NCBI RefSeq assembly: GCF_000473895.1 | Contig: NZ_ASSJ01000035.1 | Coordinates: 1 to 64,000, forward strand | Direction of reading: 5' to 3' | Length of the DNA: 64,000 nucleotides | From: Rubidibacter lacunae KORDI 51-2 | GTDB taxonomy: Bacteria; Cyanobacteriota; Cyanobacteriia; Cyanobacteriales; Rubidibacteraceae | Shown here: positions 1 through 64,000 of the stretch, in pieces | Numbering within the stretch: the first letter of the stretch is position 1 | Layout of the letters: each line of letters begins with the position of its first letter | Made by a program: the position numbers and the translations under genes | The notes under the pieces: model-generated | The model's database searches: none | The model's input: only the letters and a program-made list of their open reading frames with translations | Told to the model about the DNA's origin: nothing

Positions 1-77
1 ATAAACTTGCACTTCTCTGACGCAGAAAACGCTGGAACCTTCTCGCTGAAACAATTCCAGCCTTTTTCAGCAAGCCC
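1..77. repeat. 3' part of a MITE-like repeat, cut by the window edge
   Basis: This stretch is nearly identical to the last 77 bases of the complete 210-bp element just to its right, and ends with the same terminal sequence (CTTTTTCAGCAAGCCC at 62-77). It is followed by the hexamer TAACTC (78-83), which also follows the neighbouring copy. The two elements therefore sit in tandem with a shared or duplicated target. The other end lies outside the window. Confidence 0.8.
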
Positions 78-83
78 TAACTC

Positions 84-293
84 GGGCTTGCTGAAAAAGT
101 CTACAAAGTGAATTTAGGGGACAGAGAGCTCATGAAATCAGGCTTTCGCCATCTAGACCCAGATTTTCGCCCCTAGATCTCGGCTCAAATGCAAGGGTTT
201 TGAGGCACTAGCAACCATAACCTTGCGCTTCTCTGACGCAGAAAACGCTGGAACCTTTTCGCTGAAACAATTCCAGTCTTTTTCTGCAAGCCC
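84..293. mobile_element. 210-bp MITE-like element, copy A
   Basis: The ends are imperfect 16-bp inverted repeats, GGGCTTGCTGAAAAAG at 84-99 and CTTTTTCTGCAAGCCC at 278-293. The element is flanked on both sides by TAACTC (78-83 and 294-299), a 6-bp target-site duplication. A second full copy of exactly the same length lies in opposite orientation at 32293-32502 with a different 6-bp duplication. It encodes no protein, so it is a non-autonomous element that a transposase elsewhere in the genome would have to move. The family of that transposase cannot be told from the window. Confidence 0.85.
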
Positions 294-335
294 TAACTCG
301 GCAAGCGCAATTGGGAGGCCGGTTGTTCCAGCGGC

Positions 336-3300
336 TTAGAAACGGAATTGATACTCGGCAATCATTTGGCTGCGATCGTTGAGGTCCGTGGCGGCGCGAA
401 GTTGGATGCGATCGCCGACGCGATAGCGCAAGCTGAAGAAAAGGACCGGATCGTCGTTGAGCAGTGCCAGAATCGAGACGGTTGAGGCTTTTGTGAGGTC
501 AACGCCTGCTTCTGCCGCCAGCGCGAGGGTGGTGGCGTTGCTGTCTTCATCATCTTGGGGGAGGAGCGTGGGGAAAATTCGGAACTCGCTCAGCCCGAGC
601 GCGCGGGCAACATCTGCTTGCAAAGAGCCAAAGAGCGCCGTGGTTGCCAAGTTGGCCAAACTCACCGCTGCACCACCAGCAAATAAGCTGCCGCCGATTA
701 AGGTCACGATCTCGGACTCGGTTCGCGGTGGGTCGCTGCTCAACTCGAAAACGCGTTGGTTGACATTTCCATCTTCTAATAGCTGGCTTGCCGGTCCGTC
801 AACGAGAGCGCGCACGCGCACGATCTCTAGCCGTCCGAAGGTCGTTGCCGGCGCGTCGTTGAACTCCGTAGCACTTGGATCGGCTGCGGTCAGCGGACGC
901 GTTGATTCGGCGACGGAGGTAGACATTTGCACATTGAGGATCGGGTCGAGTCCCCGTGCGGGTTCGAAGCGAGCAGTTTGTTCGACACCGCGATCGAGGC
1001 GGAATTGAGTCGAGAAAACATTGACTTCCCCTTCTCTGAGGGTGACGGTTCCCTCGGGACGCAGGGCAAGCTCGGTAGCCGACAGGCTGCCGCTCACCTG
1101 GAAGTCACCAGTGGCTAAGAAGTTTGCAAGCGGTGGCACCCCGACAAAAACTTTGTCACCGAGGACGATCGACAATGCGTCTAACTGCACTTTCGGACCG
1201 GGAACACTAGCAGTCTCATCGTCTGCACGGGCGTTAGAGTCATCCGTATCGACTGGTGCCGCACCGGCCAGGGACACCTGTGCGTTGGAAACCCCTACTT
1301 CACCACTGAGCACGGGGGCAATCGCTGCACCGCCCACGAAGACTATTCCGCGCACATCTCCTTCAAAAAGACCGTCGAGAACGATCGGAACTGTTTGTCC
1401 CGAGCCGACTGCCGGCTGCTCGGGACCGTCATCGTCGGGAGAGACGGCGATGGGCGGTAACGTCTTTAGATTCTGTTCGACCGAAACTCCCCCGAGGGTA
1501 ACTTCCAGGCGCTCGGTTTCACGGCCGCTCGATACAAACAACGGTAGCGTGCCCAAGATTTGAATCTGTCCGCCACTGTGGGTGGCAGTGAGTTCTTCGA
1601 TCGCGATGCGATCCAAGTCGAACAGGATGTCGCCGTTGATGTTGGCGATCGGTTCTGCGGACAAGATGCTCGGGATGCGAATCGACGCGTCGCGCAGCGC
1701 GATCAAACCTTGAGTTTTCAAGCGATCGAGGCGGATATCGCTAACATCAAACGGTCCGGAAATGTCGAGTTCGACCTCCGCGTTGCCGCCGTTCCACAAC
1801 ACCTGCTCGCGCGTTGCCACATCCAGTAAGGCCAGACCATCGTCCGCAACGCGCACGGCTAGGTTGAGCCGGTTGTCGGCCGGCGGCACGACCGCGATCG
1901 GCAACATGTAGGGAATCGAGCCTTCGACGGTCAGTGGGCTGACCGACTCTGACAACAGAACTTCAACAAACAAATCTGCGCGGGCGTCGTTGTAAACAAA
2001 GCTGCCCTCGACAGTCTGAATTGGTTTTTCATTAAAACTAGCATTGGCGATCGCGATCGAGCCGCGGGCGCTGGGGTCGGACTGGCTGCCTGCAATATTG
2101 ATGTCAACGTCGAGCATGCCCCCAAAGCTGACGATACCGTCTGGGAGTGGCAGCAATCGATCCACGTCGTCAATCGGAATGTTGCGCACGACCGCCTGTG
2201 CCGATTGGGACTCTCCGAGCAGCGTGCCGCGAGCGCCGATGACGCGATCGCCCGTCCGCACGCCGATTGCATCGAGGGTAAGGATGCCGTCGGTGAAGTT
2301 GCCCTGGGCTCGAAACTCTTCGGCGTAAAACGGTCCATATCGCCAATCACTGCCGCTGAGATCCATCTCGACTGCTAATTGCGGTAACAGCACGCCGTTG
2401 GGATTGTTGCTGGCTGCGTCTGTCGGGACAACTGCAACCTGCGTCGATCCGCCCACGCGACCGGATACCGCGATCGTGCCCTCAAAGTCACCGCGAATCG
2501 TACTGAGGGGCGGTGCCGGGTTGGCTTCGCGAGCTTGTTGCTCGGCATCGATGGTTGCAGAAATTGCTACGAAGCAGCTATACCGGCTGATGGAAGGCTC
2601 AGCCGATCGCGACGAGAAACTGGCAAGTTCGAGATCCCCCCCGCTCAAATCGAGGACGGTATCGCTTGGCTCGGGCGGCGGCGTCTGCGCCGCGATAGTC
2701 GCGCAAACACTGTTGAGGTTCTGGACGGCAGCTAGGTCGGCAGCGTCGCCGAAATTGCCATCCAGGGAGTCGAGATTGAGATCGGAGAAGTCTTCGATCT
2801 GCGCGGCAGCCAGAACATCCTGCAAACGCCCGCGCTCGATATCGACGGCGGCGATGTAGTCGAGTCCCTCTGGGACGAGGGTTAATTCACCTTGCAGGTT
2901 GAAGATACTCTCATCGAGTTGCAACTGACCGGTAGCGGAAAGAATCTGTCCGTTCCCGTCTAGCAAGCTGCCACCATCGAAGGTAAACTCGGCGGCGACG
3001 CGATCGCCGACCAGGCGTGAGAAGCGCGGTCGCTCTAGATCGATAGCACCGGTTGCGAGCAAGGAGTCGAAATTCAGCGTTACATTGCCGGAGAGCTCGC
3101 CGGAAGCCGGCTGAGTAGCTAGCTCCGGCGGCAACGGTGCAAAATTCTTCACCACGCCGAATGGAAACTTGTCGAGCGCGATGGCAAAGTCACCTCCCTG
3201 ACGCCGGCCGCGCATTTCAGCGTCATCCACGCGCAGCAGCAGCATGTCTGGCTCGATTGGGAAGCGACCGTTCGGCGTCCAAGCTGCCGTAAGGAGCACG

Positions 3301-5909
3301 CGATCGGGTTCCCTTGCATCACCCGCTTCGCGGGCAGTTGCCGAGTCCGCTTCGGTTGGATCCGAGCCGAGCAGGTCTACCTTAATCCCCGCGTTCGGCG
3401 AGATCTCTACCGCTCCGGCTAGCTGCGGGTCGAAACTCAACCGCTCGATACCGAAATCTGCTATAGCAAGTTCGCCGCGGACGACCGGTGAGGTGAGCGT
3501 CCCGGATAGCGTTCCATCGAAGCTGGCAAAACCGCGGATGGACGGGGTGGGAATCGCGGTTGAGACCAGCGTCGAAAATTGCCCCAAATCCAAATTAGTA
3601 GCGCGCACGTCGAAGCTAAAACCCGTTAAGAGCTGAAGTGCATCGCGCTGCGACAGATCCACCTCGGCGTAGCCGCTGACATCCAGGCCGCGCGACCGCA
3701 ACTCGTCCACCACTAGCCGCTGACCGGTCCAGCGAAACGACGTCGCGATCGGCTCGGGAATGCCGATCGTACCATCGGGCAACTCCAAGCTCCCTTCGGC
3801 ACGAACCCCATCCGGCGTCAGGTTATCTAGCGTGCCTCGCACCAGGATTTCGCCCTCTGCTCTGCCGCTCAGGCGTGGATCGACAGCGGGCAGTTGCAGT
3901 CCCTCCGGCCTCACGCTAACCGAGAACGCACCGTCCGCGAGGCGGAAGTCGTTTGTCGCGATTGTGCCCTCAGCAATGTTATCTAAACGTGCCGAACCCT
4001 TCGCGCGCAGGCTCTCCGGCGATAGATCGGTAAGGCTGCCGCTAGCGTTGAGGGTAACGTCGATTACGCCGCGCGCGTACTCGGGCAGTTGCGGTAGCAA
4101 TCGACCGACTTGAACTCCGCTGAGGTCGGCGGTCGCAGTCCACATGCCTTCTTGCATGCGCACTTGCGTCAGCCCAACGCGTCCCCCTGCAATTTGCAAC
4201 CCACCCGTGGCCAACCCATCAATATCGGCGATCGCGCCCGACCCCAGGTCAATCCGCGCGTCAAAATCGCCCGATACCGTTTGTTGCGGATCGATTTGAC
4301 CGGCCAGCTGTGGAACGAACTGGGCAATTGGGACCGCTTGTACCTGCAAGCTTGCGGTTAGTATGCTGTCTTCAAGCGTCAGTTGCGGGACCGTCACGCT
4401 GCCCGCCGGTAAGTCCAGTGCAGCCGTGCCGCTACCAGCCAAGCTCGTCAAATCCGTCGCGACCCCCGCGACGCTGACATTGGCGTTAATCGCTCCCAGA
4501 TCGTTCGGCAATGCCTCAGAATAGGCGCGCGCGATCGCCCCGGGGACATTGTTGACACGCGCGGTGAATTCGAGTTTTGGGTCGCCGCTTTCTGTCAGGA
4601 CGACCTGTCCGCCACCAGTCATTTCGCCGCCAGCCGCAGGCACCGCTCGCAATTGCCGTAGGGTTGCCGTCCGCGCTGCCGTATCAACAGCAACTTCTGC
4701 ACGGACCTCAGATAGGACAACTCTATCGATCTCGAGCGGCGTGGTGTTAACTGCCTCTAGCCCCACTTGCGGGTTCTCCAGCGGACCGGTCACCTGCACG
4801 CGTGCGTCCAACTTACCCTCTGCCGGCAAGGGTAACTCCACGTCCACCACATCGAGAAGTTGCGCGATCTCGACCGGCTCGATGCCTGCCGTTAGGGTGT
4901 AACCCGTATTGAGATCGACCGTACCGCCAACTTCGGCTTCGATCTCGCCCAAACGCCCGGTCAGCTCGCGGATGCGCGCTCTCTGTCCTTGCAACAAGAA
5001 CGTGGCATTGGTCTCGGTCACGGGGGTGGGAATACCGTCCACTTGCACCGCAACGTCTGCGATCTCGACCGTGCCCTCCGCCGACACAGTGATACGATCT
5101 GCCCACCCGACCGCAGCTTCTATATCGGCTTCGGCAGTTCCCCTCTGCACCGTCAGCGGCAGAAAGGGTGCCAGTCTCCCTAACTCTGATAACTCCAGAT
5201 CGCTGGCTTGTATTGCAGCCGTGGTGGACTTACCCTCAACATCGACTTCGCCAACCAACGCGATCGCACCGAGATTCTTACCGTCTTCTGAAAAATGAGC
5301 GTCGACTTGGGCGTCTACGCGCGTTCCGTTATCGAGGAAAACTGCATTGACATGAGGTACCTGCAGGTCCACGGGGTCGACAGACCGTCCGTCAGTATCC
5401 CGCGCGATCAGAGAAACATCCGCATCGAATACGTCAACCTCTCCGAGCACGACCTCGACGAGCGTGTCTTGCTCCTCCAAAACAATTTTCGTTGTAAACC
5501 AAGCGCCGTCCGGGCGCTGCTCGACCAAGACACTCGGATCGATCAAGCTCACGTGCAGCGTTAGCTGCCGTTCGGTGATGACCTCCCAAGGATTAAAGCG
5601 CGCTTCAACGGACCCAACCGTTGCACTGGTTGCGCTGGTTGCCGTCGGCGGCAACTGCGTTTCTCCAAAGTGAATGCTAGTGAGTGAGAAGCCCTCAACC
5701 GCTCCCATTTCCAATGGGCGATTGATAATGTTGCTGACGGTCTGCTCAACGAGAGGACTGACCTGCGTTTCGATGACATAGATCGCGGCGAGAGCACCAC
5801 CCCCTAGGATCGAAAGTCCGACTCCTCCCGTCCACAATAACCATCTTCGTCCTTTGGGTGGAGGGGCACTCTGATGTTCGTCCGGTCCGGGCTGTGGCGA
5901 CACGGTCAT
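336..5909 (-). CDS. tamB: TamB-like protein (translocation and assembly module / DUF490 family), 1857 aa
   Basis: The protein opens with a short proline-rich cytoplasmic tail and one membrane anchor (about residues 24-46, rich in W, L, G, A and I). It continues as a very long beta-rich repetitive chain and ends in the conserved TamB C-terminal domain, whose last residues (AEYQFRF) resemble an outer-membrane strand signature. In this family the protein spans the periplasm and takes part in outer-membrane assembly or lipid transport between membranes. In cyanobacteria it is usually near 1,700-2,000 aa, so the gene looks full length. The start ATG at 5909 directly precedes the tail and anchor. 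It stands alone on the minus strand. The family call is firm; the cargo is unknown. Confidence 0.9.
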   Translation of the reverse strand: MTVSPQPGPDEHQSAPPPKGRRWLLWTGGVGLSILGGGALAAIYVIETQVSPLVEQTVSNIINRPLEMGAVEGFSLTSIHFGETQLPPTATSATSATVGSVEARFNPWEVITERQLTLHVSLIDPSVLVEQRPDGAWFTTKIVLEEQDTLVEVVLGEVDVFDADVSLIARDTDGRSVDPVDLQVPHVNAVFLDNGTRVDAQVDAHFSEDGKNLGAIALVGEVDVEGKSTTAAIQASDLELSELGRLAPFLPLTVQRGTAEADIEAAVGWADRITVSAEGTVEIADVAVQVDGIPTPVTETNATFLLQGQRARIRELTGRLGEIEAEVGGTVDLNTGYTLTAGIEPVEIAQLLDVVDVELPLPAEGKLDARVQVTGPLENPQVGLEAVNTTPLEIDRVVLSEVRAEVAVDTAARTATLRQLRAVPAAGGEMTGGGQVVLTESGDPKLEFTARVNNVPGAIARAYSEALPNDLGAINANVSVAGVATDLTSLAGSGTAALDLPAGSVTVPQLTLEDSILTASLQVQAVPIAQFVPQLAGQIDPQQTVSGDFDARIDLGSGAIADIDGLATGGLQIAGGRVGLTQVRMQEGMWTATADLSGVQVGRLLPQLPEYARGVIDVTLNASGSLTDLSPESLRAKGSARLDNIAEGTIATNDFRLADGAFSVSVRPEGLQLPAVDPRLSGRAEGEILVRGTLDNLTPDGVRAEGSLELPDGTIGIPEPIATSFRWTGQRLVVDELRSRGLDVSGYAEVDLSQRDALQLLTGFSFDVRATNLDLGQFSTLVSTAIPTPSIRGFASFDGTLSGTLTSPVVRGELAIADFGIERLSFDPQLAGAVEISPNAGIKVDLLGSDPTEADSATAREAGDAREPDRVLLTAAWTPNGRFPIEPDMLLLRVDDAEMRGRRQGGDFAIALDKFPFGVVKNFAPLPPELATQPASGELSGNVTLNFDSLLATGAIDLERPRFSRLVGDRVAAEFTFDGGSLLDGNGQILSATGQLQLDESIFNLQGELTLVPEGLDYIAAVDIERGRLQDVLAAAQIEDFSDLNLDSLDGNFGDAADLAAVQNLNSVCATIAAQTPPPEPSDTVLDLSGGDLELASFSSRSAEPSISRYSCFVAISATIDAEQQAREANPAPPLSTIRGDFEGTIAVSGRVGGSTQVAVVPTDAASNNPNGVLLPQLAVEMDLSGSDWRYGPFYAEEFRAQGNFTDGILTLDAIGVRTGDRVIGARGTLLGESQSAQAVVRNIPIDDVDRLLPLPDGIVSFGGMLDVDINIAGSQSDPSARGSIAIANASFNEKPIQTVEGSFVYNDARADLFVEVLLSESVSPLTVEGSIPYMLPIAVVPPADNRLNLAVRVADDGLALLDVATREQVLWNGGNAEVELDISGPFDVSDIRLDRLKTQGLIALRDASIRIPSILSAEPIANINGDILFDLDRIAIEELTATHSGGQIQILGTLPLFVSSGRETERLEVTLGGVSVEQNLKTLPPIAVSPDDDGPEQPAVGSGQTVPIVLDGLFEGDVRGIVFVGGAAIAPVLSGEVGVSNAQVSLAGAAPVDTDDSNARADDETASVPGPKVQLDALSIVLGDKVFVGVPPLANFLATGDFQVSGSLSATELALRPEGTVTLREGEVNVFSTQFRLDRGVEQTARFEPARGLDPILNVQMSTSVAESTRPLTAADPSATEFNDAPATTFGRLEIVRVRALVDGPASQLLEDGNVNQRVFELSSDPPRTESEIVTLIGGSLFAGGAAVSLANLATTALFGSLQADVARALGLSEFRIFPTLLPQDDEDSNATTLALAAEAGVDLTKASTVSILALLNDDPVLFFSLRYRVGDRIQLRAATDLNDRSQMIAEYQFRF

Positions 5910-6228
5910 AACAACTCCTCACCGAAAATCTGCCCTCATTTTAGGGGGAGTGTCGGATTCGGCAAACCGTAGGCGAGCAGAAGCAATCGCACGATCGCAT
6001 TATTTCCTGAAACTTTAAGGGAAGCTCGCGTCCTACATCTTGCATCCCGCTGCCAACTGCTCGAGTTTGCCTAGTATCGGTTGCCAGATCGAATCCAGGA
6101 TGGCGATTGCTAGTTAACCGAGCATCGACGCGCTAAGAAGAAGCTGCAGACAGAGGGAAATCGGGCATTGAGGGCAAGTCATGCCCTCATTTTCAACCCT
6201 ACTTTGCTTTAAGGACGGCCCCCTGAAG
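5910..6228. other. intergenic region with a hairpin
   Basis: No gene is seen. A 7-bp perfect inverted repeat, GAGGGCA / TGCCCTC at 6170-6176 and 6182-6188 with a 5-nt loop, is followed on the plus strand by ATTTTC. It lies just downstream of the minus-strand coiled-coil gene and may be a weak terminator. Its U-rich side faces the plus strand, so the direction of action is unclear. Confidence 0.4.
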
Positions 6229-7086
6229 CTAACGCCGCCATTTTCCGAGCACGTGGGCTCCAAAGATGGCTTCGCGCTGTAGCTCCTGAATCTTCACCTG
6301 TGCAGTATTGAGGTCCCGATGTAGGCGATCGTGCTCTTGCTCCAGGCGTTCCATCTGTGCCGAACAGTTCGAACGTCGATCTTGTTCCGCAACAACTTGT
6401 TGGTGAAGGGCTGCAATCGTCCGAGCCTGCTGCGCGATCGTCGCGCGATCCCCGACAGGCGATTGCTCCGCGCTTGCGCCAACAGCCTCGCGGGCAGTAA
6501 CTTCTTGCTCCAGTTCGGTAATGCGCGTGGCGAGCTGGGCGAGTTCGCGCTGCGCGATCGCCTCATCTCGCCCGCGACGCTCGGACTGAACTTGCTGCTG
6601 TGCCAGCTGCTGTTCCAACTCGGCAATGCGCTCGGTTTTGAGACGTACTTCGTGCTCGTTTTGTGTGGCGATTGTGTGTTGCTGACTTAACTGTTGCTGC
6701 ATCTCGGCTAGCTGCAGTGCTATCTCGCCTGAGTCCTCAGCTGAAATAACTGCGCCGCTCCCTGCCAGTTGCGGTTCCACAACGGGAGGTCCGGGTTGCT
6801 CGGCCGCGCGAACGGCCGAAATTTGGGTATCGTTAGGAGATGAAGCCCCAGCCAAGGAAATTGTCAGTTCCGCAACGGGACTCGCAATCGCGATTTCTCC
6901 GCGCGCGATGCGATCTACCAACTCCGACTTGGTAACGCCCGCCTGTTTTGCCATTCGTGCCAGCAAATCGCTGCCCGATTGCGTCAGCGTCATGCTGAGT
7001 TTAGTCTTCATGACTTTGGAGTTGGATTTCTTTCCCCGCCCGAATCCCGAGCCTGTGCGTTTCGCCATTACTGAGTTACCTCCCAA
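6229..7086 (-). CDS. hypothetical coiled-coil protein with a basic N-terminus
   Basis: I do not recognise this 285-aa protein. The first 30 residues are rich in K, R, G and S. Residues about 28-58 (KLSMTLTQSGSDLLARMAKQ and following, including KSELVDRIARGEI) look like a short helix-turn-helix or ribbon-helix-helix type DNA-binding segment. A low-complexity linker follows (about 60-115). Residues about 120-270 are a long Q/E/R-rich coiled coil with clear heptads. This architecture would suit a DNA-binding or nucleoid-associated dimer, but that is inference. It is transcribed towards the TamB gene, after a 142-codon-equivalent spacing from its other neighbour that holds no gene. The start ATG at 7086 has TTAGCGG-rich sequence upstream with no strong ribosome site. 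Confidence 0.6.
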   Translation of the reverse strand: MGGNSVMAKRTGSGFGRGKKSNSKVMKTKLSMTLTQSGSDLLARMAKQAGVTKSELVDRIARGEIAIASPVAELTISLAGASSPNDTQISAVRAAEQPGPPVVEPQLAGSGAVISAEDSGEIALQLAEMQQQLSQQHTIATQNEHEVRLKTERIAELEQQLAQQQVQSERRGRDEAIAQRELAQLATRITELEQEVTAREAVGASAEQSPVGDRATIAQQARTIAALHQQVVAEQDRRSNCSAQMERLEQEHDRLHRDLNTAQVKIQELQREAIFGAHVLGKWRR

Positions 7087-7354
7087 CCGCTAATAAGGTT
7101 TATCCCTGCGTGGCACGCGTGCCACGCCTAGGATAAATAGTCGCGCCAAGTCGTACAAATGTTCGCTACATGCCTTGGATCGATTTGGCGATCGCGCTGA
7201 TGCCAAAGCATTACTAACACCTATGTGTTGCCGAACATTCGCCAGAATCGATGCGTGAAACGTTAACCCCCAGTGTGGCGTACCCTTCCAGCTGCGCTAG
7301 CGTTTCTTAGCGTGACTTAACGTTTTCCGAACCCGCGATGCGGCCGAGGCGGGC

Positions 7355-7927
7355 TTACTCCACTGCCGTACCCACCTTCTGTTCGACTCCGAAGCCGATC
7401 AACACCACCTCACTGAGGGGCTGACCGTCACGCGGGCGCCGGTACGTCAGAATCTTGCGCAATCGCAACTCTGGGTTAAGCAACACGATCGAATCCACTG
7501 CCACGACCTGCGTGTAAGGAGTCGTCATCAACAACTCTGACGAGCGCGGATCGAATTGAAAGTGCGATACGAGCGGGCGGTCCTCTTCGTAGGCGCGATC
7601 GCGCAGGTAGTCGCCCGACATCACCCCCTCGGCTTCCTCGGTCTGCGGTACGAACAGGGCGTTTAACGATTGCGACACTTCCTCGCCCTTGTCGGATATC
7701 GTATGGAACGCCAGTTGAAATCCCGTTGCCAGCTCCGCCCGCTCCGGTGCAAGTGAGTATGCGTTATCTGCCAGCACCTTATCTTTAAGCGTCTCCGTCA
7801 GCGCGCGCACGCTAAACTTTGTATGCGATCGCTCGACTTCCTTACGCGACAGGAAATGATATGTCCGCTCGATATCCCAATTACCCAGACAACAATCAAA
7901 GAAATGCTGAAGTTGCGAGACATCCAT
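7355..7927 (-). CDS. CpcS/CpeS-family phycobiliprotein chromophore lyase
   Basis: This 190-aa protein has the lipocalin-like layout of the CpcS/CpeS family: an N-terminal helix and GNWDIERTYHFL strand (about residues 16-27), a central variable region, and a C-terminal LRLRKILTYRR strand with conserved basic residues. These lyases carry a phycobilin to a cysteine of a phycobiliprotein subunit by thioether formation, in the cytoplasm. It differs clearly from the operon CpeS at 10086-10616 and from the third family member at 15101-15691, so it is a separate subfamily (CpcU/CpcV-like or CpeU-like cannot be separated by eye). It lies downstream of the cpeR-side of the phycoerythrin operon on the same strand. 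Family confident, target site unknown. Confidence 0.82.
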   Translation of the reverse strand: MDVSQLQHFFDCCLGNWDIERTYHFLSRKEVERSHTKFSVRALTETLKDKVLADNAYSLAPERAELATGFQLAFHTISDKGEEVSQSLNALFVPQTEEAEGVMSGDYLRDRAYEEDRPLVSHFQFDPRSSELLMTTPYTQVVAVDSIVLLNPELRLRKILTYRRPRDGQPLSEVVLIGFGVEQKVGTAVE

Positions 7928-8333
7928 AAACTACAACACTATAAACTACAAATTACGACACTATAGACTAAAACCTCGGGCACACACTTACAGATTTCTC
8001 TACCACAACTGAAATAGGGTTTTAGTGATTTCGAGTGCTTGAACTTAGCTCACTCTTCTCAACAAGTCGGCATCGAGCCCAGCGTACTACAAAAATCGAG
8101 CTGAATTCCAAGGATGCGTTTGTCCTAGACCACAATCGGGAAGCATCGAGCACTAGCGACGATCCTAACTGTCTCATCGCATGCCACAACTCAGACTGCG
8201 CCTGACTAAGAGTTGTCAATCTCAACCCGCAAATGCCTTGCCGGCACTGGATTTCAGACTATCACTCTTCACAGTCCTACGATGACTGGAAACCTTGCTC
8301 GAACAGGGGTCTGTCTCCAACTGATGACACGTC
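7928..8333. other. intergenic region, nothing recognised
   Basis: About 400 bases separate the CpcS-type lyase from the small helical protein. A short imperfect repeat of CACTATA(A/G)ACTA occurs at 7937-7970 just upstream of the lyase start and may belong to its promoter. Small open frames here on both strands show no family resemblance. Confidence 0.4.
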
Positions 8334-8567
8334 CTAAACCTTACGCAAGGCGACTTGCTGCGCCTGCAACTGTTCGATCTCGGCGTCGATTCTGTGAATC
8401 TCGGGATTGCGACCGATTCGCTCCATCGTTGCCCGCTGCGATAGTGCTACTCGCTGCGCCATCTGAAACAAATCGTTAACGAGCTTCTCGCGCGACTTTT
8501 CCAACTCGGCGATTGCCGATTCGATCTCGGTTGTGGAAAGCGGGCTCGTGCATTGACTTCTGATCAT
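8334..8567 (-). CDS. small all-helical protein, paralogue of the gene at 18471-18752
   Basis: This is a 77-aa protein of unknown function. It consists of two amphipathic helices: ESAIAELEKSREKLVNDLFQ (about residues 15-35) and a second around ERIGRNPEIHRIDAEIEQLQ. The core pattern A..L...TM.R...NPE..RID..I..LQ is shared with the 93-aa protein at 18471-18752, so the two are paralogues. Both lie beside chromophore lyase or phycobilisome-related genes, which suggests a role in phycobiliprotein biogenesis, but this is inference from location. It lies on the phycoerythrin-operon strand, 458 bases after cpeR. Confidence 0.65.
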   Translation of the reverse strand: MIRSQCTSPLSTTEIESAIAELEKSREKLVNDLFQMAQRVALSQRATMERIGRNPEIHRIDAEIEQLQAQQVALRKV

Positions 8568-9025
8568 CTCGGTTTCCTCAAAGGTGCAGGCAGCATCTCA
8601 CTGTTGGGTGCGTGACCCAGTCCGTTACGGGCTCATGAAATGAGCGATCGCCTGCAATTCGCACTAATCCCGATCATCCCAAAAAGCCGTTCGCGTCGCC
8701 AGTATTGTTAAAAAAGTCAAAGCTCTTGTTTGCGTAAGACTGCATGCTGCCACCCCTCGACCGCAACCGCTGAATCTCCCAGAGCATTATTTTCATGAGA
8801 AGTCGGCCGGCACCGGGAAACTATATGGACTTGATGCCTGCCTTACGGGAGGAACGCGCGGGACTGGATAATTGCGCGGTTGCCGAGTCTACATAGGTGC
8901 TACCCTGCACCGCAACTATCGATAGCAGGATAGGAACGCCCGATGGCATTGGTAACAGTACCATCCAGGGTAAGAACGACTGTCTTTGGGGAATCAGTTC
9001 GCAAACGACTCGACCGCCCGTGTCT
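8568..9025. other. gap between cpeR and the small helical gene
   Basis: No convincing gene is seen. A 79-codon frame on the minus strand (8821-9060) overlaps the end of cpeR and resembles no family. The segment may hold the end of the cpe transcript and the promoter of the downstream small gene, but no clear terminator is visible. Confidence 0.4.
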
Positions 9026-9331
9026 TCAGCCTCGTTCGTCAAACCTTGTATAAAAGCCACCAGAATATAACCAATACTCTTTTAGAGAGTGATGAGGGGT
9101 ATTAATACTTGCTTTAGCTCGATAAAGAACGACCTTTCGGTGCTTCCCAATCAAGATCTTTCTTGCGAGATCGACTGAGATCACCGTTCCACCCAGCGCC
9201 TGCACGCATTCCGAGAAGTTGTCGAGAGTTGAATACTCAACAGTTTCGAACAGGTAAAAATTTCCCGAGCAGATAAGATGCCGGCTGCGAATCCATGCCC
9301 GTAATTTTTTCTCAGCGTTTGGGGGTAGCAT
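9026..9331 (-). CDS. cpeR: CpeR, activator of phycoerythrin gene expression
   Basis: The 101-aa protein matches the CpeR family in length and along its whole sequence, with the characteristic start MLPPNAEKKLRAWIRSRHLI, a central GNFYLFETVEYST block, and the end SLKEYWLYSGGFYTRFDERG. In Fremyella-type cyanobacteria CpeR is the last gene of cpeCDESTR and is needed for expression of cpeBA and other phycoerythrin genes. Here it has the same place, 39 bp after cpeT, so the linker operon would drive its own activator. CpeR has PP2C-like relatives in some descriptions, but this short form has no visible metal-binding motifs. No alternative identity is likely. Confidence 0.93.
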   Translation of the reverse strand: MLPPNAEKKLRAWIRSRHLICSGNFYLFETVEYSTLDNFSECVQALGGTVISVDLARKILIGKHRKVVLYRAKASINTPHHSLKEYWLYSGGFYTRFDERG

Positions 9332-9370
9332 GGCATATCTTGGAACGGTCTCGAACTAGATAAGGTTGTT

Positions 9371-9961
9371 TTAAAACACGATCGGTACTTCGCTTGCGAA
9401 GCTGTCGCGCTTCTCGAATTCGAGCGCGCCAGCGGCAGATCCCCAAACTTGCTCGTGTGTGTCGAGATCGAAGCCTCGATCGCGACTGGTCCAAGTACGT
9501 TCTGTAACTTCTACCTCGCTCACCAGGTAAGTCTTTCGACCATTTCTAGGAACGATACAATTATTTCCTGGCTCTACCGAACCGACGAAACTCTCCCCCC
9601 CTCTCCGCCGAAATACCATCGAGCAGTTGTAACGCCGTTTCAGGCAATTTGGTGAGATTGTAGATAGAATCTCGAGGTCGCGAGCGGCACCCGCGTACAG
9701 CATCGGATCGTCCAATGCGTAGTTTTCGATGTAAACTTCATTGCCCCGGGGAATAAGGCGATGTACGCCTTGCCGGTAGGGGCTCCAGAGGTCGTAATCG
9801 TATACTTGTTCGGAGTAGAAACCTATAGTATTGAAGAACTCGAAAGGCAGCGGTCGAAAGAAAATTCGAATATGCGCGAATAGTGTGGGATATTCGTATG
9901 ATTGCTTGTAGTTGCTGAAGTCGCCCGCCATCCATTGAGCCAGCTGGATCGGATCGGACAT
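9371..9961 (-). CDS. cpeT: CpeT, CpcT/CpeT-family bilin lyase
   Basis: The protein is 197 aa from the ATG at 9961. That start matches the family opening (MSDPIQLAQWMAGDFSNYKQ); an in-frame ATG at 10015 would add 18 residues unlike the family. Conserved blocks are HIRIFFRPLPFEFF, YRQGVHRLI, the C-rich GSVEPGNNCIVPRNGRKTYL and VWGSAAGALEFEKR. CpcT/CpeT enzymes are calycin-fold lyases that attach bilins at the beta-subunit cysteine near residue 153/165, so CpeB Cys165 is the expected target. It lies between cpeS and cpeR in the conserved operon order. Site specificity is inferred from the family. Confidence 0.92.
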   Translation of the reverse strand: MSDPIQLAQWMAGDFSNYKQSYEYPTLFAHIRIFFRPLPFEFFNTIGFYSEQVYDYDLWSPYRQGVHRLIPRGNEVYIENYALDDPMLYAGAARDLEILSTISPNCLKRRYNCSMVFRRRGGESFVGSVEPGNNCIVPRNGRKTYLVSEVEVTERTWTSRDRGFDLDTHEQVWGSAAGALEFEKRDSFASEVPIVF

Positions 9962-10085
9962 CGATCGATCGCGTGGGTGGCTCTTATCAGGTGAGATGCA
10001 CTCTTCGCCGTCCATTGTCGCAGTGAAAAACTAGAGTTTCAAGACAGCCAACAGGCAGATGGAAAGCTCGACAAGCTCGAACGAA

Positions 10086-10616
10086 TTAGCCCGATAGCGA
10101 ACGTACTTCCGAGGCAAATGATGCCGTCAAAATACCTGTGCCATTACTAGTCTTAATGGTGGATACGCGGAAACGCAGGTTTTCCGTTGCAAACCAAATA
10201 CGTTCTTCCGCCGCAGCGCGATCGTACTCGGTTGCCAGAACAAACATGCCCTCCTCGGTAAAGACATATCTCCCTACAGATGGGATCGTCTCTGCATATC
10301 CCTGCGATCGCAACAACAGCCCTCTACTTGGATCGTGCGAGTTGGGAATGGGAACGAGGAGACAATTGCCGCGAGGGCTTTCATCCTCGTCCCAATCGGA
10401 TTCGCCTTCCCATTCCATGTGGAAGGGGCTAGCAATACTGTCCGGCTCAACATCGTGCAACTGACACAACTTTAGAACCTCCGCGTCGTCATTCGAACGA
10501 GCTGAAATGTCAATCGTCGAACGAACTTCCTCGAAGTGTTGAAAAGCTAAGTTGTGACCGCTACGTTGCGATCGCCAGCGACCCAGTGACTGCTCGACGA
10601 ATTCTGCGATTTGCAT
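10086..10616 (-). CDS. cpeS: CpeS, phycoerythrobilin lyase of the cpe linker operon
   Basis: This 176-aa CpcS/CpeS-family protein shows the usual opening (MQIAEFVEQSLGRWRSQRSG), the central FHMEWEGES strand, RGLLLRSQGYAETIPSVGRY, and the late IWFATENLRFRVSTIKTSNG block with the arginine-rich bilin-binding strand. In phycoerythrin producers CpeS attaches phycoerythrobilin to CpeB Cys80/82. It starts 22 bp after cpeE and is followed by cpeT, the conserved order. The calls for the other two family members in the window are less specific because they lack this operon context. Confidence 0.92.
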   Translation of the reverse strand: MQIAEFVEQSLGRWRSQRSGHNLAFQHFEEVRSTIDISARSNDDAEVLKLCQLHDVEPDSIASPFHMEWEGESDWDEDESPRGNCLLVPIPNSHDPSRGLLLRSQGYAETIPSVGRYVFTEEGMFVLATEYDRAAAEERIWFATENLRFRVSTIKTSNGTGILTASFASEVRSLSG

Positions 10617-10638
10617 TTCCCTAGAGTTCGCCGCAACC

Positions 10639-11403
10639 TTATCGGGCTTCCTCGATGCTCAAAATACGACCGCCGCGGCGATGAATATTTTGAACTTGGC
10701 GGGTGAGCTGGGTGTAAGAGACCTCGTACTCAACATTGCTCTTGCGGAAGAGCGAACCCGCTCCTGCTTTAGCAACCCGAACGCGGAAGCGTTTGCCCGT
10801 ACTGGCATAGGAGCTAGCAGTTCCGACCGGAGCTACAATCTGAGTTGCCAGGTTGGCACCGAGGTCGATAACGAGCTTGGATTGTTTGAGGCTGCTGTCG
10901 CCGAAGGAGTTGCCGCGAGCGATCGCGAACGTACGATTGAAACCGACGTTCTTGATACCAGAGCGAGTCTGGGTAGTGCGGACGTACGGTACGGTGTTAT
11001 CGCCAAAGCTGCTGGAGTATTCGTCGCTATAAATATAGGACGAAATTTCTGCCTCGTAACCGAGCTCGTTGTACGTGCTAACGTGCTCGGAGATCTCGGC
11101 TTGATCTTGGGGAGCACGACCGAGCAGATGTTTAAAGTTCAGTTCGATGAACCGATACTGTGACGTCGACTCAAAGAACAAACGTCGGTACAGATCGGAG
11201 TTGGCGATTGCACCGACAAACTGGCGTACGTTAATGTCGCCATTCCGCAGCAACGACTCTTCGCTTGTAAACCGATCGGATTCCATCAAGTGCTGATTGC
11301 CAAGAACTTGCCGGTATACACCCCGAATCACTTCTTGCAAGTCGCTTTCCGTAAAGCCATCCCGCAGTTCTAGCGGCTCGTTGTCAATCGCCCAGAGAGA
11401 CAT
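10639..11403 (-). CDS. cpeE: CpeE, phycoerythrin-associated rod linker
   Basis: Of 254 aa, residues about 10-150 form the Pfam phycobilisome linker domain (VYRQVLGN, RFIELNFKHLLGRAPQDQAE, YDSDEY-type motifs). Residues about 195-254 form a CpcD-like domain ending GRILSIEEAR. The start was set at the ATG at 11403 (MSLWAIDNEPLELR), which has GGAG seven bases upstream and matches CpeE openings. The longer frame to 11427 lacks both. The linker joins phycoerythrin hexamers in the rod and tunes energy flow. It is the third linker gene of the operon; the N-terminus distinguishes it from cpeC and cpeD. Confidence 0.9.
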   Translation of the reverse strand: MSLWAIDNEPLELRDGFTESDLQEVIRGVYRQVLGNQHLMESDRFTSEESLLRNGDINVRQFVGAIANSDLYRRLFFESTSQYRFIELNFKHLLGRAPQDQAEISEHVSTYNELGYEAEISSYIYSDEYSSSFGDNTVPYVRTTQTRSGIKNVGFNRTFAIARGNSFGDSSLKQSKLVIDLGANLATQIVAPVGTASSYASTGKRFRVRVAKAGAGSLFRKSNVEYEVSYTQLTRQVQNIHRRGGRILSIEEAR

Positions 11404-11489
11404 GTTTTGCTCCTTAAATCTTTGCAAAAGTGAGAGGATGTTCTGAAAAAATCGAGCAGAGAAGGATTAAGGTAGGTAAATAGTTGGTG

Positions 11490-11510
11490 GTGGGAGTGAA
11501 TCACTCCCAC
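11490..11510 (-). promoter_or_regulatory. intercistronic hairpin between cpeD and cpeE
   Basis: GTGGGAGTGA (11490-11499) and TCACTCCCAC (11501-11510) form a perfect 10-bp inverted repeat around one base, in the 121-bp gap between two linker genes. No U-run follows on the coding strand. It is more likely an mRNA-stabilising, processing or attenuating hairpin than a full terminator. A similar element lies between cpeC and cpeD. Confidence 0.7.
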
Positions 11511-11524
11511 ATTGGAAGAGAGCG

Positions 11525-12313
11525 TTAATTGATCTCTTCAATGCTGACTATCCGACCGGACGTACGATTGATCCGTTGGATCTGCGAAGTCATGTTGTCA
11601 CCTGCCACGATATAGGTGGTGTTGGCTAAACGGCGTCGGCCGCCAGCCGTTTGTCCTGCAACAACAATCTTGAAGCGCTTGCCGGTTGCATCAGCCGCAC
11701 CACTGCTGCGTTCGCCAGAACGAGGGGGGACGATACTGTTCGTGCTGTTGGTGGCAACCGAATACAGCTTGGCATCTTTGATAGGCGTGCTGCTCTCTGC
11801 CGGCCCTCGGAACAATGCGAACATCCGGTTATAGCCAACTTGCTTCTGACCGACTTGGCTGCGGATGCCCTTGTAATAAGGAACTACGTTTTCGCCGAAG
11901 GCATCTTGGTACTCATCGCTGAAAATGTAAGACGCTATCTCGGCCTCGTAGCCCTGTTCGTTGTAGAGGCGGATATGCTCTGAGATCTCGGCTTGATCTA
12001 AGGGAGCACGGCCGAGCAAATGCTTGAAGTTCAGCTCGACGAACCGGTAAGGAGATGCCGTGTTGAAGAACCGTTCGCGGTACAGTTCCGAATTGGCCAC
12101 GCACTGAACGAAGCCTCGCACGGAAATACTGCCGTCGCACAGCATCGACTCGGCGCTGGCGAGACGCTCGCTGTCCATAACATGAGCGTTGCCCAGAACT
12201 TGACGGTAGACCGCACGAATTACCAGCGCGCCGTCTTCAGGAGAGCGAAACTCAACGGGCGGCCCTGCAAAAGCATCAATACCGAATTTAACGGCCGGTG
12301 CAGTAGAAATCAT
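11525..12313 (-). CDS. cpeD: CpeD, phycoerythrin-associated rod linker
   Basis: The 262-aa protein has the linker domain at about residues 20-160 (VIRAVYRQVLGNAHVMDSER, FVELNFKHLLGRAPLDQAE, YIFSDEYQDAFGENVVPYYK). A CpcD-like domain at about 200-262 begins KRFKIVVAGQ and ends GRIVSIEEIN. GAGGAA lies about nine bases before the ATG at 12313. It sits second in cpeCDE and is close to CpeE in the linker domain, so the D/E assignment rests mainly on order and on the N-terminus. It connects phycoerythrin discs along the rod. Confidence 0.88.
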   Translation of the reverse strand: MISTAPAVKFGIDAFAGPPVEFRSPEDGALVIRAVYRQVLGNAHVMDSERLASAESMLCDGSISVRGFVQCVANSELYRERFFNTASPYRFVELNFKHLLGRAPLDQAEISEHIRLYNEQGYEAEIASYIFSDEYQDAFGENVVPYYKGIRSQVGQKQVGYNRMFALFRGPAESSTPIKDAKLYSVATNSTNSIVPPRSGERSSGAADATGKRFKIVVAGQTAGGRRRLANTTYIVAGDNMTSQIQRINRTSGRIVSIEEIN

Positions 12314-12472
12314 CGTTGGCTATTCCTCAATTTTTCTTCAAAGTGGCGATCTTCTAGATACCCTAACCTGAGTCCTAGCAAACATCTTGCTCGGCGAGAG
12401 TTGGGATATGTCAGAGAGTTGGGGCTATCGAATCTCTAGGATTGAGTCTCTGCGGCCTCGGTCAAGAGCAGA

Positions 12473-12505
12473 CGAACCGCCAACAATTCCCATGCTGGCG
12501 GTTCG
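12473..12505 (-). promoter_or_regulatory. intercistronic hairpin between cpeC and cpeD
   Basis: CGAACCGCCA (12473-12482) and TGGCGGTTCG (12496-12505) form a perfect 10-bp, GC-rich stem with a 13-nt loop, 12 bases past the cpeC stop. There is no U-tract in the coding direction. Like the element between cpeD and cpeE, it could set relative linker amounts by protecting upstream mRNA or by partial termination. Confidence 0.7.
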
Positions 12506-12516
12506 GCCGAGAACTC

Positions 12517-13371
12517 TTAAACCGGTGTGATGCTGGCAATGACACCACCATCGCGATGGATCCGCTGATACTCCTCGGAGAGTTTATCGAAGGGAACCAA
12601 CTTCACGCGGTTGCTGCGGCGAAACTTGGAAATTCGATTGACCGCCTTGGAACGGTAGCCCGTAATCTCGATGCGGTACATTTGATCGCCAACTTTCAGA
12701 GGGACGCTCGGCGAGCTTGTGGGCTTTTGGAAGGACCAACCATTTGAAGCGCTTGACGGTGCAATAACGGCCAAGGGGGTCCCTTGAATAGCAGATGCAT
12801 TGAGGACCGGTGACTTGCCTGCCAAGCTGCCTTTTAAATCGCTACTCGAGGCACCCCGCAGCATCTTGAACAGATGCGTGAAGCCGACCATCTTCTTACC
12901 GGTCTGGGTTTTGTAGCCGGTGTAGAACGGGACGGTGAACTCGCCGAATTTTTCTTGGTATTCGTCGCTGTCGATGTAGGAATCGATGTCGGCTTCAAAG
13001 CCTTGCTGGTCCAAGACAGTACTGTGGTACTTCATTTCCTCGAAGCCATCCGGAGCCCGGCCTAGAAGGTGCTTGTAAGCAAGCTCGGTATAACGGTATC
13101 GAGGGCAGCTATCAAAGAAGCGTGACTTGTACAAGTCGGACTTGGCGACCTGGCGCACGAACTCGCGGACGCTAATCGCTCCGAGCTTGAGCTGCGACTC
13201 GGAAACAACGACGCGCTCGCTTTCCATAACGTAGGCGTTCCCCAGAACCTGTCGGTACACCGCAGCAATGACGGCTTCGACGTCTTCTTCGGAGCGGCCG
13301 GGCAGCAGCTCTACGGGGGGAGTTTCCTCAAATCGGGCTACTCCCAAACGAGATGCAGGTCCAAAAGTCAT
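12517..13371 (-). CDS. cpeC: CpeC, phycoerythrin-associated rod linker
   Basis: The 284-aa protein matches CpeC from the first residues (MTFGPASRLGVARFEETPPV) through the linker domain (about 20-160; AVYRQVLGNAYVMESERVVV, LAYKHLLGRAPDGFEEMKYH). The C-terminal CpcD-like domain runs from about 220 to 284 (MYRIEITGYRSKAVNRISKF, GGVIASITPV). The start is the ATG at 13371, with GAGGGA about ten bases upstream; a TTG three codons earlier is less likely. CpeC links the first phycoerythrin hexamer to the phycocyanin part of the rod. It is the promoter-proximal gene of cpeCDESTR. Confidence 0.93.
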   Translation of the reverse strand: MTFGPASRLGVARFEETPPVELLPGRSEEDVEAVIAAVYRQVLGNAYVMESERVVVSESQLKLGAISVREFVRQVAKSDLYKSRFFDSCPRYRYTELAYKHLLGRAPDGFEEMKYHSTVLDQQGFEADIDSYIDSDEYQEKFGEFTVPFYTGYKTQTGKKMVGFTHLFKMLRGASSSDLKGSLAGKSPVLNASAIQGTPLAVIAPSSASNGWSFQKPTSSPSVPLKVGDQMYRIEITGYRSKAVNRISKFRRSNRVKLVPFDKLSEEYQRIHRDGGVIASITPV

Positions 13372-13954
13372 GTAATCCAATTCCCTCTCAACAACATGCG
13401 TCGATTCAGAGACCGCGTAAAAGAACTACCGCTTCTATGCCAAGTTTGCAATTCGAAGAAGCAAGGCTGTCAGTCAAGTCGAACATTGCTTAAAGCTTGC
13501 AACCCCTATAGAGAGTGCAAAACAAGGAATAGACGCAGTCCTAACAACTTTCAAGCAAGACGAAATTCCGATGAAGAACCGCCCACCTTGAAAGCAGGTA
13601 TCGAAGAGTTTCCTTTTCGTTACCAATTTTAGGTTTGAAGCGGCCACCAAGCTGAAGGTGATTCAAGATCTGTTACAAAGTGATACCTTCTCGAGTGAAT
13701 GAACTCTTGACGAGGTGCGGGCATGAGGCTGAAACCTTTGCCCAAAGGGGACCCGAGGCAGTACCTATGGCCTTGCCTGAGATTAAGAATTCATTACTTA
13801 TTGCGATCGTTCGTTGAATCCTACCGTTGCCTAAAATCCGTAACTTGTTCGGGTGCTCTATGGACGCTCGCAAAAGGCGATCGCGCCCATCTCACCATGT
13901 ACCTTGCTTGAAGACTAGTTCGCTCCCAGCTGGGAAGTCTTTCCAGTGACGGCA
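13372..13954. other. upstream region of the cpeC operon
   Basis: About 580 bases lie between the cpeC start and the end of the pentapeptide-repeat gene. The region holds no convincing gene. It should carry the promoter and CpeR-dependent control sites of cpeCDESTR, but I could not identify a specific box with confidence. An AT-rich stretch occurs at about 13500-13630. Confidence 0.5.
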
Positions 13955-14803
13955 TCACAGAGTCGAGCCAGCGTCAGCTTCAAGGCTGGTGCGAGTCGTT
14001 CGCCGCGTTTTGCCGTTCCAGACGTCAAGTTCGTCCGCCGATCGGTTAAGCAGGGTTAAGCGCGCGGTTAGGCTGAGACCATGCGCTCGATAGAAGTCTG
14101 CGCCGGCAAGGCTTTGAACGTGCTCGAATTGCGCGTCAGTCAGATCGGTTGCGCGAAAATCAGCGCGATCGAGCTGCGTACTGTTAAGGCGAGCGTTACG
14201 CAAACAGGCCCCGGTCAAGACCGCTTTGCGCAAATCCGCTCCACTAAACGAAACATTGCGTAGGTTGGCTCCCGTCAGGTCCGCCCCGCTCAGATAAGCA
14301 CCAATAAGTTTGGCTCCTTCTAGGTTTATCCCTCTGAGATGTACCGTGTGCAGATAAGCTCCACTTAATTGAGCGCCCGGACCGATCGCCCCGCTGGTCT
14401 TGTAAGCAAAGCCCTCCGGCCAGCGCGTCAGCTCGTCATAAAGTGCTGTCTGGAACTTCGCATCATCGAGATTGGCGTTAGTAAAGTCTGCCCCGCGTAG
14501 ATCCGATCGCGTCAGGTATGCACCTTGTAGGTTGGCATGGCTCAGATTAGCTTTTCTCAGATCCGCACCCCGCAGATCGGCACCGCTGAGGTTGCTTCCG
14601 CTCAAGTCAGTACCCTGCAACCTTGCATTTGTGAATAGAGCGCGCGAAAAGTCGGACTTTTGAAGCTGGACGCCGTTGAGATCGGCTTGATATAAATCAG
14701 CGCGGTTTGAATTGGATGCTAAAGCATCTTTTTCAAGAGTCGCGCGTCCCGATTTCAGTGCGTCGAGCAACTTTTTGGGAAGCGGAGTTGCAAGATCGGA
14801 CAC
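13955..14803 (-). CDS. pentapeptide-repeat protein
   Basis: Two blocks of tandem A(D/N)LXX repeats form right-handed quadrilateral beta-helices: residues about 33-118 (DLYQADLNGVQLQKSDFSRA onward) and about 146-232 (AQLSGAYLHTVHLRGINLEG onward). Between them is an insert around LYDELTRWPEGFAYKTSGAI, typical of cyanobacterial pentapeptide proteins. No signal peptide is visible. The function is unknown, as for most of this family. It points the same way as the cpeC operon but lies 580 bases upstream, so it is a separate unit. Confidence 0.85.
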   Translation of the reverse strand: MSDLATPLPKKLLDALKSGRATLEKDALASNSNRADLYQADLNGVQLQKSDFSRALFTNARLQGTDLSGSNLSGADLRGADLRKANLSHANLQGAYLTRSDLRGADFTNANLDDAKFQTALYDELTRWPEGFAYKTSGAIGPGAQLSGAYLHTVHLRGINLEGAKLIGAYLSGADLTGANLRNVSFSGADLRKAVLTGACLRNARLNSTQLDRADFRATDLTDAQFEHVQSLAGADFYRAHGLSLTARLTLLNRSADELDVWNGKTRRTTRTSLEADAGSTL

Positions 14804-15100
14804 GGCAATTGGAGGTAAAGAACGCTTTAGTCCATCAGCGTATCATCGCCCCTTACAGCCTCCCGGAGCCTGTAACAAAATGTTAAAGCAAGGCTTGGCA
14901 ATCGTGCCGCGGTCGGAAGCATATGCAATCCTCGTATCAGTGCGGGCAGGCAACAGTTGTGCTGAGCCGGCTGCATCATGGTATCCTTATGCCTGCAATT
15001 TGCCCTGAGGTTTGAGCGGGCAGCATTGCATTTGAAGAAGCGATACAACTCCTGTATTTGTAATTTATAAGGCCTAGCCTTTGCCAAAGGTTTTCTCTAC

Positions 15101-15691
15101 ATGCGCCTCACCCCCCCAATGACAATGATGAACTTTTTTCGTAAGAGCCAGGGTACCTGGTATACCCAACGCTCAGTCCATCATTTTGACTGCAGTGATG
15201 ACGAGTCAGGCGAGTCCAACTTGATCGTCCGCGTTGTTGACGCCGACGATCCAAGCGTCAGCAAGATCTGCCACCAGCAAGACGTGAATCCGGCCGTTGC
15301 GGTTGGGGGTGCTAGTTTCAGCTGGCGAGCAAATCTCATGGATTGGTCTGACGATGAAAGTAATGCCGCGATCTTGGTTGACATTCCCAATGAATCCGAT
15401 CCACAGCGCGGCAAGCTTATTCGCGATCGGGGCTATGTCGAAAGCATTCCAGTCGTGAGTCATTATTGGTTTGCCGAAGACGGCGTGGTAACAATCGATA
15501 CGGACTACGATTGCAACCGCGGTCAAGAACGCTGCTGGTTTATTACCGACGATTTCCGGGTTCGCGTTAGCACGGTACGCACGGCTGGAGGCGTAAACCT
15601 GATGACGTACTGCTCTGAGTTTCGGTGTACTAGTGAAGACGAGTTAATGCAAGCGATCGAGCGCAACCGCCAACGTGCTGGTGGCAAGTGA
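15101..15691 (+). CDS. CpcS/CpeS-family chromophore lyase (second, upstream of pebAB)
   Basis: The 196-aa protein shows the family signature MNFFRKSQGTWYTQRSVHHF, the central GGASFSWRANLMDW, GKLIRDRGYVESIPVVSHYW and the late block RCWFITDDFRVRVSTVRTAG followed by VNLMTYCSEFR. These features define lipocalin-like lyases that attach bilins to phycobiliprotein cysteines. The reading frame has several candidate ATGs (15101, 15119, 15125, 15128). The family usually starts at MMNFF (15125 or 15128), but only 15101 has a purine-rich site (AAAGG) upstream, so the longest frame is given. It precedes pebA on the same strand by 472 bases. It may be the CpeS or CpeU type; the target cysteine is unknown. 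Confidence 0.87.
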   Translation: MRLTPPMTMMNFFRKSQGTWYTQRSVHHFDCSDDESGESNLIVRVVDADDPSVSKICHQQDVNPAVAVGGASFSWRANLMDWSDDESNAAILVDIPNESDPQRGKLIRDRGYVESIPVVSHYWFAEDGVVTIDTDYDCNRGQERCWFITDDFRVRVSTVRTAGGVNLMTYCSEFRCTSEDELMQAIERNRQRAGGK

Positions 15692-16163
15692 GGTTCTTAA
15701 ACACCTAAACGTCCTGGGGAGGAACGGACAAAAATATTCACAGCATCGCGAACAGAGGGGTGTCGTATCGCAATTTGGAAACAACATCTACAATCAGCAT
15801 CTGCTTCTTGGGAAAATGTTGGGTTGTTTTCGCCTACGCAGCACGCGCTTTGCTCGGGAGAGGCTTCGAATCCGGGCTCGGTACGCGAGCCGTTAGGGGG
15901 AACGCAGGCTAAACTAAGTCTATTTGTTTTTAGTAGCCCTGGATTTATCCTGGAGGCACTGAGAACCTACACGCTGGCAATCTATCAGCCCGACTCTTAC
16001 CAGCGCTCTGGCGAGACAATTTCGACAAGCGCAGCCGTCCACCCCAAAGCCTATACCAGCACCCCGTTAAGTATTGTTGCTTTGTCGTGCAAAGCTAAGT
16101 GAAAGGTAGAATAAAAACCTATCCTAAGTATGGATAGTATGGGATTTCAGTTCAAGACCTGCC
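15692..16163. other. intergenic region upstream of pebA
   Basis: No gene is recognised. It is the likely site of the pebAB promoter. The last 60 bases before the pebA start are AT-rich (around 16100-16140) and contain TATCCTAAGTATGGATA at 16120-16136, an imperfect palindrome (TATCC...GGATA) that could be an operator. Confidence 0.4.
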
Positions 16164-16898
16164 ATGTACAAGCCTTTTCAGAAGTATTTAGAAGATAGTT
16201 TGTTCGGTCGGTTTGAGCTTAAAGAAACGCCTATTCCGACAACCCTAGCTCGGCAAGTTTCCGAGCGAGGTAAGAATCCAGCAACCATTCAAAGCTGGTG
16301 TTACGAGAGTTCTCGGCTCCGTAAGATTCGTTATACTTATATTGATGCGGGCGAGTCCGCACAGATTTTTAATAGCGTCATTTACCCAAGGGTTTCTTTC
16401 GATTTGCCGCTGTTGGGAATCGACTTACTCTCTTTCAATAACCGCAAGTTTCTAGTTGTTGTTGACTTTCAACCCCTCTTTCGTGACATAGACTACCAGC
16501 AGCGTTATATCGAGCCCATGCGACCGATCTACGATCGCTATCGAGATCTGGCTCAAGATCTGGGCATGAAATTTTATGATGCCAACCAGTATTTTTCAAA
16601 GTATCTTATCTTTGCAAAAACCGATTACGAGACAGTCGAGCAGCGAGTTTTTCCCGCATACCAGGACTATTTGAATCTGTATTGGGAAATGCTCGATGCT
16701 GCAGTTCCTTTTACCGATCCAAGGGATATCGAGCGGATCGACCAAGCCCATCACGACTACGATCAGTACAGTGCCGATCGCGACCCAGCCCACGGGCTAT
16801 TCAGCAGCTACTTCGGTCACGAATGGGCAGAGCGCTTCCTCTACGAGTTTCTGTTCGATCGCGCTAAGCCAGTATCAGCTGGAGTCAAGCACCCATGA
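16164..16898 (+). CDS. pebA: PebA, 15,16-dihydrobiliverdin:ferredoxin oxidoreductase
   Basis: The 244-aa protein is a ferredoxin-dependent bilin reductase. It has the PebA-type opening, [40 protein letters not shown] with the conserved acidic residue that protonates biliverdin, [11 protein letters not shown], and the end [20 protein letters not shown]. PebA reduces biliverdin IX-alpha at the 15,16 bond, the first step to phycoerythrobilin. Its TGA overlaps the pebB ATG by four bases, so the two are translationally coupled, consistent with direct channelling of the intermediate. Confidence 0.95.
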
Positions 16899-17641
16899 CT
16901 CTATATCAACCTTTCTTAGAGTACGCGATCGACGAACTCAACCGTTCCCTCGATTTGGGGCCTTACCCGATTCCGGCAGGCTTCGAACATAAGAGTGCGA
17001 TGACGGGGAGTGCAAAAAAAGCTCAGGAAGTTGTAACGACTAGTTATGCCTACCGGGCTCCGAAGCTTCGTCAGATTCGGGCCGCTCACGTTCGAGGTGG
17101 GAAGCAGCTTCAGGTTTTGAATTTCGTTATTTTCCCGGAGTTGCATTACGACCTCCCCTTCTTTGGTGCAGATCTCGTAACCTTACCAGGCGGGCACCTG
17201 ATTGCTTTGGATATGCAGCCGCTGTTTCGCGACGATCCAGCTTATAAAGAGCGCTACACATCTCCGATCTGGGAACTATTTCAGAAACATCAAGTCAATT
17301 TGCCTTGGGGTGGGGACTTCCCGGAAGAAGCTCAACCCTTTTTCTCGGATGCGTTTTTATGGACGCGTCCCAAGGAGGATGACGTTGTCAAAACTCATGT
17401 TTTTGCTGCGTTTAAAGATTACCTTCAGGCATACTTGAAGTTCGTGAAGGCTGCCAAACCCGTGCTCGAGGATTGCTTGTCTGAGGTCCGGGAAGCCCAA
17501 TTGCGTTACTTGCGTTATCGAGCCGCCAAGGACCCCGCGCGCGGAATGTTTCAGCGCTTTTATGGACCTGAATGGACCGAAGAGTACATTCATGGATTCC
17601 TTTTCGATCTCGAGCGCAAGCTTGCAGTTCAAACCCCGTGA
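16895..17641 (+). CDS. pebB: PebB, phycoerythrobilin:ferredoxin oxidoreductase
   Basis: The 248-aa protein matches Peb[75 protein letters not shown] and the end [20 protein letters not shown]. It reduces dihydrobiliverdin to phycoerythrobilin, the chromophore loaded on the phycoerythrin subunits encoded at 20-21 kb. It starts inside the pebA stop (ATGA). About 108 bases separate it from the convergent orphan phycobiliprotein-like gene. Confidence 0.95.
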
Positions 17642-17749
17642 CAAGCTAGCTGTAGCTAGCTGCGAGTAGCCACTGAGCAGAGAAGGGGCAGAGAACTTCT
17701 CCTTTGACCCGTCAATTTCAATTTAAAGCTGGCCGAACGCGAGCGTCTC

Positions 17750-18364
17750 CTATAGACCTTCTTTGAAGGCCAGAAGTGCTTCACGGAGGGGGCGAGCACA
17801 GCGCGTCAAGCTCGACTGCTCGTACTCGGTCGAGCATCGGTCGGTTGCCGATTGCTGCAGCATTTGTATCCCAAAGATCATCGCAGGCAGTGGGACGCGC
17901 AACTCGCAGTACAACAGGTTCATATGGTGCAGTCCGTCTTGGCTGAGGTAATCATCGCGATCGCCAACTGTGCCGTAAGTTATGCATCGCAGGAAGTGCC
18001 AGAAGTCTCGCCAGCAGGCGTCTGCACGAAATTTAGGGTGAAGACCACCACCGGGCTCGGTAATGCCGGGGAAAGACTCAAGCACCTGCTCCCGTGCTTC
18101 GGCAACGATCTCGGCAGCAGTATCTCGCAAGCGGCCTGCTAGCAGGAGCGACTGGCGCTCGAGGTTTTGCCAGTTCGCTCCTTGAGACAGATCGAAAATG
18201 GCTTCCAGGTCGTCATCGTCGAGAAAGCGACCTGCATCATCTGCTGCTTGCAGTCGCGCGATCGCCTCAGGAGGCAAGTCTCCTTCCCAGCGGGCAAAGC
18301 TAACAATGCGAGCCTTGGGAATGAGCTGTTTAGCGCGATCGCTCAAGGGTGGTACTGCACTCAT
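17750..18364 (-). CDS. orphan phycobiliprotein-like protein
   Basis: This 204-aa protein belongs to the phycobilisome-protein (globin-like) family but is not a standard APC, PC or PE subunit. The helix carrying the central chromophore site is present as ADACWRDFWHFLRCITYG, with Cys117 at the place equivalent to Cys82/84 of phycobiliproteins and the Arg-Asp pair that holds a bilin. HHMNLLYCELRVPLPAMIFG follows, as in phycobiliprotein alpha subunits. Such orphan homologues occur in cyanobacterial phycobilisome gene regions and have no settled function. Binding of a bilin as a carrier or sensor is possible, but inferred. It follows a small helical gene on the same strand by 106 bases and converges on pebB. 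Confidence 0.8.
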   Translation of the reverse strand: MSAVPPLSDRAKQLIPKARIVSFARWEGDLPPEAIARLQAADDAGRFLDDDDLEAIFDLSQGANWQNLERQSLLLAGRLRDTAAEIVAEAREQVLESFPGITEPGGGLHPKFRADACWRDFWHFLRCITYGTVGDRDDYLSQDGLHHMNLLYCELRVPLPAMIFGIQMLQQSATDRCSTEYEQSSLTRCARPLREALLAFKEGL

Positions 18365-18470
18365 CAGGTGTGGAGAAGTCTTTGTGGAAAGCAGTCAAGA
18401 ATAGGGGGCACACAATCTCCTCTATCCAGACCATTGGCAAAAGCTGGGTCGAGCGAGTTCGGCACTCGGT

Positions 18471-18752
18471 TTAGTCGCTGTCATTGGCAGCGCTTACGCG
18501 CTGTTGTAGGTCGCTCACGATGCCATCAATGCGAGCCAGCTCTGGATGCTGCTCGAGACGAGCCATCGTGTCTTTCTTAGACAGCTTAAGCTTTTTGGCA
18601 ATCTCAACCGTCTCGTCAACAATACGCTGACGGTACTGTGCGAACTCGGCAAGCACCTCAGCAACTTCTGCTGCTGATGCTGCAGGCTGGCTGGCCGGAG
18701 TTGAATCTGGTGTCGCCTTTGACGAACTACCAGAACTAGATGGAGTGCTCAT
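18471..18752 (-). CDS. small helical protein, paralogue of the gene at 8334-8567
   Basis: The 93-aa protein has a Ser/Pro/Ala-rich N-terminal third (residues 1-28) and two predicted helices. Its core AKKLKLSKKDTMARLEQHPE followed by LARIDGIVSDLQQRV aligns with AQRVALSQRATMERIGRNPE followed by IHRIDAEIEQLQAQQ of the 77-aa protein at 8334-8567. It probably forms an operon with the orphan phycobiliprotein-like gene downstream. Function is unknown. The repeated association with phycoerythrin loci suggests a chaperone-like or assembly role, as inference only. Confidence 0.7.
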   Translation of the reverse strand: MSTPSSSGSSSKATPDSTPASQPAASAAEVAEVLAEFAQYRQRIVDETVEIAKKLKLSKKDTMARLEQHPELARIDGIVSDLQQRVSAANDSD

Positions 18753-18894
18753 GATCGTTTGGGGAGCCCTTGGGCTCAGAATTTGATGCCTAAGTGAAGT
18801 CTTAGCTCAAAACGCTCTCATGCTCGCTGGAGCGAATGGCTTGGGATATTTTACCAATATACGCATCTGTACCTCCGCTCAAGGGCATGTCAGT

Positions 18895-19535
18895 AGTTTA
18901 GCCAGATGACTTAAACCGCAAGGTGAACAGCTCCTAGGAAATTGCGCGCCCTCTTCTCGAACCCAGACTTTTCCCGATAACTTTTTGGCGGGTAAAATCG
19001 GCAGGTCCTCGGGGCACTCGAAAGCCTCATTCTCACGTTGTGCGATCTCGAGAGCCTCAACTTGTTGGGAATCGCTACAAGGCTTGAAACCTTTGCTATG
19101 CGATTGTTGCAGACTTGGCCAAGAAAGTCAGTTCCTATTAAGTCAGGTCTCTAGCAGGCGCTGAGATGAAAGCCGGTCGGATTCCACAGTGCATTTCAGC
19201 GAGAGTGAATTATCGTTCTCTATTCACCTTGGCTGTGCCCGATGGCTGCGTCGCCATCATCCCTATTTGAAGACGCCCCGGCACTGAGCTAGTGAGCGCG
19301 CACGTTGGCAGCATCAATCTCGGCATTCGTTGCCAGCATCAGTAGCAAGGGCAATCAGGACCTGCTCCCAGACGCCTTAGCGGTTCCAGAGGCTTTAGCG
19401 CGTCAGGAATAAGCGAAAGTCACCGAAGCGCTCGGGTAAGTCGCGCCAGGGAAAGCCAGCCTGGTAGCGTCAAAGGACAGCTTCGACGAACAGTCAGTTC
19501 ATCGGGGACTGGCAACCGACAAGAGCAGTGGGTCC
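18895..19535 (-). pseudogene. decayed IS5-family transposase
   Basis: Reading the minus strand through several frames and stops gives recognisable IS5-type pieces. They are LFVEAVL...RYQAG then FPWRDLPERFGDF (about 19500-19410), GVWEQVLIALATDAGNE (about 19370-19300), and a C-terminal FEKRARNFLGAVHLAV...VIWLN (about 18960-18890). These correspond in order to the N-terminal, middle and last part of IS5 transposases. Multiple stops and frameshifts mean it is inactive. Ends are approximate and no terminal inverted repeats were identified. It lies upstream of cpeB. Confidence 0.72.
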
Positions 19536-20643
<1,108 letters not shown>

Positions 20644-20662
20644 TCGCGACCGACCGTCGTAA

Positions 20663-21214
<552 letters not shown>

Positions 21215-21266
21215 TCCGACGCAAGCTTAGCTGTTTTGCACTCATTTAGTGTCTAAGCAGTCCTAG

Positions 21267-21336
21267 CTTTGGGGATTTCAAGCTAGACTTCCGGCTTTTT
21301 CTCGGCTGGATGTTACTTGGAATCCCCAAGTTTTTT
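21267..21336 (+). terminator. rho-independent-type terminator after cpeA
   Basis: CTTTGGGGATTTCAAG (21267-21282) pairs with CTTGGAATCCCCAAG (21316-21330) and is followed directly by six T residues (21331-21336). The loop is large (about 33 nt). It lies in the 228-bp gap between cpeA and cpeY. Partial termination here would give abundant cpeBA message and low cpeYZ read-through, as reported for phycobiliprotein/lyase operons in general. Confidence 0.72.
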
Positions 21337-21442
21337 CAATGTCAACTTAGTATGTACCGGACCTAGATTCGAGCCGTTCGCGACGATCGAGCTCGACTGT
21401 CTCGCCCATTGCGCCCCCTTGCCCAACTAGAACCTTCGACGC

Positions 21443-22732
21443 ATGGACAAACGCTTTTCCAATCTCTTCGGACTGACTGAAGAAGAAGCCATTGCGTTGC
21501 TGGAAACGCCTCAGGAGCAAGTCGGTGAAGAGGATTCACGCTACATTGCCGCCGCTCACTTAGTCAATTTCCCAACAGAGCGTGCGATTGATGCGCTGAT
21601 TAAAACTGTCAAGAGTACTGACACTACATTAGATAATCGCATCGTGCGTCGCAAAGCGATTGAGTCGCTGGGGCGGTTGCGTGCCGTACGAGCATTACCT
21701 GCTATCCGCGCGTGCTTGGGCGAGAATGATGTCTATACAGTTGAAAATGCTGTATGGGCGATTGGAGAAATCGGCACTGAAGATGCTGATATTCTCGAAG
21801 AGATCGCGTGCCTGCTCGAAAAACCCGGCCAGCTGCACCGGGCGATCGTCCACGTGCTAGCTAAGTTGAATTACAACCCAGCACTCAATCGCATCCGCCA
21901 ATTCGTCGATGCTGATGACGAACCAACTGCCAGCGCCGCTATTTCGGCAGTTTGCCGCTTCACGGGCGATTTTTCCACGATTGGGGGTGTCGTAGCCTTC
22001 CTGCAACACCCCAATGTAAATGCCCGCCGGCTATCAATTCAAGATTTGATTGATGCAGGATATTACGCTGCTATCCCAGATATTGCCCGTTGCCCGGTTT
22101 CAGTCGTTTTCCGTTTGAGGGGAATTCGGTTTTTGGCAGAAGCTGGAATCTTGCAGGCAGACCTAACCTTCCACGATGTCCAACCCGCGCTCGATCTCGC
22201 AATTCGCGATCGGCCGGATGAGCTGACTTTGGTTCACGAGTACGACTTCCCGCCGAGTGTAGAGTTTGCGATCGGCGAACTCTATCAAACTGATTTCGGA
22301 CGGTGTTATCTAGCTGGAAAGACCCTACTCGAAGCTCATGCCGATGTAGCTGGGGAGGCACTACTAGCTACATACACTAATGGTGCGAGTAACGACTACG
22401 GCGCTCACTATCACGTCATCAAACTCCTCGGCTGGCTGCGATATACCCCTGGCTACGAGCTAGCCCTCGCGTCGCTACATAACCCCATGCCACAGTTTCG
22501 AAAATCCCGGGCGGCAGCTGCTATTGCTTTAGGTGAGTTCGGCGATCGGCGTGCTATTCCTGAGCTGAAACGCTGCCTGGACACTAACATTTGGGACTTG
22601 AAATATGCAGTTCTGATGTCTCTAGATCGCTTAGGTGAGACACAGGCCTGCATCGCTGCAATTGATGATGAAGACTGGCTGGTTCGCGAGAAAGCCAGGG
22701 CGATAACGCGATCGCAGCCGCGGCTCGATTGA
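21443..22732 (+). CDS. cpeY: CpeY, HEAT-repeat phycoerythrobilin lyase subunit
   Basis: The 429-aa protein is built of HEAT/PBS-lyase repeats. Examples are NRIVRRKAIESLGRLRAVRA (about residues 66-85), DVYTVENAVWAIGEIGTEDA (about 95-115), FRKSRAAAAIALGEFGDRRA (about 350-370) and IWDLKYAVLMSLDRLGE near the end. It is an E/F-clan lyase. In Fremyella, CpeY with CpeZ attaches phycoerythrobilin to CpeA Cys82. Position right after cpeBA and before cpeZ is the conserved arrangement. CpeZ follows after 41 bases on the same strand. Confidence 0.93.
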   Translation: MDKRFSNLFGLTEEEAIALLETPQEQVGEEDSRYIAAAHLVNFPTERAIDALIKTVKSTDTTLDNRIVRRKAIESLGRLRAVRALPAIRACLGENDVYTVENAVWAIGEIGTEDADILEEIACLLEKPGQLHRAIVHVLAKLNYNPALNRIRQFVDADDEPTASAAISAVCRFTGDFSTIGGVVAFLQHPNVNARRLSIQDLIDAGYYAAIPDIARCPVSVVFRLRGIRFLAEAGILQADLTFHDVQPALDLAIRDRPDELTLVHEYDFPPSVEFAIGELYQTDFGRCYLAGKTLLEAHADVAGEALLATYTNGASNDYGAHYHVIKLLGWLRYTPGYELALASLHNPMPQFRKSRAAAAIALGEFGDRRAIPELKRCLDTNIWDLKYAVLMSLDRLGETQACIAAIDDEDWLVREKARAITRSQPRLD

Positions 22733-22773
22733 CGTTTGCTCCATTGACAATCTATCTACAAGGTCGTCTCTCC

Positions 22774-23382
22774 ATGTCTGTTGACACTCTTTTCCAGCAG
22801 CTCAAGCATAAAAACCCTAACCTGCGAGAGCGAGCAATCTGTCAAATTGCCGATCTCGATGACGCGACTATCATCCCGCGTCTAATGGAAAATCTCGGTG
22901 AAGATGACGTGGTTTATCGGCGGGCATCAGTCAAGGCCCTCGGAGCGATCGGTCAGCCTGCCATTGCGCCTTTGATCGACGGACTTACAAACGGCAAAAA
23001 CGCAACCGTGCAAGCGAGTTGCGCGAAGGCACTGGCGCAAATTGCCACGTGGCATCCAGACGAGCCTTTCCCACAGCCAGTTCTCGACAGTCTGAAAAAG
23101 GCTATGAGCGATCCGAGTCCGGTCGTCCAACTGACATCCGTTATGGCGCTGGGTCAAGTTGGTACGCCGGCGCTAGAGATCTTGATCGATACCCTACAAT
23201 CGACCGCAAACATAGCACTTGCCGTCTCCATTGCCAATACGCTCGGCTCGATCGCGAACCCGAGAACATCTGAAGTCCTAACCGAGCTCGCGCATAACGA
23301 AGCGATCGATCCGTACCTACGCGAGATTGCGACCAGTGCGTTGTCTCGAACGAATATGGCAGAAGGCAAATTTAGCAGTTAG
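22774..23382 (+). CDS. cpeZ: CpeZ, HEAT-repeat partner of CpeY
   Basis: The protein is 202 aa from the ATG at 22774 (MSVDTLFQQLKHKNPNLRER); the frame opens 15 codons earlier inside the end of cpeY without family similarity. HEAT repeats run through the protein: DVVYRRASVKALGAIGQPAI, ATVQASCAKALAQIATWHPD, SPVVQLTSVMALGQVGTPAL. CpeZ is described as a chaperone-like partner that raises the activity of CpeY and helps phycoerythrin subunit stability. It is the last gene of cpeBAYZ. Confidence 0.92.
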   Translation: MSVDTLFQQLKHKNPNLRERAICQIADLDDATIIPRLMENLGEDDVVYRRASVKALGAIGQPAIAPLIDGLTNGKNATVQASCAKALAQIATWHPDEPFPQPVLDSLKKAMSDPSPVVQLTSVMALGQVGTPALEILIDTLQSTANIALAVSIANTLGSIANPRTSEVLTELAHNEAIDPYLREIATSALSRTNMAEGKFSS

Positions 23383-23578
23383 AGATTGTTTGAAAAGCGA
23401 GATTGGATGAAGCACATACGGCACTCTGGGTAGAGTTGCCTCAAGTATGTGAGGGCCTGCCAATCTTCCTCGCGACCGATCGCCATCCAGATGCGGCGGA
23501 CTTTTTTGAATATAAATCGTCATTCGGATTGAGACCACCTCCCTCCTAGAGACAATCACTGGACTAAGGGAGCTGCCC
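23383..23578. other. intergenic region after cpeZ
   Basis: No gene is identified between cpeZ and the TA-flanked small element. Minus-strand frames here have weak transposase-like flavour but no assignable motif. Confidence 0.35.
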
Positions 23579-23580
23579 TA

Positions 23581-23743
23581 GCCCGGATTATTCACGAACT
23601 CTTATGCGGAGACCCTAAACCTTTTGCCGTGCAAGGCTTGCAGGCTTTTTTGCTCAATGACAGTGCTTTCTATACACGCAGATTGGAGCCTAGTCATAGC
23701 AAGGTTTTGAGGCTGCGCCAAAAACTTCGTGAATAGTCCAGTC
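23581..23743. mobile_element. 163-bp MITE-like element with TA flanks
   Basis: The left end (23581-23598, GCCCGGATTATTCACGAA) and the reverse complement of the right end (23726-23743, GACTGGACTATTCACGAA) match at 15 of 18 positions. TA dinucleotides border both ends (23579-23580 and 23744-23745). Such TA duplication is typical of IS630/Tc1-type and related elements. The interior encodes nothing. It is different in sequence from the 210-bp element elsewhere in the window. Confidence 0.7.
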
Positions 23744-23745
23744 TA

Positions 23746-24160
23746 ACTGAACTGGCGGCTGCTTACGAATCTTGAGTCGCGTCACTGAACTGCCACGATA
23801 ATTAAGCTCCTGTGCGACCGCGCCGAAACCCCGAAACCTTGCAGTCGGATAAGATTCTTGGGCAGGGATAAGGGCAATACACCATCGCAGCTGGGCGAGC
23901 GATTCGATGTCCTGAAGGATAGAATATCATTCCTGAAAAGTATTTTTACTCATACGGTTATCCTCCCTGCCTTCGCATCAATGGCGGCGATAAGTTAGGA
24001 ACAAGAAGGCTTACAAAACTTAAAATTTCTGAGCGGCTCGTGGAAAGCGACGCCTGACAGTGGGGGATCCCATCTGGGCTGTTTCGATTCATGCAACGCA
24101 GTCGTTTCATTCTGGCTTGCTAGCGATCGCTTGTTTAACACTTAGAGGTTCATGGCTTGA
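23746..24160. other. intergenic region upstream of the SDR-family gene
   Basis: About 415 bases without a recognised gene. The segment around 23930-24030 is AT-rich and could contain the promoter for the downstream reading frame. Confidence 0.35.
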
Positions 24161-25117
24161 ATGTACAACTCTGTGGATCGGAAACACTCTTCTGGTCGGG
24201 ACACTCCTGAGCTAGACATGGCTCAGTTACGGGAGCGTTTGCGACAGCAGGTCCAGCGCCGCCGGACCAAAGGAAATTTAGCAATTCTCGGGTGCGGTTA
24301 TGTCGGTAGTGCATTGGCAAGTTACTGGCAAGCCCGAGGCCATTCGGTGACGGGAACGACTACCCGACAAGATCGGGTCGCGTCCTTATCCGAGAGCATG
24401 TCTCGAGTCCTTGTCGTGAAGGGGGATGATGTCAGTAAGGTCCGATCCTTGGTAGAGGGGCAAGACACGGTGGTCGTCAGTGTTGCGCCTACGGGATATC
24501 AGGTTGTGGATGAAGCGACCTACGCTGCCACTTACCTGGAGACCGCTCGGAACTTGCTGGAGGCTTTGGAGTATGCTCCCACAGTGAAGCAACTGATTTA
24601 TCTTAGTAGCTGCTCCGTTTATGGCGATCGCCAAGGCAGCTGGGTCGATGAGAATTCCCCCGTTGCACCTGCAGACCGTCGCGGTCGGGTTCTGCACCAA
24701 ACCGAACAAATCGTGTCCCAAGCAGCCGATGGTAATCGGAAGGCGTGCATTCTTCGCCTGGGTGGAATTTATGGGCCCGGCCGAGAGCCCATCGGTTTTT
24801 TTGGCGGAATGGTTGGCATGACCCTGCCAGGTAAAGGGGATCGCGTCATTAATTGGATACATCTTGATGACATTGTTGGAGCGATCGAATTTGCCCGATT
24901 AAATGAGCTTGAGGGCACTTACAATCTGGTTGACGACAGCCAGCTCACGATCGAAGAGCAGGTGAGTGGTGTTTGTCGCCAATACGGTCTTCCCCCTGCT
25001 AAATGGGATCCATCGCAGCCTAGCCCGCAGCGCAAGAGCTTGCGGGTGAGCAATCAAAAGCTCAAAGCCGCAGGCTATCAGCTAACGCAACCTCGACTCT
25101 TTGCGTTCGGAACTTAG
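24161..25117 (+). CDS. SDR-family NAD(P)-binding epimerase/dehydratase-like protein
   Basis: The 318-aa protein has the extended short-chain dehydrogenase fold: the glycine motif LAILGCGYVGSALASYW (about residues 40-56) for the nucleotide, the strand LIYLSSCSVYGDRQGSW (about 146-162), a substrate region RLGGIYGPGREPI, and NWIHLDDIVGAIEFARL (about 227-243). The Tyr-X3-Lys triad is not clearly present (VYGDRQ), as in the YeeZ-type atypical SDRs. The substrate is unknown. The frame opens at 24161; an ATG at 24218 (MAQLRERLRQQ) is an alternative that would shorten the protein by 19 residues. No functional link to its phycoerythrin neighbours is evident. Confidence 0.78.
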   Translation: MYNSVDRKHSSGRDTPELDMAQLRERLRQQVQRRRTKGNLAILGCGYVGSALASYWQARGHSVTGTTTRQDRVASLSESMSRVLVVKGDDVSKVRSLVEGQDTVVVSVAPTGYQVVDEATYAATYLETARNLLEALEYAPTVKQLIYLSSCSVYGDRQGSWVDENSPVAPADRRGRVLHQTEQIVSQAADGNRKACILRLGGIYGPGREPIGFFGGMVGMTLPGKGDRVINWIHLDDIVGAIEFARLNELEGTYNLVDDSQLTIEEQVSGVCRQYGLPPAKWDPSQPSPQRKSLRVSNQKLKAAGYQLTQPRLFAFGT

Positions 25118-25196
25118 GGAAACGAGTAAGATTTGTCCTGCTTTTTTTCTAATCGAACTTTCTCCAATCTCAGCAATCTCTACGAGAACAAAACTC

Positions 25197-25694
25197 ATGA
25201 CTCTTGCCACTGAAAAAAGCATTGCCTATACCGGTTTCGGCGCTGTTGCCAAAGCCGTAGAAAGTTTTGGTAACTTGCCGGTTGACGACCAGCTAGGACT
25301 TTTATAGTCTTTGTACGAAAACATGGGTGGATTGGTTACCTCAGCTGCGCCTGATGCAACGCTGCGGATTCAGCTAGCTGGCGACCCGATCTATGAGGTT
25401 GCCAGTCTTTCAAATGAAGCTCAGTTGAAGGTCATGCGCGATCTAGTTGGGAAGGTTAACAACCCCATCACTCGCGCCTACGGGGCACTTTCTAGTAACA
25501 ACAAGCTGGCATTTTGGTATCAGCTGTCAGAGTGGATGCGCTCTGAAGATGTCGTTTCCATGCCTCTGGATTACCAGCTCTCGGCTCGTGCTAGTGCCGT
25601 GTTCGACAAGATCGTGGCTCTGGAGTTTGGACAGCAAATTGCCGTGCTGCGCTTGGTTATCGGCAAGATGGGTATGGATCCATTACTTGTCTAG
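25197..25694 (+). pseudogene. helical carotenoid protein (OCP N-terminal domain type), interrupted by an amber codon
   Basis: From ATG 25197 the frame encodes a start typical of the OCP N-terminal-domain family (AVAKAVESFGNLPVDDQLGL). It meets TAG at 25305-25307 and continues in the same frame to 25694 with ENMGGLVTSAAPDATLRIQL, KVMRDLVGKVNNPITRAYGA, NKLAFWYQLSEWMRSEDVVS and LRLVIGKMGMDP. The stop sits where the family has a Trp (QLALLW(F/Y)xY), so a single TGG to TAG change explains it. With the Trp the protein would be about 165 aa, the usual size. Such proteins bind a ketocarotenoid and quench singlet oxygen or phycobilisomes. A TTG/ATG restart after the stop would yield only a truncated domain. 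Confidence 0.85.
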
Positions 25695-25867
25695 CACGTT
25701 TTTAGAGTGCTGGAACCACTTGTTCTTGGTAAGTTCAAGCCGCGGGGAGGGGGTTGGCAAACACTATTCCCCTCTCCAGTAGAAAGATAACTGAAATACG
25801 GTTGGGGAGATGGCTTTTCCTTGACTGTCCAAGAAACGCCCTTCCCTAGCATGCAGTTGCACGGTTC

Positions 25868-26725
25868 TTATTCAGCAGTTTGTTTCTGCTCGAGTTGCCG
25901 GACGGCAAGTGCCAGAACACGCTGAATAGACTCATCGAGCTCGCGATCGCGAACGGCTCGCAATTCGCTCAAGGTTTCATCCGCGCCCAGTTTCATCAAA
26001 GACATAGCAGCAGCTTTTCGAACTCCCCCATCCGAGTCGCGCAGGCTGTCTACCAAACCCGGCACTCCACGCCGGTCCTCAACTTGACCGAGAAGAGCCG
26101 CTGCTTCAATACGAATGTTGACTAAGTCATCAGTCAGAGACGAGCACAAGAGTTGAAAGGCCTTTTCGTCTTTCTGTTCTCGGACGAGTGTTGCAATTGC
26201 TCCGATTGCAGCAATACGAACCTCCTCGACGTCAGATTCGAATGCTTTGTAAAGCAAGTCAGCAATTTTTCTTCCCATAAAGGCCAACGCCCAAGCTGCA
26301 TGACCCTTCGCCGTCTCAGACTGGGCCGGGTCCGCTAGGATTTCGAGTAAAGGCGGTGCGGACACTTCACCTGTCTCGGCGAGAGCACCTACTGCCGAAC
26401 TGCGTACAACTCGATCCTCATCAGTTAAGAACGCATCGATTAGTACCGGAACTGCCTCCGGATCGGCGAGGAGTGTTAAAGTTTTTGCACTCGCGCGACG
26501 AACGACCGGATCGTCATGATTCCGCAATGCTTCAAGCAACTGCGGGGTTGCTGCCCTGCCTACGCGTTCGAGGGCTTGCGCAAAATTCAGCCGAACCATG
26601 CCTCGCGGATCGCCCATCCCTTCAATTGCCCGCTCGATCAGATCGCGATCGCTACGGTCGAAAGTATTGTCATTTAACTGCTGTTGTATGCTCAGCAATA
26701 GTTTGTCTGCTTCAACTTGCTGCAT
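25868..26725 (-). CDS. cpeF: HEAT-repeat bilin lyase, probable CpeF (MpeV-type)
   Basis: The 285-aa protein has HEAT/PBS-lyase repeats along its length: DPRGMVRLNFAQALERVGRA (about 38-57), DDPVVRRASAKTLTLLADPE, EDRVVRSSAVGALAETGEVS, AKGHAAWALAFMGRKIADLL, LVNIRIEAAALLGQVEDRRG, GGVRKAAAMSLMKLGADET. Length and the repeat with KGHAAWALAFMG fit CpeF, which in Fremyella attaches the doubly linked phycoerythrobilin at CpeB Cys50/61. An NblB-like or other HEAT protein is the alternative. It lies 2.5 kb past cpeZ on the opposite strand. Family certain, CpeF assignment likely. Confidence 0.75.
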   Translation of the reverse strand: MQQVEADKLLLSIQQQLNDNTFDRSDRDLIERAIEGMGDPRGMVRLNFAQALERVGRAATPQLLEALRNHDDPVVRRASAKTLTLLADPEAVPVLIDAFLTDEDRVVRSSAVGALAETGEVSAPPLLEILADPAQSETAKGHAAWALAFMGRKIADLLYKAFESDVEEVRIAAIGAIATLVREQKDEKAFQLLCSSLTDDLVNIRIEAAALLGQVEDRRGVPGLVDSLRDSDGGVRKAAAMSLMKLGADETLSELRAVRDRELDESIQRVLALAVRQLEQKQTAE

Positions 26726-27233
26726 TTGTTTGCTGAATTCCTAATGTTTCACCAGAATCGCCGAGAGGGTAAAAGATTTCCCGTTTAGAAGTAACCCGAA
26801 CTCGTGAAAGTCTGAAACTTTACCAAACCTCATTCCTGAAGATCGTACATCCGAGGTTGTCTTTTGTCCATCGATCTAAGCGATCGCCTGGTATCTCATA
26901 ATGAATAGCTAGTTCGATGCCTCCTCAAGAGTAGATCTCGCTACCACTCTCATGTTGCAAGGCTTGCTCTCTCCAATCATCATGTAAGTCAACACTCAGC
27001 AATCACGAACGTTGGGAACTGAGACTGAAGCATCGCTGTAAAAATTGCGTGCGGCTTTCTTGCTTGAATGCAGGAATCCTTTGCATCATTTCTAAATAGA
27101 GCAAATATCCCTATGAGTTTTTAAGGCATGTAAATTTTCGAGGGGTGCCAAGTTCCGCCGTGGGTTGTGAATTCGAGAAGTGTAGGATAGGATGCGATGT
27201 CCTGCCAGGTCCTGGCTCGGTCCGTCAGTCTAG
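26726..27233. other. intergenic region upstream of cpeF
   Basis: No gene recognised in about 500 bases. It includes the probable cpeF promoter near 26730-26830 and AT-rich sequence at 27030-27140. Confidence 0.35.
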
Positions 27234-27715
27234 CTAGCTGGGCAGACGTGCTCCCCAATATACTGTGCAGCCCGACCCAGTTGAACTAGTCGACGCCAAC
27301 CGCATTATTACTTTTATCTCCCCCCACCTTGCAAACTTGTTCTGGAGGGGTGTCACCGACCTGTTTGCTGTCTTGTAATTCAGTTGGTTCTTTCCAGTCG
27401 CTACGTGTTCTCCTTCCCGACAATGTGCTGCTGCTCTGGGGTCGGCACGCTCTCGTTCACTCGCCACCCATCGGTGCGCCAGCACGCACAATCAGTTTGG
27501 CTTGCCGTGTTCGCCACCAGCTCCTCCCGCAACTCTTCGGCATGCTAACCCTCCCACTTGCTTAACATCGATTCAGCGCTCTTTGGCAAGCGTCATTCCA
27601 ATTGAACTTTTTCCGCACTCGCTGTCTTAGGGCTGCATTACTACTACTTTGTTTGACGAAGGACCATATCTCGTCGACAGTCACTTGCTCGCAAGCGACG
27701 TCTAGAACTTTCTGG
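27234..27715 (-). pseudogene. decayed IS1-family transposase
   Basis: On the minus strand, in three frames with stops, IS1-type blocks appear in the right order. They are LDVACEQVTVDEIWSFVKQ (about 27710-27640), TDCARWRTDGW (about 27490-27460), HIVGKENT then RLERTN and RQQTGR (about 27430-27350), and LQNKFARWGEIKVIMRLA (about 27340-27290). These match the catalytic and C-terminal part of IS1 transposases. The N-terminal part may extend to about 27920 (a 72-codon frame) but is not recognisable. It is inactive. Inverted ends were not found. Confidence 0.78.
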
Positions 27716-28184
27716 TTATGGAAGAGTGCCGCTTAAGGGCTGGTGCGAGCGTGAGGCTGACGGCAGTGCCATCTGCTCGCTGACTGACGAGGTCGCTAAC
27801 GCGCAGACTGGTGCCTTTGACATGAGTCTTCTGGATGCCCGCGACTTTTTCTGGGTGACCTAGCATCGGGAGTAGAGGGAGCCCACGGTTGCGACGCAGG
27901 TGTGGTTGCATGGAACGCACTTAAGGCGCTGGTTACCTTGGCTGGTGCGTTCGGGTTTGTGAGATCTGGTAAAGTCTCAGAAGAAAAAATGCATGGCAGC
28001 GAGCTAAATGAATGTCTCCCATGACCGCATTAACACTTCTTTGGGCAATACCCGACCGTGATGACGCGGATTAGTAAGTTTTGTACTTCTTCACAACGAC
28101 TGGTTGCATCTATCCGGCACAATTATGGCACCTTAGCTCGTATTACACTCTCCCGAACACACACACCACGAAAGCGCATCATTT
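27716..28184. other. intergenic region, possible transposase 5' remnant and promoter
   Basis: The stretch next to the IS1 remnant may be its decayed start. The last 200 bases lead into the 145-aa gene and hold AT-rich sequence around 28060-28170, a plausible promoter. No ribosome site stronger than weak purines is seen before ATG 28185. Confidence 0.35.
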
Positions 28185-28622
28185 ATGACTATTCGAATGC
28201 TCTTATCTCACAACTACAGCATTTCTGACGAGCAGGCCCCACCCTTATCAGCAGAGGAGTTTGCCGCAGCGTTTGCTACAGCCTCAAATACCTGGCAAGT
28301 TCGGGTAATCGACCATCCCCATTGGCGTTGCGAGGTGCTTGCCGTAGACTCCCCGCAGGAACTTGCCACTTTTTTGGCAACAGCTTTAGCAAATTACCGA
28401 CGTCAAAAGTTAGATCGGGAACTCACCTATGCCGTACTAACTCTGGGTGGAGTTAAAACGACGTCTGCCACCTCAGCTGATGTCAATGCCCTACAACAAG
28501 GGGACTGGGGAGTCGATGTTGTCGAAACCGAAGACGCTTCGGCTTTTTTAGAGACGATTGGTTGGGAGCGTTTAATTTCCGGTCGGCCAGAGACAGACGT
28601 TTTTCAAGCAATCGTGCAATGA
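28185..28622 (+). CDS. unknown protein coupled to a CpcT-like lyase
   Basis: I do not recognise this 145-aa protein. It is soluble and acidic, with no signal peptide or membrane segment. Residues about 36-75 (TWQVRVIDHPHWRCEVLAVD, then a helix with ATFLATALANYRRQK) and 78-90 (ELTYAVLTLGGVK) suggest an alpha/beta fold. Its stop is only four bases before the ATG of the CpcT-like lyase, so the two are probably co-translated. A role in bilin attachment is plausible from this coupling but is inference. The start could also be the Met four codons later. Confidence 0.65.
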   Translation: MTIRMLLSHNYSISDEQAPPLSAEEFAAAFATASNTWQVRVIDHPHWRCEVLAVDSPQELATFLATALANYRRQKLDRELTYAVLTLGGVKTTSATSADVNALQQGDWGVDVVETEDASAFLETIGWERLISGRPETDVFQAIVQ

Positions 28623-28626
28623 TGCC

Positions 28627-29232
28627 ATGCGAAATCAAACTTCGATTGTAGCCAGCGGTGATGTAACTGGTGCGGACGTAATCGCTCTGAGCGAACTGTT
28701 AATTGGGTGTTTTGACAGTTCGGAGCAAGCCGCTGCCGATCCAGACTTTGCCCTCGTGCGCTACGAGAATTGTGCGCTCGACCTTGTTAACTGCACTACT
28801 GCCGATGCTGATACCCGCTATATCTATGCCGAGCAGACTGCTAACACTCCTACCGTCCAGTTTGCCCGTCGTCGAATTATGCAGGTACGTCCCGCCGCCA
28901 ATGACCGGCAGCTTGAAGTAGCCTTTTACACCCTGGCTGATGAATCTCGGTGGGCAAGTTTCTGTAGTCGTGACGGAGCCAGAAGTCTGATGCCAGAGGA
29001 TCTCGGTCCTTACGAATGCAGTTTATTTTTTCAGTGGTTGGGCGATCGCTTTGCTGGCGGCACGCCTGCAGGCGGTTGTGCCCATCAATATCGCGGCGCG
29101 GCGCGCTTGACGATTGCAGCAGAACTCTCTACTACCGAACTGAACGTGTGGGAGCGTTGGTACGATGCTTCCGGCCGGCAAGTTGCCGGACCGGTTTCCG
29201 GTCCCTATCGCTACAAGCCTGTTAAGAGTTAG
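28627..29232 (+). CDS. CpcT/CpeT-family chromophore lyase
   Basis: The 201-aa protein shares the family blocks RYIYAEQTANTPTVQFARRR, ARRRIMQVRP, YECSLFFQWLGDRFAGGTPA with GGCAHQYRGAARLTIAAELS, and ELNVWERWYDASGRQVAGPV ending GPYRYKP. It is a second member beside CpeT and closer in motifs to CpcT. CpcT attaches phycocyanobilin to phycocyanin beta Cys153, so CpcB at 33 kb is a candidate substrate. It follows the unknown 145-aa gene by four bases. Its stop overlaps the stop of the convergent DUF3598-type gene by four bases. Confidence 0.85.
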   Translation: MRNQTSIVASGDVTGADVIALSELLIGCFDSSEQAAADPDFALVRYENCALDLVNCTTADADTRYIYAEQTANTPTVQFARRRIMQVRPAANDRQLEVAFYTLADESRWASFCSRDGARSLMPEDLGPYECSLFFQWLGDRFAGGTPAGGCAHQYRGAARLTIAAELSTTELNVWERWYDASGRQVAGPVSGPYRYKPVKS

Positions 29233-30062
29233 CAAGCGGCAGTTCGCGTTTCTCGAATCCAGCTCAGATCGATCCATTCGCCGCGCTCTCCATAGCGACG
29301 AACTAAACGTTCTCGGCAATCGGGAGATAAGTGCCAGCCAGCCTCAATGGCGAAGGCTTGTCCGGATTGCAACTTTTGGGGGTAGCCCAGAAATCCGCCA
29401 TCGGGGAGAAGTTGCCAGTTGCGTCCCATGTCGATGGAGCAAATCCGCTGGGGCCCGATCGCTTGCGCAGGTTGCGGTTCGTCCGTATCCAAAATTGCTC
29501 GATCGGGCCAAAACTCCAGTTTGTTCGTACCACTCGACTTGACCTGCAAGGTGTTTTCAAAGTTCTGAGGCGATCGCAAATCGGGGAACAGTCGCACGCC
29601 TATCCCCTGCCAGGTGCCTACAAGGTCGGCGGCTGTCAAAGCCGGACGCTCTGCCGCATCCGATCCCGCTCGTCGTTCGCGGATAACTGTGATGCGGTTG
29701 AAGATGCCGCGCTCGAAGATCGCAACTAAACGCAAGCGGCGATCGCGGGTTGTAAAACCCAACTCACAACCAAACAACCGATCGGGCAGCCATTGAGCCG
29801 GACCTTGCGAAAATGAACCGCTATCGAAAAACAACACGTCCGGGCCCGGGCCGGGAGGCGTAAATTCCATCACAATTTCGCTTGTCGGCTGCCCTTCCGG
29901 CCAGCGCCGCAAAACGAAGTGGACTGCGTTGCGATCGGTCAGTTCTTCCAAGGTGAGGACGCTGGGTGTGTTACTGCGAATCTCCCCAGTTGGCGATAGC
30001 ACGGTAAAAGACCCCTGCCACTCCCCCAAATTTTGGCGCAAACTATCCCATTGTGATGCCAT
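29229..30062 (-). CDS. DUF3598-type calycin-like protein
   Basis: The 277-aa protein opens MASQWDSLRQNLGEWQGSFT, a cyanobacterial DUF3598 signature, and has two similar beta-barrel halves. The second half (about residues 143-277) restarts with ALTAADLVGTWQGIGVRLFP. Each GxW segment is typical of lipocalin-like folds, the same general fold class as the CpcS and CpcT lyases. The function is unknown; related proteins include terpene-cyclising or ligand-binding members in other bacteria. It converges on the CpcT-like lyase with a 4-bp overlap of the stops. Confidence 0.75.
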   Translation of the reverse strand: MASQWDSLRQNLGEWQGSFTVLSPTGEIRSNTPSVLTLEELTDRNAVHFVLRRWPEGQPTSEIVMEFTPPGPGPDVLFFDSGSFSQGPAQWLPDRLFGCELGFTTRDRRLRLVAIFERGIFNRITVIRERRAGSDAAERPALTAADLVGTWQGIGVRLFPDLRSPQNFENTLQVKSSGTNKLEFWPDRAILDTDEPQPAQAIGPQRICSIDMGRNWQLLPDGGFLGYPQKLQSGQAFAIEAGWHLSPDCRERLVRRYGERGEWIDLSWIRETRTAAC

Positions 30063-30331
30063 GGAGCAACGTTTATCTCCTGTGCAGTAACTACCAAGTT
30101 AGCATTCACATTCTCTAGCACTTCTGTTATAGCAGTTCAACTGAGGGGGAAATGTGGACTTGAGTTTTGGCTCGAAGAGTACTCGTGTTTTGGGAAGGCC
30201 AAACACATACCGCAATGAACTCTCAATAGTCTCGAACTTCTCCTACCACTCTATGACGTTCGAATAGAATTCCATAATGCACATATCAAGTGGTAATCTA
30301 GACAACATAGAGCTGGTGCGATCTAGTCAGA

Positions 30332-31687
30332 ATGTGCGTTCGTAAAGATGAGGAAGAAAAGCAAAGTGTCTATGAAGTTGGCAAATCTGAGGAGCGATCG
30401 CTGCATCTGTTACATGAAACACTAAGAAGTATGCAAGGAGAAGCCAGAAAGAATACGAAAGCAATCGAGTCAATTGAGGGAAGAATCCGAGGAGCGCTCC
30501 CGAGCACGGACACAGGGGGATCGCTTCCACAGAAGAAGACACCGAGTGGCCGGACGCGGGTTTTACATATAAATTACTCGCGCGGACAAAGAGATAGTTC
30601 AGCCAAGGCGGAATTGGATCACTTAAGATTTTTTGTAAGAACGGCTGGAGAACTCGGACTAAGACTTGAAATTCTGACCGATACCAAAAGCCGAGAAGAT
30701 GTCGAACGAGAGCTAGCACAACAAGATTACGAGACCCTCGACTCTACGGTATTAGAAAGTCAGGAGCTTGTATCTAAATGGGCAGAGGACAGTGTTGAGT
30801 ACCTCAAGAATGGGCGAGTGGCTGTGCCAAACCACTTTGATGAAGGACTGCTTGAGTGGGCGATGACCGCAGGGAGAAAGCATCGATGGCAGGGAATGAT
30901 CCCCCAAGAGACCCTAGAAAAGGCATTGCAAGAGGACCGTTCTTGGATCCTCTTAGGGGTAAGAGTAAATGCATCCAGGATGGCAGCGATACGGGAGCGA
31001 GTGGAACGAGCAAAGGGAAAAGTAGTAGGTCATATCAGAGCATATATAGAAGGCGGAAATGCAATAGCGGGAGAGGACGCAACGGGAAAGTCAGTAGCTA
31101 TAGTTGGCAAGGACGCAATCGGGGCAACAGCTCATATCTACCGGCTTGACGAGGATGGTGTAAGGCAACTTATATGCGAGGATTTTGGACTGGACAGTAT
31201 CGAGCAAGTCATCTGTGTAGAGCAGCCAGGGAAATTCCATTTAGATATGGGGATGCTTTTTATTGGCAATGGGACTGTTGTATTAAATGACAGTAGCGAG
31301 GCATTTAGAGCAGCAGTGGAAATGGCGGAACTAGTTCCATGTCTGACTACAGAGACAATGGCAGCCAAGCTAAAATTACAATACGAGCTTGAAGAGGAAG
31401 CAGCCAAGGATTTAAAAGCAGCAGGCATCGAGATAAAGCGCAAGAATTTGGAAAGTGGTAGAGTCTATAATTTTTTTAACGGTGAGTTTGTTGAAAGCAA
31501 AAATGGGTTTAAATACTTCATTACAAATGGCGGGCCAAAAGAACAAGAAGAGGAATTTGAGGCTTTAATGACAAGAGAGTGGAAGGTTGTCAGGAAGGTA
31601 ATTTTCAGCCCGAGAGAAGCTGCAAGGAAAAGTCTTCAAGAGTGGGGAGGTGTAGGATGCAGAGTTAAAGGATCTTATGAGTCCTGA
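30332..31687 (+). CDS. deiminase/amidinotransferase-fold protein, compositionally distinct
   Basis: This 451-aa protein has a charged N-terminal coiled-coil region (about 1-50). It then shows the spaced motifs of the guanidine-modifying (pentein) superfamily: KWAEDSVEY (W150, E152, D153), EGGNAI (E240), KFHLDMGM (H303, D305) and, near the end, GGVGCRV with Cys443. Agmatine and peptidylarginine deiminases use W-x-R-D, E-GGx, H-x-D and C in this order; here the Arg of the first motif is Glu. So it may be a hydrolase with altered specificity. Codon use is AT- and purine-rich (AGA, GGA, ATA) unlike its neighbours, a sign of transfer. No operon partner. Assignment by motif only. Confidence 0.65.
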   Translation: MCVRKDEEEKQSVYEVGKSEERSLHLLHETLRSMQGEARKNTKAIESIEGRIRGALPSTDTGGSLPQKKTPSGRTRVLHINYSRGQRDSSAKAELDHLRFFVRTAGELGLRLEILTDTKSREDVERELAQQDYETLDSTVLESQELVSKWAEDSVEYLKNGRVAVPNHFDEGLLEWAMTAGRKHRWQGMIPQETLEKALQEDRSWILLGVRVNASRMAAIRERVERAKGKVVGHIRAYIEGGNAIAGEDATGKSVAIVGKDAIGATAHIYRLDEDGVRQLICEDFGLDSIEQVICVEQPGKFHLDMGMLFIGNGTVVLNDSSEAFRAAVEMAELVPCLTTETMAAKLKLQYELEEEAAKDLKAAGIEIKRKNLESGRVYNFFNGEFVESKNGFKYFITNGGPKEQEEEFEALMTREWKVVRKVIFSPREAARKSLQEWGGVGCRVKGSYES

Positions 31688-32292
31688 ACCCTTGGAACTA
31701 GGAAGAGTATAAGTCTACGGGGGGCATAAGGGCTTCAGCCACTTTAGTCCAAGTTGGCTCAGAGGTTGTTTGGAAAGCAATTCATGGCGAACCTGGGTAC
31801 GAATATTGCCAGCCCCGGTTGATGATGAGTCGGAGCGTTGCTGTGGAGCGCCCCCATTGTCTCCAGAGTAAATTATCCCCGGAGTAGTTGGATGGCTGCT
31901 GAAACTCTTTTCCAGCCACCTCCGATCCCCATAGTGAGGCAATACTATTTTCCTATCAAAGCTGATTCAGAAGTGGCTTTTTGCCGGTTTTATCCCTAGG
32001 GCGGTGGTGAATTCGGTGCTGATGGCTGCGCAACGCCTCACCGGTTGCCAGCGATCATCGGTGGTGACGACGCAGTTGACTATCACGGATTCGATGCACA
32101 TACAAGACGTGCAGGATACCCGCAACAAATAGTCATTACTTCTCGGTAGTACACCTTGTGAAACGTGGTGTGAGACAGAGCAAGAACTACTAACCCATTC
32201 CCCGGATAAAGGAACGTCCTGAAGGAGTCTTACCTTCATAGAGCTAAGCTGGGTTGTTAATCAATGTCGGGGGCTGCAAGCTAAGATATTTA
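31688..32292. other. intergenic region with unassigned broken frames
   Basis: Two minus-strand frames (31715-31942 and 31967-32239) have protein-like composition, one ending DRWQPVRRCAAISTEFTTAL followed by GIKPAKSHF, and may be pieces of one decayed gene. I could not assign a family. The segment sits between the compositionally distinct gene and the MITE, a setting in which mobile-element debris is likely. Confidence 0.35.
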
Positions 32293-32502
32293 GGGCTTGC
32301 CGAAAAAGGCTGGAATCCCTGCAATAAAAGGATCTCAGCGTTTTCTATGCCAGAGAAGTGCAAGGTTATAGGCACCAGAGCCTCAAAACCCTTGCACTTG
32401 GGCCGAGAATCCGAGGCAAAAAGCTGGGGCTAGATGGTAAAAGCCAGATTCCATAAGCTCTCTGCCTCCTAAATTCGTTTTGTGGACTTTTTCAGCAAAC
32501 CC
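32293..32502. mobile_element. 210-bp MITE-like element, copy B
   Basis: This is a full copy, inverted relative to that at 84-293 and of identical length. Ends are GGGCTTGCCGAAAAAG (32293-32308) and CTTTTTCAGCAAACCC (32487-32502). It is bordered by a perfect 6-bp duplication TATTTA (32287-32292 and 32503-32508), direct evidence of a transposition event. The two copies differ at scattered positions, so insertions are not recent duplicates of one another. No coding capacity. Confidence 0.88.
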
Positions 32503-32508
32503 TATTTA

Positions 32509-33040
32509 GCCTTGCAACCGGATCGGAAGGTTGCCTGGGGAATTGTATTGGAAGGTTACAGAAGTTGAAGCCTTGGTCGATCTAGAGGCCGTTGTGTGTA
32601 GTTCGATGGCAGCTAGACAATAGCGGTGGCAATGAAGATTAACTTGCTTACTGCCCGGGTCTGTACGCCCCGCCAACACTAGCTTGGCGATGTTCGGCAA
32701 CCTGCAGGCTTCCACCGTAGGTTTGCTTGAATGGCGACCGTTGCAGTTCGTAACACTATTGCTCGCGGGAACGGTGTATAGGTGTATAAAGATTCCCATG
32801 GGGGTTTACAAACCAACATGAAGGCTGGCATTAGTCCCGCATTTAGGGGGGCTATGTCCCTTTTCTCAGGGTTCATGTTGCTCTCCTCAGAATTCTTTCG
32901 GCGATCGCGCTGAGTGGAGGCGAGGGAAATGAAGAGAGCACTTGCTGAGGAGGTTTGTTTGCTTAGCGCGCTGTGCGAGCAGTTTGCCTGCGGGCGCGTA
33001 CCGAATGTTCCGCTAGTTACCTATTAGGAGTTTCGAGTCA
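32509..33040 (+). promoter_or_regulatory. cpcBA upstream region
   Basis: About 530 bases with no gene precede cpcB. TTAGGAG (33025-33031) provides a strong ribosome site ten bases before the cpcB ATG. The promoter of the phycocyanin operon should lie here, probably with a long leader. The MITE forms its upstream border, so its insertion may affect control. Confidence 0.5.
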
Positions 33041-33559
33041 ATGTTTGACGCATTTACCCGAGTAGTTTCCCAGGCCGATGCTCGCGGCGAGTTTCTCAGC
33101 GACAGCCAGCTCGACGCTCTGGAAGCAATGGTGAAGGAGAGCAACAAGCGTCACGACGCCGTCAACCGCGTGACCAGCAATTCGTCGAAAATCGTGACTG
33201 ATGCTGCTCGCGAGCTTTTTGCCGACCAGCCCCAACTGGTGCAACCGGGTGGCAACGCTTACACCAACCGTCGCATGTCAGCTTGCCTGCGCGATATGGA
33301 AATCATCCTGCGTTACGTCACCTACGCCCTGCTGGCTGGCGACGCGAGCGTTCTGGAAGATCGCTGCCTCAACGGGCTGCGCGAGACCTACCAAGCGCTG
33401 GGTACCCCTGGTTCCTCTGTCGCAGTCGGCGTCCAAAAAATGAAGGACGCTGCTATTCGTCTCGTCAACGATCCGAGCGGGATCACTCAGGGTGACTGCA
33501 GCCAAATTGTTTCCGAGCTGTCCAGCTACTTCGATCGCGCTTCTGCTGCGGTTGCGTAG
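33041..33559 (+). CDS. cpcB: CpcB, phycocyanin beta subunit
   Basis: The 172-aa protein has Cys82 ([12 protein letters not shown]) and Cys153 ([11 protein letters not shown]), the two beta-subunit bilin sites, and Asn72 in GGNAYTNRR for methylation. The opening [20 protein letters not shown] is typical of phycocyanin beta. In R-phycocyanins Cys153 carries phycoerythrobilin while Cys82 carries phycocyanobilin. The sequence alone does not decide which bilins are bound here. First gene of the phycocyanin operon. Confidence 0.97.
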
Positions 33560-33582
33560 AAAACCCAACCACCGAGACCACT

Positions 33583-33617
33583 GGTATCGCCTCAAGATAC
33601 CGTCTGCCCTTCGGGCA
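33583..33617 (+). promoter_or_regulatory. two hairpins between cpcB and cpcA
   Basis: GGTATC (33583-33588) and GATACC (33596-33601) form one stem; TGCCC (33605-33609) and GGGCA (33613-33617) form a second with a three-base TTC loop. They fill the 86-bp gap between the two phycocyanin genes ahead of the cpcA ribosome site (AGGATGAGACGAAGAG). They could stabilise or process the message. Confidence 0.55.
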
Positions 33618-33645
33618 ACTGCACTTTTAGGATGAGACGAAGAGA

Positions 33646-34134
33646 ATGAAAACCCCGATTACGGAAGCCATCTCTGCTGCTGACAACCAAGGTCGCTTTC
33701 TGAGCACCACCGAGCTGCAAGCAGCAAATGGCCGTTACGAGCGCGCTGCTGCAGGTATGCAGGCTGCCCGTACCCTGACTCAGAAGTCCAGCGCTCTGAT
33801 TAGCGGCGCGGCGAACGCAGTGTACCAGAAGTTCCCGTACACTGTTCAGATGCAGGGTTCCCAGTATGCTTCCGACCAGCGCGGCAAGGACAAGTGCACG
33901 CGCGACATCAGTCACTACCTACGCATGGTGACCTACTGCTTGATTGCTGGTGGCACTGGCCCGATGGACGAGTATCTGGTTGCAGGTCTGGACGAGATGA
34001 ACCGCTCGTTCGAGCTGTCCCCGAGCTGGTACATCGAAGCGCTCAAGTATATCAAACTCAATCACGGTTTGAGCGGTCAAGCGGCAACTGAGGCTAACAC
34101 CTACATCGACTACGCGGTTAATGCCCTGAGCTAA
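33646..34134 (+). CDS. cpcA: CpcA, phycocyanin alpha subunit
   Basis: The 162-aa protein has one bilin site, Cys84 ([15 protein letters not shown]). The typical phycocyanin alpha segments [40 protein letters not shown] and [16 protein letters not shown] are present. The fused lyase with an isomerase motif downstream (35098-36531) is the likely enzyme for Cys84. If so, the bilin here would be phycourobilin or phycoviolobilin rather than phycocyanobilin, as in R-phycocyanin V or phycoerythrocyanin. Sequence similarity favours phycocyanin rather than PecA. Confidence 0.96.
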
Positions 34135-34457
34135 TCGCGTTTGCGCATGCCCGGGAAGACCGAGCGAATGATGGCTAAGGCTAGCGTTTGTAGGCTCTTT
34201 CTGGGCATTGGCTTTCGATTGGCTTGGATGCACGAGGATTAATTGAGATGCGCTCGATAGAAATTGCAATAACTCCAACAGAGACTGCGTTGTAGTGAAA
34301 AGTTTGCCATATGCATCTGGCATAGGCATGCTCCGATATTTAGAGGATTGCCCGCCTACTAAGCAAATTCAAGTGCTTGATGGAAAAGGCAGTCGCTTTC
34401 TTTAGGTCTAAACGGAGCAGTTGTTAGGTCAATGCATTAGTGTTTAGGAGCACAGAA
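34135..34457. other. gap between cpcA and cpcD
   Basis: No gene in about 320 bases. An imperfect inverted repeat (TGCCCGGGAAGA at 34148-34159 and TCTTTCTGGGCA at 34196-34207) could form a weak hairpin after cpcA. CpcD has its own good ribosome site (TTTAGGAGCACAGAA) just before ATG 34458. Confidence 0.4.
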
Positions 34458-34709
34458 ATGAACGGGCAATCAGCGTTAAGCAGAACATCAGAAACAACTG
34501 GCGCGCGCATGTACCGAATTGAAGTACAGGGCATGAGTAAGAGCGGCCAAATGGGCCCCAACGCTCCCATCCGCAAGAGCGGCAGTATTTTCATCGCCGT
34601 ACCTTACAAGCGCATGAGCGAAGAAGTGCAGCATATTATTCGCGCGGGCGGGAAAATCGCTAGTATTGCACCTCTTACGAGTGATGCTAACAACAATCAC
34701 GGCGAATAG
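34458..34709 (+). CDS. cpcD: CpcD-type small rod-capping linker
   Basis: The 83-aa protein consists of a single CpcD domain: MYRIEVQGMSKSGQMGPNAP (about residues 16-35), SGSIFIAVPYKRMSEEVQHI and GGKIASIAPL. This is the usual size for CpcD, the 9-kDa linker that caps the end of phycobilisome rods. The start at 34458 (MNGQSALSRTS) has AGGAG seven bases upstream; the frame opens six codons earlier. A CpeC-like linker tail is excluded because no rod-linker domain precedes it. Confidence 0.9.
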   Translation: MNGQSALSRTSETTGARMYRIEVQGMSKSGQMGPNAPIRKSGSIFIAVPYKRMSEEVQHIIRAGGKIASIAPLTSDANNNHGE

Positions 34710-34855
34710 AGTAGCTGGAAACATTGTTCCAGGAGCGTACTCGCGTTCCTGGGTACAAAACATATCCACGACAAGGCATTAAGCTGGACTTTTTCCATCT
34801 TGGAGAAGTTCTCAAGCGAAGCCTCTCAAATCCTTGAGATCTAAATGAATGAGTC

Positions 34856-34878
34856 AAAGTCGAGCTAAGCTCGACTTT
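34856..34878. promoter_or_regulatory. 23-bp near-perfect palindrome between cpcD and the lyase-isomerase gene
   Basis: AAAGTCGAGCT and AGCTCGACTTT are separated by one base. On the plus strand it is followed by GTCCG rather than a U-run. It could be a terminator-like stem for the cpcBAD message (T-rich descending arm CTTTG) or a protein-binding site. It sits in a 388-base gap without genes. Confidence 0.55.
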
Positions 34879-35097
34879 GTCCGTGTGGGTACGACCTATG
34901 CTATTGAGGTCAGACTCATTGTGGGGCAAGCTCTCTAGGTTTTCGAATGCCGTGTTGCATTATTGACATAGATATGATCGAACTGAAGTCTCTAAAGGTC
35001 TTTAAATCTCGTTTGAGACCCAACGGATTTGGGTGAAATTGCACTTAGAATTGCCTGGGCACTAACATCATTACTTAAGAAGTTCTCAGAGAAGATA

Positions 35098-36531
35098 ATG
35101 ACGGAAGAAATTGTTGTTCGCCCCCCGCAGCCAATATGTTCTGCAGAGACTGCAATTGCTGCCTTGAGCAGCGAGGACGATGGGATTCGCTACTATGCTG
35201 CCTGGTGGTTGGGTAAGCATCGAGTTCAAGATGCCTGTGAGGCTCTTTGCGAAGCCCTCAAGGACGAGCGAGACCGGACTGCTTTAGGTGGTTACCCCCT
35301 TCGTCGTCAAGCAGCCCGTTCTCTAGGCTTATTGAAAAACTCCTTGGCAGTTCCTGCTTTGATTGAAGTTTTAGAATGCCCGGATCTCAGGCTTCAAGAG
35401 GCAGCCATTCATGCTTTAGCTACTATTGAAGATCGCGCAGCCATCCCTGGGCTTCTGGCACTTTTCGACTTGGAAGGGGAAATTGCAGCTGAAGCCTTGC
35501 TGGAAGCATTGGCTACTTTCGAAGTCTGGGAGGCACGACTCCAGGTCGAGAAGTTTTACAGCCATCCCTCGGAGCGCGTGCAGTGCGCGGCAGCTCGCTA
35601 TCTGTATGCCCTTACGCGGGAGTCAACTTATCTTCAGAAGCTCTTACAGACACTCGAACACGAAAACCATTTCCTGCGCTGGGCTGCTACATTCGACCTT
35701 GGAGGGCTGGGATTGTTGGAAGTTGCTCCAGCTTTAATCAAGGCATTCGTTCCGAATAGTATTAAGTTACTGAATCTCAAGCGAATCCTGGAAAGGCTTT
35801 TGCAAAACGAGGCGATCGCCGAGGTTCAACGCCAGAAAGAGTCTGACTTTTTGTTTGACTCAATAGATGGTTTACTGATTGAATTAGAATCTTCTACAAG
35901 AAACGCTCTTGATGCTAGTACTCGTCTAGAGGTGTCAGAGGAATCTATACGAGAAATGAGAAGTCTCGAAGCTTTAGTCATCGCTCAGCAGGATGAAACG
36001 GGTGGGACTCAAGATGAGTCAGTAAGTCCGGTGGCAGCTTTGATCGCAGCACTGAGATCAAAGCATCCTAAAGTAAGAGCAGCTGCAATTGATGGATTGG
36101 TGGAACTTGCCCCTGCTACAGTTAAACCCTTAATCGAAGCCTATGAGTCAAGCAACGATCATGGATACCAGGCTTGTTTAATTCAGGCAATTGCCCGTAT
36201 TGGCGACCCGAGAGCACTGGAGCTTTTGCAAGATGTTGTTGGGGTCGAAATCGCAAATCACTGTCAGGGGAATGTTCGTCGGGTAGCAGCCTTGGGTCTA
36301 GGCAGAATAGGACGCCAAGCTCCTGGATCCAAGGCAAGTCAGCTAGCTTTGAAAAAGCTCGACTGGGCATTGCGGATGCCTGAAGATTGGGCGCTACGGT
36401 ACAGTGCTGCAGTATCCCTAGAAGAAATCGGGAGCACCGAGTCCATGTTTGTTTTGCAGACGGCCGCCAATTCTGAGATAGATCTGGTGGTTCAAACCAG
36501 AATCGCACGCGCTTTAGCAGCAATTTTGTAG
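35098..36531 (+). CDS. rpcG: fused E/F-type bilin lyase-isomerase (RpcG/PecEF type)
   Basis: The protein is 477 aa from ATG 35098 (MTEEIVVRPPQPICSAE). Residues about 14-265 resemble the E subunit (CpcE/PecE), with YYAAWWLG at 32-39 and GGYPLRRQAARSLGLLKNSL. A linker (about 265-305) leads to an F-like part (305-477) with HEAT repeats. That part contains ANHCQGNVRRVAALGLGRIG; NHCQGN is at 387-392 (36256-36273). This motif is known to be needed for isomerisation in PecF and is kept in RpcG but absent from CpcF. RpcG attaches phycoerythrobilin to phycocyanin alpha Cys84 and converts it to phycourobilin; PecE/F makes phycoviolobilin. Order cpcB-cpcA-(cpcD)-fusion matches marine rpcB-rpcA-rpcG. Which product forms is not decided by sequence. 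Confidence 0.85.
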   Translation: MTEEIVVRPPQPICSAETAIAALSSEDDGIRYYAAWWLGKHRVQDACEALCEALKDERDRTALGGYPLRRQAARSLGLLKNSLAVPALIEVLECPDLRLQEAAIHALATIEDRAAIPGLLALFDLEGEIAAEALLEALATFEVWEARLQVEKFYSHPSERVQCAAARYLYALTRESTYLQKLLQTLEHENHFLRWAATFDLGGLGLLEVAPALIKAFVPNSIKLLNLKRILERLLQNEAIAEVQRQKESDFLFDSIDGLLIELESSTRNALDASTRLEVSEESIREMRSLEALVIAQQDETGGTQDESVSPVAALIAALRSKHPKVRAAAIDGLVELAPATVKPLIEAYESSNDHGYQACLIQAIARIGDPRALELLQDVVGVEIANHCQGNVRRVAALGLGRIGRQAPGSKASQLALKKLDWALRMPEDWALRYSAAVSLEEIGSTESMFVLQTAANSEIDLVVQTRIARALAAIL

Positions 36532-36803
36532 ATAATTTCCATAAACTTGCAAGGATGATTGAGTCAGCACTTCAACGCGCGATCCGCAATTTGGAGTGGG
36601 TAGTTTCCTATCTTGCTGAAGTTGGACTGCCAGCACTCGGCTCAGTCCACAACGACTTCTGTAACCCTAGTCAGTTCAGTAATGATTTCAATACACCCGT
36701 CATTGCAAGGTTTCAGACTGTTGCAGACAGCGATTGCGGGGTTGCAATCCGCTAGCGATCTCCGCTGCGACCCCCAGAGCATCCTGGCACCGAGCGACCT
36801 CTC

Positions 36804-37385
36804 GTGACTGCCGAGAAAACCCGACTGCGCCGCCAATTTCTTGCTGCCCGCCGCGCCCGTTCTGCCTCCGACTGGCGGGATCGCAGCAATCGACTTTGCG
36901 CACACCTTCAGGCATCGGAGCACTTCCAAACCGCCCGTGTCGTCCTATCTTACTTTAGTTATCTGGGCGAGCCCGACCTTTCACCGCTTCTAGCCGACAG
37001 AAGGCGACACTGGGCATTTCCGCGTTGTGTCGGCGCATCGCTGGCGTGGCATTACTGGCAACCGGGTGAGCCCCTTGTCGCTAATGCCGTAGGCATTAGC
37101 GAACCATCCGCCTGCGCCCCGCTCTGTATACCCTCCCAAGCAGATCTCCTAATTGTTCCAGCTTTAGCCTGCGACACGCGAGGCTATCGACTCGGATATG
37201 GGGGCGGGTTTTACGATCGCCTGTTAGCCCAACCCGCTTGGCAGAGCAAGGTGGCAATCGCAGCAATCTTTACCGACGCAATCGTTCCAGAACTACCGGT
37301 CGATGCATGGGATCGACTGCTGTCCGGTATTTGCACTGAGGACGGACTCAGCTTGAGACCATTCGGACAACAGGAGCCGAGTTGA
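36804..37385 (+). CDS. 5-formyltetrahydrofolate cyclo-ligase
   Basis: The 193-aa enzyme starts at GTG 36804 (TAEKTRLRRQFLAARRARSA). It has the ATP/folate-binding features LIVPALACDTRGYRLGYGGG and GFYDRLL at about 134-155. It converts 5-formyl-THF to 5,10-methenyl-THF with ATP in one-carbon metabolism. It has no clear link to phycobilisomes; the gap to the lyase gene is 272 bases. Family member sizes are about 180-200 aa, so it is complete. Confidence 0.9.
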   Translation: MTAEKTRLRRQFLAARRARSASDWRDRSNRLCAHLQASEHFQTARVVLSYFSYLGEPDLSPLLADRRRHWAFPRCVGASLAWHYWQPGEPLVANAVGISEPSACAPLCIPSQADLLIVPALACDTRGYRLGYGGGFYDRLLAQPAWQSKVAIAAIFTDAIVPELPVDAWDRLLSGICTEDGLSLRPFGQQEPS

Positions 37386-37420
37386 CGAAATATTAAAGCA
37401 GTATAACGAAATATTAAAGC
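37385..37420. repeat. 15-bp direct repeat pair at the cyclo-ligase stop
   Basis: ACGAAATATTAAAGC occurs at 37385-37399 and again at 37406-37420, a spacing of 21 bases (two helical turns). It starts in the last base of the cyclo-ligase stop and lies 274 bases before the cpcL start. Two identical AT-rich sites at helical phase could bind a regulator. Confidence 0.6.
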
Positions 37421-37693
37421 CAGGCAACCCAAGCGCGCAGTCGTTGCGAAGCTATGCAATTCTCATTAAAAGTAAGGAGTGCAGACTCGTGCGCTGAATT
37501 GGATAAGCCTTTACATCTTGCTTGTAACCAAATATGAGGTGATAAAGCAGCATTTAAGAAAGCGATAGGGTTTTCCTGAAGTTGCGTTCTGCTCGAGCTT
37601 TTCTTCAGTTAGCTCAATCCCCTCTTCGACGACAGGTGCATAGCTTTTTTCACATCGGAACCTAGACCGATCGTTACTACAACAGGAGTTCAA

Positions 37694-38467
37694 ATGTCAA
37701 TACCTTTGCTGACTTACTCTCCCACAAGCCGCAACCACCGTGTGGAAGGTTACGAAGTGTTCGGAGACGAGCAGCCCAGAGCCTACAGCCTAGATACTGC
37801 GTCGACTTCTACAGAGGTAAGCGAGGTAATTTTTGCTGCATATCGGCAAGTCTTCAACGAACAGCAGCTTATCTCGAGCAATCGGCAGCGCGCGCTGGAG
37901 TCGCAACTCCGGTTCAGACAAATTACCGTTCATGACTTTGTAAAAGGCTTGGTGCTCTCCGAGACATTCCGCGAACGCAACTATGATTGCAATAACAACT
38001 ACCGCTTTGTAGATCTGTGCGTTCAGCGACTGCTCGGTCGCGATGTATACGGACAACGGGAGCGGTTTGCTTGGTCGGTCGTTCTGGCTACTGAGGGCTT
38101 ACAGGGATTTGTCGATGCCTTGTTAAACAGCGACGAGTATCAAAGCAATTTTGGGGAAGAAGTCGTACCCTATCAACGGCGGCGAATTTTACCCCAGCGG
38201 GATTCGGGTGAAGTGACATTTGCACACACTCCTCGCTACGGCTCAGATCATCTTGCCACGTTGGCAGCTGTCGGCAATGATTTTGCAACCCCAGCTCCAC
38301 TCTTTCGTTGGTTGGTTGTCAACGACGTCCGCTGGTCTTGGCAACGCCCGCCTTACAGCAATGCCTACCAGACGCTTGCACGCATCAGTGCCTGGGCAAT
38401 CGCCATCTTTATGGGAGCTGTAACCCTTTCGGTTGCTCTGGCAGCTTGGGGAATTATCTCCCTATAA
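37694..38467 (+). CDS. cpcL: CpcL (CpcG2-type) membrane-anchored rod linker
   Basis: The 257-aa protein has a CpcG-like N-terminus (MSIPLLTYSPTSRNHRVEGY) and a linker domain (about 40-170: FAAYRQVFNEQQLISSNRQR, NYRFVDLCVQRLLGRDVYGQ, LLNSDEYQSNFGEEVVPYQR). It ends in a hydrophobic segment (about 228-257, ARISAWAIAIFMGAVTLSVA and on) that spans the membrane. This tail marks CpcL, which builds core-less rods attached to the thylakoid and feeds photosystem I or NDH-PSI complexes, in contrast to CpcG1, which joins rods to the core. A GGAGTT ribosome site precedes the ATG. Confidence 0.92.
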   Translation: MSIPLLTYSPTSRNHRVEGYEVFGDEQPRAYSLDTASTSTEVSEVIFAAYRQVFNEQQLISSNRQRALESQLRFRQITVHDFVKGLVLSETFRERNYDCNNNYRFVDLCVQRLLGRDVYGQRERFAWSVVLATEGLQGFVDALLNSDEYQSNFGEEVVPYQRRRILPQRDSGEVTFAHTPRYGSDHLATLAAVGNDFATPAPLFRWLVVNDVRWSWQRPPYSNAYQTLARISAWAIAIFMGAVTLSVALAAWGIISL

Positions 38468-38964
38468 ACCAGCAATTGTGAAGACGGTATTTTGAGTACG
38501 AAGCCAGTAAGTGCCGTTCCCTATCCGGAGGTAATTCGTCGCGAGCACTGCGCGCGCTCCCGTTGCGACTGCCCCTCCGGACAGGACAGCAAATGTAATG
38601 AGCGCCAGACGAGTTTTTCTATTTGTCCGATTGGGACGGAGAGGAGACCGCAGTTCCCGCATAACATTAGGATGTACCCCAAGCCGACACCGGTTTCATA
38701 GACCGACGATCGGTTTGGGGTTGGCCGTACCGAATGTGAGGGGGGTTCCTCAAGTGGTTCGCTTGGACGTTCGCTAGTGCGATCGCCGTCTGCATTTTGG
38801 CAGGCGGCTCACGAGGATTTATGATTATTGTGGGTTCGAAGCGAGCCCTAGTATTCTTGTCTAGCGCAGAGACGGCCGCGATTACACGGCAGAGCGCGTA
38901 GTTCCCGCCAAAGCTCGATGCCAATGAGCAGGAACGAACTCATATTGGAGGCTCGAACAAACCG
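38468..38964. other. intergenic region after cpcL
   Basis: About 500 bases without a supported gene. A 66-codon minus-strand frame (38462-38662) with a hydrophobic patch was considered and not accepted. The region leads into a broken methyltransferase-like gene. Confidence 0.35.
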
Positions 38965-39832
38965 GTGGGTATTAACCTCGATGGATTGAGATTCCTGCTT
39001 CACGCCAAGTCATCGAATGTCGATTTCACGAGGGTCGCGACGATCGGAAGGCAAAACATCTTCGTGAGTACCGACGAACTCCGCAACCTTTTGGAAGCGA
39101 ATTCAACTATCGCGACCTCGATTGAACACGGCTTGAGGCGATCTGTAACGAGAACTATTGTGAGGAACTTTTGAAGTTTCTTGGAGCCGAGAGCATAGAC
39201 TCCTTCGACTATTCAGGCTACGAAGGCGCGACATGCGAACATGACTTCAACCAGCCGATCTCTGAAGATTACCACGCCCGATACACCGTTGCGATCGACG
39301 GTGGAACGTTAGAACACGTATTTAACTTCCCGGTTGCGATTGCAAACTGCATGCGCATGGTCGAGGTGGGAGGACATTACCTCGGTCTTACCCCATCCAA
39401 CAATCTTATGGGTCATGGCTTCTACCAGTTCAGCCCGGAACTCTATTTCAGAGTGCTCAGCCCGGAAAATGGATTTTCTATCGAGAAAATGGCTTCCCCG
39501 AGGCGAGAAAGTCTCGGCGTTGGTATCGCGTTCCCGACCCGAAAGATGTCGGATGTCGCGTCGGCATCTACGGATCCTCTGCACAAGTGCTTCTAATGAT
39601 TATTGCCAAGCGACTGTCCGATTTGCCGCTCTTCTCAACCACCCCCATGCAGTCTGAATACGTTTCAAGGTGGGATGGAGTGGATCCGAAGGCAAAGCCA
39701 AAGGTGGGTGTCTTAACAGCTAGGAAGCGACGCCTTTTGCGGTTCCTCAGAAAACAGCTCAAAGTTGTCCTTGGTTTGCATCGGGACGGGTTTGGACCTT
39801 TATTCAGCCCATTCGACCCGTCGAAGTCCTAG
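38965..39832 (+). pseudogene. frameshifted SAM-methyltransferase-like gene
   Basis: Three pieces in three frames join into one familiar cyanobacterial protein. They are GINLDGLRFLLHAKSSNVDF (38965 onward), then YCEELLKFLGAES...DGGTLEHVFNFPVAIANCMR, GGHYLGLTPSNNLMGHGFYQ (about 39156-39500), and finally RWYRVPDPKDVGCRVGIYGS...LLMIIAKRLSDLPLF (about 39515-39832). At least two frameshifts (near 39120 and near 39500) separate them. The original product resembled class I SAM-dependent methyltransferases acting on unknown substrates. It is probably non-functional. Confidence 0.75.
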
Positions 39833-40010
39833 TTCGCTTAATGTTGGTTACTTTACCCGCTTGGATCGCTAGATTCTGATGAAATAGCTGTCCTTTTGGT
39901 TTCTTTAGCGGTTCTGCCGCTAACGTTGCTAAAGCTATAGGTGCTATGCACCAAAAGCATGGGTAACATTGCACCCAGCAAGAATTCCGAGTAGCAGGGC
40001 AGGCAAGCAC

Positions 40011-41543
40011 GTGGTAGGGGCGGACTCGATCGGTGTTTGGGTATTGGGCGACCAGCTGTGGATAGGGCAGGCAGCGCTTGCCGCACGCTCCGATGCCCGC
40101 GAGACGACTCCCGTGATTTTCGTCGAATCGCGCGACTACGTCCGGCAGCGCCGCTATCACCGTCAGAAGCTCGTGCTCGTGTGGTCGGCCATGCGCCACT
40201 TTGCCGAGGAGCTGCACGCGGAGGGTTGGTCGGTGACCTATGCGATCGCCGATGACTTTCAGACACCCTTGCGGAATTGGGTCGCCCGGTATACCCTCGA
40301 CACGCTGTACGTCATGGAGCCAGCCGATCGCCCTTTTCAGCAACTTATTGACGGACTCGTTCTCGGCTGCACGGTTGCCGTTCTTCCGAATAACCATTTT
40401 CTCTGTAGCAGCGATGACTTTCGCAACTGGGCCGACGGGCGCAAGCGCTTGGTTATGGAAGATTTCTACCGCGAGATGCGAAAGCGCTACGACGTGCTGA
40501 TGGCCGGCGACCGACCTGAAGGCGGGACCTGGAATCTCGACAAGCAAAATCGCAAGCCGCCGAAACGCGGACTCAAACCGCCGGCACCGCTGCAATTCGA
40601 ACCGGACGCGATTACTCAAGAAGCGATCGCCACTGTCAAGAACTTTGACGGTGCGACCTACGGCAGCTTGGATGAATTCCACTGGGCAGTAACGCGATCG
40701 CAGGCACTGCAAGCGTTGGAGGGATTTGTACGCGATCGCCTGCCGACGTTCGGACCCTATCAAGACGCCATGGTGACAGGTGAAGAGACCATGTGGCACG
40801 CACTGCTGTCGCCCTACCTCAATCTCGGCTTGCTGCATCCGCGCGAAGTCATCGCCACTGCCGAAACAGCCTATCGCGATCGCAGTTTGGCATTGAACTG
40901 CGTTGAGGGCTTCATCCGCCAAGTATTGGGCTGGCGCGAGTACATGCGAGGTTTGTACTGCACGTTCCCACCGGACTACGCCGAAGAAAACTGGTTCGAT
41001 CACGCCCAACCGCTCCCGGATTTCCTCTGGGACAGCAGCCAAACGGACATGAACTGCCTTCAGCAAACCCTGCAGCAAGTCGAGCGCACTGGCTATGCCC
41101 ATCACATCCAACGGCTAATGGTGCTCGGCAACTATTCGCTGATTGCCGGACTCAATCCGCAAGCCGTCGAGCAATGGTTCCACGCCGCCTTTATCGACGC
41201 CCACGATTGGGTGATGCAAACCAACGTGCTCGGCATGGGTTTGTTTGCCGATGGTGGCAAGCTCGCCACCAAACCTTATGCGGCTTCGGCAAACTACATC
41301 AATAAGATGAGCGACTACTGCCAGGGCTGCCGTTATAACCACACCCAACGGACGGGAGACAATGCCTGCCCGATTAACGCCCTCTATTGGGATTTTTTAC
41401 TCCGTCACGAGGACAAACTGCGTTCGCAAGGTCGTATGAACCTCGTCCTGAGCCATTTAAATAAGATGACTGCAGACGAAAAGGCAGCTATTCGCGAGCG
41501 CGCCCGCACCTGGCAGACAGCACCGACTGCCGAGGGAACCTAG
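40011..41543 (+). CDS. phrB: iron-sulfur (6-4) photolyase / cryptochrome-related protein
   Basis: The protein is 510 aa from GTG 40011, which has GGCAGG upstream and starts just before the conserved SIGVWVLGDQLW; the frame opens at a TTG 14 codons earlier. It belongs to the DPRP/FeS-BCP group: VIFVESRDYVRQRRYHRQKL, HALLSPYLNLGLLHPREVI, GWREYMRGLYCTF, MLGNYSLI-type and LFADGGKLATKPYAASANYI. Cysteines at CVEGFIRQVLG and NKMSDYCQGCRYNHTQRTGD...NACPINALYW supply the 4Fe-4S ligands. Such enzymes repair (6-4) photoproducts by blue light with FAD and a lumazine-type antenna. Length matches. Confidence 0.9.
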   Translation: MVGADSIGVWVLGDQLWIGQAALAARSDARETTPVIFVESRDYVRQRRYHRQKLVLVWSAMRHFAEELHAEGWSVTYAIADDFQTPLRNWVARYTLDTLYVMEPADRPFQQLIDGLVLGCTVAVLPNNHFLCSSDDFRNWADGRKRLVMEDFYREMRKRYDVLMAGDRPEGGTWNLDKQNRKPPKRGLKPPAPLQFEPDAITQEAIATVKNFDGATYGSLDEFHWAVTRSQALQALEGFVRDRLPTFGPYQDAMVTGEETMWHALLSPYLNLGLLHPREVIATAETAYRDRSLALNCVEGFIRQVLGWREYMRGLYCTFPPDYAEENWFDHAQPLPDFLWDSSQTDMNCLQQTLQQVERTGYAHHIQRLMVLGNYSLIAGLNPQAVEQWFHAAFIDAHDWVMQTNVLGMGLFADGGKLATKPYAASANYINKMSDYCQGCRYNHTQRTGDNACPINALYWDFLLRHEDKLRSQGRMNLVLSHLNKMTADEKAAIRERARTWQTAPTAEGT

Positions 41544-41593
41544 CCCAGCAACACCTGTAGCAAGCGGCGCGGATATTTATTTGATTGGGGTAT

Positions 41594-42445
41594 TTAATCG
41601 AGTCTCCGGCCCGTCAGTTCGACAAAAATATCTTCCAAGTTGGACGGGCGGCACATGACGCCCGTCCGGTCCGGAAGGGAGTCGAGATGTTGGCTGGCAG
41701 CCTCCAAAGTTGGAAACAGCTCAGAGGTCAGGCGATCGGCCGTTTGCTTGACGATTAAACCTTCGCCGTATTTCTGCCGCAGTTCTGCCAGGGTACCCGA
41801 CTCGATGAACTTGCCCGCGTCCATAATGCCAATGCGATCGCAGAGAAACGCGGCCTCTTCCATGTAGTGCGTTGTTAGCAGGATGGTCTTGCCGTTGCCG
41901 TTGAGATCGCGGACGATTTCCCAGAGGCGCAGACGCGTTTGCGGATCGAGACCGACGGTCGGCTCGTCCATGAAGAGGATACTCGGGTCGTGGAGCAAGG
42001 CCCGCGCGATCTGCAAGCGGCGCTTCATGCCACCGGAGAGGGTTTTGACGAGGCTGTCACGGCGATCCTCGAGTTGCACGTACTCCAGCCACTGCGAGAT
42101 TGCCTTGCGACGGCGCGGGTTGGGAATATGGTGCATCCGCCCGTGAAATTCCATATTCTCCCACACGGTCAGTTCGGTATCGACGCTGGTCTGTTGCAGC
42201 ACGACACCGATATTCGCTTTGACGCGCGCGGGATGGCGCGTGACGTCGAAACCTGCAACTTCCACCAACCCTTGACTCGGACGCGTCAGCGCAATCAGCA
42301 TGCGGATCGTGGTCGATTTCCCCGCACCATTCGGGCCGAGGAGTCCGAACATTTCTCCCGGTTGGATGGCAAACGACAGTCCCTCGACGACCGGCACGCG
42401 ATCGTAAACTTTGCGGACGTCTTGCAGAGAAATTGCTGGACCCAT
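41594..42445 (-). CDS. ABC-2-type transporter ATP-binding subunit
   Basis: The 283-aa protein from ATG 42445 (MGPAISLQDVRKVYDRVPVV) has Walker A GPNGAGKST (about 39-47), the signature LSGGMKRRLQIARALL, Walker B SILFMDEPTVGLDP and the switch LTTHYMEEA. It resembles drug/polysaccharide (DrrA/NodI/CcmA-like) ATPases. No permease gene is adjacent: the minus-strand position downstream is occupied by the plus-strand photolyase, and upstream lies a regulator. The permease must be elsewhere or beyond reach, so the substrate is unknown. Confidence 0.88.
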   Translation of the reverse strand: MGPAISLQDVRKVYDRVPVVEGLSFAIQPGEMFGLLGPNGAGKSTTIRMLIALTRPSQGLVEVAGFDVTRHPARVKANIGVVLQQTSVDTELTVWENMEFHGRMHHIPNPRRRKAISQWLEYVQLEDRRDSLVKTLSGGMKRRLQIARALLHDPSILFMDEPTVGLDPQTRLRLWEIVRDLNGNGKTILLTTHYMEEAAFLCDRIGIMDAGKFIESGTLAELRQKYGEGLIVKQTADRLTSELFPTLEAASQHLDSLPDRTGVMCRPSNLEDIFVELTGRRLD

Positions 42446-42462
42446 CAATCGCAATTAACGAT

Positions 42463-42502
42463 AGTAAGAGGACATTAGTAACAGTAAGAGGACGTTAGTA
42501 AC
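42463..42502. repeat. 20-bp tandem repeat, two units
   Basis: AGTAAGAGGACATTAGTAAC (42463-42482) is followed directly by AGTAAGAGGACGTTAGTAAC (42483-42502), one mismatch, just upstream of the ABC ATPase start. It could be a direct-repeat operator or a simple slippage duplication. Confidence 0.75.
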
Positions 42503-42638
42503 GCGAAGCTGATAACGTAGCTAAAACTCCACGTGCAATGTACCGCATGCTCCCTACGGCGGCTAGGCCTGTATACCGCACCCCAGTCTATCCTGCCCCA
42601 ATTTACTGGAGCCGCTTGATTGGGAGGGTGGGTTGGAG

Positions 42639-43334
42639 TTACTCGGTTAAGCCGTGTTTGAGTGCGTAGCGCACGAGTTCGGTACGGCTGTTGGTGCCGG
42701 TTTTACCGAACAAGCGACTAACGTATTTCTCGACGTTACGAACGCTGGTATTGAGGCGCCGGGCAATTTCCTTGTTCATCAGCCCTTCAGCAACGAGATC
42801 GAGCACGCTTTGCTCGCGTGGGGTTAGGTCAACTTGCACGGAAGACGGCGTCGCGACAACGCTCGGTTGGGAACCGAGCAGCCCTCTCAGTTCGGCAATC
42901 TGCTGGGAAATGGTTTCCAGGTGAACGGAATCGGTCGGATCGGTTGCCGCGCGACGGCGGTTGATCAAATTGCGCGCGATCGCTACTAGTTCGTCGGGAT
43001 CGAAGGGTTTGGACAAGTAGGCATCAACACCTGCCTCGTAACCTTGAATGCGATCGGCAGTCATACCCTTTGCGGTTAGAAAGACGACCGGTACGGACTC
43101 GAAGCGCGGGTCGTCCCGCAACTGTGCGAGAAACTGATAGCCATCCACACCGGGCATCATGATGTCGCTGATGATGAGGTCCGGGGGGCGTTGCTGGGCA
43201 AGTTCCCAGCCGTCGATGGCATTGCTGGCTGCGACAATCTGGAATCCCTCGTCTTCGAAGTAGGCGCAAACGGCTTCGCGTAAACCAGCTTCGTCATCTA
43301 CAAGGAGGATGTTGCATTCGACGGATTCGGTCAT
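42639..43334 (-). CDS. NarL/LuxR-type response regulator, Rre1-like
   Basis: The 231-aa protein has an N-terminal receiver domain (about 8-125: LLVDDEAGLREAVCAYFEDE, phospho-Asp in PDLIISDIMMPGVDGYQFLA, Lys in YLSKPFDPDELV). A C-terminal LuxR-type helix-turn-helix (about 168-230) follows: LTPREQSVLDLVAEGLMNKE, IARRLNTSVRNVEKYVSRLF. The whole resembles the cyanobacterial/plastid Rre1 (Ycf29) regulators that respond to heat, light and redox stress via Hik kinases. No cognate kinase is adjacent. Another NarL-group member is the alternative. Confidence 0.85.
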   Translation of the reverse strand: MTESVECNILLVDDEAGLREAVCAYFEDEGFQIVAASNAIDGWELAQQRPPDLIISDIMMPGVDGYQFLAQLRDDPRFESVPVVFLTAKGMTADRIQGYEAGVDAYLSKPFDPDELVAIARNLINRRRAATDPTDSVHLETISQQIAELRGLLGSQPSVVATPSSVQVDLTPREQSVLDLVAEGLMNKEIARRLNTSVRNVEKYVSRLFGKTGTNSRTELVRYALKHGLTE

Positions 43335-43638
43335 AACTGCTGATTTCCAGTTCCGCTGTCTTCCCAGCCGCTCTGCTGCTGCGATTTCCGCTGCCGAGCT
43401 GCTACCAGCGGCTGGCTACCTTTCTCAATGTAGCAGCCGCGATCGCGTGTCACAGCATAAGTGCAAAAAACATGTGCAGATGTTGCTCGAATTAAATGCT
43501 GCTGCAAATTGAGGCTTTTCCCTAGAAATGACCCGGATTGCCGGAGGTTGCTTCCATTGGCTTGCTGACATCGGCATTATCGATCGACCTGGTGGGTGCA
43601 GTTCTAGTAACACTCAGACATTGTTAATAACTAGCAGT
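43335..43638. other. intergenic region, nothing recognised
   Basis: About 300 bases between the regulator and the glycosylase. It includes an AT-rich segment (43440-43520) that may hold the regulator promoter. No gene is supported. Confidence 0.35.
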
Positions 43639-44211
43639 TTATCGTGCAGCAGAGATCGCAGAAATCTGGGGGCATACCAATCGCAATGGTTTGTGGGCCC
43701 ACTCCTCCCCAGCTGAGGCAATCCCGACTCGTGGAAGGTATTCGATCTCTTCCTCGGCCACTGTAATTCCCGACTCCGCGAACCACAATCCTGACTTCGG
43801 CACTGCCAACTGTCCGTCTAGAGTGCGATCGACCTGCAGGTGCTTCGTCAGCCGTCCCGGTCCGGAGATCGCTCCCGCCCCGCGCAACAGGATTGCCGCC
43901 GGGTAGTCTGCCGGTCCCGCGATCGCGTTCAGCAACCAGTGCACGCCGTAGCACAAATACACGTAGAAGCAGCCGCCCGGCTCGAACATCACAGCATTGC
44001 GCGGTGTCCGTCCTCGGTGGGCGTGGGAGGCTTTGTCTTTAAATCCTTCGTAAATTTCCACCTCCACGATCGGCAGATACACCGTTTCTCCGGCAGGCAG
44101 CCGCCGCGCCAGATACGCACCTAGCAATTCCCGTGCCACGATCGCTGGCTCCCGCTGAAGGAAACTCGGGTCCAATGGCATCGGCGCGCTCGTTCTCGTT
44201 GTCGCGGCCAT
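43639..44211 (-). CDS. DNA-3-methyladenine glycosylase (AAG/MPG type)
   Basis: The 190-aa enzyme shows ARELLGAYLARRL, the catalytic VEVEIYEGFKDKASHAHRGR (catalytic Glu and His-Arg), RTPRNAVMFEPGGCFYVYLC, YGVHWLLNAIAG and GPGRLTKHLQVDR. It excises alkylated or deaminated purines to start base-excision repair. Its ATG directly follows the MurG stop, with which it forms a coupled transcription unit. Length is normal for the family. Confidence 0.9.
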   Translation of the reverse strand: MAATTRTSAPMPLDPSFLQREPAIVARELLGAYLARRLPAGETVYLPIVEVEIYEGFKDKASHAHRGRTPRNAVMFEPGGCFYVYLCYGVHWLLNAIAGPADYPAAILLRGAGAISGPGRLTKHLQVDRTLDGQLAVPKSGLWFAESGITVAEEEIEYLPRVGIASAGEEWAHKPLRLVCPQISAISAAR

Positions 44212-45270
44212 CTAGCGCTCCACTGCCGCCCGCACTAATGCCGCCAACTGCTCGGCACTCTCGGGTACCGCCAGGCTCGCCGCCCGCGCGGCCATCGCCG
44301 CGCGTCGCTCGCGATCGCCCAACAATTCCAGCACCGCAGTCTGCAGGTGATCGCGCTCCAAATTCGCCTGGGACAAAACTACTGCCGCTCCAGCACTGGC
44401 AAATGCAGCAGCGTTATACGCCTGATGGTCGTCGGCTGCAAAGGGAAATGGTATCAACACCGAGGGCGTGCGGGTGAAGGCAAGTTCCGTCAGCGTTCCC
44501 GCCCCCGCCCGCGACACTGCCAAATCCGCGCGTTGGAACAGCCCGGCTACGTTGTCGTAGAACGGCAGCTCCACATACTGTGGGTGCTTCATCGTTCCTG
44601 CATCCGGGTCGCGCTCGCCCGTGAGGTGCACCACCGTCGCCCCGGCTGCGAACCAAGCTGGAGCGCACGCGCGCACGAGTCGATTCACCGCGACCGCTCC
44701 CTGCGACCCGCCTACCACGGCAATCAGCGGTGCGTTCTCCGGCACCGGTAATGCTAGTGGTTGCGGGGAACGGAAGCGCTCGCGTACAGGCGTGCTCGTC
44801 CACACCGTCTGGCAGCGCGGCAGCCGCTTTGCCGCATCCGCAAAACCCAACGCGACCGTCTGACATTGCGGCCCCAACCAGCGCGTCACCCGTCCCGGAA
44901 TTGCATTCGACTCGTGCAACAGTGCCGGGATGCGCAGCTGCCGTGCCGCCACAATTGCTGGAGCCGCGATGTATCCGCCCGTGGTAAAAACTATATCCAC
45001 GCGGCGATCGCGCAGCAATCGCCACACTTGCAGCGTCGATAGTCCCAACAACCCCAACGCCCGCAACAGCCGCAAGGGAGATCGCGACTGCAGACCTTCC
45101 ACGGGCACGGTGCGCAGTGGATAGCACGCTGGCACCAGCTTCGTCTCCAGGCGATTGGGCACGCCCAACCACTCGATCTCCCAGTCGCTCAGTTGCTCGG
45201 CAACGGCTAGAGCTGGAAACAGGTGTCCGCCCGTCCCGCTCGCCGCAACTAACAATCGCGTCGGTGCCAC
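44212..45270 (-). CDS. murG: MurG, UDP-GlcNAc:lipid I N-acetylglucosaminyltransferase
   Basis: The enzyme is 352 aa from GTG 45270 (VAPTRLLVAASGTGGHLFPA), which has GGAGG four bases upstream; another GTG at 45357 gives 29 extra residues without family similarity. Motifs: GGYIAAPAIVAARQLRIPAL, LLHESNAIPGRVTRWL, VVGGSQGAVAVNRLV and SRAGAGTLTELAFTRTPSVL. It is a GT28 transferase at the inner face of the membrane that adds GlcNAc to lipid I in peptidoglycan synthesis. The glycosylase gene starts at its stop. Confidence 0.92.
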   Translation of the reverse strand: MAPTRLLVAASGTGGHLFPALAVAEQLSDWEIEWLGVPNRLETKLVPACYPLRTVPVEGLQSRSPLRLLRALGLLGLSTLQVWRLLRDRRVDIVFTTGGYIAAPAIVAARQLRIPALLHESNAIPGRVTRWLGPQCQTVALGFADAAKRLPRCQTVWTSTPVRERFRSPQPLALPVPENAPLIAVVGGSQGAVAVNRLVRACAPAWFAAGATVVHLTGERDPDAGTMKHPQYVELPFYDNVAGLFQRADLAVSRAGAGTLTELAFTRTPSVLIPFPFAADDHQAYNAAAFASAGAAVVLSQANLERDHLQTAVLELLGDRERRAAMAARAASLAVPESAEQLAALVRAAVER

Positions 45271-45534
45271 AATGCCTCCGCTTGCAGTCAACACTTTAAT
45301 TGCGCGCTTCAGACGGCCGATTGCCCTAGCAAAAGCAGTCTTGTGCGCTAACAGCACTCGTCCGCGATCGCGCTACGGCCCGCTCGAACCGTCTGGGTCG
45401 CGAACGCTTCCAGTAATAACGCTTTCAGTAATATACCTAAGCAGCTAACTGACAGCCGAGAGCACACTGACGCCCCGAGCAACTGCAGCTATGCTCGTGG
45501 TAACGCGATCGGCATCGTTACTTTCCATCGGCGT

Positions 45535-48500
45535 ATGAACTACCAGCACTTGCTAGACCGCATCGCAGCTGTTGCCCGGCGCATCCCCAACTCGCCTCAC
45601 TTACGCTCGCTGCAAACTGCCGATTCAGAAGGCACGATCGACCCCGAAACGCTCCGCACCCAACTTGACCTCGACCGGCGCCGGCGCCGTCTGCTGGCTG
45701 ACGAGCTACAAGCTCTTGTCGAGGAGCTGCCTGCTAGTCTTGGCGAGCGCTCGTCCGGTCATAGCGATCGCGATCGCGTCGAGCAAAAACTCCTGCACGA
45801 GAAGAATCTCTCCGACACGATCGTCGACAGTCTTCCCGGCGCATTTTTCATTCTTGCCGAAGACAATCATTTGCTGCGTTGGAATCGCCAACTGGAGCGC
45901 GCCTGCGGTTATACCAGCGAAGATATCGAGCGACTCGATCCGATGGTGCTGTTTGCGCCGAGCGAGCGATCTCGGTTGCGCGCGCACATCGAAGCGGCCT
46001 TTGCCTGCGGTGAAGCCAGCACAGAAGCTACGCTCGTTGGAAAAGACGGAAACAAGAGCACTTGGTTTATTTCCGGTCGTTGCTTGGACTTGGACGGCCA
46101 GCGCTGCCTGCTCGGTGTGGCGACCGATATCACCCAGCGCCAGCGCGCGGAGGTCGAGCGCCAAAAGTTAGCTGCCTTGGTTGAGAACAGCACCGACTTC
46201 ATCGGCATTGCCGATCTCGACGGGCGTATCGAATTTCTCAACCCGGCTGGCTGCCGTCTCGTCGATGCCGAAGCCGCCAGCGGCACGATCGCCGATTACC
46301 TCGGCCCCAACCTTGCCAAGTGCTTCGACCGCGAGGTATTGCCCGTCGTGCGAGATCGCGGCCAGTGGAACGGCGAAACGGTACTGCGCGGCCGCGGCGA
46401 TCGCCAGATTCCGGTGTCGATTAACGCGTTCCTAATTCGCGATTGCACCACGGGCAACCCGCTCAAGATCGCCACCATCGCTCGCGATATCAGCACCAGC
46501 AAGCGGGTGGAAGCCGAGCTGCAAGCCAGCGATGAGAAATGCCGTTCGGTCGTAGACGGGCTTAAGGAAGTCATTTTTCAGACCGATGCTGCCGGATGCT
46601 GGACCTTTCTCAACCCGGCCTGGACGGAGCTGACCGGCTTTGATACCGAACGCAATCTCGGTCGCCCGATCGCCGAGTTCGTCCATCCCGACGAACAAAC
46701 CCGCCACCGCCAGCACTTCGCGCCGCTCCTGGCGGCGAAGAAAGACACCTGCCGCTACGAAATCCGCTTCCATACCTGCAGCGGCGGGGACTGCTGGCTG
46801 GAGCTGGCCGCGCGCGCGCGCCGCAATGCCAATGGTGCGATTGTGGGCACCACCGGTACGCTCAACGATATTACCGAGCGCAAGCAAGCCGAAGATCGAC
46901 TGCGTGCCGTTATCGATACCGTGCCGGGGTTTGTGTCCTGGGTCGGTCGCGACGGACGCTATCTGGGCGTCAATCAACGTATGGCACAGACCCTCAACCT
47001 CACCCCCGAAGACCTTGTCGGACAGGAGTTGGGCTTCCTCAAAACTAGTCCCAGCTACGCCAATTTTATGCGCGACTTTCTGGCTAGCTCCCGGCAAACT
47101 GCCAGTCAGACGATCGCGACCCAAACGAACGGCACTGCCCGCACGTATCTGATTGCCGCTCAAAAATACCGCCAGGGCAGCGCAGCCGTGTCTGTCGGCA
47201 TCGACATCACCGAACGCAAGCAAGCCGAGCTCGCCCTCCGCGAAAGCGAGGAGAAGTTCCGCCAACTCGCCGAGAATATCGAGCAAGTATTCTGGATGAC
47301 CGACCTCAGCCGCCAAGAAGCGATTTACGTTTCGCCCGCGTATGAGCAGACATGGGGACGCAGCCTCGAAACCGCTTACTGCTCGCCCCAAGATTGGCTG
47401 CTCTACGTGCATCCTCACGATCGCGATCGCGTTGCCGCCGCACTCCCGCTGCAATTGTACGGGGAGTACGATATTGAATACCGCCTGCAGCGTCCCAACG
47501 GCGAGGTGCGCTGGATTCACGATCGCGCGTTCCCGGTGCGCGATGGCAACGGGCACATCTACCGCCTTGCCGGCATCGCCCAGGACATCACCGAGAGCAA
47601 ACGCGCCAAGGAAGCGCTCGAACGCCGCGAGCGCTACTTGACTGCCCTCGTCGGCGTTCAGCGCCGTTTGCTGGCTGCTGGCACCAATCGCAACCTCTAC
47701 AGCGAAGCAATCTCGATCCTCGGGTTGGTCTCTGCTGCCAGCCGCATCCACGTCTACGAAAATACGTGCGACGAAAACGGCTGCTGGCGCGCGCACGAAC
47801 GCGCGGCCTGGCACGCCCCCGACGTCCCCCCGAACGCCCGTCCCGAGCTGGATTACTCCACCCTTTCGGATGACTGGCGATCGCGGCTCTTGGCTGGCGA
47901 GATCCGCCAGGGCATCGTTGCCGAACTGCCCGCCGGCGAGCGGCACTTCTTCTCAGCAGAGGATGCCCTCGCCTTTCTGGTGCTGCCACTGTTTGTCAAC
48001 GGTAACTTCTTCGGCTCGATTGTCTTTGACAACTGCCGCGAAGCGCGCGAATGGCAGCCTCTGGAAGTGGGGTTGCTTAGCTCCGCCGCCGCCGCGATCG
48101 CCCTTGCCAAAGAGCGCCAGCTTGCCCAAGAGCAACTCCAGCGGCAGCTAACGGCAATTGAAACTACTACCGACGGAATCTTCATTGTGAACGCGGCTGA
48201 CGAGCTGCAGTACGTCAACCCGGCCTACGTGCAGATGCTCGGCTATGACAACACCCATGACTTGCTCGGTACCCACTGGTGCGATTACTATCCGTCCGAA
48301 GACAGCGATCCTATTGCCACTAAGCTACGCCCCGAATTGTTGACCGCGGGGAAGTGGAGCGGCGAGATCGATGCTCTCCACCGTAGTGGTCGTACGTTTG
48401 TTCAGGAACTATCTGTCACCGCCACCGCCACCGGTGAAGCGATTGGTGTCTGCCGCGACATCAGCGATCGCAAGCTCGCCGAGTGCGAGCTGAAGGCCTC

Positions 48501-49131
48501 CCTCGAAGAAAAGGAGCTACTGCTCAAAGAAGTTCACCATCGCGTAAAGAACAACCTGCAGGTCATCTCCAGCATCTTCTCGCTGCAGTCGCAGGCAATC
48601 GCCGACCCGCAAGCCCTAGCGTTGCTTGAAGACAGCCAAAATCGCATCGGCTCCATGGCACTAATTCACGAGAAGCTCTACCAGTCCGCTCGGTTGGCGA
48701 ACATCGACTTCTCCGACTATATCCGCGACCTCACCGAGCACCTGATCGCCTCATACAATGCCAACCCTGCGTGGATCGAAACCGATACCCACATCGACGA
48801 CGTGCGACTGACCCTCGATTCGGCAATTCCCTGCGGGTTACTGATTAATGAATTGGTGTCAAATGCGCTCAAGCACGCCTTCCCCGACGGTCGGCGCGGT
48901 CGCATCGCGATTGAGTTTCGCACTCTTGAAGACGGCAACTTGCGCCTGCGCGTGGAAGACAACGGAGTTGGATTGCCAGAGGGGTTAGACTCGAACGAGA
49001 CGAATTCACTGGGTCTGAGCCTGATCGCCTCGCTTGCAGAGCAGCTGCGCGGCCGGCTGCAGGTCACCAATACAACGGGCGCGTGCTTCGAAGTCGTGTT
49101 CCCCCAACCCCAAGAGCGTCGGAGGTTCTAA
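45535..49131 (+). CDS. multi-PAS/GAF sensor histidine kinase, HisKA_2 type
   Basis: In order, the 1198-aa protein has a helical start (1-85); five PAS domains at about 88-200, 215-325, 336-450, 455-560 and 575-690 (for example FRQLAENIEQVFWMTDLSRQ); a GAF-like domain at about 700-865; a sixth PAS at about 870-980; a HisKA_2 phosphoacceptor helix with LLLKEVHHRVKNNLQVISSI (His1001/1002); and a HATPase (about 1085-1195) with LVSNALKHAFPDGRRGRI and RVEDNGVGLPEGL. No membrane segment is seen, so it is cytoplasmic. Ligands are unknown. No Cys typical of bilin binding in GAF was confirmed. It pairs with the receiver gene three bases downstream. Confidence 0.92.
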   Translation: MNYQHLLDRIAAVARRIPNSPHLRSLQTADSEGTIDPETLRTQLDLDRRRRRLLADELQALVEELPASLGERSSGHSDRDRVEQKLLHEKNLSDTIVDSLPGAFFILAEDNHLLRWNRQLERACGYTSEDIERLDPMVLFAPSERSRLRAHIEAAFACGEASTEATLVGKDGNKSTWFISGRCLDLDGQRCLLGVATDITQRQRAEVERQKLAALVENSTDFIGIADLDGRIEFLNPAGCRLVDAEAASGTIADYLGPNLAKCFDREVLPVVRDRGQWNGETVLRGRGDRQIPVSINAFLIRDCTTGNPLKIATIARDISTSKRVEAELQASDEKCRSVVDGLKEVIFQTDAAGCWTFLNPAWTELTGFDTERNLGRPIAEFVHPDEQTRHRQHFAPLLAAKKDTCRYEIRFHTCSGGDCWLELAARARRNANGAIVGTTGTLNDITERKQAEDRLRAVIDTVPGFVSWVGRDGRYLGVNQRMAQTLNLTPEDLVGQELGFLKTSPSYANFMRDFLASSRQTASQTIATQTNGTARTYLIAAQKYRQGSAAVSVGIDITERKQAELALRESEEKFRQLAENIEQVFWMTDLSRQEAIYVSPAYEQTWGRSLETAYCSPQDWLLYVHPHDRDRVAAALPLQLYGEYDIEYRLQRPNGEVRWIHDRAFPVRDGNGHIYRLAGIAQDITESKRAKEALERRERYLTALVGVQRRLLAAGTNRNLYSEAISILGLVSAASRIHVYENTCDENGCWRAHERAAWHAPDVPPNARPELDYSTLSDDWRSRLLAGEIRQGIVAELPAGERHFFSAEDALAFLVLPLFVNGNFFGSIVFDNCREAREWQPLEVGLLSSAAAAIALAKERQLAQEQLQRQLTAIETTTDGIFIVNAADELQYVNPAYVQMLGYDNTHDLLGTHWCDYYPSEDSDPIATKLRPELLTAGKWSGEIDALHRSGRTFVQELSVTATATGEAIGVCRDISDRKLAECELKASLEEKELLLKEVHHRVKNNLQVISSIFSLQSQAIADPQALALLEDSQNRIGSMALIHEKLYQSARLANIDFSDYIRDLTEHLIASYNANPAWIETDTHIDDVRLTLDSAIPCGLLINELVSNALKHAFPDGRRGRIAIEFRTLEDGNLRLRVEDNGVGLPEGLDSNETNSLGLSLIASLAEQLRGRLQVTNTTGACFEVVFPQPQERRRF

Positions 49132-49134
49132 TCC

Positions 49135-49515
49135 GTGTCTGATAACAAAATCCTGATCGTCGAAGACGAAGCCGTGGTATCCCTCGACTTGTCGCGCCGC
49201 CTGCAAAAGATGGGCTACGAGATCGTCGGACGCGTGGCGTCGGGCGAAGCAGCGATCGCCGCGATCGAGGAGAACCCACCGGATCTGGCACTCATGGACA
49301 TTAATTTGCAAGGCGACATGGACGGCATCGAAACGGCCGAACGCCTCTACAAAGAGTTCGACATTCCAGTGATTTATCTGACGGCGTATGCGGGGGAAAG
49401 CACGCTCCAGCGCGCCAAACAGACTCGTCCCTACGGCTACATCCTCAAGCCGTTCAAGGAACGCGAGCTGCGCGCGACGATCGAAATCGCGATCGCGCGG
49501 CACCAAAACACTTAG
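49135..49515 (+). CDS. single-domain response regulator (CheY-like)
   Basis: The 126-aa protein (GTG start at 49135) is a receiver domain alone: ILIVEDEAVVSLDLSRRLQK, phospho-acceptor in LALMDINLQGDMDGIETAER, VIYLTAYAG and YILKPFKERELRATIEIAIA. It starts three bases after the kinase stop and is almost certainly its partner. Output is probably by protein interaction, as no effector domain exists. Confidence 0.92.
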   Translation: MSDNKILIVEDEAVVSLDLSRRLQKMGYEIVGRVASGEAAIAAIEENPPDLALMDINLQGDMDGIETAERLYKEFDIPVIYLTAYAGESTLQRAKQTRPYGYILKPFKERELRATIEIAIARHQNT

Positions 49516-49637
49516 ATAACTCCCAACGATCGCTCCCAGTCGCGACGATTGTCTCCGGTCGCGACCCCCTCCAGTCGTTGCTCCGGCATCTAACTGGCAA
49601 CGACCGACCGCTTCAGAGCATTCGGGGGATCTCCGGC

Positions 49638-50630
<993 letters not shown>

Positions 50631-51171
50631 CTCAAGTTTCTTCGCAGGAGCATAATATTAATTGATAATAGAAGCAAAGAGTCCGTCGTGTGTATTGAAT
50701 TTTACCAAAGCTATCGATTGGTTACAAAAATTTATGCAGTCGAAAATCGAAACTATGACTTGCAACTGTCCTCAGATCCGAGTGTTTGATGTTAGATTCT
50801 TAGCAAAAATGGACTCGAGACTTAGAGGCTAGGTATTAGCTCGTCAATATACAAATTACCTCTCTGAAGAGGCATAAATAAATGCGAATGAGTGTGACTG
50901 TTTCCTAGTACTACTATTTACAACGGTTCTTTCGATGCATTTTCAAGTTATATGTTTAATACTCTTCGATAGATTCTGGTGGCAATGTGTGAAAAATTGT
51001 TGGCATCCAACTTTTATGCTGAGTACTTGTAGGGCAAAATAGAAGACGTATCAACATTTGCGACTAAGCTCCTCCATGATGGTTTTTAGTGGGCTGATGA
51101 ACTGTAAAAAGGCCGCCTCCATCACCCTTACTGAAGATGACGATCGGACGGCCCTCGGACTGAAGCCGGAG
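50631..51171. other. AT-rich intergenic region
   Basis: About 540 bases with no supported gene; more AT-rich than the surroundings (50650-51050). It may contain promoters or a small RNA, but no terminator or conserved motif was recognised. Confidence 0.4.
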
Positions 51172-51888
51172 TTACTTATTTGTTCGAAACGGTGCAATCT
51201 CTTGTCGCTCGGAGTCTAACAAAACTCGCCAAAGCTTTTGCGTAATTGGCGGGGAGTTCAAACTGGAGTTGTTCACAATTTCCTGGGGGATAATTGTCGG
51301 ATCGTCGTAGTAATCCTCGTTGCGGTCGTCATTGAAGTTCAGTTCACCACCCTCAACAGCAACTCCCCCGAAAAGACCGGCACTACGGGAGTAAGAAAGC
51401 ACGCCTCCGCCCACTTCTGTCGGATCGATCGCACTTGCACCTACGGGTCCAGCTGTACCCGACACATTAACACCAAACTCTAAATCACCCTCCATCAGTT
51501 CGTTCACGGCTTGTTGGTTGACAAATAGGAGGACGATATCGCTTGAATTTCCGCCGAACTGCAATCCAAAACTGCCGCCTGTAATGCTTAAAAAGGCAGG
51601 ATTGCTCCAGCTTCCATCGGGAAGGCGGCGAACGAACACTCCAGTGCCTCGACGTCCTCCGACAATAAAGCCTCCTTGCACTACGTTGGGAATGATAGCA
51701 ATACCCTCACTCGCTTGAATTAACGACGTAGGGATCCGAGTATCGGGGTCGGCAAGCATTTCCTTGTAAACCTGGATAGACTCTTGAACTTTCTCGATTT
51801 CTCTGTCGCGATCGGCTAGGGCAGGAGTTGTCACTGTTGTCCCGATTGCAAGTGCAATTAGAGGATATGCTAAGTATTTCAAGTTCAT
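51172..51888 (-). CDS. secreted SYLF/Ysc84-type lipid-binding protein
   Basis: The 238-aa protein has a signal peptide (NLKYLAYPLIALAIGTTVTT, cleavage after PALA at about 25). The SYLF domain follows (about 50-190): IPTSLIQASEGIAIIPNVVQ, GGFIVGGRRGTGVFVRRLPD, GSFGLQFGGNSSDIVLLFVN and GPVGASAIDPTEVGGGVLSY. The family binds phosphoinositides in eukaryotes; bacterial members are periplasmic or membrane-associated with unknown role. A C-terminal tail (about 195-238) is variable. GAGAGATAGAG precedes the ATG. Confidence 0.88.
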   Translation of the reverse strand: MNLKYLAYPLIALAIGTTVTTPALADRDREIEKVQESIQVYKEMLADPDTRIPTSLIQASEGIAIIPNVVQGGFIVGGRRGTGVFVRRLPDGSWSNPAFLSITGGSFGLQFGGNSSDIVLLFVNQQAVNELMEGDLEFGVNVSGTAGPVGASAIDPTEVGGGVLSYSRSAGLFGGVAVEGGELNFNDDRNEDYYDDPTIIPQEIVNNSSLNSPPITQKLWRVLLDSERQEIAPFRTNK

Positions 51889-52964
51889 GTCTCTATCTCT
51901 CTCGAACTCGCCAACTAGTTCTAATGGGTGTGGTTCGAGTCTATTTTACCGGGTTTCTCTAGCTTCATATTGTTAGAGGTTATTGGGGAAAGCACACCTG
52001 AAGAAGAATCTGCCAAAGAAGCATTGCTTGTTGGAACGAGAAGGGCGGTCGAAAACTGTGACGAATCCGGCCGGGTAATACGCATCCACCCACACAGAAT
52101 AGGGCGAACCGAACCTTCTTTACAAACTTGAATCCGTCCTGCTATTGCTGGGCGATGGTTTTATCCACCCAATATACGCCTCCTCATTCTACAGAAGACT
52201 CGTGACGGAAGAGTTTGGTTTCTTTCTTGAAACAACCCATTTAGAGGCTACTTCGCTACCAATCTATTCAATAGGTCTAACATCTTCTTCACAAGAATCA
52301 TGTAGCTGCTGTAGGTCTCCTCATTCCAGAGAGGGACATGCGACAGCAACTTAGCTTCCCCATTCATGGGTAGCAATCGCCTGACTTCAACTGGATTTTG
52401 ACGCTGCCTGGAATGATCGCATCGCAAGGTAGGTCCAGGCATTTATGCCTGGACCTGTTGCAGTGGTTGCAGCAGGTATTAGTGGCAAACCCCAATCTGC
52501 CATAAGTGTCTCTCTAGGAAGGAGTGAAATACACTTGTTGTGAAATAAATTCAGCTGTAGTCAACTCTGCCCGGAATCGCCCTCGCTTGCTCAGGCTGCC
52601 ACAGATCGTCGTTTCATAGTCCCGCAGGGGAGCGTGTTGGAGAGTCAGCATGGCACTGCCTGGTTTCCTGTTTTCCAGAGGCATTATCGGCTAACTCACA
52701 ACAGGTCCAATAGTCGATTCTGACGATACGCTTTGTCCTAACAGGGAAAGATTCTAGCCGGGTTGCGAGTTGCCTTCAACCTGCCCCCCCCCGAGCTCGC
52801 TGTTGCAAAGACTCCCGAAGCAGCTTCGAGCTCTGAAACCGCTGCCGCAAAATGGACGTTGGACGAGGACGCCAGAGCATTTCCAGTGCAGCCTACAGCA
52901 TCATCGCGTGCGTCTCTGATGCATGCTAGCGCTAGGCTAGGAGAAATTGCCTCTCCGCGAACCC
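51889..52964. other. long gap without genes, with a hairpin
   Basis: About 1,075 bases without a supported gene. AGGTCCAGGCA (52431-52441) and TGCCTGGACCT (52446-52456) form a perfect 11-bp stem with a 4-nt loop. There is no U-run on either side, so it may be an end of a small element or a regulatory hairpin. Short frames at 51928-52354 and 52738-53185 have no recognisable homology. The last part holds a GGAG site upstream of aroB. Confidence 0.45.
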
Positions 52965-54095
52965 ATGTCAGACCTCTCGCCTGTTCCTGCATCTGCGGTC
53001 GTCCGCGTCGACCTCCCACAGCAACCCTATTCGATCGCGATCGCGGCGGGACTGCTCGACCGCTTGAGCGTGCAATTCCAGGATGTGGGGCTGACGGGGA
53101 AACAGGTACTGCTTGTTTCAAACCCCGTTGTATTCAAGCACTACGGCGACCGCGCGATCGCGGCATTGGAGGCAGCAAATTGTAAGGTGACTACCGCGAT
53201 CCTGCCAGCCGGCGAGCGTTATAAAACCCTGCGATCTGTCAGCAAGTTATACGATGTCGCGCTAAAGGCACGGCTGGAGCGATCGGCGGTCTTTCTGGCC
53301 CTAGGCGGCGGCGTCATCGGCGACATGACCGGTTTTGCAGCAGCCACGTGGCTGCGCGGCGTGCGCGTCGTGCAAGTCCCGACGTCACTGCTGGCAATGG
53401 TCGATGCAGCTATCGGCGGCAAGACTGGCGTCAACCATCCGCGCGGCAAGAACCTGATTGGCGCGTTCCACCAACCGAGTGCGGTCGCGATCGACCCCGA
53501 CGTGTTGAGAACCCTACCCGCCCGGGAGTGGCGAGCAGGCATGGCAGAAGTCATCAAGTACGGCATTATCTGGGATCGCGAGTTATTCGAGCGTCTCGAA
53601 GCAGCCGAGCGCCTCGATCGCCTGCGCGACGTCGATGCCGATCTACTGCACCACATCCTCACGCATTCGTGCCGAGCAAAAGCAGAAGTTGTTGCTAAGG
53701 ACGAACGCGAGGGGGGACTGCGGGCGATTCTCAACTACGGACACACCATCGGCCATGCTGTTGAGAGCTTGACCGGCTACCGTTCGGTCAACCATGGCGA
53801 AGCCGTCGCGATCGGCATGGTGGCAGCCGGGCGCTTGGCGGTAAAACTGGAGCTATGGAATGCTGAGGATTGCGATCGCCAAACCCGCTCGATCGAAAAA
53901 GCTGGGTTGCCGACGCACATACCCCTCGCACTCGACCCTGACGAGATCTTGGCTGCGCTGCAAGCAGACAAGAAGGTCAAAGCCGGCAAGGTGCGGTTTA
54001 TTCTCCCTCAACACATCGGTGCCGTCACGATTGCCGATAGCGTTCCACGCGATCGCCTCCGCGAAGTAATCCTTGGCGCTATGGGGAACGGTTGA
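52965..54095 (+). CDS. aroB: AroB, 3-dehydroquinate synthase
   Basis: The 376-aa enzyme from ATG 52965 ([20 protein letters not shown]) has the NAD and metal motifs [73 protein letters not shown] and [13 protein letters not shown] (zinc ligand His). It makes 3-dehydroquinate from DAHP in the shikimate pathway. A TTG at 52947 is an alternative start. Length is normal. Confidence 0.94.
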
Positions 54096-54310
54096 AGTCG
54101 GTTGAAACGGATAGATAGCCCAACAGCCGGCCGTACTCGCGCATCTGTTGCCAGTTGGGGCGAGCGGATCGGCAGAATCGGGTGTCAACGCTGGCAGCAA
54201 TGATGAAAACAACCGACCCTCCATGCCTGCCATCAACGCTGCGTCGATTTGGGGATCCGTTTAGCTTGTGCGAGATTGCTCGTCCGTTGTCCCTGAAGCT
54301 GGCGGTTGTC

Positions 54311-55720
54311 TCAGTTGAGGTACTGTCCGATCGCCTCAGCAGTCTCGAAGCCCCGCCGCACGCAGTCGCCGAGCGCTACGCCATCGGTGAAGTTGCTGCA
54401 CAAATATAAGCCGGGCAGCCGGTCGAGGTCGATTTGGATGCGGTTGAGGCGATCGCTATGACCGAGCACGTACTGAGGGATCGCGCGCGGCCAAACCTTA
54501 GCTGCCAGGACGCGCGGTTCGGTGTTGGGTTCTTTATCGACCAACACCCGCTGCAGGTCGCGACGGACCTCTGCCACGATTTGCTGTGCGGACAGCGTAC
54601 CGAGTTCGGGGTCGGTCGCGCCGCCAATAAAACTCGTTAAGATCTCCCAGCCTGGCGGCGTTCGCCCAGGGAAAAGTGCCGACGACCAAATTGTACCCAG
54701 CGTGCGAATACCTTGTCCGCGGGGAATCAAATTGCCAAACCCTTGTAAAGGAGAGGAAAACGCCGAGCTCGGATACGCCAGCACTACGCACGCTACTGCT
54801 GGATAAGGCATTTCGGATAGCGCTTGGCAAGCCGAAGGAGCGAGCGATTGCAATACCCGCGCGCATCTGTAAGCAGGTGTTGCCAATACCAGCGAACGCA
54901 CCTCGATCTGCTGTTGCCCCTCCGGAGTTGCGAATTCGGCGCGATAGCCGCCCTCGCAGCGAACTAAGTGTTCTAGGGTCCAGTGCAGCTTAAGCTTGGT
55001 GCCGAGTTTAGCGGCGATCGCCTCGGGCAGCATTTTTAACCCGCCGACGAAAGACCCCAACTCACCGCGTTGGACGCGCGGCAAATTGGGGTCAACCCTT
55101 GGAGGGAGCTTTTGAGGAGGGCCGGATTTACCACGGCGCGTCAGGAGTGCTCCAGCAAGCAACCCGCCACCGACCTCGGACAGCTTAGCGACTTGCCGGA
55201 AGGCTGAGCTGACACTCAATCGCTCGACATCACCTGCGTAAACCCCCGAAACGAAAGGCGCAACCAGTCGTTCGGCAACTTCGGACCCCAAATGGCGCGT
55301 GAAGAACTCGGCAACGGACTCCTCGTCGGAGAGCGCTGGGGGCACAAATCCGATCGCGCCGGCTACCGCGCGTAATTTACCTAAGGGACTCAATAGCGAT
55401 GTCGTCACTGCTCGCGGCGGGCTCATTGGGACCGGATGCAAACTATTGCGCCAGTAAACAAAACGCGGCAAACGGCGATCTGCAAAAATCAGCTTGTCCC
55501 TGAGCCCCACACCGACTGCGAGTTCGAGCAGTTCGCGGTTTGGCGAGAAGCTATTTGGCCCCTCCTCCCACTGAAACCCATCATCGCTCTGCTGCGTGAG
55601 AATGTTACCGCCAACACGCTCCTGCGCCTCGGCAACCAGCACATTGCGCCCTGCCATTTGGAGCGATCGCGCGACGCTCAATCCGCTCAAACCTGCCCCA
55701 ACTACGAGCGTATCCAGCAC
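54311..55720 (-). CDS. hemY: protoporphyrinogen oxidase (HemY type)
   Basis: The 469-aa flavoprotein starts LDTLVVGAGLSGLSVARSLQ (FAD dinucleotide motif), then AEAQERVGGNILTQQSDDGF, EEGPNSFSP and LVAPFVSGVYAGDVERLSVS. It ends QIDLDRLPGLYLCSNFTDGV followed by ALGDCVRRGFETAEAIGQYL. It oxidises protoporphyrinogen IX to protoporphyrin IX for haem, chlorophyll and bilins; haem from this pathway is the precursor of phycobilins made by the PebA/PebB genes in the window. Cyanobacteria often use HemJ instead, so a HemY type is worth noting. Confidence 0.92.
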   Translation of the reverse strand: MLDTLVVGAGLSGLSVARSLQMAGRNVLVAEAQERVGGNILTQQSDDGFQWEEGPNSFSPNRELLELAVGVGLRDKLIFADRRLPRFVYWRNSLHPVPMSPPRAVTTSLLSPLGKLRAVAGAIGFVPPALSDEESVAEFFTRHLGSEVAERLVAPFVSGVYAGDVERLSVSSAFRQVAKLSEVGGGLLAGALLTRRGKSGPPQKLPPRVDPNLPRVQRGELGSFVGGLKMLPEAIAAKLGTKLKLHWTLEHLVRCEGGYRAEFATPEGQQQIEVRSLVLATPAYRCARVLQSLAPSACQALSEMPYPAVACVVLAYPSSAFSSPLQGFGNLIPRGQGIRTLGTIWSSALFPGRTPPGWEILTSFIGGATDPELGTLSAQQIVAEVRRDLQRVLVDKEPNTEPRVLAAKVWPRAIPQYVLGHSDRLNRIQIDLDRLPGLYLCSNFTDGVALGDCVRRGFETAEAIGQYLN

Positions 55721-55862
55721 GTCCGCACCTCAAAAACAAGCAACAAAGCCAATTGTACGGAATGGTGGGGACAGTAAGGCTCGCCATTAGAACCTCAGCA
55801 CGCGTCAATTTCTAGACACAACCTAATTCGAGCGGAGGGTATCGCCACAGGGATTAGGTCGA

Positions 55863-56090
55863 CTATGCTGCCGACTGCTGGAACAATGTTTCGAGATAAA
55901 CCTGGGCGCAATCGCGGTAATAAGGTGAGGACTGTGAAGACTCTCCACCACTGTTCTGCAATAGGAAAAGCGACAAAGCTGCAGAAAACACGCGATCTTG
56001 GTCCCAAGATGGATGTAAGTCGATAAAGCGTAGCAGGGCGTCGTGAAGTTGTTCGGGAATTTCAGCAAGCAAACTGACGTTGTTATCCAT
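55863..56090 (-). CDS. small cyanobacterial protein of the DUF2811 type
   Basis: The protein is 75 aa from ATG 56090 (MDNNVSLLAEIPEQLHDALL), with DRVFSAALSLFLLQNSG and YRDCAQVYLETLFQQ. The frame opens 39 codons earlier, but the conserved part begins here. DUF2811 proteins are short, acidic and of unknown function, common in cyanobacteria. Helical throughout. Confidence 0.82.
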   Translation of the reverse strand: MDNNVSLLAEIPEQLHDALLRFIDLHPSWDQDRVFSAALSLFLLQNSGGESSQSSPYYRDCAQVYLETLFQQSAA

Positions 56091-56762
56091 AGTGCTAGGA
56101 GTATCTAAGTGGGTCTTAATCGTTTTGACAAGGATTAGGTGGTAGCAGGCACTGGGAGCAGACTGTCTTGGAGGAGTGCCGATGTATTCCCCAGAACCCT
56201 GTGGCATAGTGCGTTGCGAAAAGCTTGCTCTGTGCGTTGGAATCTATTTTTCGCGCATTTCGAGGGGTTTGTCAATGTTGCGAAATATTAACTGGGATCG
56301 CCGCCTGAAGAATTTCTAACGACCGAATGAGACTTTCAATGGGCTTTTCGTTACATAACTCAATTTGAACTAAGTGCGATCGCCGTGTGCGATTCCGCGA
56401 TCGCGATTTCCCCAGCTCAATCCGCAAGGGACGTTCTTGCGTTTTCACTTGTGGATAACCTTGGTGCGCCCTGGGGAAAACTGTGGGAAAGAATGGGGAA
56501 GCAATGGGGAATTGAGTTTGAAAGATCGCGTAAAAAAATAAGAAATGAAAACCACGTTTCCCTGAAGAACGCACTTACTAGTTCGCGCCTGTCGGAAGCT
56601 AGGGTAAAATTTGCTACCGCACTCTCGATGGCTTGTGAAATGGAGAACACAGGGCGGGAATGCGTGGCGATCGCCCGATCTGTCTGATTGCAGAGTCAAA
56701 ATCTTCACACTTCCTTTACACTCGTATCGTTGAATTCGTTCGAGTTCTCTCGAACTGTCTGT
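56091..56762. other. gap between DUF2811 and the metallo-beta-lactamase-like gene
   Basis: About 670 bases without a supported gene. A G-rich direct-repeat-like stretch (GGGAAAACTGTGGGAAAGAA and on, 56471-56510) is the most distinctive feature. The promoter of the downstream gene is expected in 56690-56750. Confidence 0.35.
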
Positions 56763-57530
56763 GTGGAGCTAACGTACTACGGTGCCAACAGTTGGTCGAT
56801 CGGGATCGGAGGGCAGCGCATTTTAGTCGATCCTTGGCTGGTTGGCTCGCTGGTCTTTGCGGGATTGCCGTGGTTGTTTGAGGGCAAGCGCCCGCAAGCA
56901 CTACTCCTAGAGGATTCGGACTTGATTCTGCTGTCCCAGGGGCTTGCAGACCACGCTCACAAGCCGACATTGCAGGTCTTGAACAAGTCGACCCCCGTGG
57001 TTGGCTCCGCGAATGCTGCCCGAGTGGCCCGCGCTCTCGGCTTCGAATCGGTGAACGAGCTACTGCCGGGGGAAAAGTTTTCGCTCGACAATCGCGTCGA
57101 AGTCCGCGCCCTGACGGGTGCCCCCATCGGACCAACTCGAGAGAATGCCTATCTCTTGAAGGATCTGACAACTGGCCATACGCTTTACTACGAACCGCAT
57201 GGCTTTCCGCCTGAGACAGTCAAGGAGTTCGCACCCGTTGACGTGGCGATCAATCCGGTGGTCAACTTGGAGCTGCCGCTGGCCGGACCGATTATCAATG
57301 GTCGGGGCAGCGCGCTCAAGCTCGCCCAGTGGTTGCGCCCGCAAGTTATGCTACCGACCGCAGCGGGGGGTGATATCCATTACAGCGGCGCACTGGCGTC
57401 GCTGTTGCAGACCAAAGGCAGCATCGATGAGTTGAGATCGTGCCTTGCACGAGAAAAACTAGCGACGGAGGTGCTAGAGCCGGAACCTGGATGCCCGCTC
57501 GCGCTCGACCTTACGGCTCCAGCTGGATAA
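56763..57530 (+). CDS. metallo-beta-lactamase-fold protein
   Basis: From GTG 56763 (VELTYYGANSWSIGIGGQRI) it is 255 aa; the frame opens at TTG 56688. The fold begins with the beta-lactamase strand pair and LVDPWLVGSL. It then has LILLSQGLADHAHKPTLQVL, in which the canonical HxHxDH is reduced to a partial (LADHAHK), and ENAYLLKDLTTGHTLYYEPH. So metal binding may be altered. UlaG-like or RNase Z-like hydrolase ancestry is likely; the substrate is unknown. The DUF2358 gene follows after 49 bases. Confidence 0.78.
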   Translation: MELTYYGANSWSIGIGGQRILVDPWLVGSLVFAGLPWLFEGKRPQALLLEDSDLILLSQGLADHAHKPTLQVLNKSTPVVGSANAARVARALGFESVNELLPGEKFSLDNRVEVRALTGAPIGPTRENAYLLKDLTTGHTLYYEPHGFPPETVKEFAPVDVAINPVVNLELPLAGPIINGRGSALKLAQWLRPQVMLPTAAGGDIHYSGALASLLQTKGSIDELRSCLAREKLATEVLEPEPGCPLALDLTAPAG

Positions 57531-57579
57531 GCCCCGCCAGTTTCCAACAGGGCGCGTTGAATGCCAGACGCGATCGCGT

Positions 57580-58029
57580 ATGAAAAAAATTTCTTCGACC
57601 AAAAGCGAATTTGATGCCGTAGAGACGGCGATCGCGACCTTACGTTGCGACTTGCCCACATTGTTTGTCCGCGACATCGATTACAGCATCTATTCAGGCA
57701 ATATCTTTTTTAAAGACCCCGTCAACACATTCCAATACAAGTTCAACTACCGCATTATCTTCTGGACCCTACGCTTCCACGCCCGACTATTTTTCACCGA
57801 GATTCACTTCGACGTCCACGACATTCGCCGAGATACCGAAAACATGATTAAAGTCGATTGGACCGTGCGCGGCACCTTGCGGCTACCGTGGCGTGCCGAT
57901 CTATGGTTCGGCGGCAACTCGACTTATACGCTCGACGAGCGCGGCAAGATATACCGCCACGTCGACACCTGGAACCGCAGCCCACGCGAAATTCTCCAGC
58001 AGTTTTGGCCGCGATCGGGCGCGAACTAG
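57580..58029 (+). CDS. DUF2358 protein
   Basis: The 149-aa protein matches DUF2358: LRCDLPTLFVRDIDYSIYSG, NIFFKDPVNTFQYKFNYRII and IKVDWTVRGTLRLPWRADLW, ending HVDTWNRSPREILQQFW. The family has an SnoaL-like (NTF2) fold in plants and cyanobacteria with no settled role. It follows the metallo-beta-lactamase-like gene closely, so the two may share a transcript. Confidence 0.85.
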   Translation: MKKISSTKSEFDAVETAIATLRCDLPTLFVRDIDYSIYSGNIFFKDPVNTFQYKFNYRIIFWTLRFHARLFFTEIHFDVHDIRRDTENMIKVDWTVRGTLRLPWRADLWFGGNSTYTLDERGKIYRHVDTWNRSPREILQQFWPRSGAN

Positions 58030-58114
58030 TCCCGCGGAGTCGAGCCGGATGCCGCAGCGAAAAGCTAGCCACCGCTTGCCATCGAGAACGATTTAAGTAC
58101 TCTTTTCCAACATG

Positions 58115-59086
58115 TTAAGTACTCATCTCCAACATGCGCTGGATCGGTTTGAGAGCTGCGGCGCGTGTTGTCTCTGGTAATACGATCTCGGGTTGGCGAT
58201 CGCGCATGCACAAATAGAGCTTTTCTAGGGTGTTGAGCCGCATATACGGGCATTCGTTGCAGTTGCAATTAGCGATCGGTGGTGCGGGAATAAATTCCTT
58301 ATCCGGGGCTGCTTTCTGCATCTGGTAAATGATGCCCGGCTCTGTTGCGACGATGAACGATTTCTGCACGCTATTCTGGCAATGGTTCAGCAACGCTGTA
58401 GTCGATCCAATGAAGCTAGCATGGCGCAACACCGAGTCCTCGCATTCCGGGTGTGCGACGACTTCCGCTTCGGGATGCTGCATCTTAAGCTGCACGAGCT
58501 TTTTTTCCGAAAACGTCTCGTGAACGATGCAGCTTCCCTGCCACAACACTAAATCGCGACCGGTTTGCTGCATGACGTAGCGGCCGAGGTTGCGGTCGGG
58601 AGCAAATATAATCTGGCGATCGCGCGGGAGTTGCTCGACGATGCGCACGGCATTCGAACTCGTACAAATAATGTCGCTGAGTGCCTTGATTTCCGCCGAA
58701 CAGTTGATATACGACACGACAATGTGATCTGGATGCGCGGCCTTGAACGCTGCGAACTCAGCTGGCGGACAACTGTCGGCGAGCGAACAACCGGCTTCGG
58801 CATCAGGCAGAAGCACGAGCTTGTTCGGATTGAGAATTTTCGCGGTCTCGGCCATAAAGTGCACGCCCGCGAAGACGATCGTGTCGGCATCTGTTGAGGC
58901 CGCTTGGCGCGATAGTCCCAACGAATCGCCGATGTAATCGGCAATGTCTTGGACGTCCGGATCCTGATAGTAATGTGCGAGAACGACCGCATTTAGGTCG
59001 CGCTTAAGCGCGGCGATCGCTGCAAACAAGTCGGGGGGCAGTTCCGGTTGTCGTTCGGCAATCGAGGGAAGAGCAGTTGCAAACAC
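58115..59086 (-). CDS. nadA: NadA, quinolinate synthase
   Basis: The 323-aa enzyme has [99 protein letters not shown] and [20 protein letters not shown]. The cysteines bind a 4Fe-4S cluster. It condenses iminoaspartate with dihydroxyacetone phosphate to quinolinate for NAD synthesis. Length is typical of the cyanobacterial form. Confidence 0.95.
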
Positions 59087-59448
59087 TGGGATGCTCGAGC
59101 TTGGCGTAGAGATGAATTATGGTGAATGTCACCAAAAGTATTATAGTCGATCTCACTAAAACTTGGCGCGATCGCGAACCCTGTCTGCCGGAAATGCACC
59201 CACCAGTGCTAAGGGGTGAAAACAACTGAGGCAATGGTGCTGCTATCTGTTCCGATTCAGCGTTCGATGACACGACCTCTCGCTCGTCAGTTCTGGCGGA
59301 GGTTATGGCGGCTACGAACAGGCTCGAAACGACTGCGACCTAACCGTAAGATCCTGCCGAAAAAAACTTACCGCCATGCAATTTTGGAGAATTGCTAGCA
59401 GAACCGAGGATAGCTCTCTGGAGAGCTTCCGCCGCTCGCAATCCATTG
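59087..59448. other. intergenic region between nadA and mutY
   Basis: About 360 bases without a supported gene. The first 60 bases (59100-59160) should contain the nadA promoter. Confidence 0.35.
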
Positions 59449-60558
59449 CTATAGGTATGGTGATGTCGGGGGCAGTGCTTCGATAATGCGAAGATTCGCG
59501 CGCGGAAAGGGAAACTCGACCAGCTCTGACGGCTTAACCCAGCGGATCTCTTCACAGGCTAGTGGTTGCGGTTCGCCCTCAAGATACCGGCAATGATGGA
59601 CGTAGAGGGTGACGCGGAAATGCGAATAGGCATGAGTAACTTCAACCAGGCGATCGCCGACTTCAATCGCAATGGCGAGCTCTTCAGTAATCTCGCGCGC
59701 GATGCAGTCTTCCACCGTTTCACCAGGCTCGATCTTGCCACCGGGAAATTCCCACAATCCGCCCAAAAGTCCCCTTGCCGGACGGCGATCGATGAGGATT
59801 TGTCCGCGATCGTTCCAAATCGCGGCAACACCAATATGTTTGTGAGGGAGATCGGGCGATCGCGCAGACACGGGGATTTGCTCCTGAAGACCGAGATGGT
59901 AGGCAACGCAGCATTCGCGCCAAGGACAAAGCGGGCAACTGGGTTGCCGGGGGACGCACAGGGTTGCACCCAGGTCCATCAATGCTTGGTTGAAGTCGCG
60001 CGGCTGGTTGCGATCGAGCAGCTGCTCCGAGAGTTGCCATAGCAGGCGCTGGGCTGCGGTCGGGGGAAGGGTCGAACCGCTCAAACGCGTCAAAACGCGC
60101 TTCACATTGCCATCGAGAATCGGCACGGGCAAATTAAAAGCTGCGCTGAGTAATCCCCCCGCGGTCGTTCGCCCGATTCCAGGCAGTTGCATTACGACAT
60201 TTACTTCCCGTGGAACTCGACCGTCGCAGTCATCGACAACCATTTGCGCGGCTCGGTGAAGGTTGCGCGCGCGCGCGTAATAACCCAACCCTTCCCAAAC
60301 TTTTAGAACTGATTGTAGATCGGCGCGGGCGAGGGCAAAAACAGTGGGGAACCGCTCCAGCCAACGTTGGTAGTAGGGGAGTACGGTTGTGACTTGGGTC
60401 TGCTGGAGCATGATCTCCGACACCCAAATCGCATAAGGATCTCGCGTGCGCCGCCAAGGTAAATCGCGGCCGTGCTGCGCGTACCAGCCGAGCAGCGATC
60501 GCCGCAACTGCTCGATGTCTTTCGCATCCAACCGGTCGGATGGAGGGACATCTTCCAT
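59449..60558 (-). CDS. mutY: MutY, A/G-specific adenine glycosylase
   Basis: The 369-aa enzyme from ATG 60558 (MEDVPPSDRLD; a GTG at 60570 is also possible) has the HhH-GPD glycosylase domain (about 20-225): RDLPWRRTRDPYAIWVSEIM, LPGIGRTTAGGLLSAAF and the 4Fe-4S loop CVPRQPSCPLCPWRECC. A C-terminal NUDIX-like domain (about 240-365) follows: GGLWEFPGGKIEPGETVEDC, IAREITEEL. It removes adenine mispaired with 8-oxoguanine. Full length. Confidence 0.94.
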   Translation of the reverse strand: MEDVPPSDRLDAKDIEQLRRSLLGWYAQHGRDLPWRRTRDPYAIWVSEIMLQQTQVTTVLPYYQRWLERFPTVFALARADLQSVLKVWEGLGYYARARNLHRAAQMVVDDCDGRVPREVNVVMQLPGIGRTTAGGLLSAAFNLPVPILDGNVKRVLTRLSGSTLPPTAAQRLLWQLSEQLLDRNQPRDFNQALMDLGATLCVPRQPSCPLCPWRECCVAYHLGLQEQIPVSARSPDLPHKHIGVAAIWNDRGQILIDRRPARGLLGGLWEFPGGKIEPGETVEDCIAREITEELAIAIEVGDRLVEVTHAYSHFRVTLYVHHCRYLEGEPQPLACEEIRWVKPSELVEFPFPRANLRIIEALPPTSPYL

Positions 60559-60682
60559 TGGGTTTACCACGGACGTAAAGCGCTACCCGCAGCCGCGGCT
60601 AGGATGATAGTGCACACGTTCTGGACGCGGTCCCTCATGTGCGGCAGCACTCGCGGGAGGGGCGTGAAAACAGCTGCGAGCC

Positions 60683-61045
60683 TTACAAGTCAGCCGGTGC
60701 CGATCCGATGCTGGTTTCAGCCCTTGCAAACGACTGCTCGAACTGGAAACGCTGCTCGGCATTGCGGAGGAAATAACCGCTCATCATCGCCGAGGCTAGC
60801 AGTCGTCCCAGATGTTCGCGGCTGGTGTTGATGCTGACATCGAACTGTTCGGTAGGCAACCCGCCCAGCAACCCGATGATATTCCGCTCCATGACTTGGA
60901 AGGTCTCGGGAGAGTCTGGCTGCGACAACCGCTCGACGAGCTCTGGCGTTAGCGACCGCACGTAATGCCACAAACTGGCGCGATCTTTGCTTGGGTTTGC
61001 GAATAAGTCGCTCGAGTTATCGCGCTCGGGAAATTGACCGTTCAT
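60683..61045 (-). CDS. DUF760 protein
   Basis: The 120-aa protein has the family core LWHYVRSLTPELVERLSQPD, SPETFQVMERNIIGLLGGLP and RLLASAMMSGYFLRNAEQRF. DUF760 occurs in cyanobacteria and chloroplasts (for example in proteins linked to chloroplast translation or stress), without settled function. GGAG nine bases before the ATG. Helical. Confidence 0.85.
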   Translation of the reverse strand: MNGQFPERDNSSDLFANPSKDRASLWHYVRSLTPELVERLSQPDSPETFQVMERNIIGLLGGLPTEQFDVSINTSREHLGRLLASAMMSGYFLRNAEQRFQFEQSFARAETSIGSAPADL

Positions 61046-61391
61046 TAGCTTTTATCTCCTAGTTGGTTCCACCTGTCAGTTCGACAGGAAGAACAGCGCT
61101 CGGTATGGGAAAGCGCTCGGTCTTAACATACTTAATGTCAGCGTAACAAAGTCTGTTTATCTCACCCACAGCGGAAACCGAACGTCTGACGGGTGGATTT
61201 TGCCACTTTTGCACCCAAACCCAACTTGCCATGAATGGTCTACTAGGGTTCGCCATGAAAATTGCCAATCTGCACCGAAACAGGTCGCCCAGCATCGGGT
61301 TAAACGCAAAGAGATCGGGGCAATCGGGCTGCGGTCGGTATCGGTATTGCCATGCTCCGAGCAGGCTCGGATGGGAGCGCGGTCCTGGCAG
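61046..61391. other. intergenic region between DUF760 and the sigma factor gene
   Basis: About 345 bases without a supported gene; no clear terminator for the sigma gene was seen. Confidence 0.35.
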
Positions 61392-62351
61392 CTAGCTGGC
61401 CAGATATTCGCGCATGTCGCTGCGGCGTTTGCGGAGCTTTGAAAGCGCTTCGCGCTCGATTTGCCGGACGCGTTCGCGGCTGATATTCAAACGAGCTCCG
61501 ATGCTAGACAAGGTCAGCGGTTGCCCGTCCGCCAGCCCGTAACGTAGCGCTACGACTTCGCGCTGTTGCGGTGTCAGATCCGCCATGATCTTCTCTAGAT
61601 CCGAGCGCAATGACGATTGTGCTGCGTAGTCTTCCGGCGTCGTGCCGTCATCTTCTAGCAGTTCGATCAGCTCCGTATCCTGGTTGTCGCCGATGCGGAG
61701 GTCCAGCGATAGGGGTTGACGACCTTTTTCGATGTACTCGCGAACCTGTTTGGGCGTCAGATCCAGCTCTTCGGCCAGTTCGGCAACGGTTGCCGCTCGA
61801 CCCAACCTTTGGGCAAGCTGACGCTGGGCGCGCTTGATTTTGTTAAGCTTCTCGGTGATGTGGATGGGCAGGCGGATCGTCCGGCTCTTTTCGGCGATCG
61901 CACGGGTGATGGCCTGGCGGATCCACCAATACGCGTAGGTGGAAAAGCGGTAGCCTTTGGTCGGATCGAATTTCTCAACGCCCCGCTGCATTCCAATCGT
62001 GCCTTCCTGAATGAGGTCGAGCAAATCGAGGTTGCGCTTGATATATTTTTTTGCGACCGAAACGACCAAACGTAGATTGGCTTCCACCATTTTGCGCTTG
62101 GCGCGTTCGCCAACCGTTACCTGCTGGCGCAGTTCGTCGAGCGACAGTTCGGCAGCATCTGCCCACTGCTGTTCGGTGGGTGCAGCTTCGAGTTGCTCGG
62201 CAAGAGAATCCTGGAGCTGCTGCAACCTCACGAGTTGCTGAACCTGCTTGGCAAGATGAATTTCCTCTTCATGGGTGAGCAATGGGACGCGACCGATCTC
62301 GCGCAGGTAGGTGCGCACGGGGTCTGTCGAGTTGCGAGCGGCAGATGTCAT
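61392..62351 (-). CDS. group 2 RNA polymerase sigma-70 factor (SigB/SigD-like)
   Basis: The 319-aa protein has regions 1.2 ([20 protein letters not shown]), 2 ([60 protein letters not shown]), 3 and 4 ([40 protein letters not shown]). It lacks the long N-terminal region of the principal sigma, so it is a group 2 factor of about SigB/SigD size. Such factors direct stress and dark/light transcription. It is divergent from rnpB, sharing its upstream region. Confidence 0.9.
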
Positions 62352-62671
62352 GGAGGTTTCGGAGAAAGGAAATTGTGAATGCGTATTTGGCGACAGAAAA
62401 AACCGACACCTAATAGTCGACCAGTGGGACTGATATGCCCCATGACCGCAGGCTCGGAATCATATGTACTCAGTCGCTCCCCCAAAATGACGCGCTATCG
62501 CTTCGGAAGCACGCCGTGCAGCGAACACACTTAAGCGGATCTAAAAACAGTTTGTAAGTACGGCATATCTGAAAATTGTAGCATTTCTAACAGGGTCTGA
62601 ATAGGGGGTTCACTAACTTTTTGGCAGCGGCAGCGCACGAGTGTTTGGCAGCAGAGGGCTAGACTGGACGT
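62352..62671. promoter_or_regulatory. divergent upstream region of the sigma gene and rnpB
   Basis: About 320 bases with no gene between two divergent units. Promoters for both are expected. No individual box was identified with confidence. Confidence 0.45.
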
Positions 62672-63045
62672 GAAAGAGAGTTGGCGAGGCGGTTGCGGGC
62701 TCGCTTTTATGGCGAGTCTGAGGAAAGTCCGGGCTCCTAAGGACCAGATCGCTGGGTAACGCCCAGTGCGAGCGATCGCGAGGAAAGTGCCACAGAAACA
62801 TACCGCCGCTGGGCTTGCCCGTGCGGTAAGGGTGCAAAGGTGCGGTAAGAGCGCACCAGCAGCATCGTGAGGTGCTGGCTCGGTAAACCCCGGTTGGGAG
62901 CAAGGTCGGAGGAGCAATGGTTGGTCTTTTCCCAGCTCCGAAGAAGGCGTACCGCTTGAGGCGTGCGGTAACGCGCGTCCCAGATAGATAACTGCCCTCG
63001 GGCTCGTCCCGAGAACAGAACCCGGCTTATGTCCGGCTCTCTTTC
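62672..63045 (+). ncRNA. rnpB: RNase P RNA
   Basis: The sequence shows the bacterial type A RNase P RNA. The P1 helix pairs GAAAGAGAG (62672-62680) with CTCTCTTTC (63037-63045). The conserved core includes GAGGAAAGTCCGGGCTCC, CACAGAAACATACCGCC, GGTAAGGGTGCAAAGGTGCG, GGTAAACCCC, AGATAGATAACTGCCC and ACAGAACCCGGCTTATGTCC. It is the catalytic RNA that matures tRNA 5' ends. About 374 nt, normal for cyanobacteria. Open frames on the minus strand here are artefacts of its structure. Confidence 0.97.
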
Positions 63046-63314
63046 TCGATTTCAACGACTCCTTCAGTTGCAGCTTGCCAGCAGCGATCGCGCCGATGCT
63101 CGGGACAATCTTGCCCTGACATCAGGGAGTTCCAGCTCGGTCTGCGGGCTAACTCTTTAACTGCTTTAGCTGCGAACCGACCGCATAACCCCAAGCAATT
63201 CTTTTGGTCGTCGGCGGGGATAGAGATCGTCTTGACTGTTGAGCATAGCTTGGCTCCTCGCTCGGGCCGGGCAGCCGAAATGTATGTCTCATCTGGGTTG
63301 GTGCTTGATAGCAA
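63046..63314. other. intergenic region after rnpB
   Basis: No gene supported. A plus-strand terminator for rnpB was not identified. Confidence 0.35.
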
Positions 63315-63342
63315 AAGCCGAGGGAACTGAGTCCCTCGGCTT
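63315..63342 (-). terminator. rho-independent terminator of the RTX-like gene
   Basis: AAGCCGAGGGA (63315-63325) and TCCCTCGGCTT (63332-63342) form a perfect 11-bp stem with a 6-nt loop. On the minus strand the stem is followed by TTTTGC. It lies 38 bases after the stop of the RTX-like gene and so ends that transcript. Confidence 0.8.
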
Positions 63343-63380
63343 GGTCAACTTAGGTAGTGCGTTCGGGTCAAGAGAATTTT

Positions 63381-64000
63381 CTAGAGCGCGACCGGTCCTT
63401 CGAGGATTGCGAAGTCCGATGCACCCAAGCTGGCTCCCGGCACGCCCAGCAGAATTGCTAGCTGTACGCCGCCCGCCGCGATCGTCGCGTCGGCTTCGCC
63501 ACCGATGCTCAGGTCGGAAAACTCCATGATGCCTTCGATGCCGGCAATGCCGATGACGTCTTCGCCACTGGTGAAGTCGGTAAGGGTATTCGGTGCCTCA
63601 GGCAAAATAGCGCTCGCGATCCAAAACTGGTCGGCGTCGCCACCACCAGTAACGGTGTTGTCGCCATCGCCGTTCGGGAAGAAGAAGCGGTCTTCGCCCT
63701 TACCACCAGATGCGCGGTTGTTCGTGCCCAGGAAGAAGTCGTCGTTACCGCCGAGACCGTAGACGCGGCTGCTGCCGCCACCTACGAGTGCGTCGATGGT
63801 GTCGGGACCGTTGCCGCCCACGACGCGATCGCCCTTACCGGCGAAAAATTCGTTGCTGCCAGACCCACCATAGAGACGGCTGCCGCCACCGCTGGAATTG
63901 TCGATCGTGTCGTCACCGCTGCCGCCGAAGACCGCTGCGTTGGTGCCGTCGAAGTCACCAGCTTCCGAGTCCAGCGTGTCGTCAGCGAATCCGCCGAAGA
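63381..64000 (-). CDS. RTX/haemolysin-type calcium-binding repeat protein, 5' part outside the window
   Basis: At least 206 residues are visible on the minus strand, open through the window edge. Glycine/aspartate-rich nonapeptide-like repeats recur (AVFGGSGDDTIDN, YGGSGSNEFFAGKGDRVVGG, NGPDTIDALVGGGSSRVYGL, GGNDDFFLGTN). A C-terminal domain with DADQFWIASAILPEAPNTLT and DFTSGEDVIGIAG follows. Such domains bind calcium in secreted proteins that leave by type I export. The internal GTG at 63821 is not the real start. The C-terminal part is typical of cyanobacterial calcium-binding extracellular proteins. Confidence 0.82.
   Translation of the reverse strand, partial: FGGFADDTLDSEAGDFDGTNAAVFGGSGDDTIDNSSGGGSRLYGGSGSNEFFAGKGDRVVGGNGPDTIDALVGGGSSRVYGLGGNDDFFLGTNNRASGGKGEDRFFFPNGDGDNTVTGGGDADQFWIASAILPEAPNTLTDFTSGEDVIGIAGIEGIMEFSDLSIGGEADATIAAGGVQLAILLGVPGASLGASDFAILEGPVAL

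Follow-up and report, generated by a model that had tools for sequence, protein, structure and literature searches.

The fused lyase gene and its surroundings

The window considered here is a stretch of 64,000 nucleotides from the genome of the marine cyanobacterium Rubidibacter lacunae KORDI 51-2, which contains phycoerythrin and belongs to the ‘Halothece’ cluster (PMC3910548). On its forward strand lie, in order, cpcB for the phycocyanin beta subunit (33041..33559; PF00502), cpcA for the alpha subunit (33646..34134; PF00502), a cpcD-like gene for a small rod linker (34440..34709; PF01383, E=1.4e-19) and then, at 35098..36531, the gene of a putative single-chain bilin lyase-isomerase of the E/F type, resembling RpcG. 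This is the order given in the original prediction, which had placed the lyase after cpcB-cpcA-cpcD. The alpha subunit is the presumed substrate, its Cys84 being encoded at 33895-33897. The same strand carries pebA (16164..16898), for the supply of 15,16-dihydrobiliverdin towards phycoerythrobilin (PEB), and pebB (16895..17641), for the making of PEB itself; both contain PF05996, and the assignment of pebA also draws on the PebA/PebB order.

The lyase gene is one open reading frame of 477 codons with an ATG start and no internal stops, and HEAT/PBS-lyase repeats run along the whole of its product (Pfam HEAT_2, E=1.6e-38; HEAT_PBS, E=1.6e-19). Residues 12-240 align with CpcE (5n3u_A; E=2e-51) and residues 308-444 with CpcF (E=2e-10) of PDB 5n3u, the Nostoc CpcE/F structure, such that the joining of CpcE/PecE-like and CpcF/PecF-like halves in one gene, as first proposed, is borne out. 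The PecE/CpcE-like half (about residues 1-265; 35098..35892, forward strand) is mostly 52-61% identical to PecE proteins, and the PecF/CpcF-like half (about residues 305-477; 36010..36528, forward strand) is 46-54% identical to PecF and 34-37% to marine RpcG. The AlphaFold2 model of the single chain has a mean pLDDT of 92.4 and a pTM of 0.87, and among natural structures its fold is best matched in the E half by CpcE of 5n3u and, over ~440 columns, by MpeQ (7mc4 and 7mch). MpeQ belongs to a phycoerythrin-associated family and is itself a single-chain E/F lyase-isomerase; it has the fold in common with the Rubidibacter protein over nearly its full length (TM-score 0.57-0.59 by query) but differs in sequence, with 17-18% identity.

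The NHCQGN isomerase motif, which had been noted in the F-like half, is located at residues 387-392 (36256..36273, forward strand), where all six residues are present and the ANHCQGNVRR context of PecF is unbroken. In this regard, the alignment of CpcF proteins has a four-residue gap exactly at the HCQG site; with these four residues missing, CpcF necessarily lacks the motif, as the original prediction also held. The role of the motif has been reviewed, and its His-Cys pair is reported to be essential for the PecF isomerase (PMC2327270); indeed, the function of RpcG was predicted from a motif of the NHCQGN type (PMC2246261). The motif may be necessary without being sufficient for isomerisation.

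Lyases and phycobiliproteins across the genome

The genome is a draft of 4,153,658 bases in 99 contigs, 99.6% complete. It encodes one phycocyanin pair, one phycoerythrin pair, allophycocyanins and one orphan phycobiliprotein-like gene, and a genome-wide search for a second cpc- or pec-like alpha/beta pair found none, pecAB being absent. Of its three bilin reductases, PebA and PebB are encoded in the window; the remaining one, taken as PcyA, lies on a different contig.

A BLAST search of the genome with the fused lyase returns, besides the protein itself, CpeY, CpeZ and one weak HEAT protein. Moreover, the CpcE profile places the fused lyase at the top of the whole genome with 214 bits, followed by CpeY with 74 bits, and the CpcF profile does likewise with 75 bits, followed by a HEAT protein with 38 bits. 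The fused lyase is thus the only strong match to either profile across the genome, and the possibility of separate CpcE/F genes elsewhere is rejected by these searches; in other words, the absence of separate cpcE/cpcF or pec genes, originally noted for the window, extends by profile to the whole draft genome. Since a 99.6% complete genome contains no other CpcE/F, the fused lyase is the only candidate lyase for alpha-84 in this draft assembly.

History of the phycocyanin operon

In the same family, one relative (G374) has a complete cpcBA-cpcC-cpcD-cpcEF operon and another (G328) has cpcB-cpcA, linkers and cpcD followed by cpcE. The three same-family relatives that were checked each have a single bilin reductase, PcyA, with pebA absent, and no comparable fusion was found in eight same-family genomes. 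Rubidibacter CpcA is 81-84% identical to the CpcA of its family and groups with them at 98/89, from which cpcA is judged to be vertically inherited. A recent acceleration of CpcA was considered and set aside: its branch is longer than those of its relatives, but it differs from them by 16% where two relatives differ from each other by 12%, a margin too small to carry the point. Because cpcA appears to be inherited vertically, the change would be an exchange of the alpha-84 lyase within an ordinary C-phycocyanin operon. Most simply, this lineage, which has pebAB and phycoerythrin as well, would have kept its inherited C-phycocyanin operon but taken up a fused isomerising lyase in exchange for cpcE-cpcF.

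Phylogeny of the E/F-type lyases

Searching the named genomes with aligned F halves of the isomerase type gave 76 loci, to which class- and order-wide searches added more. The scanned loci sort into PecE+PecF pairs of pec operons, marine Synechococcus RpcG, and a group of single-chain proteins from Trichodesmium, Moorena, Symploca, Richelia and Calothrix rhizosoleniae, in most of which the motif reads HCQGK rather than HCQGN. Maximum-likelihood trees with CpcE/F at the root recover a 100/100 clade of single-chain, PecE/F-derived lyases that holds RpcG and the single-chain group and in which the Rubidibacter lyase branches deepest; the PecE/F of pec operons fall outside this clade. The Rubidibacter protein branches before marine RpcG and not within it, on a fairly long branch (0.43); its nearest neighbours are the Trichodesmium, Moorena and Symploca fusions, and the HCQGK fusions stand nearer to RpcG than it does. 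A tree constrained to unite the Rubidibacter lyase with the PecE/F of pec operons is rejected (AU p=0.005). Long-branch attraction was considered as a cause of the placement, and the grouping was unchanged after the long marine rows were removed.

Such a tree of CpcE/F, PecE/F and RpcG had been proposed as a check on the original prediction, and it places the lyase with RpcG, apart from CpcE/F. It bears directly on whether the gene could be an ordinary fusion of cpcE and cpcF, as its position after cpcD, where relatives of the same family carry cpcE-cpcF, would permit. That reading is contradicted by the tree, in which CpcE/F lie on the far side of the 100/100 split with long branches between. 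The motif residues, moreover, are those missing from CpcF, and the protein scores below the NCBIfam equivalog cut-offs for both CpcE (222<330) and CpcF (80<220). An ordinary fusion is accordingly very improbable: CpcE/CpcF have the E/F architecture and the genomic position in common with the Rubidibacter lyase, but differ from it in their separate subunits, in having no HCQG and in their distance in the tree. The tree and the gap in CpcF together uphold the claim that an isomerase-type, PecF/RpcG-like single-chain lyase occupies the place of cpcEF.

The likeness to RpcG needs a more qualified statement. RpcG of marine Synechococcus, the PEB lyase-isomerase that gives phycourobilin (PUB) at RpcA Cys84, is likewise a single chain with NHCQGN (PMC2246261), is found downstream of phycocyanin genes where it replaces cpcEF/rpcEF, and lies in the same well-supported clade. 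Set against this common 100/100 clade, identity to RpcG is about 34-41%, lower than that to PecE/PecF and the filamentous fusions (about 50-61%); RpcG also has mostly GNHCQGNIRR where Rubidibacter has ANHCQGNVRR. Conversely, PecE/PecF, the lyase-isomerase that gives phycoviolobilin (PVB) on PecA, have the NHCQGN motif and a high per-half identity to the Rubidibacter protein, but are encoded by two separate genes beside pecBA in pec operons and stand outside the fusion clade. The clade membership therefore stands, whereas overall identity points elsewhere. By its placement in the tree, the Rubidibacter enzyme is best described as a deep-branching member of the known RpcG kind, with no new mechanism predicted.

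Related fused loci

Of 22 loci of the fusion clade, 14 have pebAB, cpe or mpe genes as neighbours; of 56 pec-type loci, one does. These are counts of related loci and not of independent events. The lone pec-type exception, L096, carries HCQGK and is probably itself a fusion-clade gene. The gene order pebA-pebB-cpcB-cpcA-lyase occurs in both Trichodesmium and the RpcG strains.

Single-chain E/F lyases with [NDT]HCQGK, where Rubidibacter has NHCQGN, were recorded at L082, L085, L189 (Trichodesmium type), L048, L049, L058, L060, L099 and L179; no function for such proteins was found in the literature surveyed. In Trichodesmium metagenome-assembled genomes the HCQGK lyase directly follows pebAB-cpcBA, and in Calothrix rhizosoleniae it lies within a phycoerythrin cluster. 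Marine picocyanobacteria also have HCQGK single-chain E/F proteins (L119:9110-10516, L120:9116-10516, L122:9131-10516 and L111:9047-10489), three of which are encoded between mpeBA-like and cpeZ-cpeY genes; in L120 and L122 the gene coexists with rpcEF-like genes. The identification of these marine proteins as MpeQ is unsupported (35.7 bits to 7mc4). In Dolichospermum sp. UHCC 0259 (L054:3537-6332) a single pec operon encodes a single-chain HCQGK lyase and, after it, PecE and PecF.

Two further PecE-PecF fusions, L090:9062-10501 with HCQGT and L094:9179-10522 with HCQGS, lie inside pec operons and apart from the RpcG clade, and probably represent independent fusion. Since they are placed elsewhere in the tree, the fusion of PecE/F-type halves probably arose at least twice.

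The bilin at CpcA Cys84

From the gene, its motif and phylogeny, the absence of CpcE/F and the replacement within the operon, we infer an isomerase activity, the use of PEB over PCB (phycocyanobilin), and the chromophores: the fused protein is likely to be an RpcG-type lyase-isomerase for CpcA Cys84 that takes PEB to phycourobilin, giving a phycocyanin with PCB and PUB. The Cys84 site would thus probably carry a blue-light-absorbing pigment. In the proposed mechanism, the E-like half would bind apo-CpcA and join the bilin at C3(1) to Cys84, while the His-Cys pair of NHCQGN in the F-like half would shift the double bond during attachment. With PEB as the substrate the product would be phycourobilin, and with PCB it would be phycoviolobilin.

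PEB is favoured as the substrate because the clade holds RpcG, which is reported to be a PEB lyase-isomerase acting on RpcA Cys84 (PMC5318389), because members of the clade adjoin PEB and phycoerythrin genes so much more often than pec-type loci do, and because Trichodesmium and the RpcG strains have the pebA-pebB-cpcB-cpcA-lyase order in common. Against this must be weighed the main rival, in which the same isomerising enzyme uses PCB in vivo and forms phycoviolobilin at Cys84, as PecE/F do on PecA, so that the product would be a phycoerythrocyanin-like phycocyanin. PcyA is encoded in the genome, such that PCB is available; among characterised relatives, identity is highest to PecE/F, makers of PVB (per half, up to 61% for PecE and 54% for PecF); and the likely beta-153 lyase is of the PCB type, CpcT. 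PVB is nonetheless the unlikely product, as the lyase groups with RpcG and the Trichodesmium pebAB-cpcBA-EF loci, apart from the PecE/F of pec operons, in a clade co-located with PEB and phycoerythrin genes, and the genome is without pecAB. A point against the main reading is that CpcA has no residue in common solely with isomerised alpha subunits: a comparison of alpha-subunit residues yielded no usable signature of an isomerised Cys84, and at positions 65 and 116, where RpcA of the RpcG type separates from that of the RpcE/F type, Rubidibacter CpcA has the RpcE/F-type letters.

It is less probable still that isomerisation has been lost and that PCB or PEB is attached unchanged at Cys84. Such a loss would be in keeping with the deep and fairly long branch of the lyase in its clade and with the alteration of the motif to HCQGK in many sister proteins; the six residues and their PecF context are, however, intact in Rubidibacter.

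The beta sites and the type of phycocyanin

The T-type lyase gene of Rubidibacter, on contig C79, has its closest counterparts in PcyA-only relatives, being 70% identical to CpcT of one of them (G374), and falls outside the RpcT clade, in a CpcT part of the tree that is poorly resolved. In the marine RpcG strains examined, by comparison, the T-type lyase gene adjoins rpcG and forms a clade of its own; RpcT was sought in the Rubidibacter genome, where only the CpcT type was found. The attachment of PEB at beta-153 has been ascribed, as a proposal, to RpcT (PMC2246261). The original prediction of a trichromatic phycocyanin, which in R-PC V means PUB at alpha-84, PCB at beta-82 and PEB, through an RpcT-type lyase, at beta-153, is therefore unsupported, because the enzyme that probably serves beta-153 is orthologous to ordinary CpcT and is not RpcT. 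A two-bilin phycocyanin is the better prediction, in which CpcB would keep PCB at Cys82 and probably also at Cys153, with PUB at alpha-84; for this combination there is no named phycocyanin type in the literature surveyed. The prediction is tempered by R-PCIII, which carries some PEB and is listed in a strain with cpcT and without rpcT (PMC2246261). The fuller account, in which a C-phycocyanin of the ordinary kind, its cpcBA inherited vertically and its CpcT of the PCB type, was turned into a PCB+PUB form by one exchange of a lyase gene for a deep-branching RpcG, is tentative, its chances being a little short of even.

If the proposal is true, phycourobilin-bearing phycocyanin extends beyond marine Synechococcus, RpcG could be traced back to genes resembling PecE/F in other cyanobacteria, Rubidibacter being the deepest branch known here, and the HCQGK sister proteins become testable. 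The family would also provide a clean natural experiment, with C-phycocyanin both with and without an isomerising lyase, which would inform the choice between PEB to PUB and PCB to PVB.

Other genes of the window

Adjoining pebAB is the orphan phycobiliprotein-like gene (17750-18364, reverse strand; 204 residues; Phycobilisome domain, E=9e-36), whose product falls short of every NCBIfam cut-off for known subunits and has a Cys at the usual bilin position. In the phycoerythrin region, a 285-residue HEAT-repeat protein (25868-26725, reverse strand) has low scores with all NCBIfam lyase models and is possibly a candidate lyase of the CpeF type. Finally, a CpcG-type rod linker encoded at 37694-38467 on the forward strand has a hydrophobic C-terminal stretch (AWAIAIFMGAVTLSVALAAWGIISL), which suggests a linker of the membrane-anchored CpcL type.
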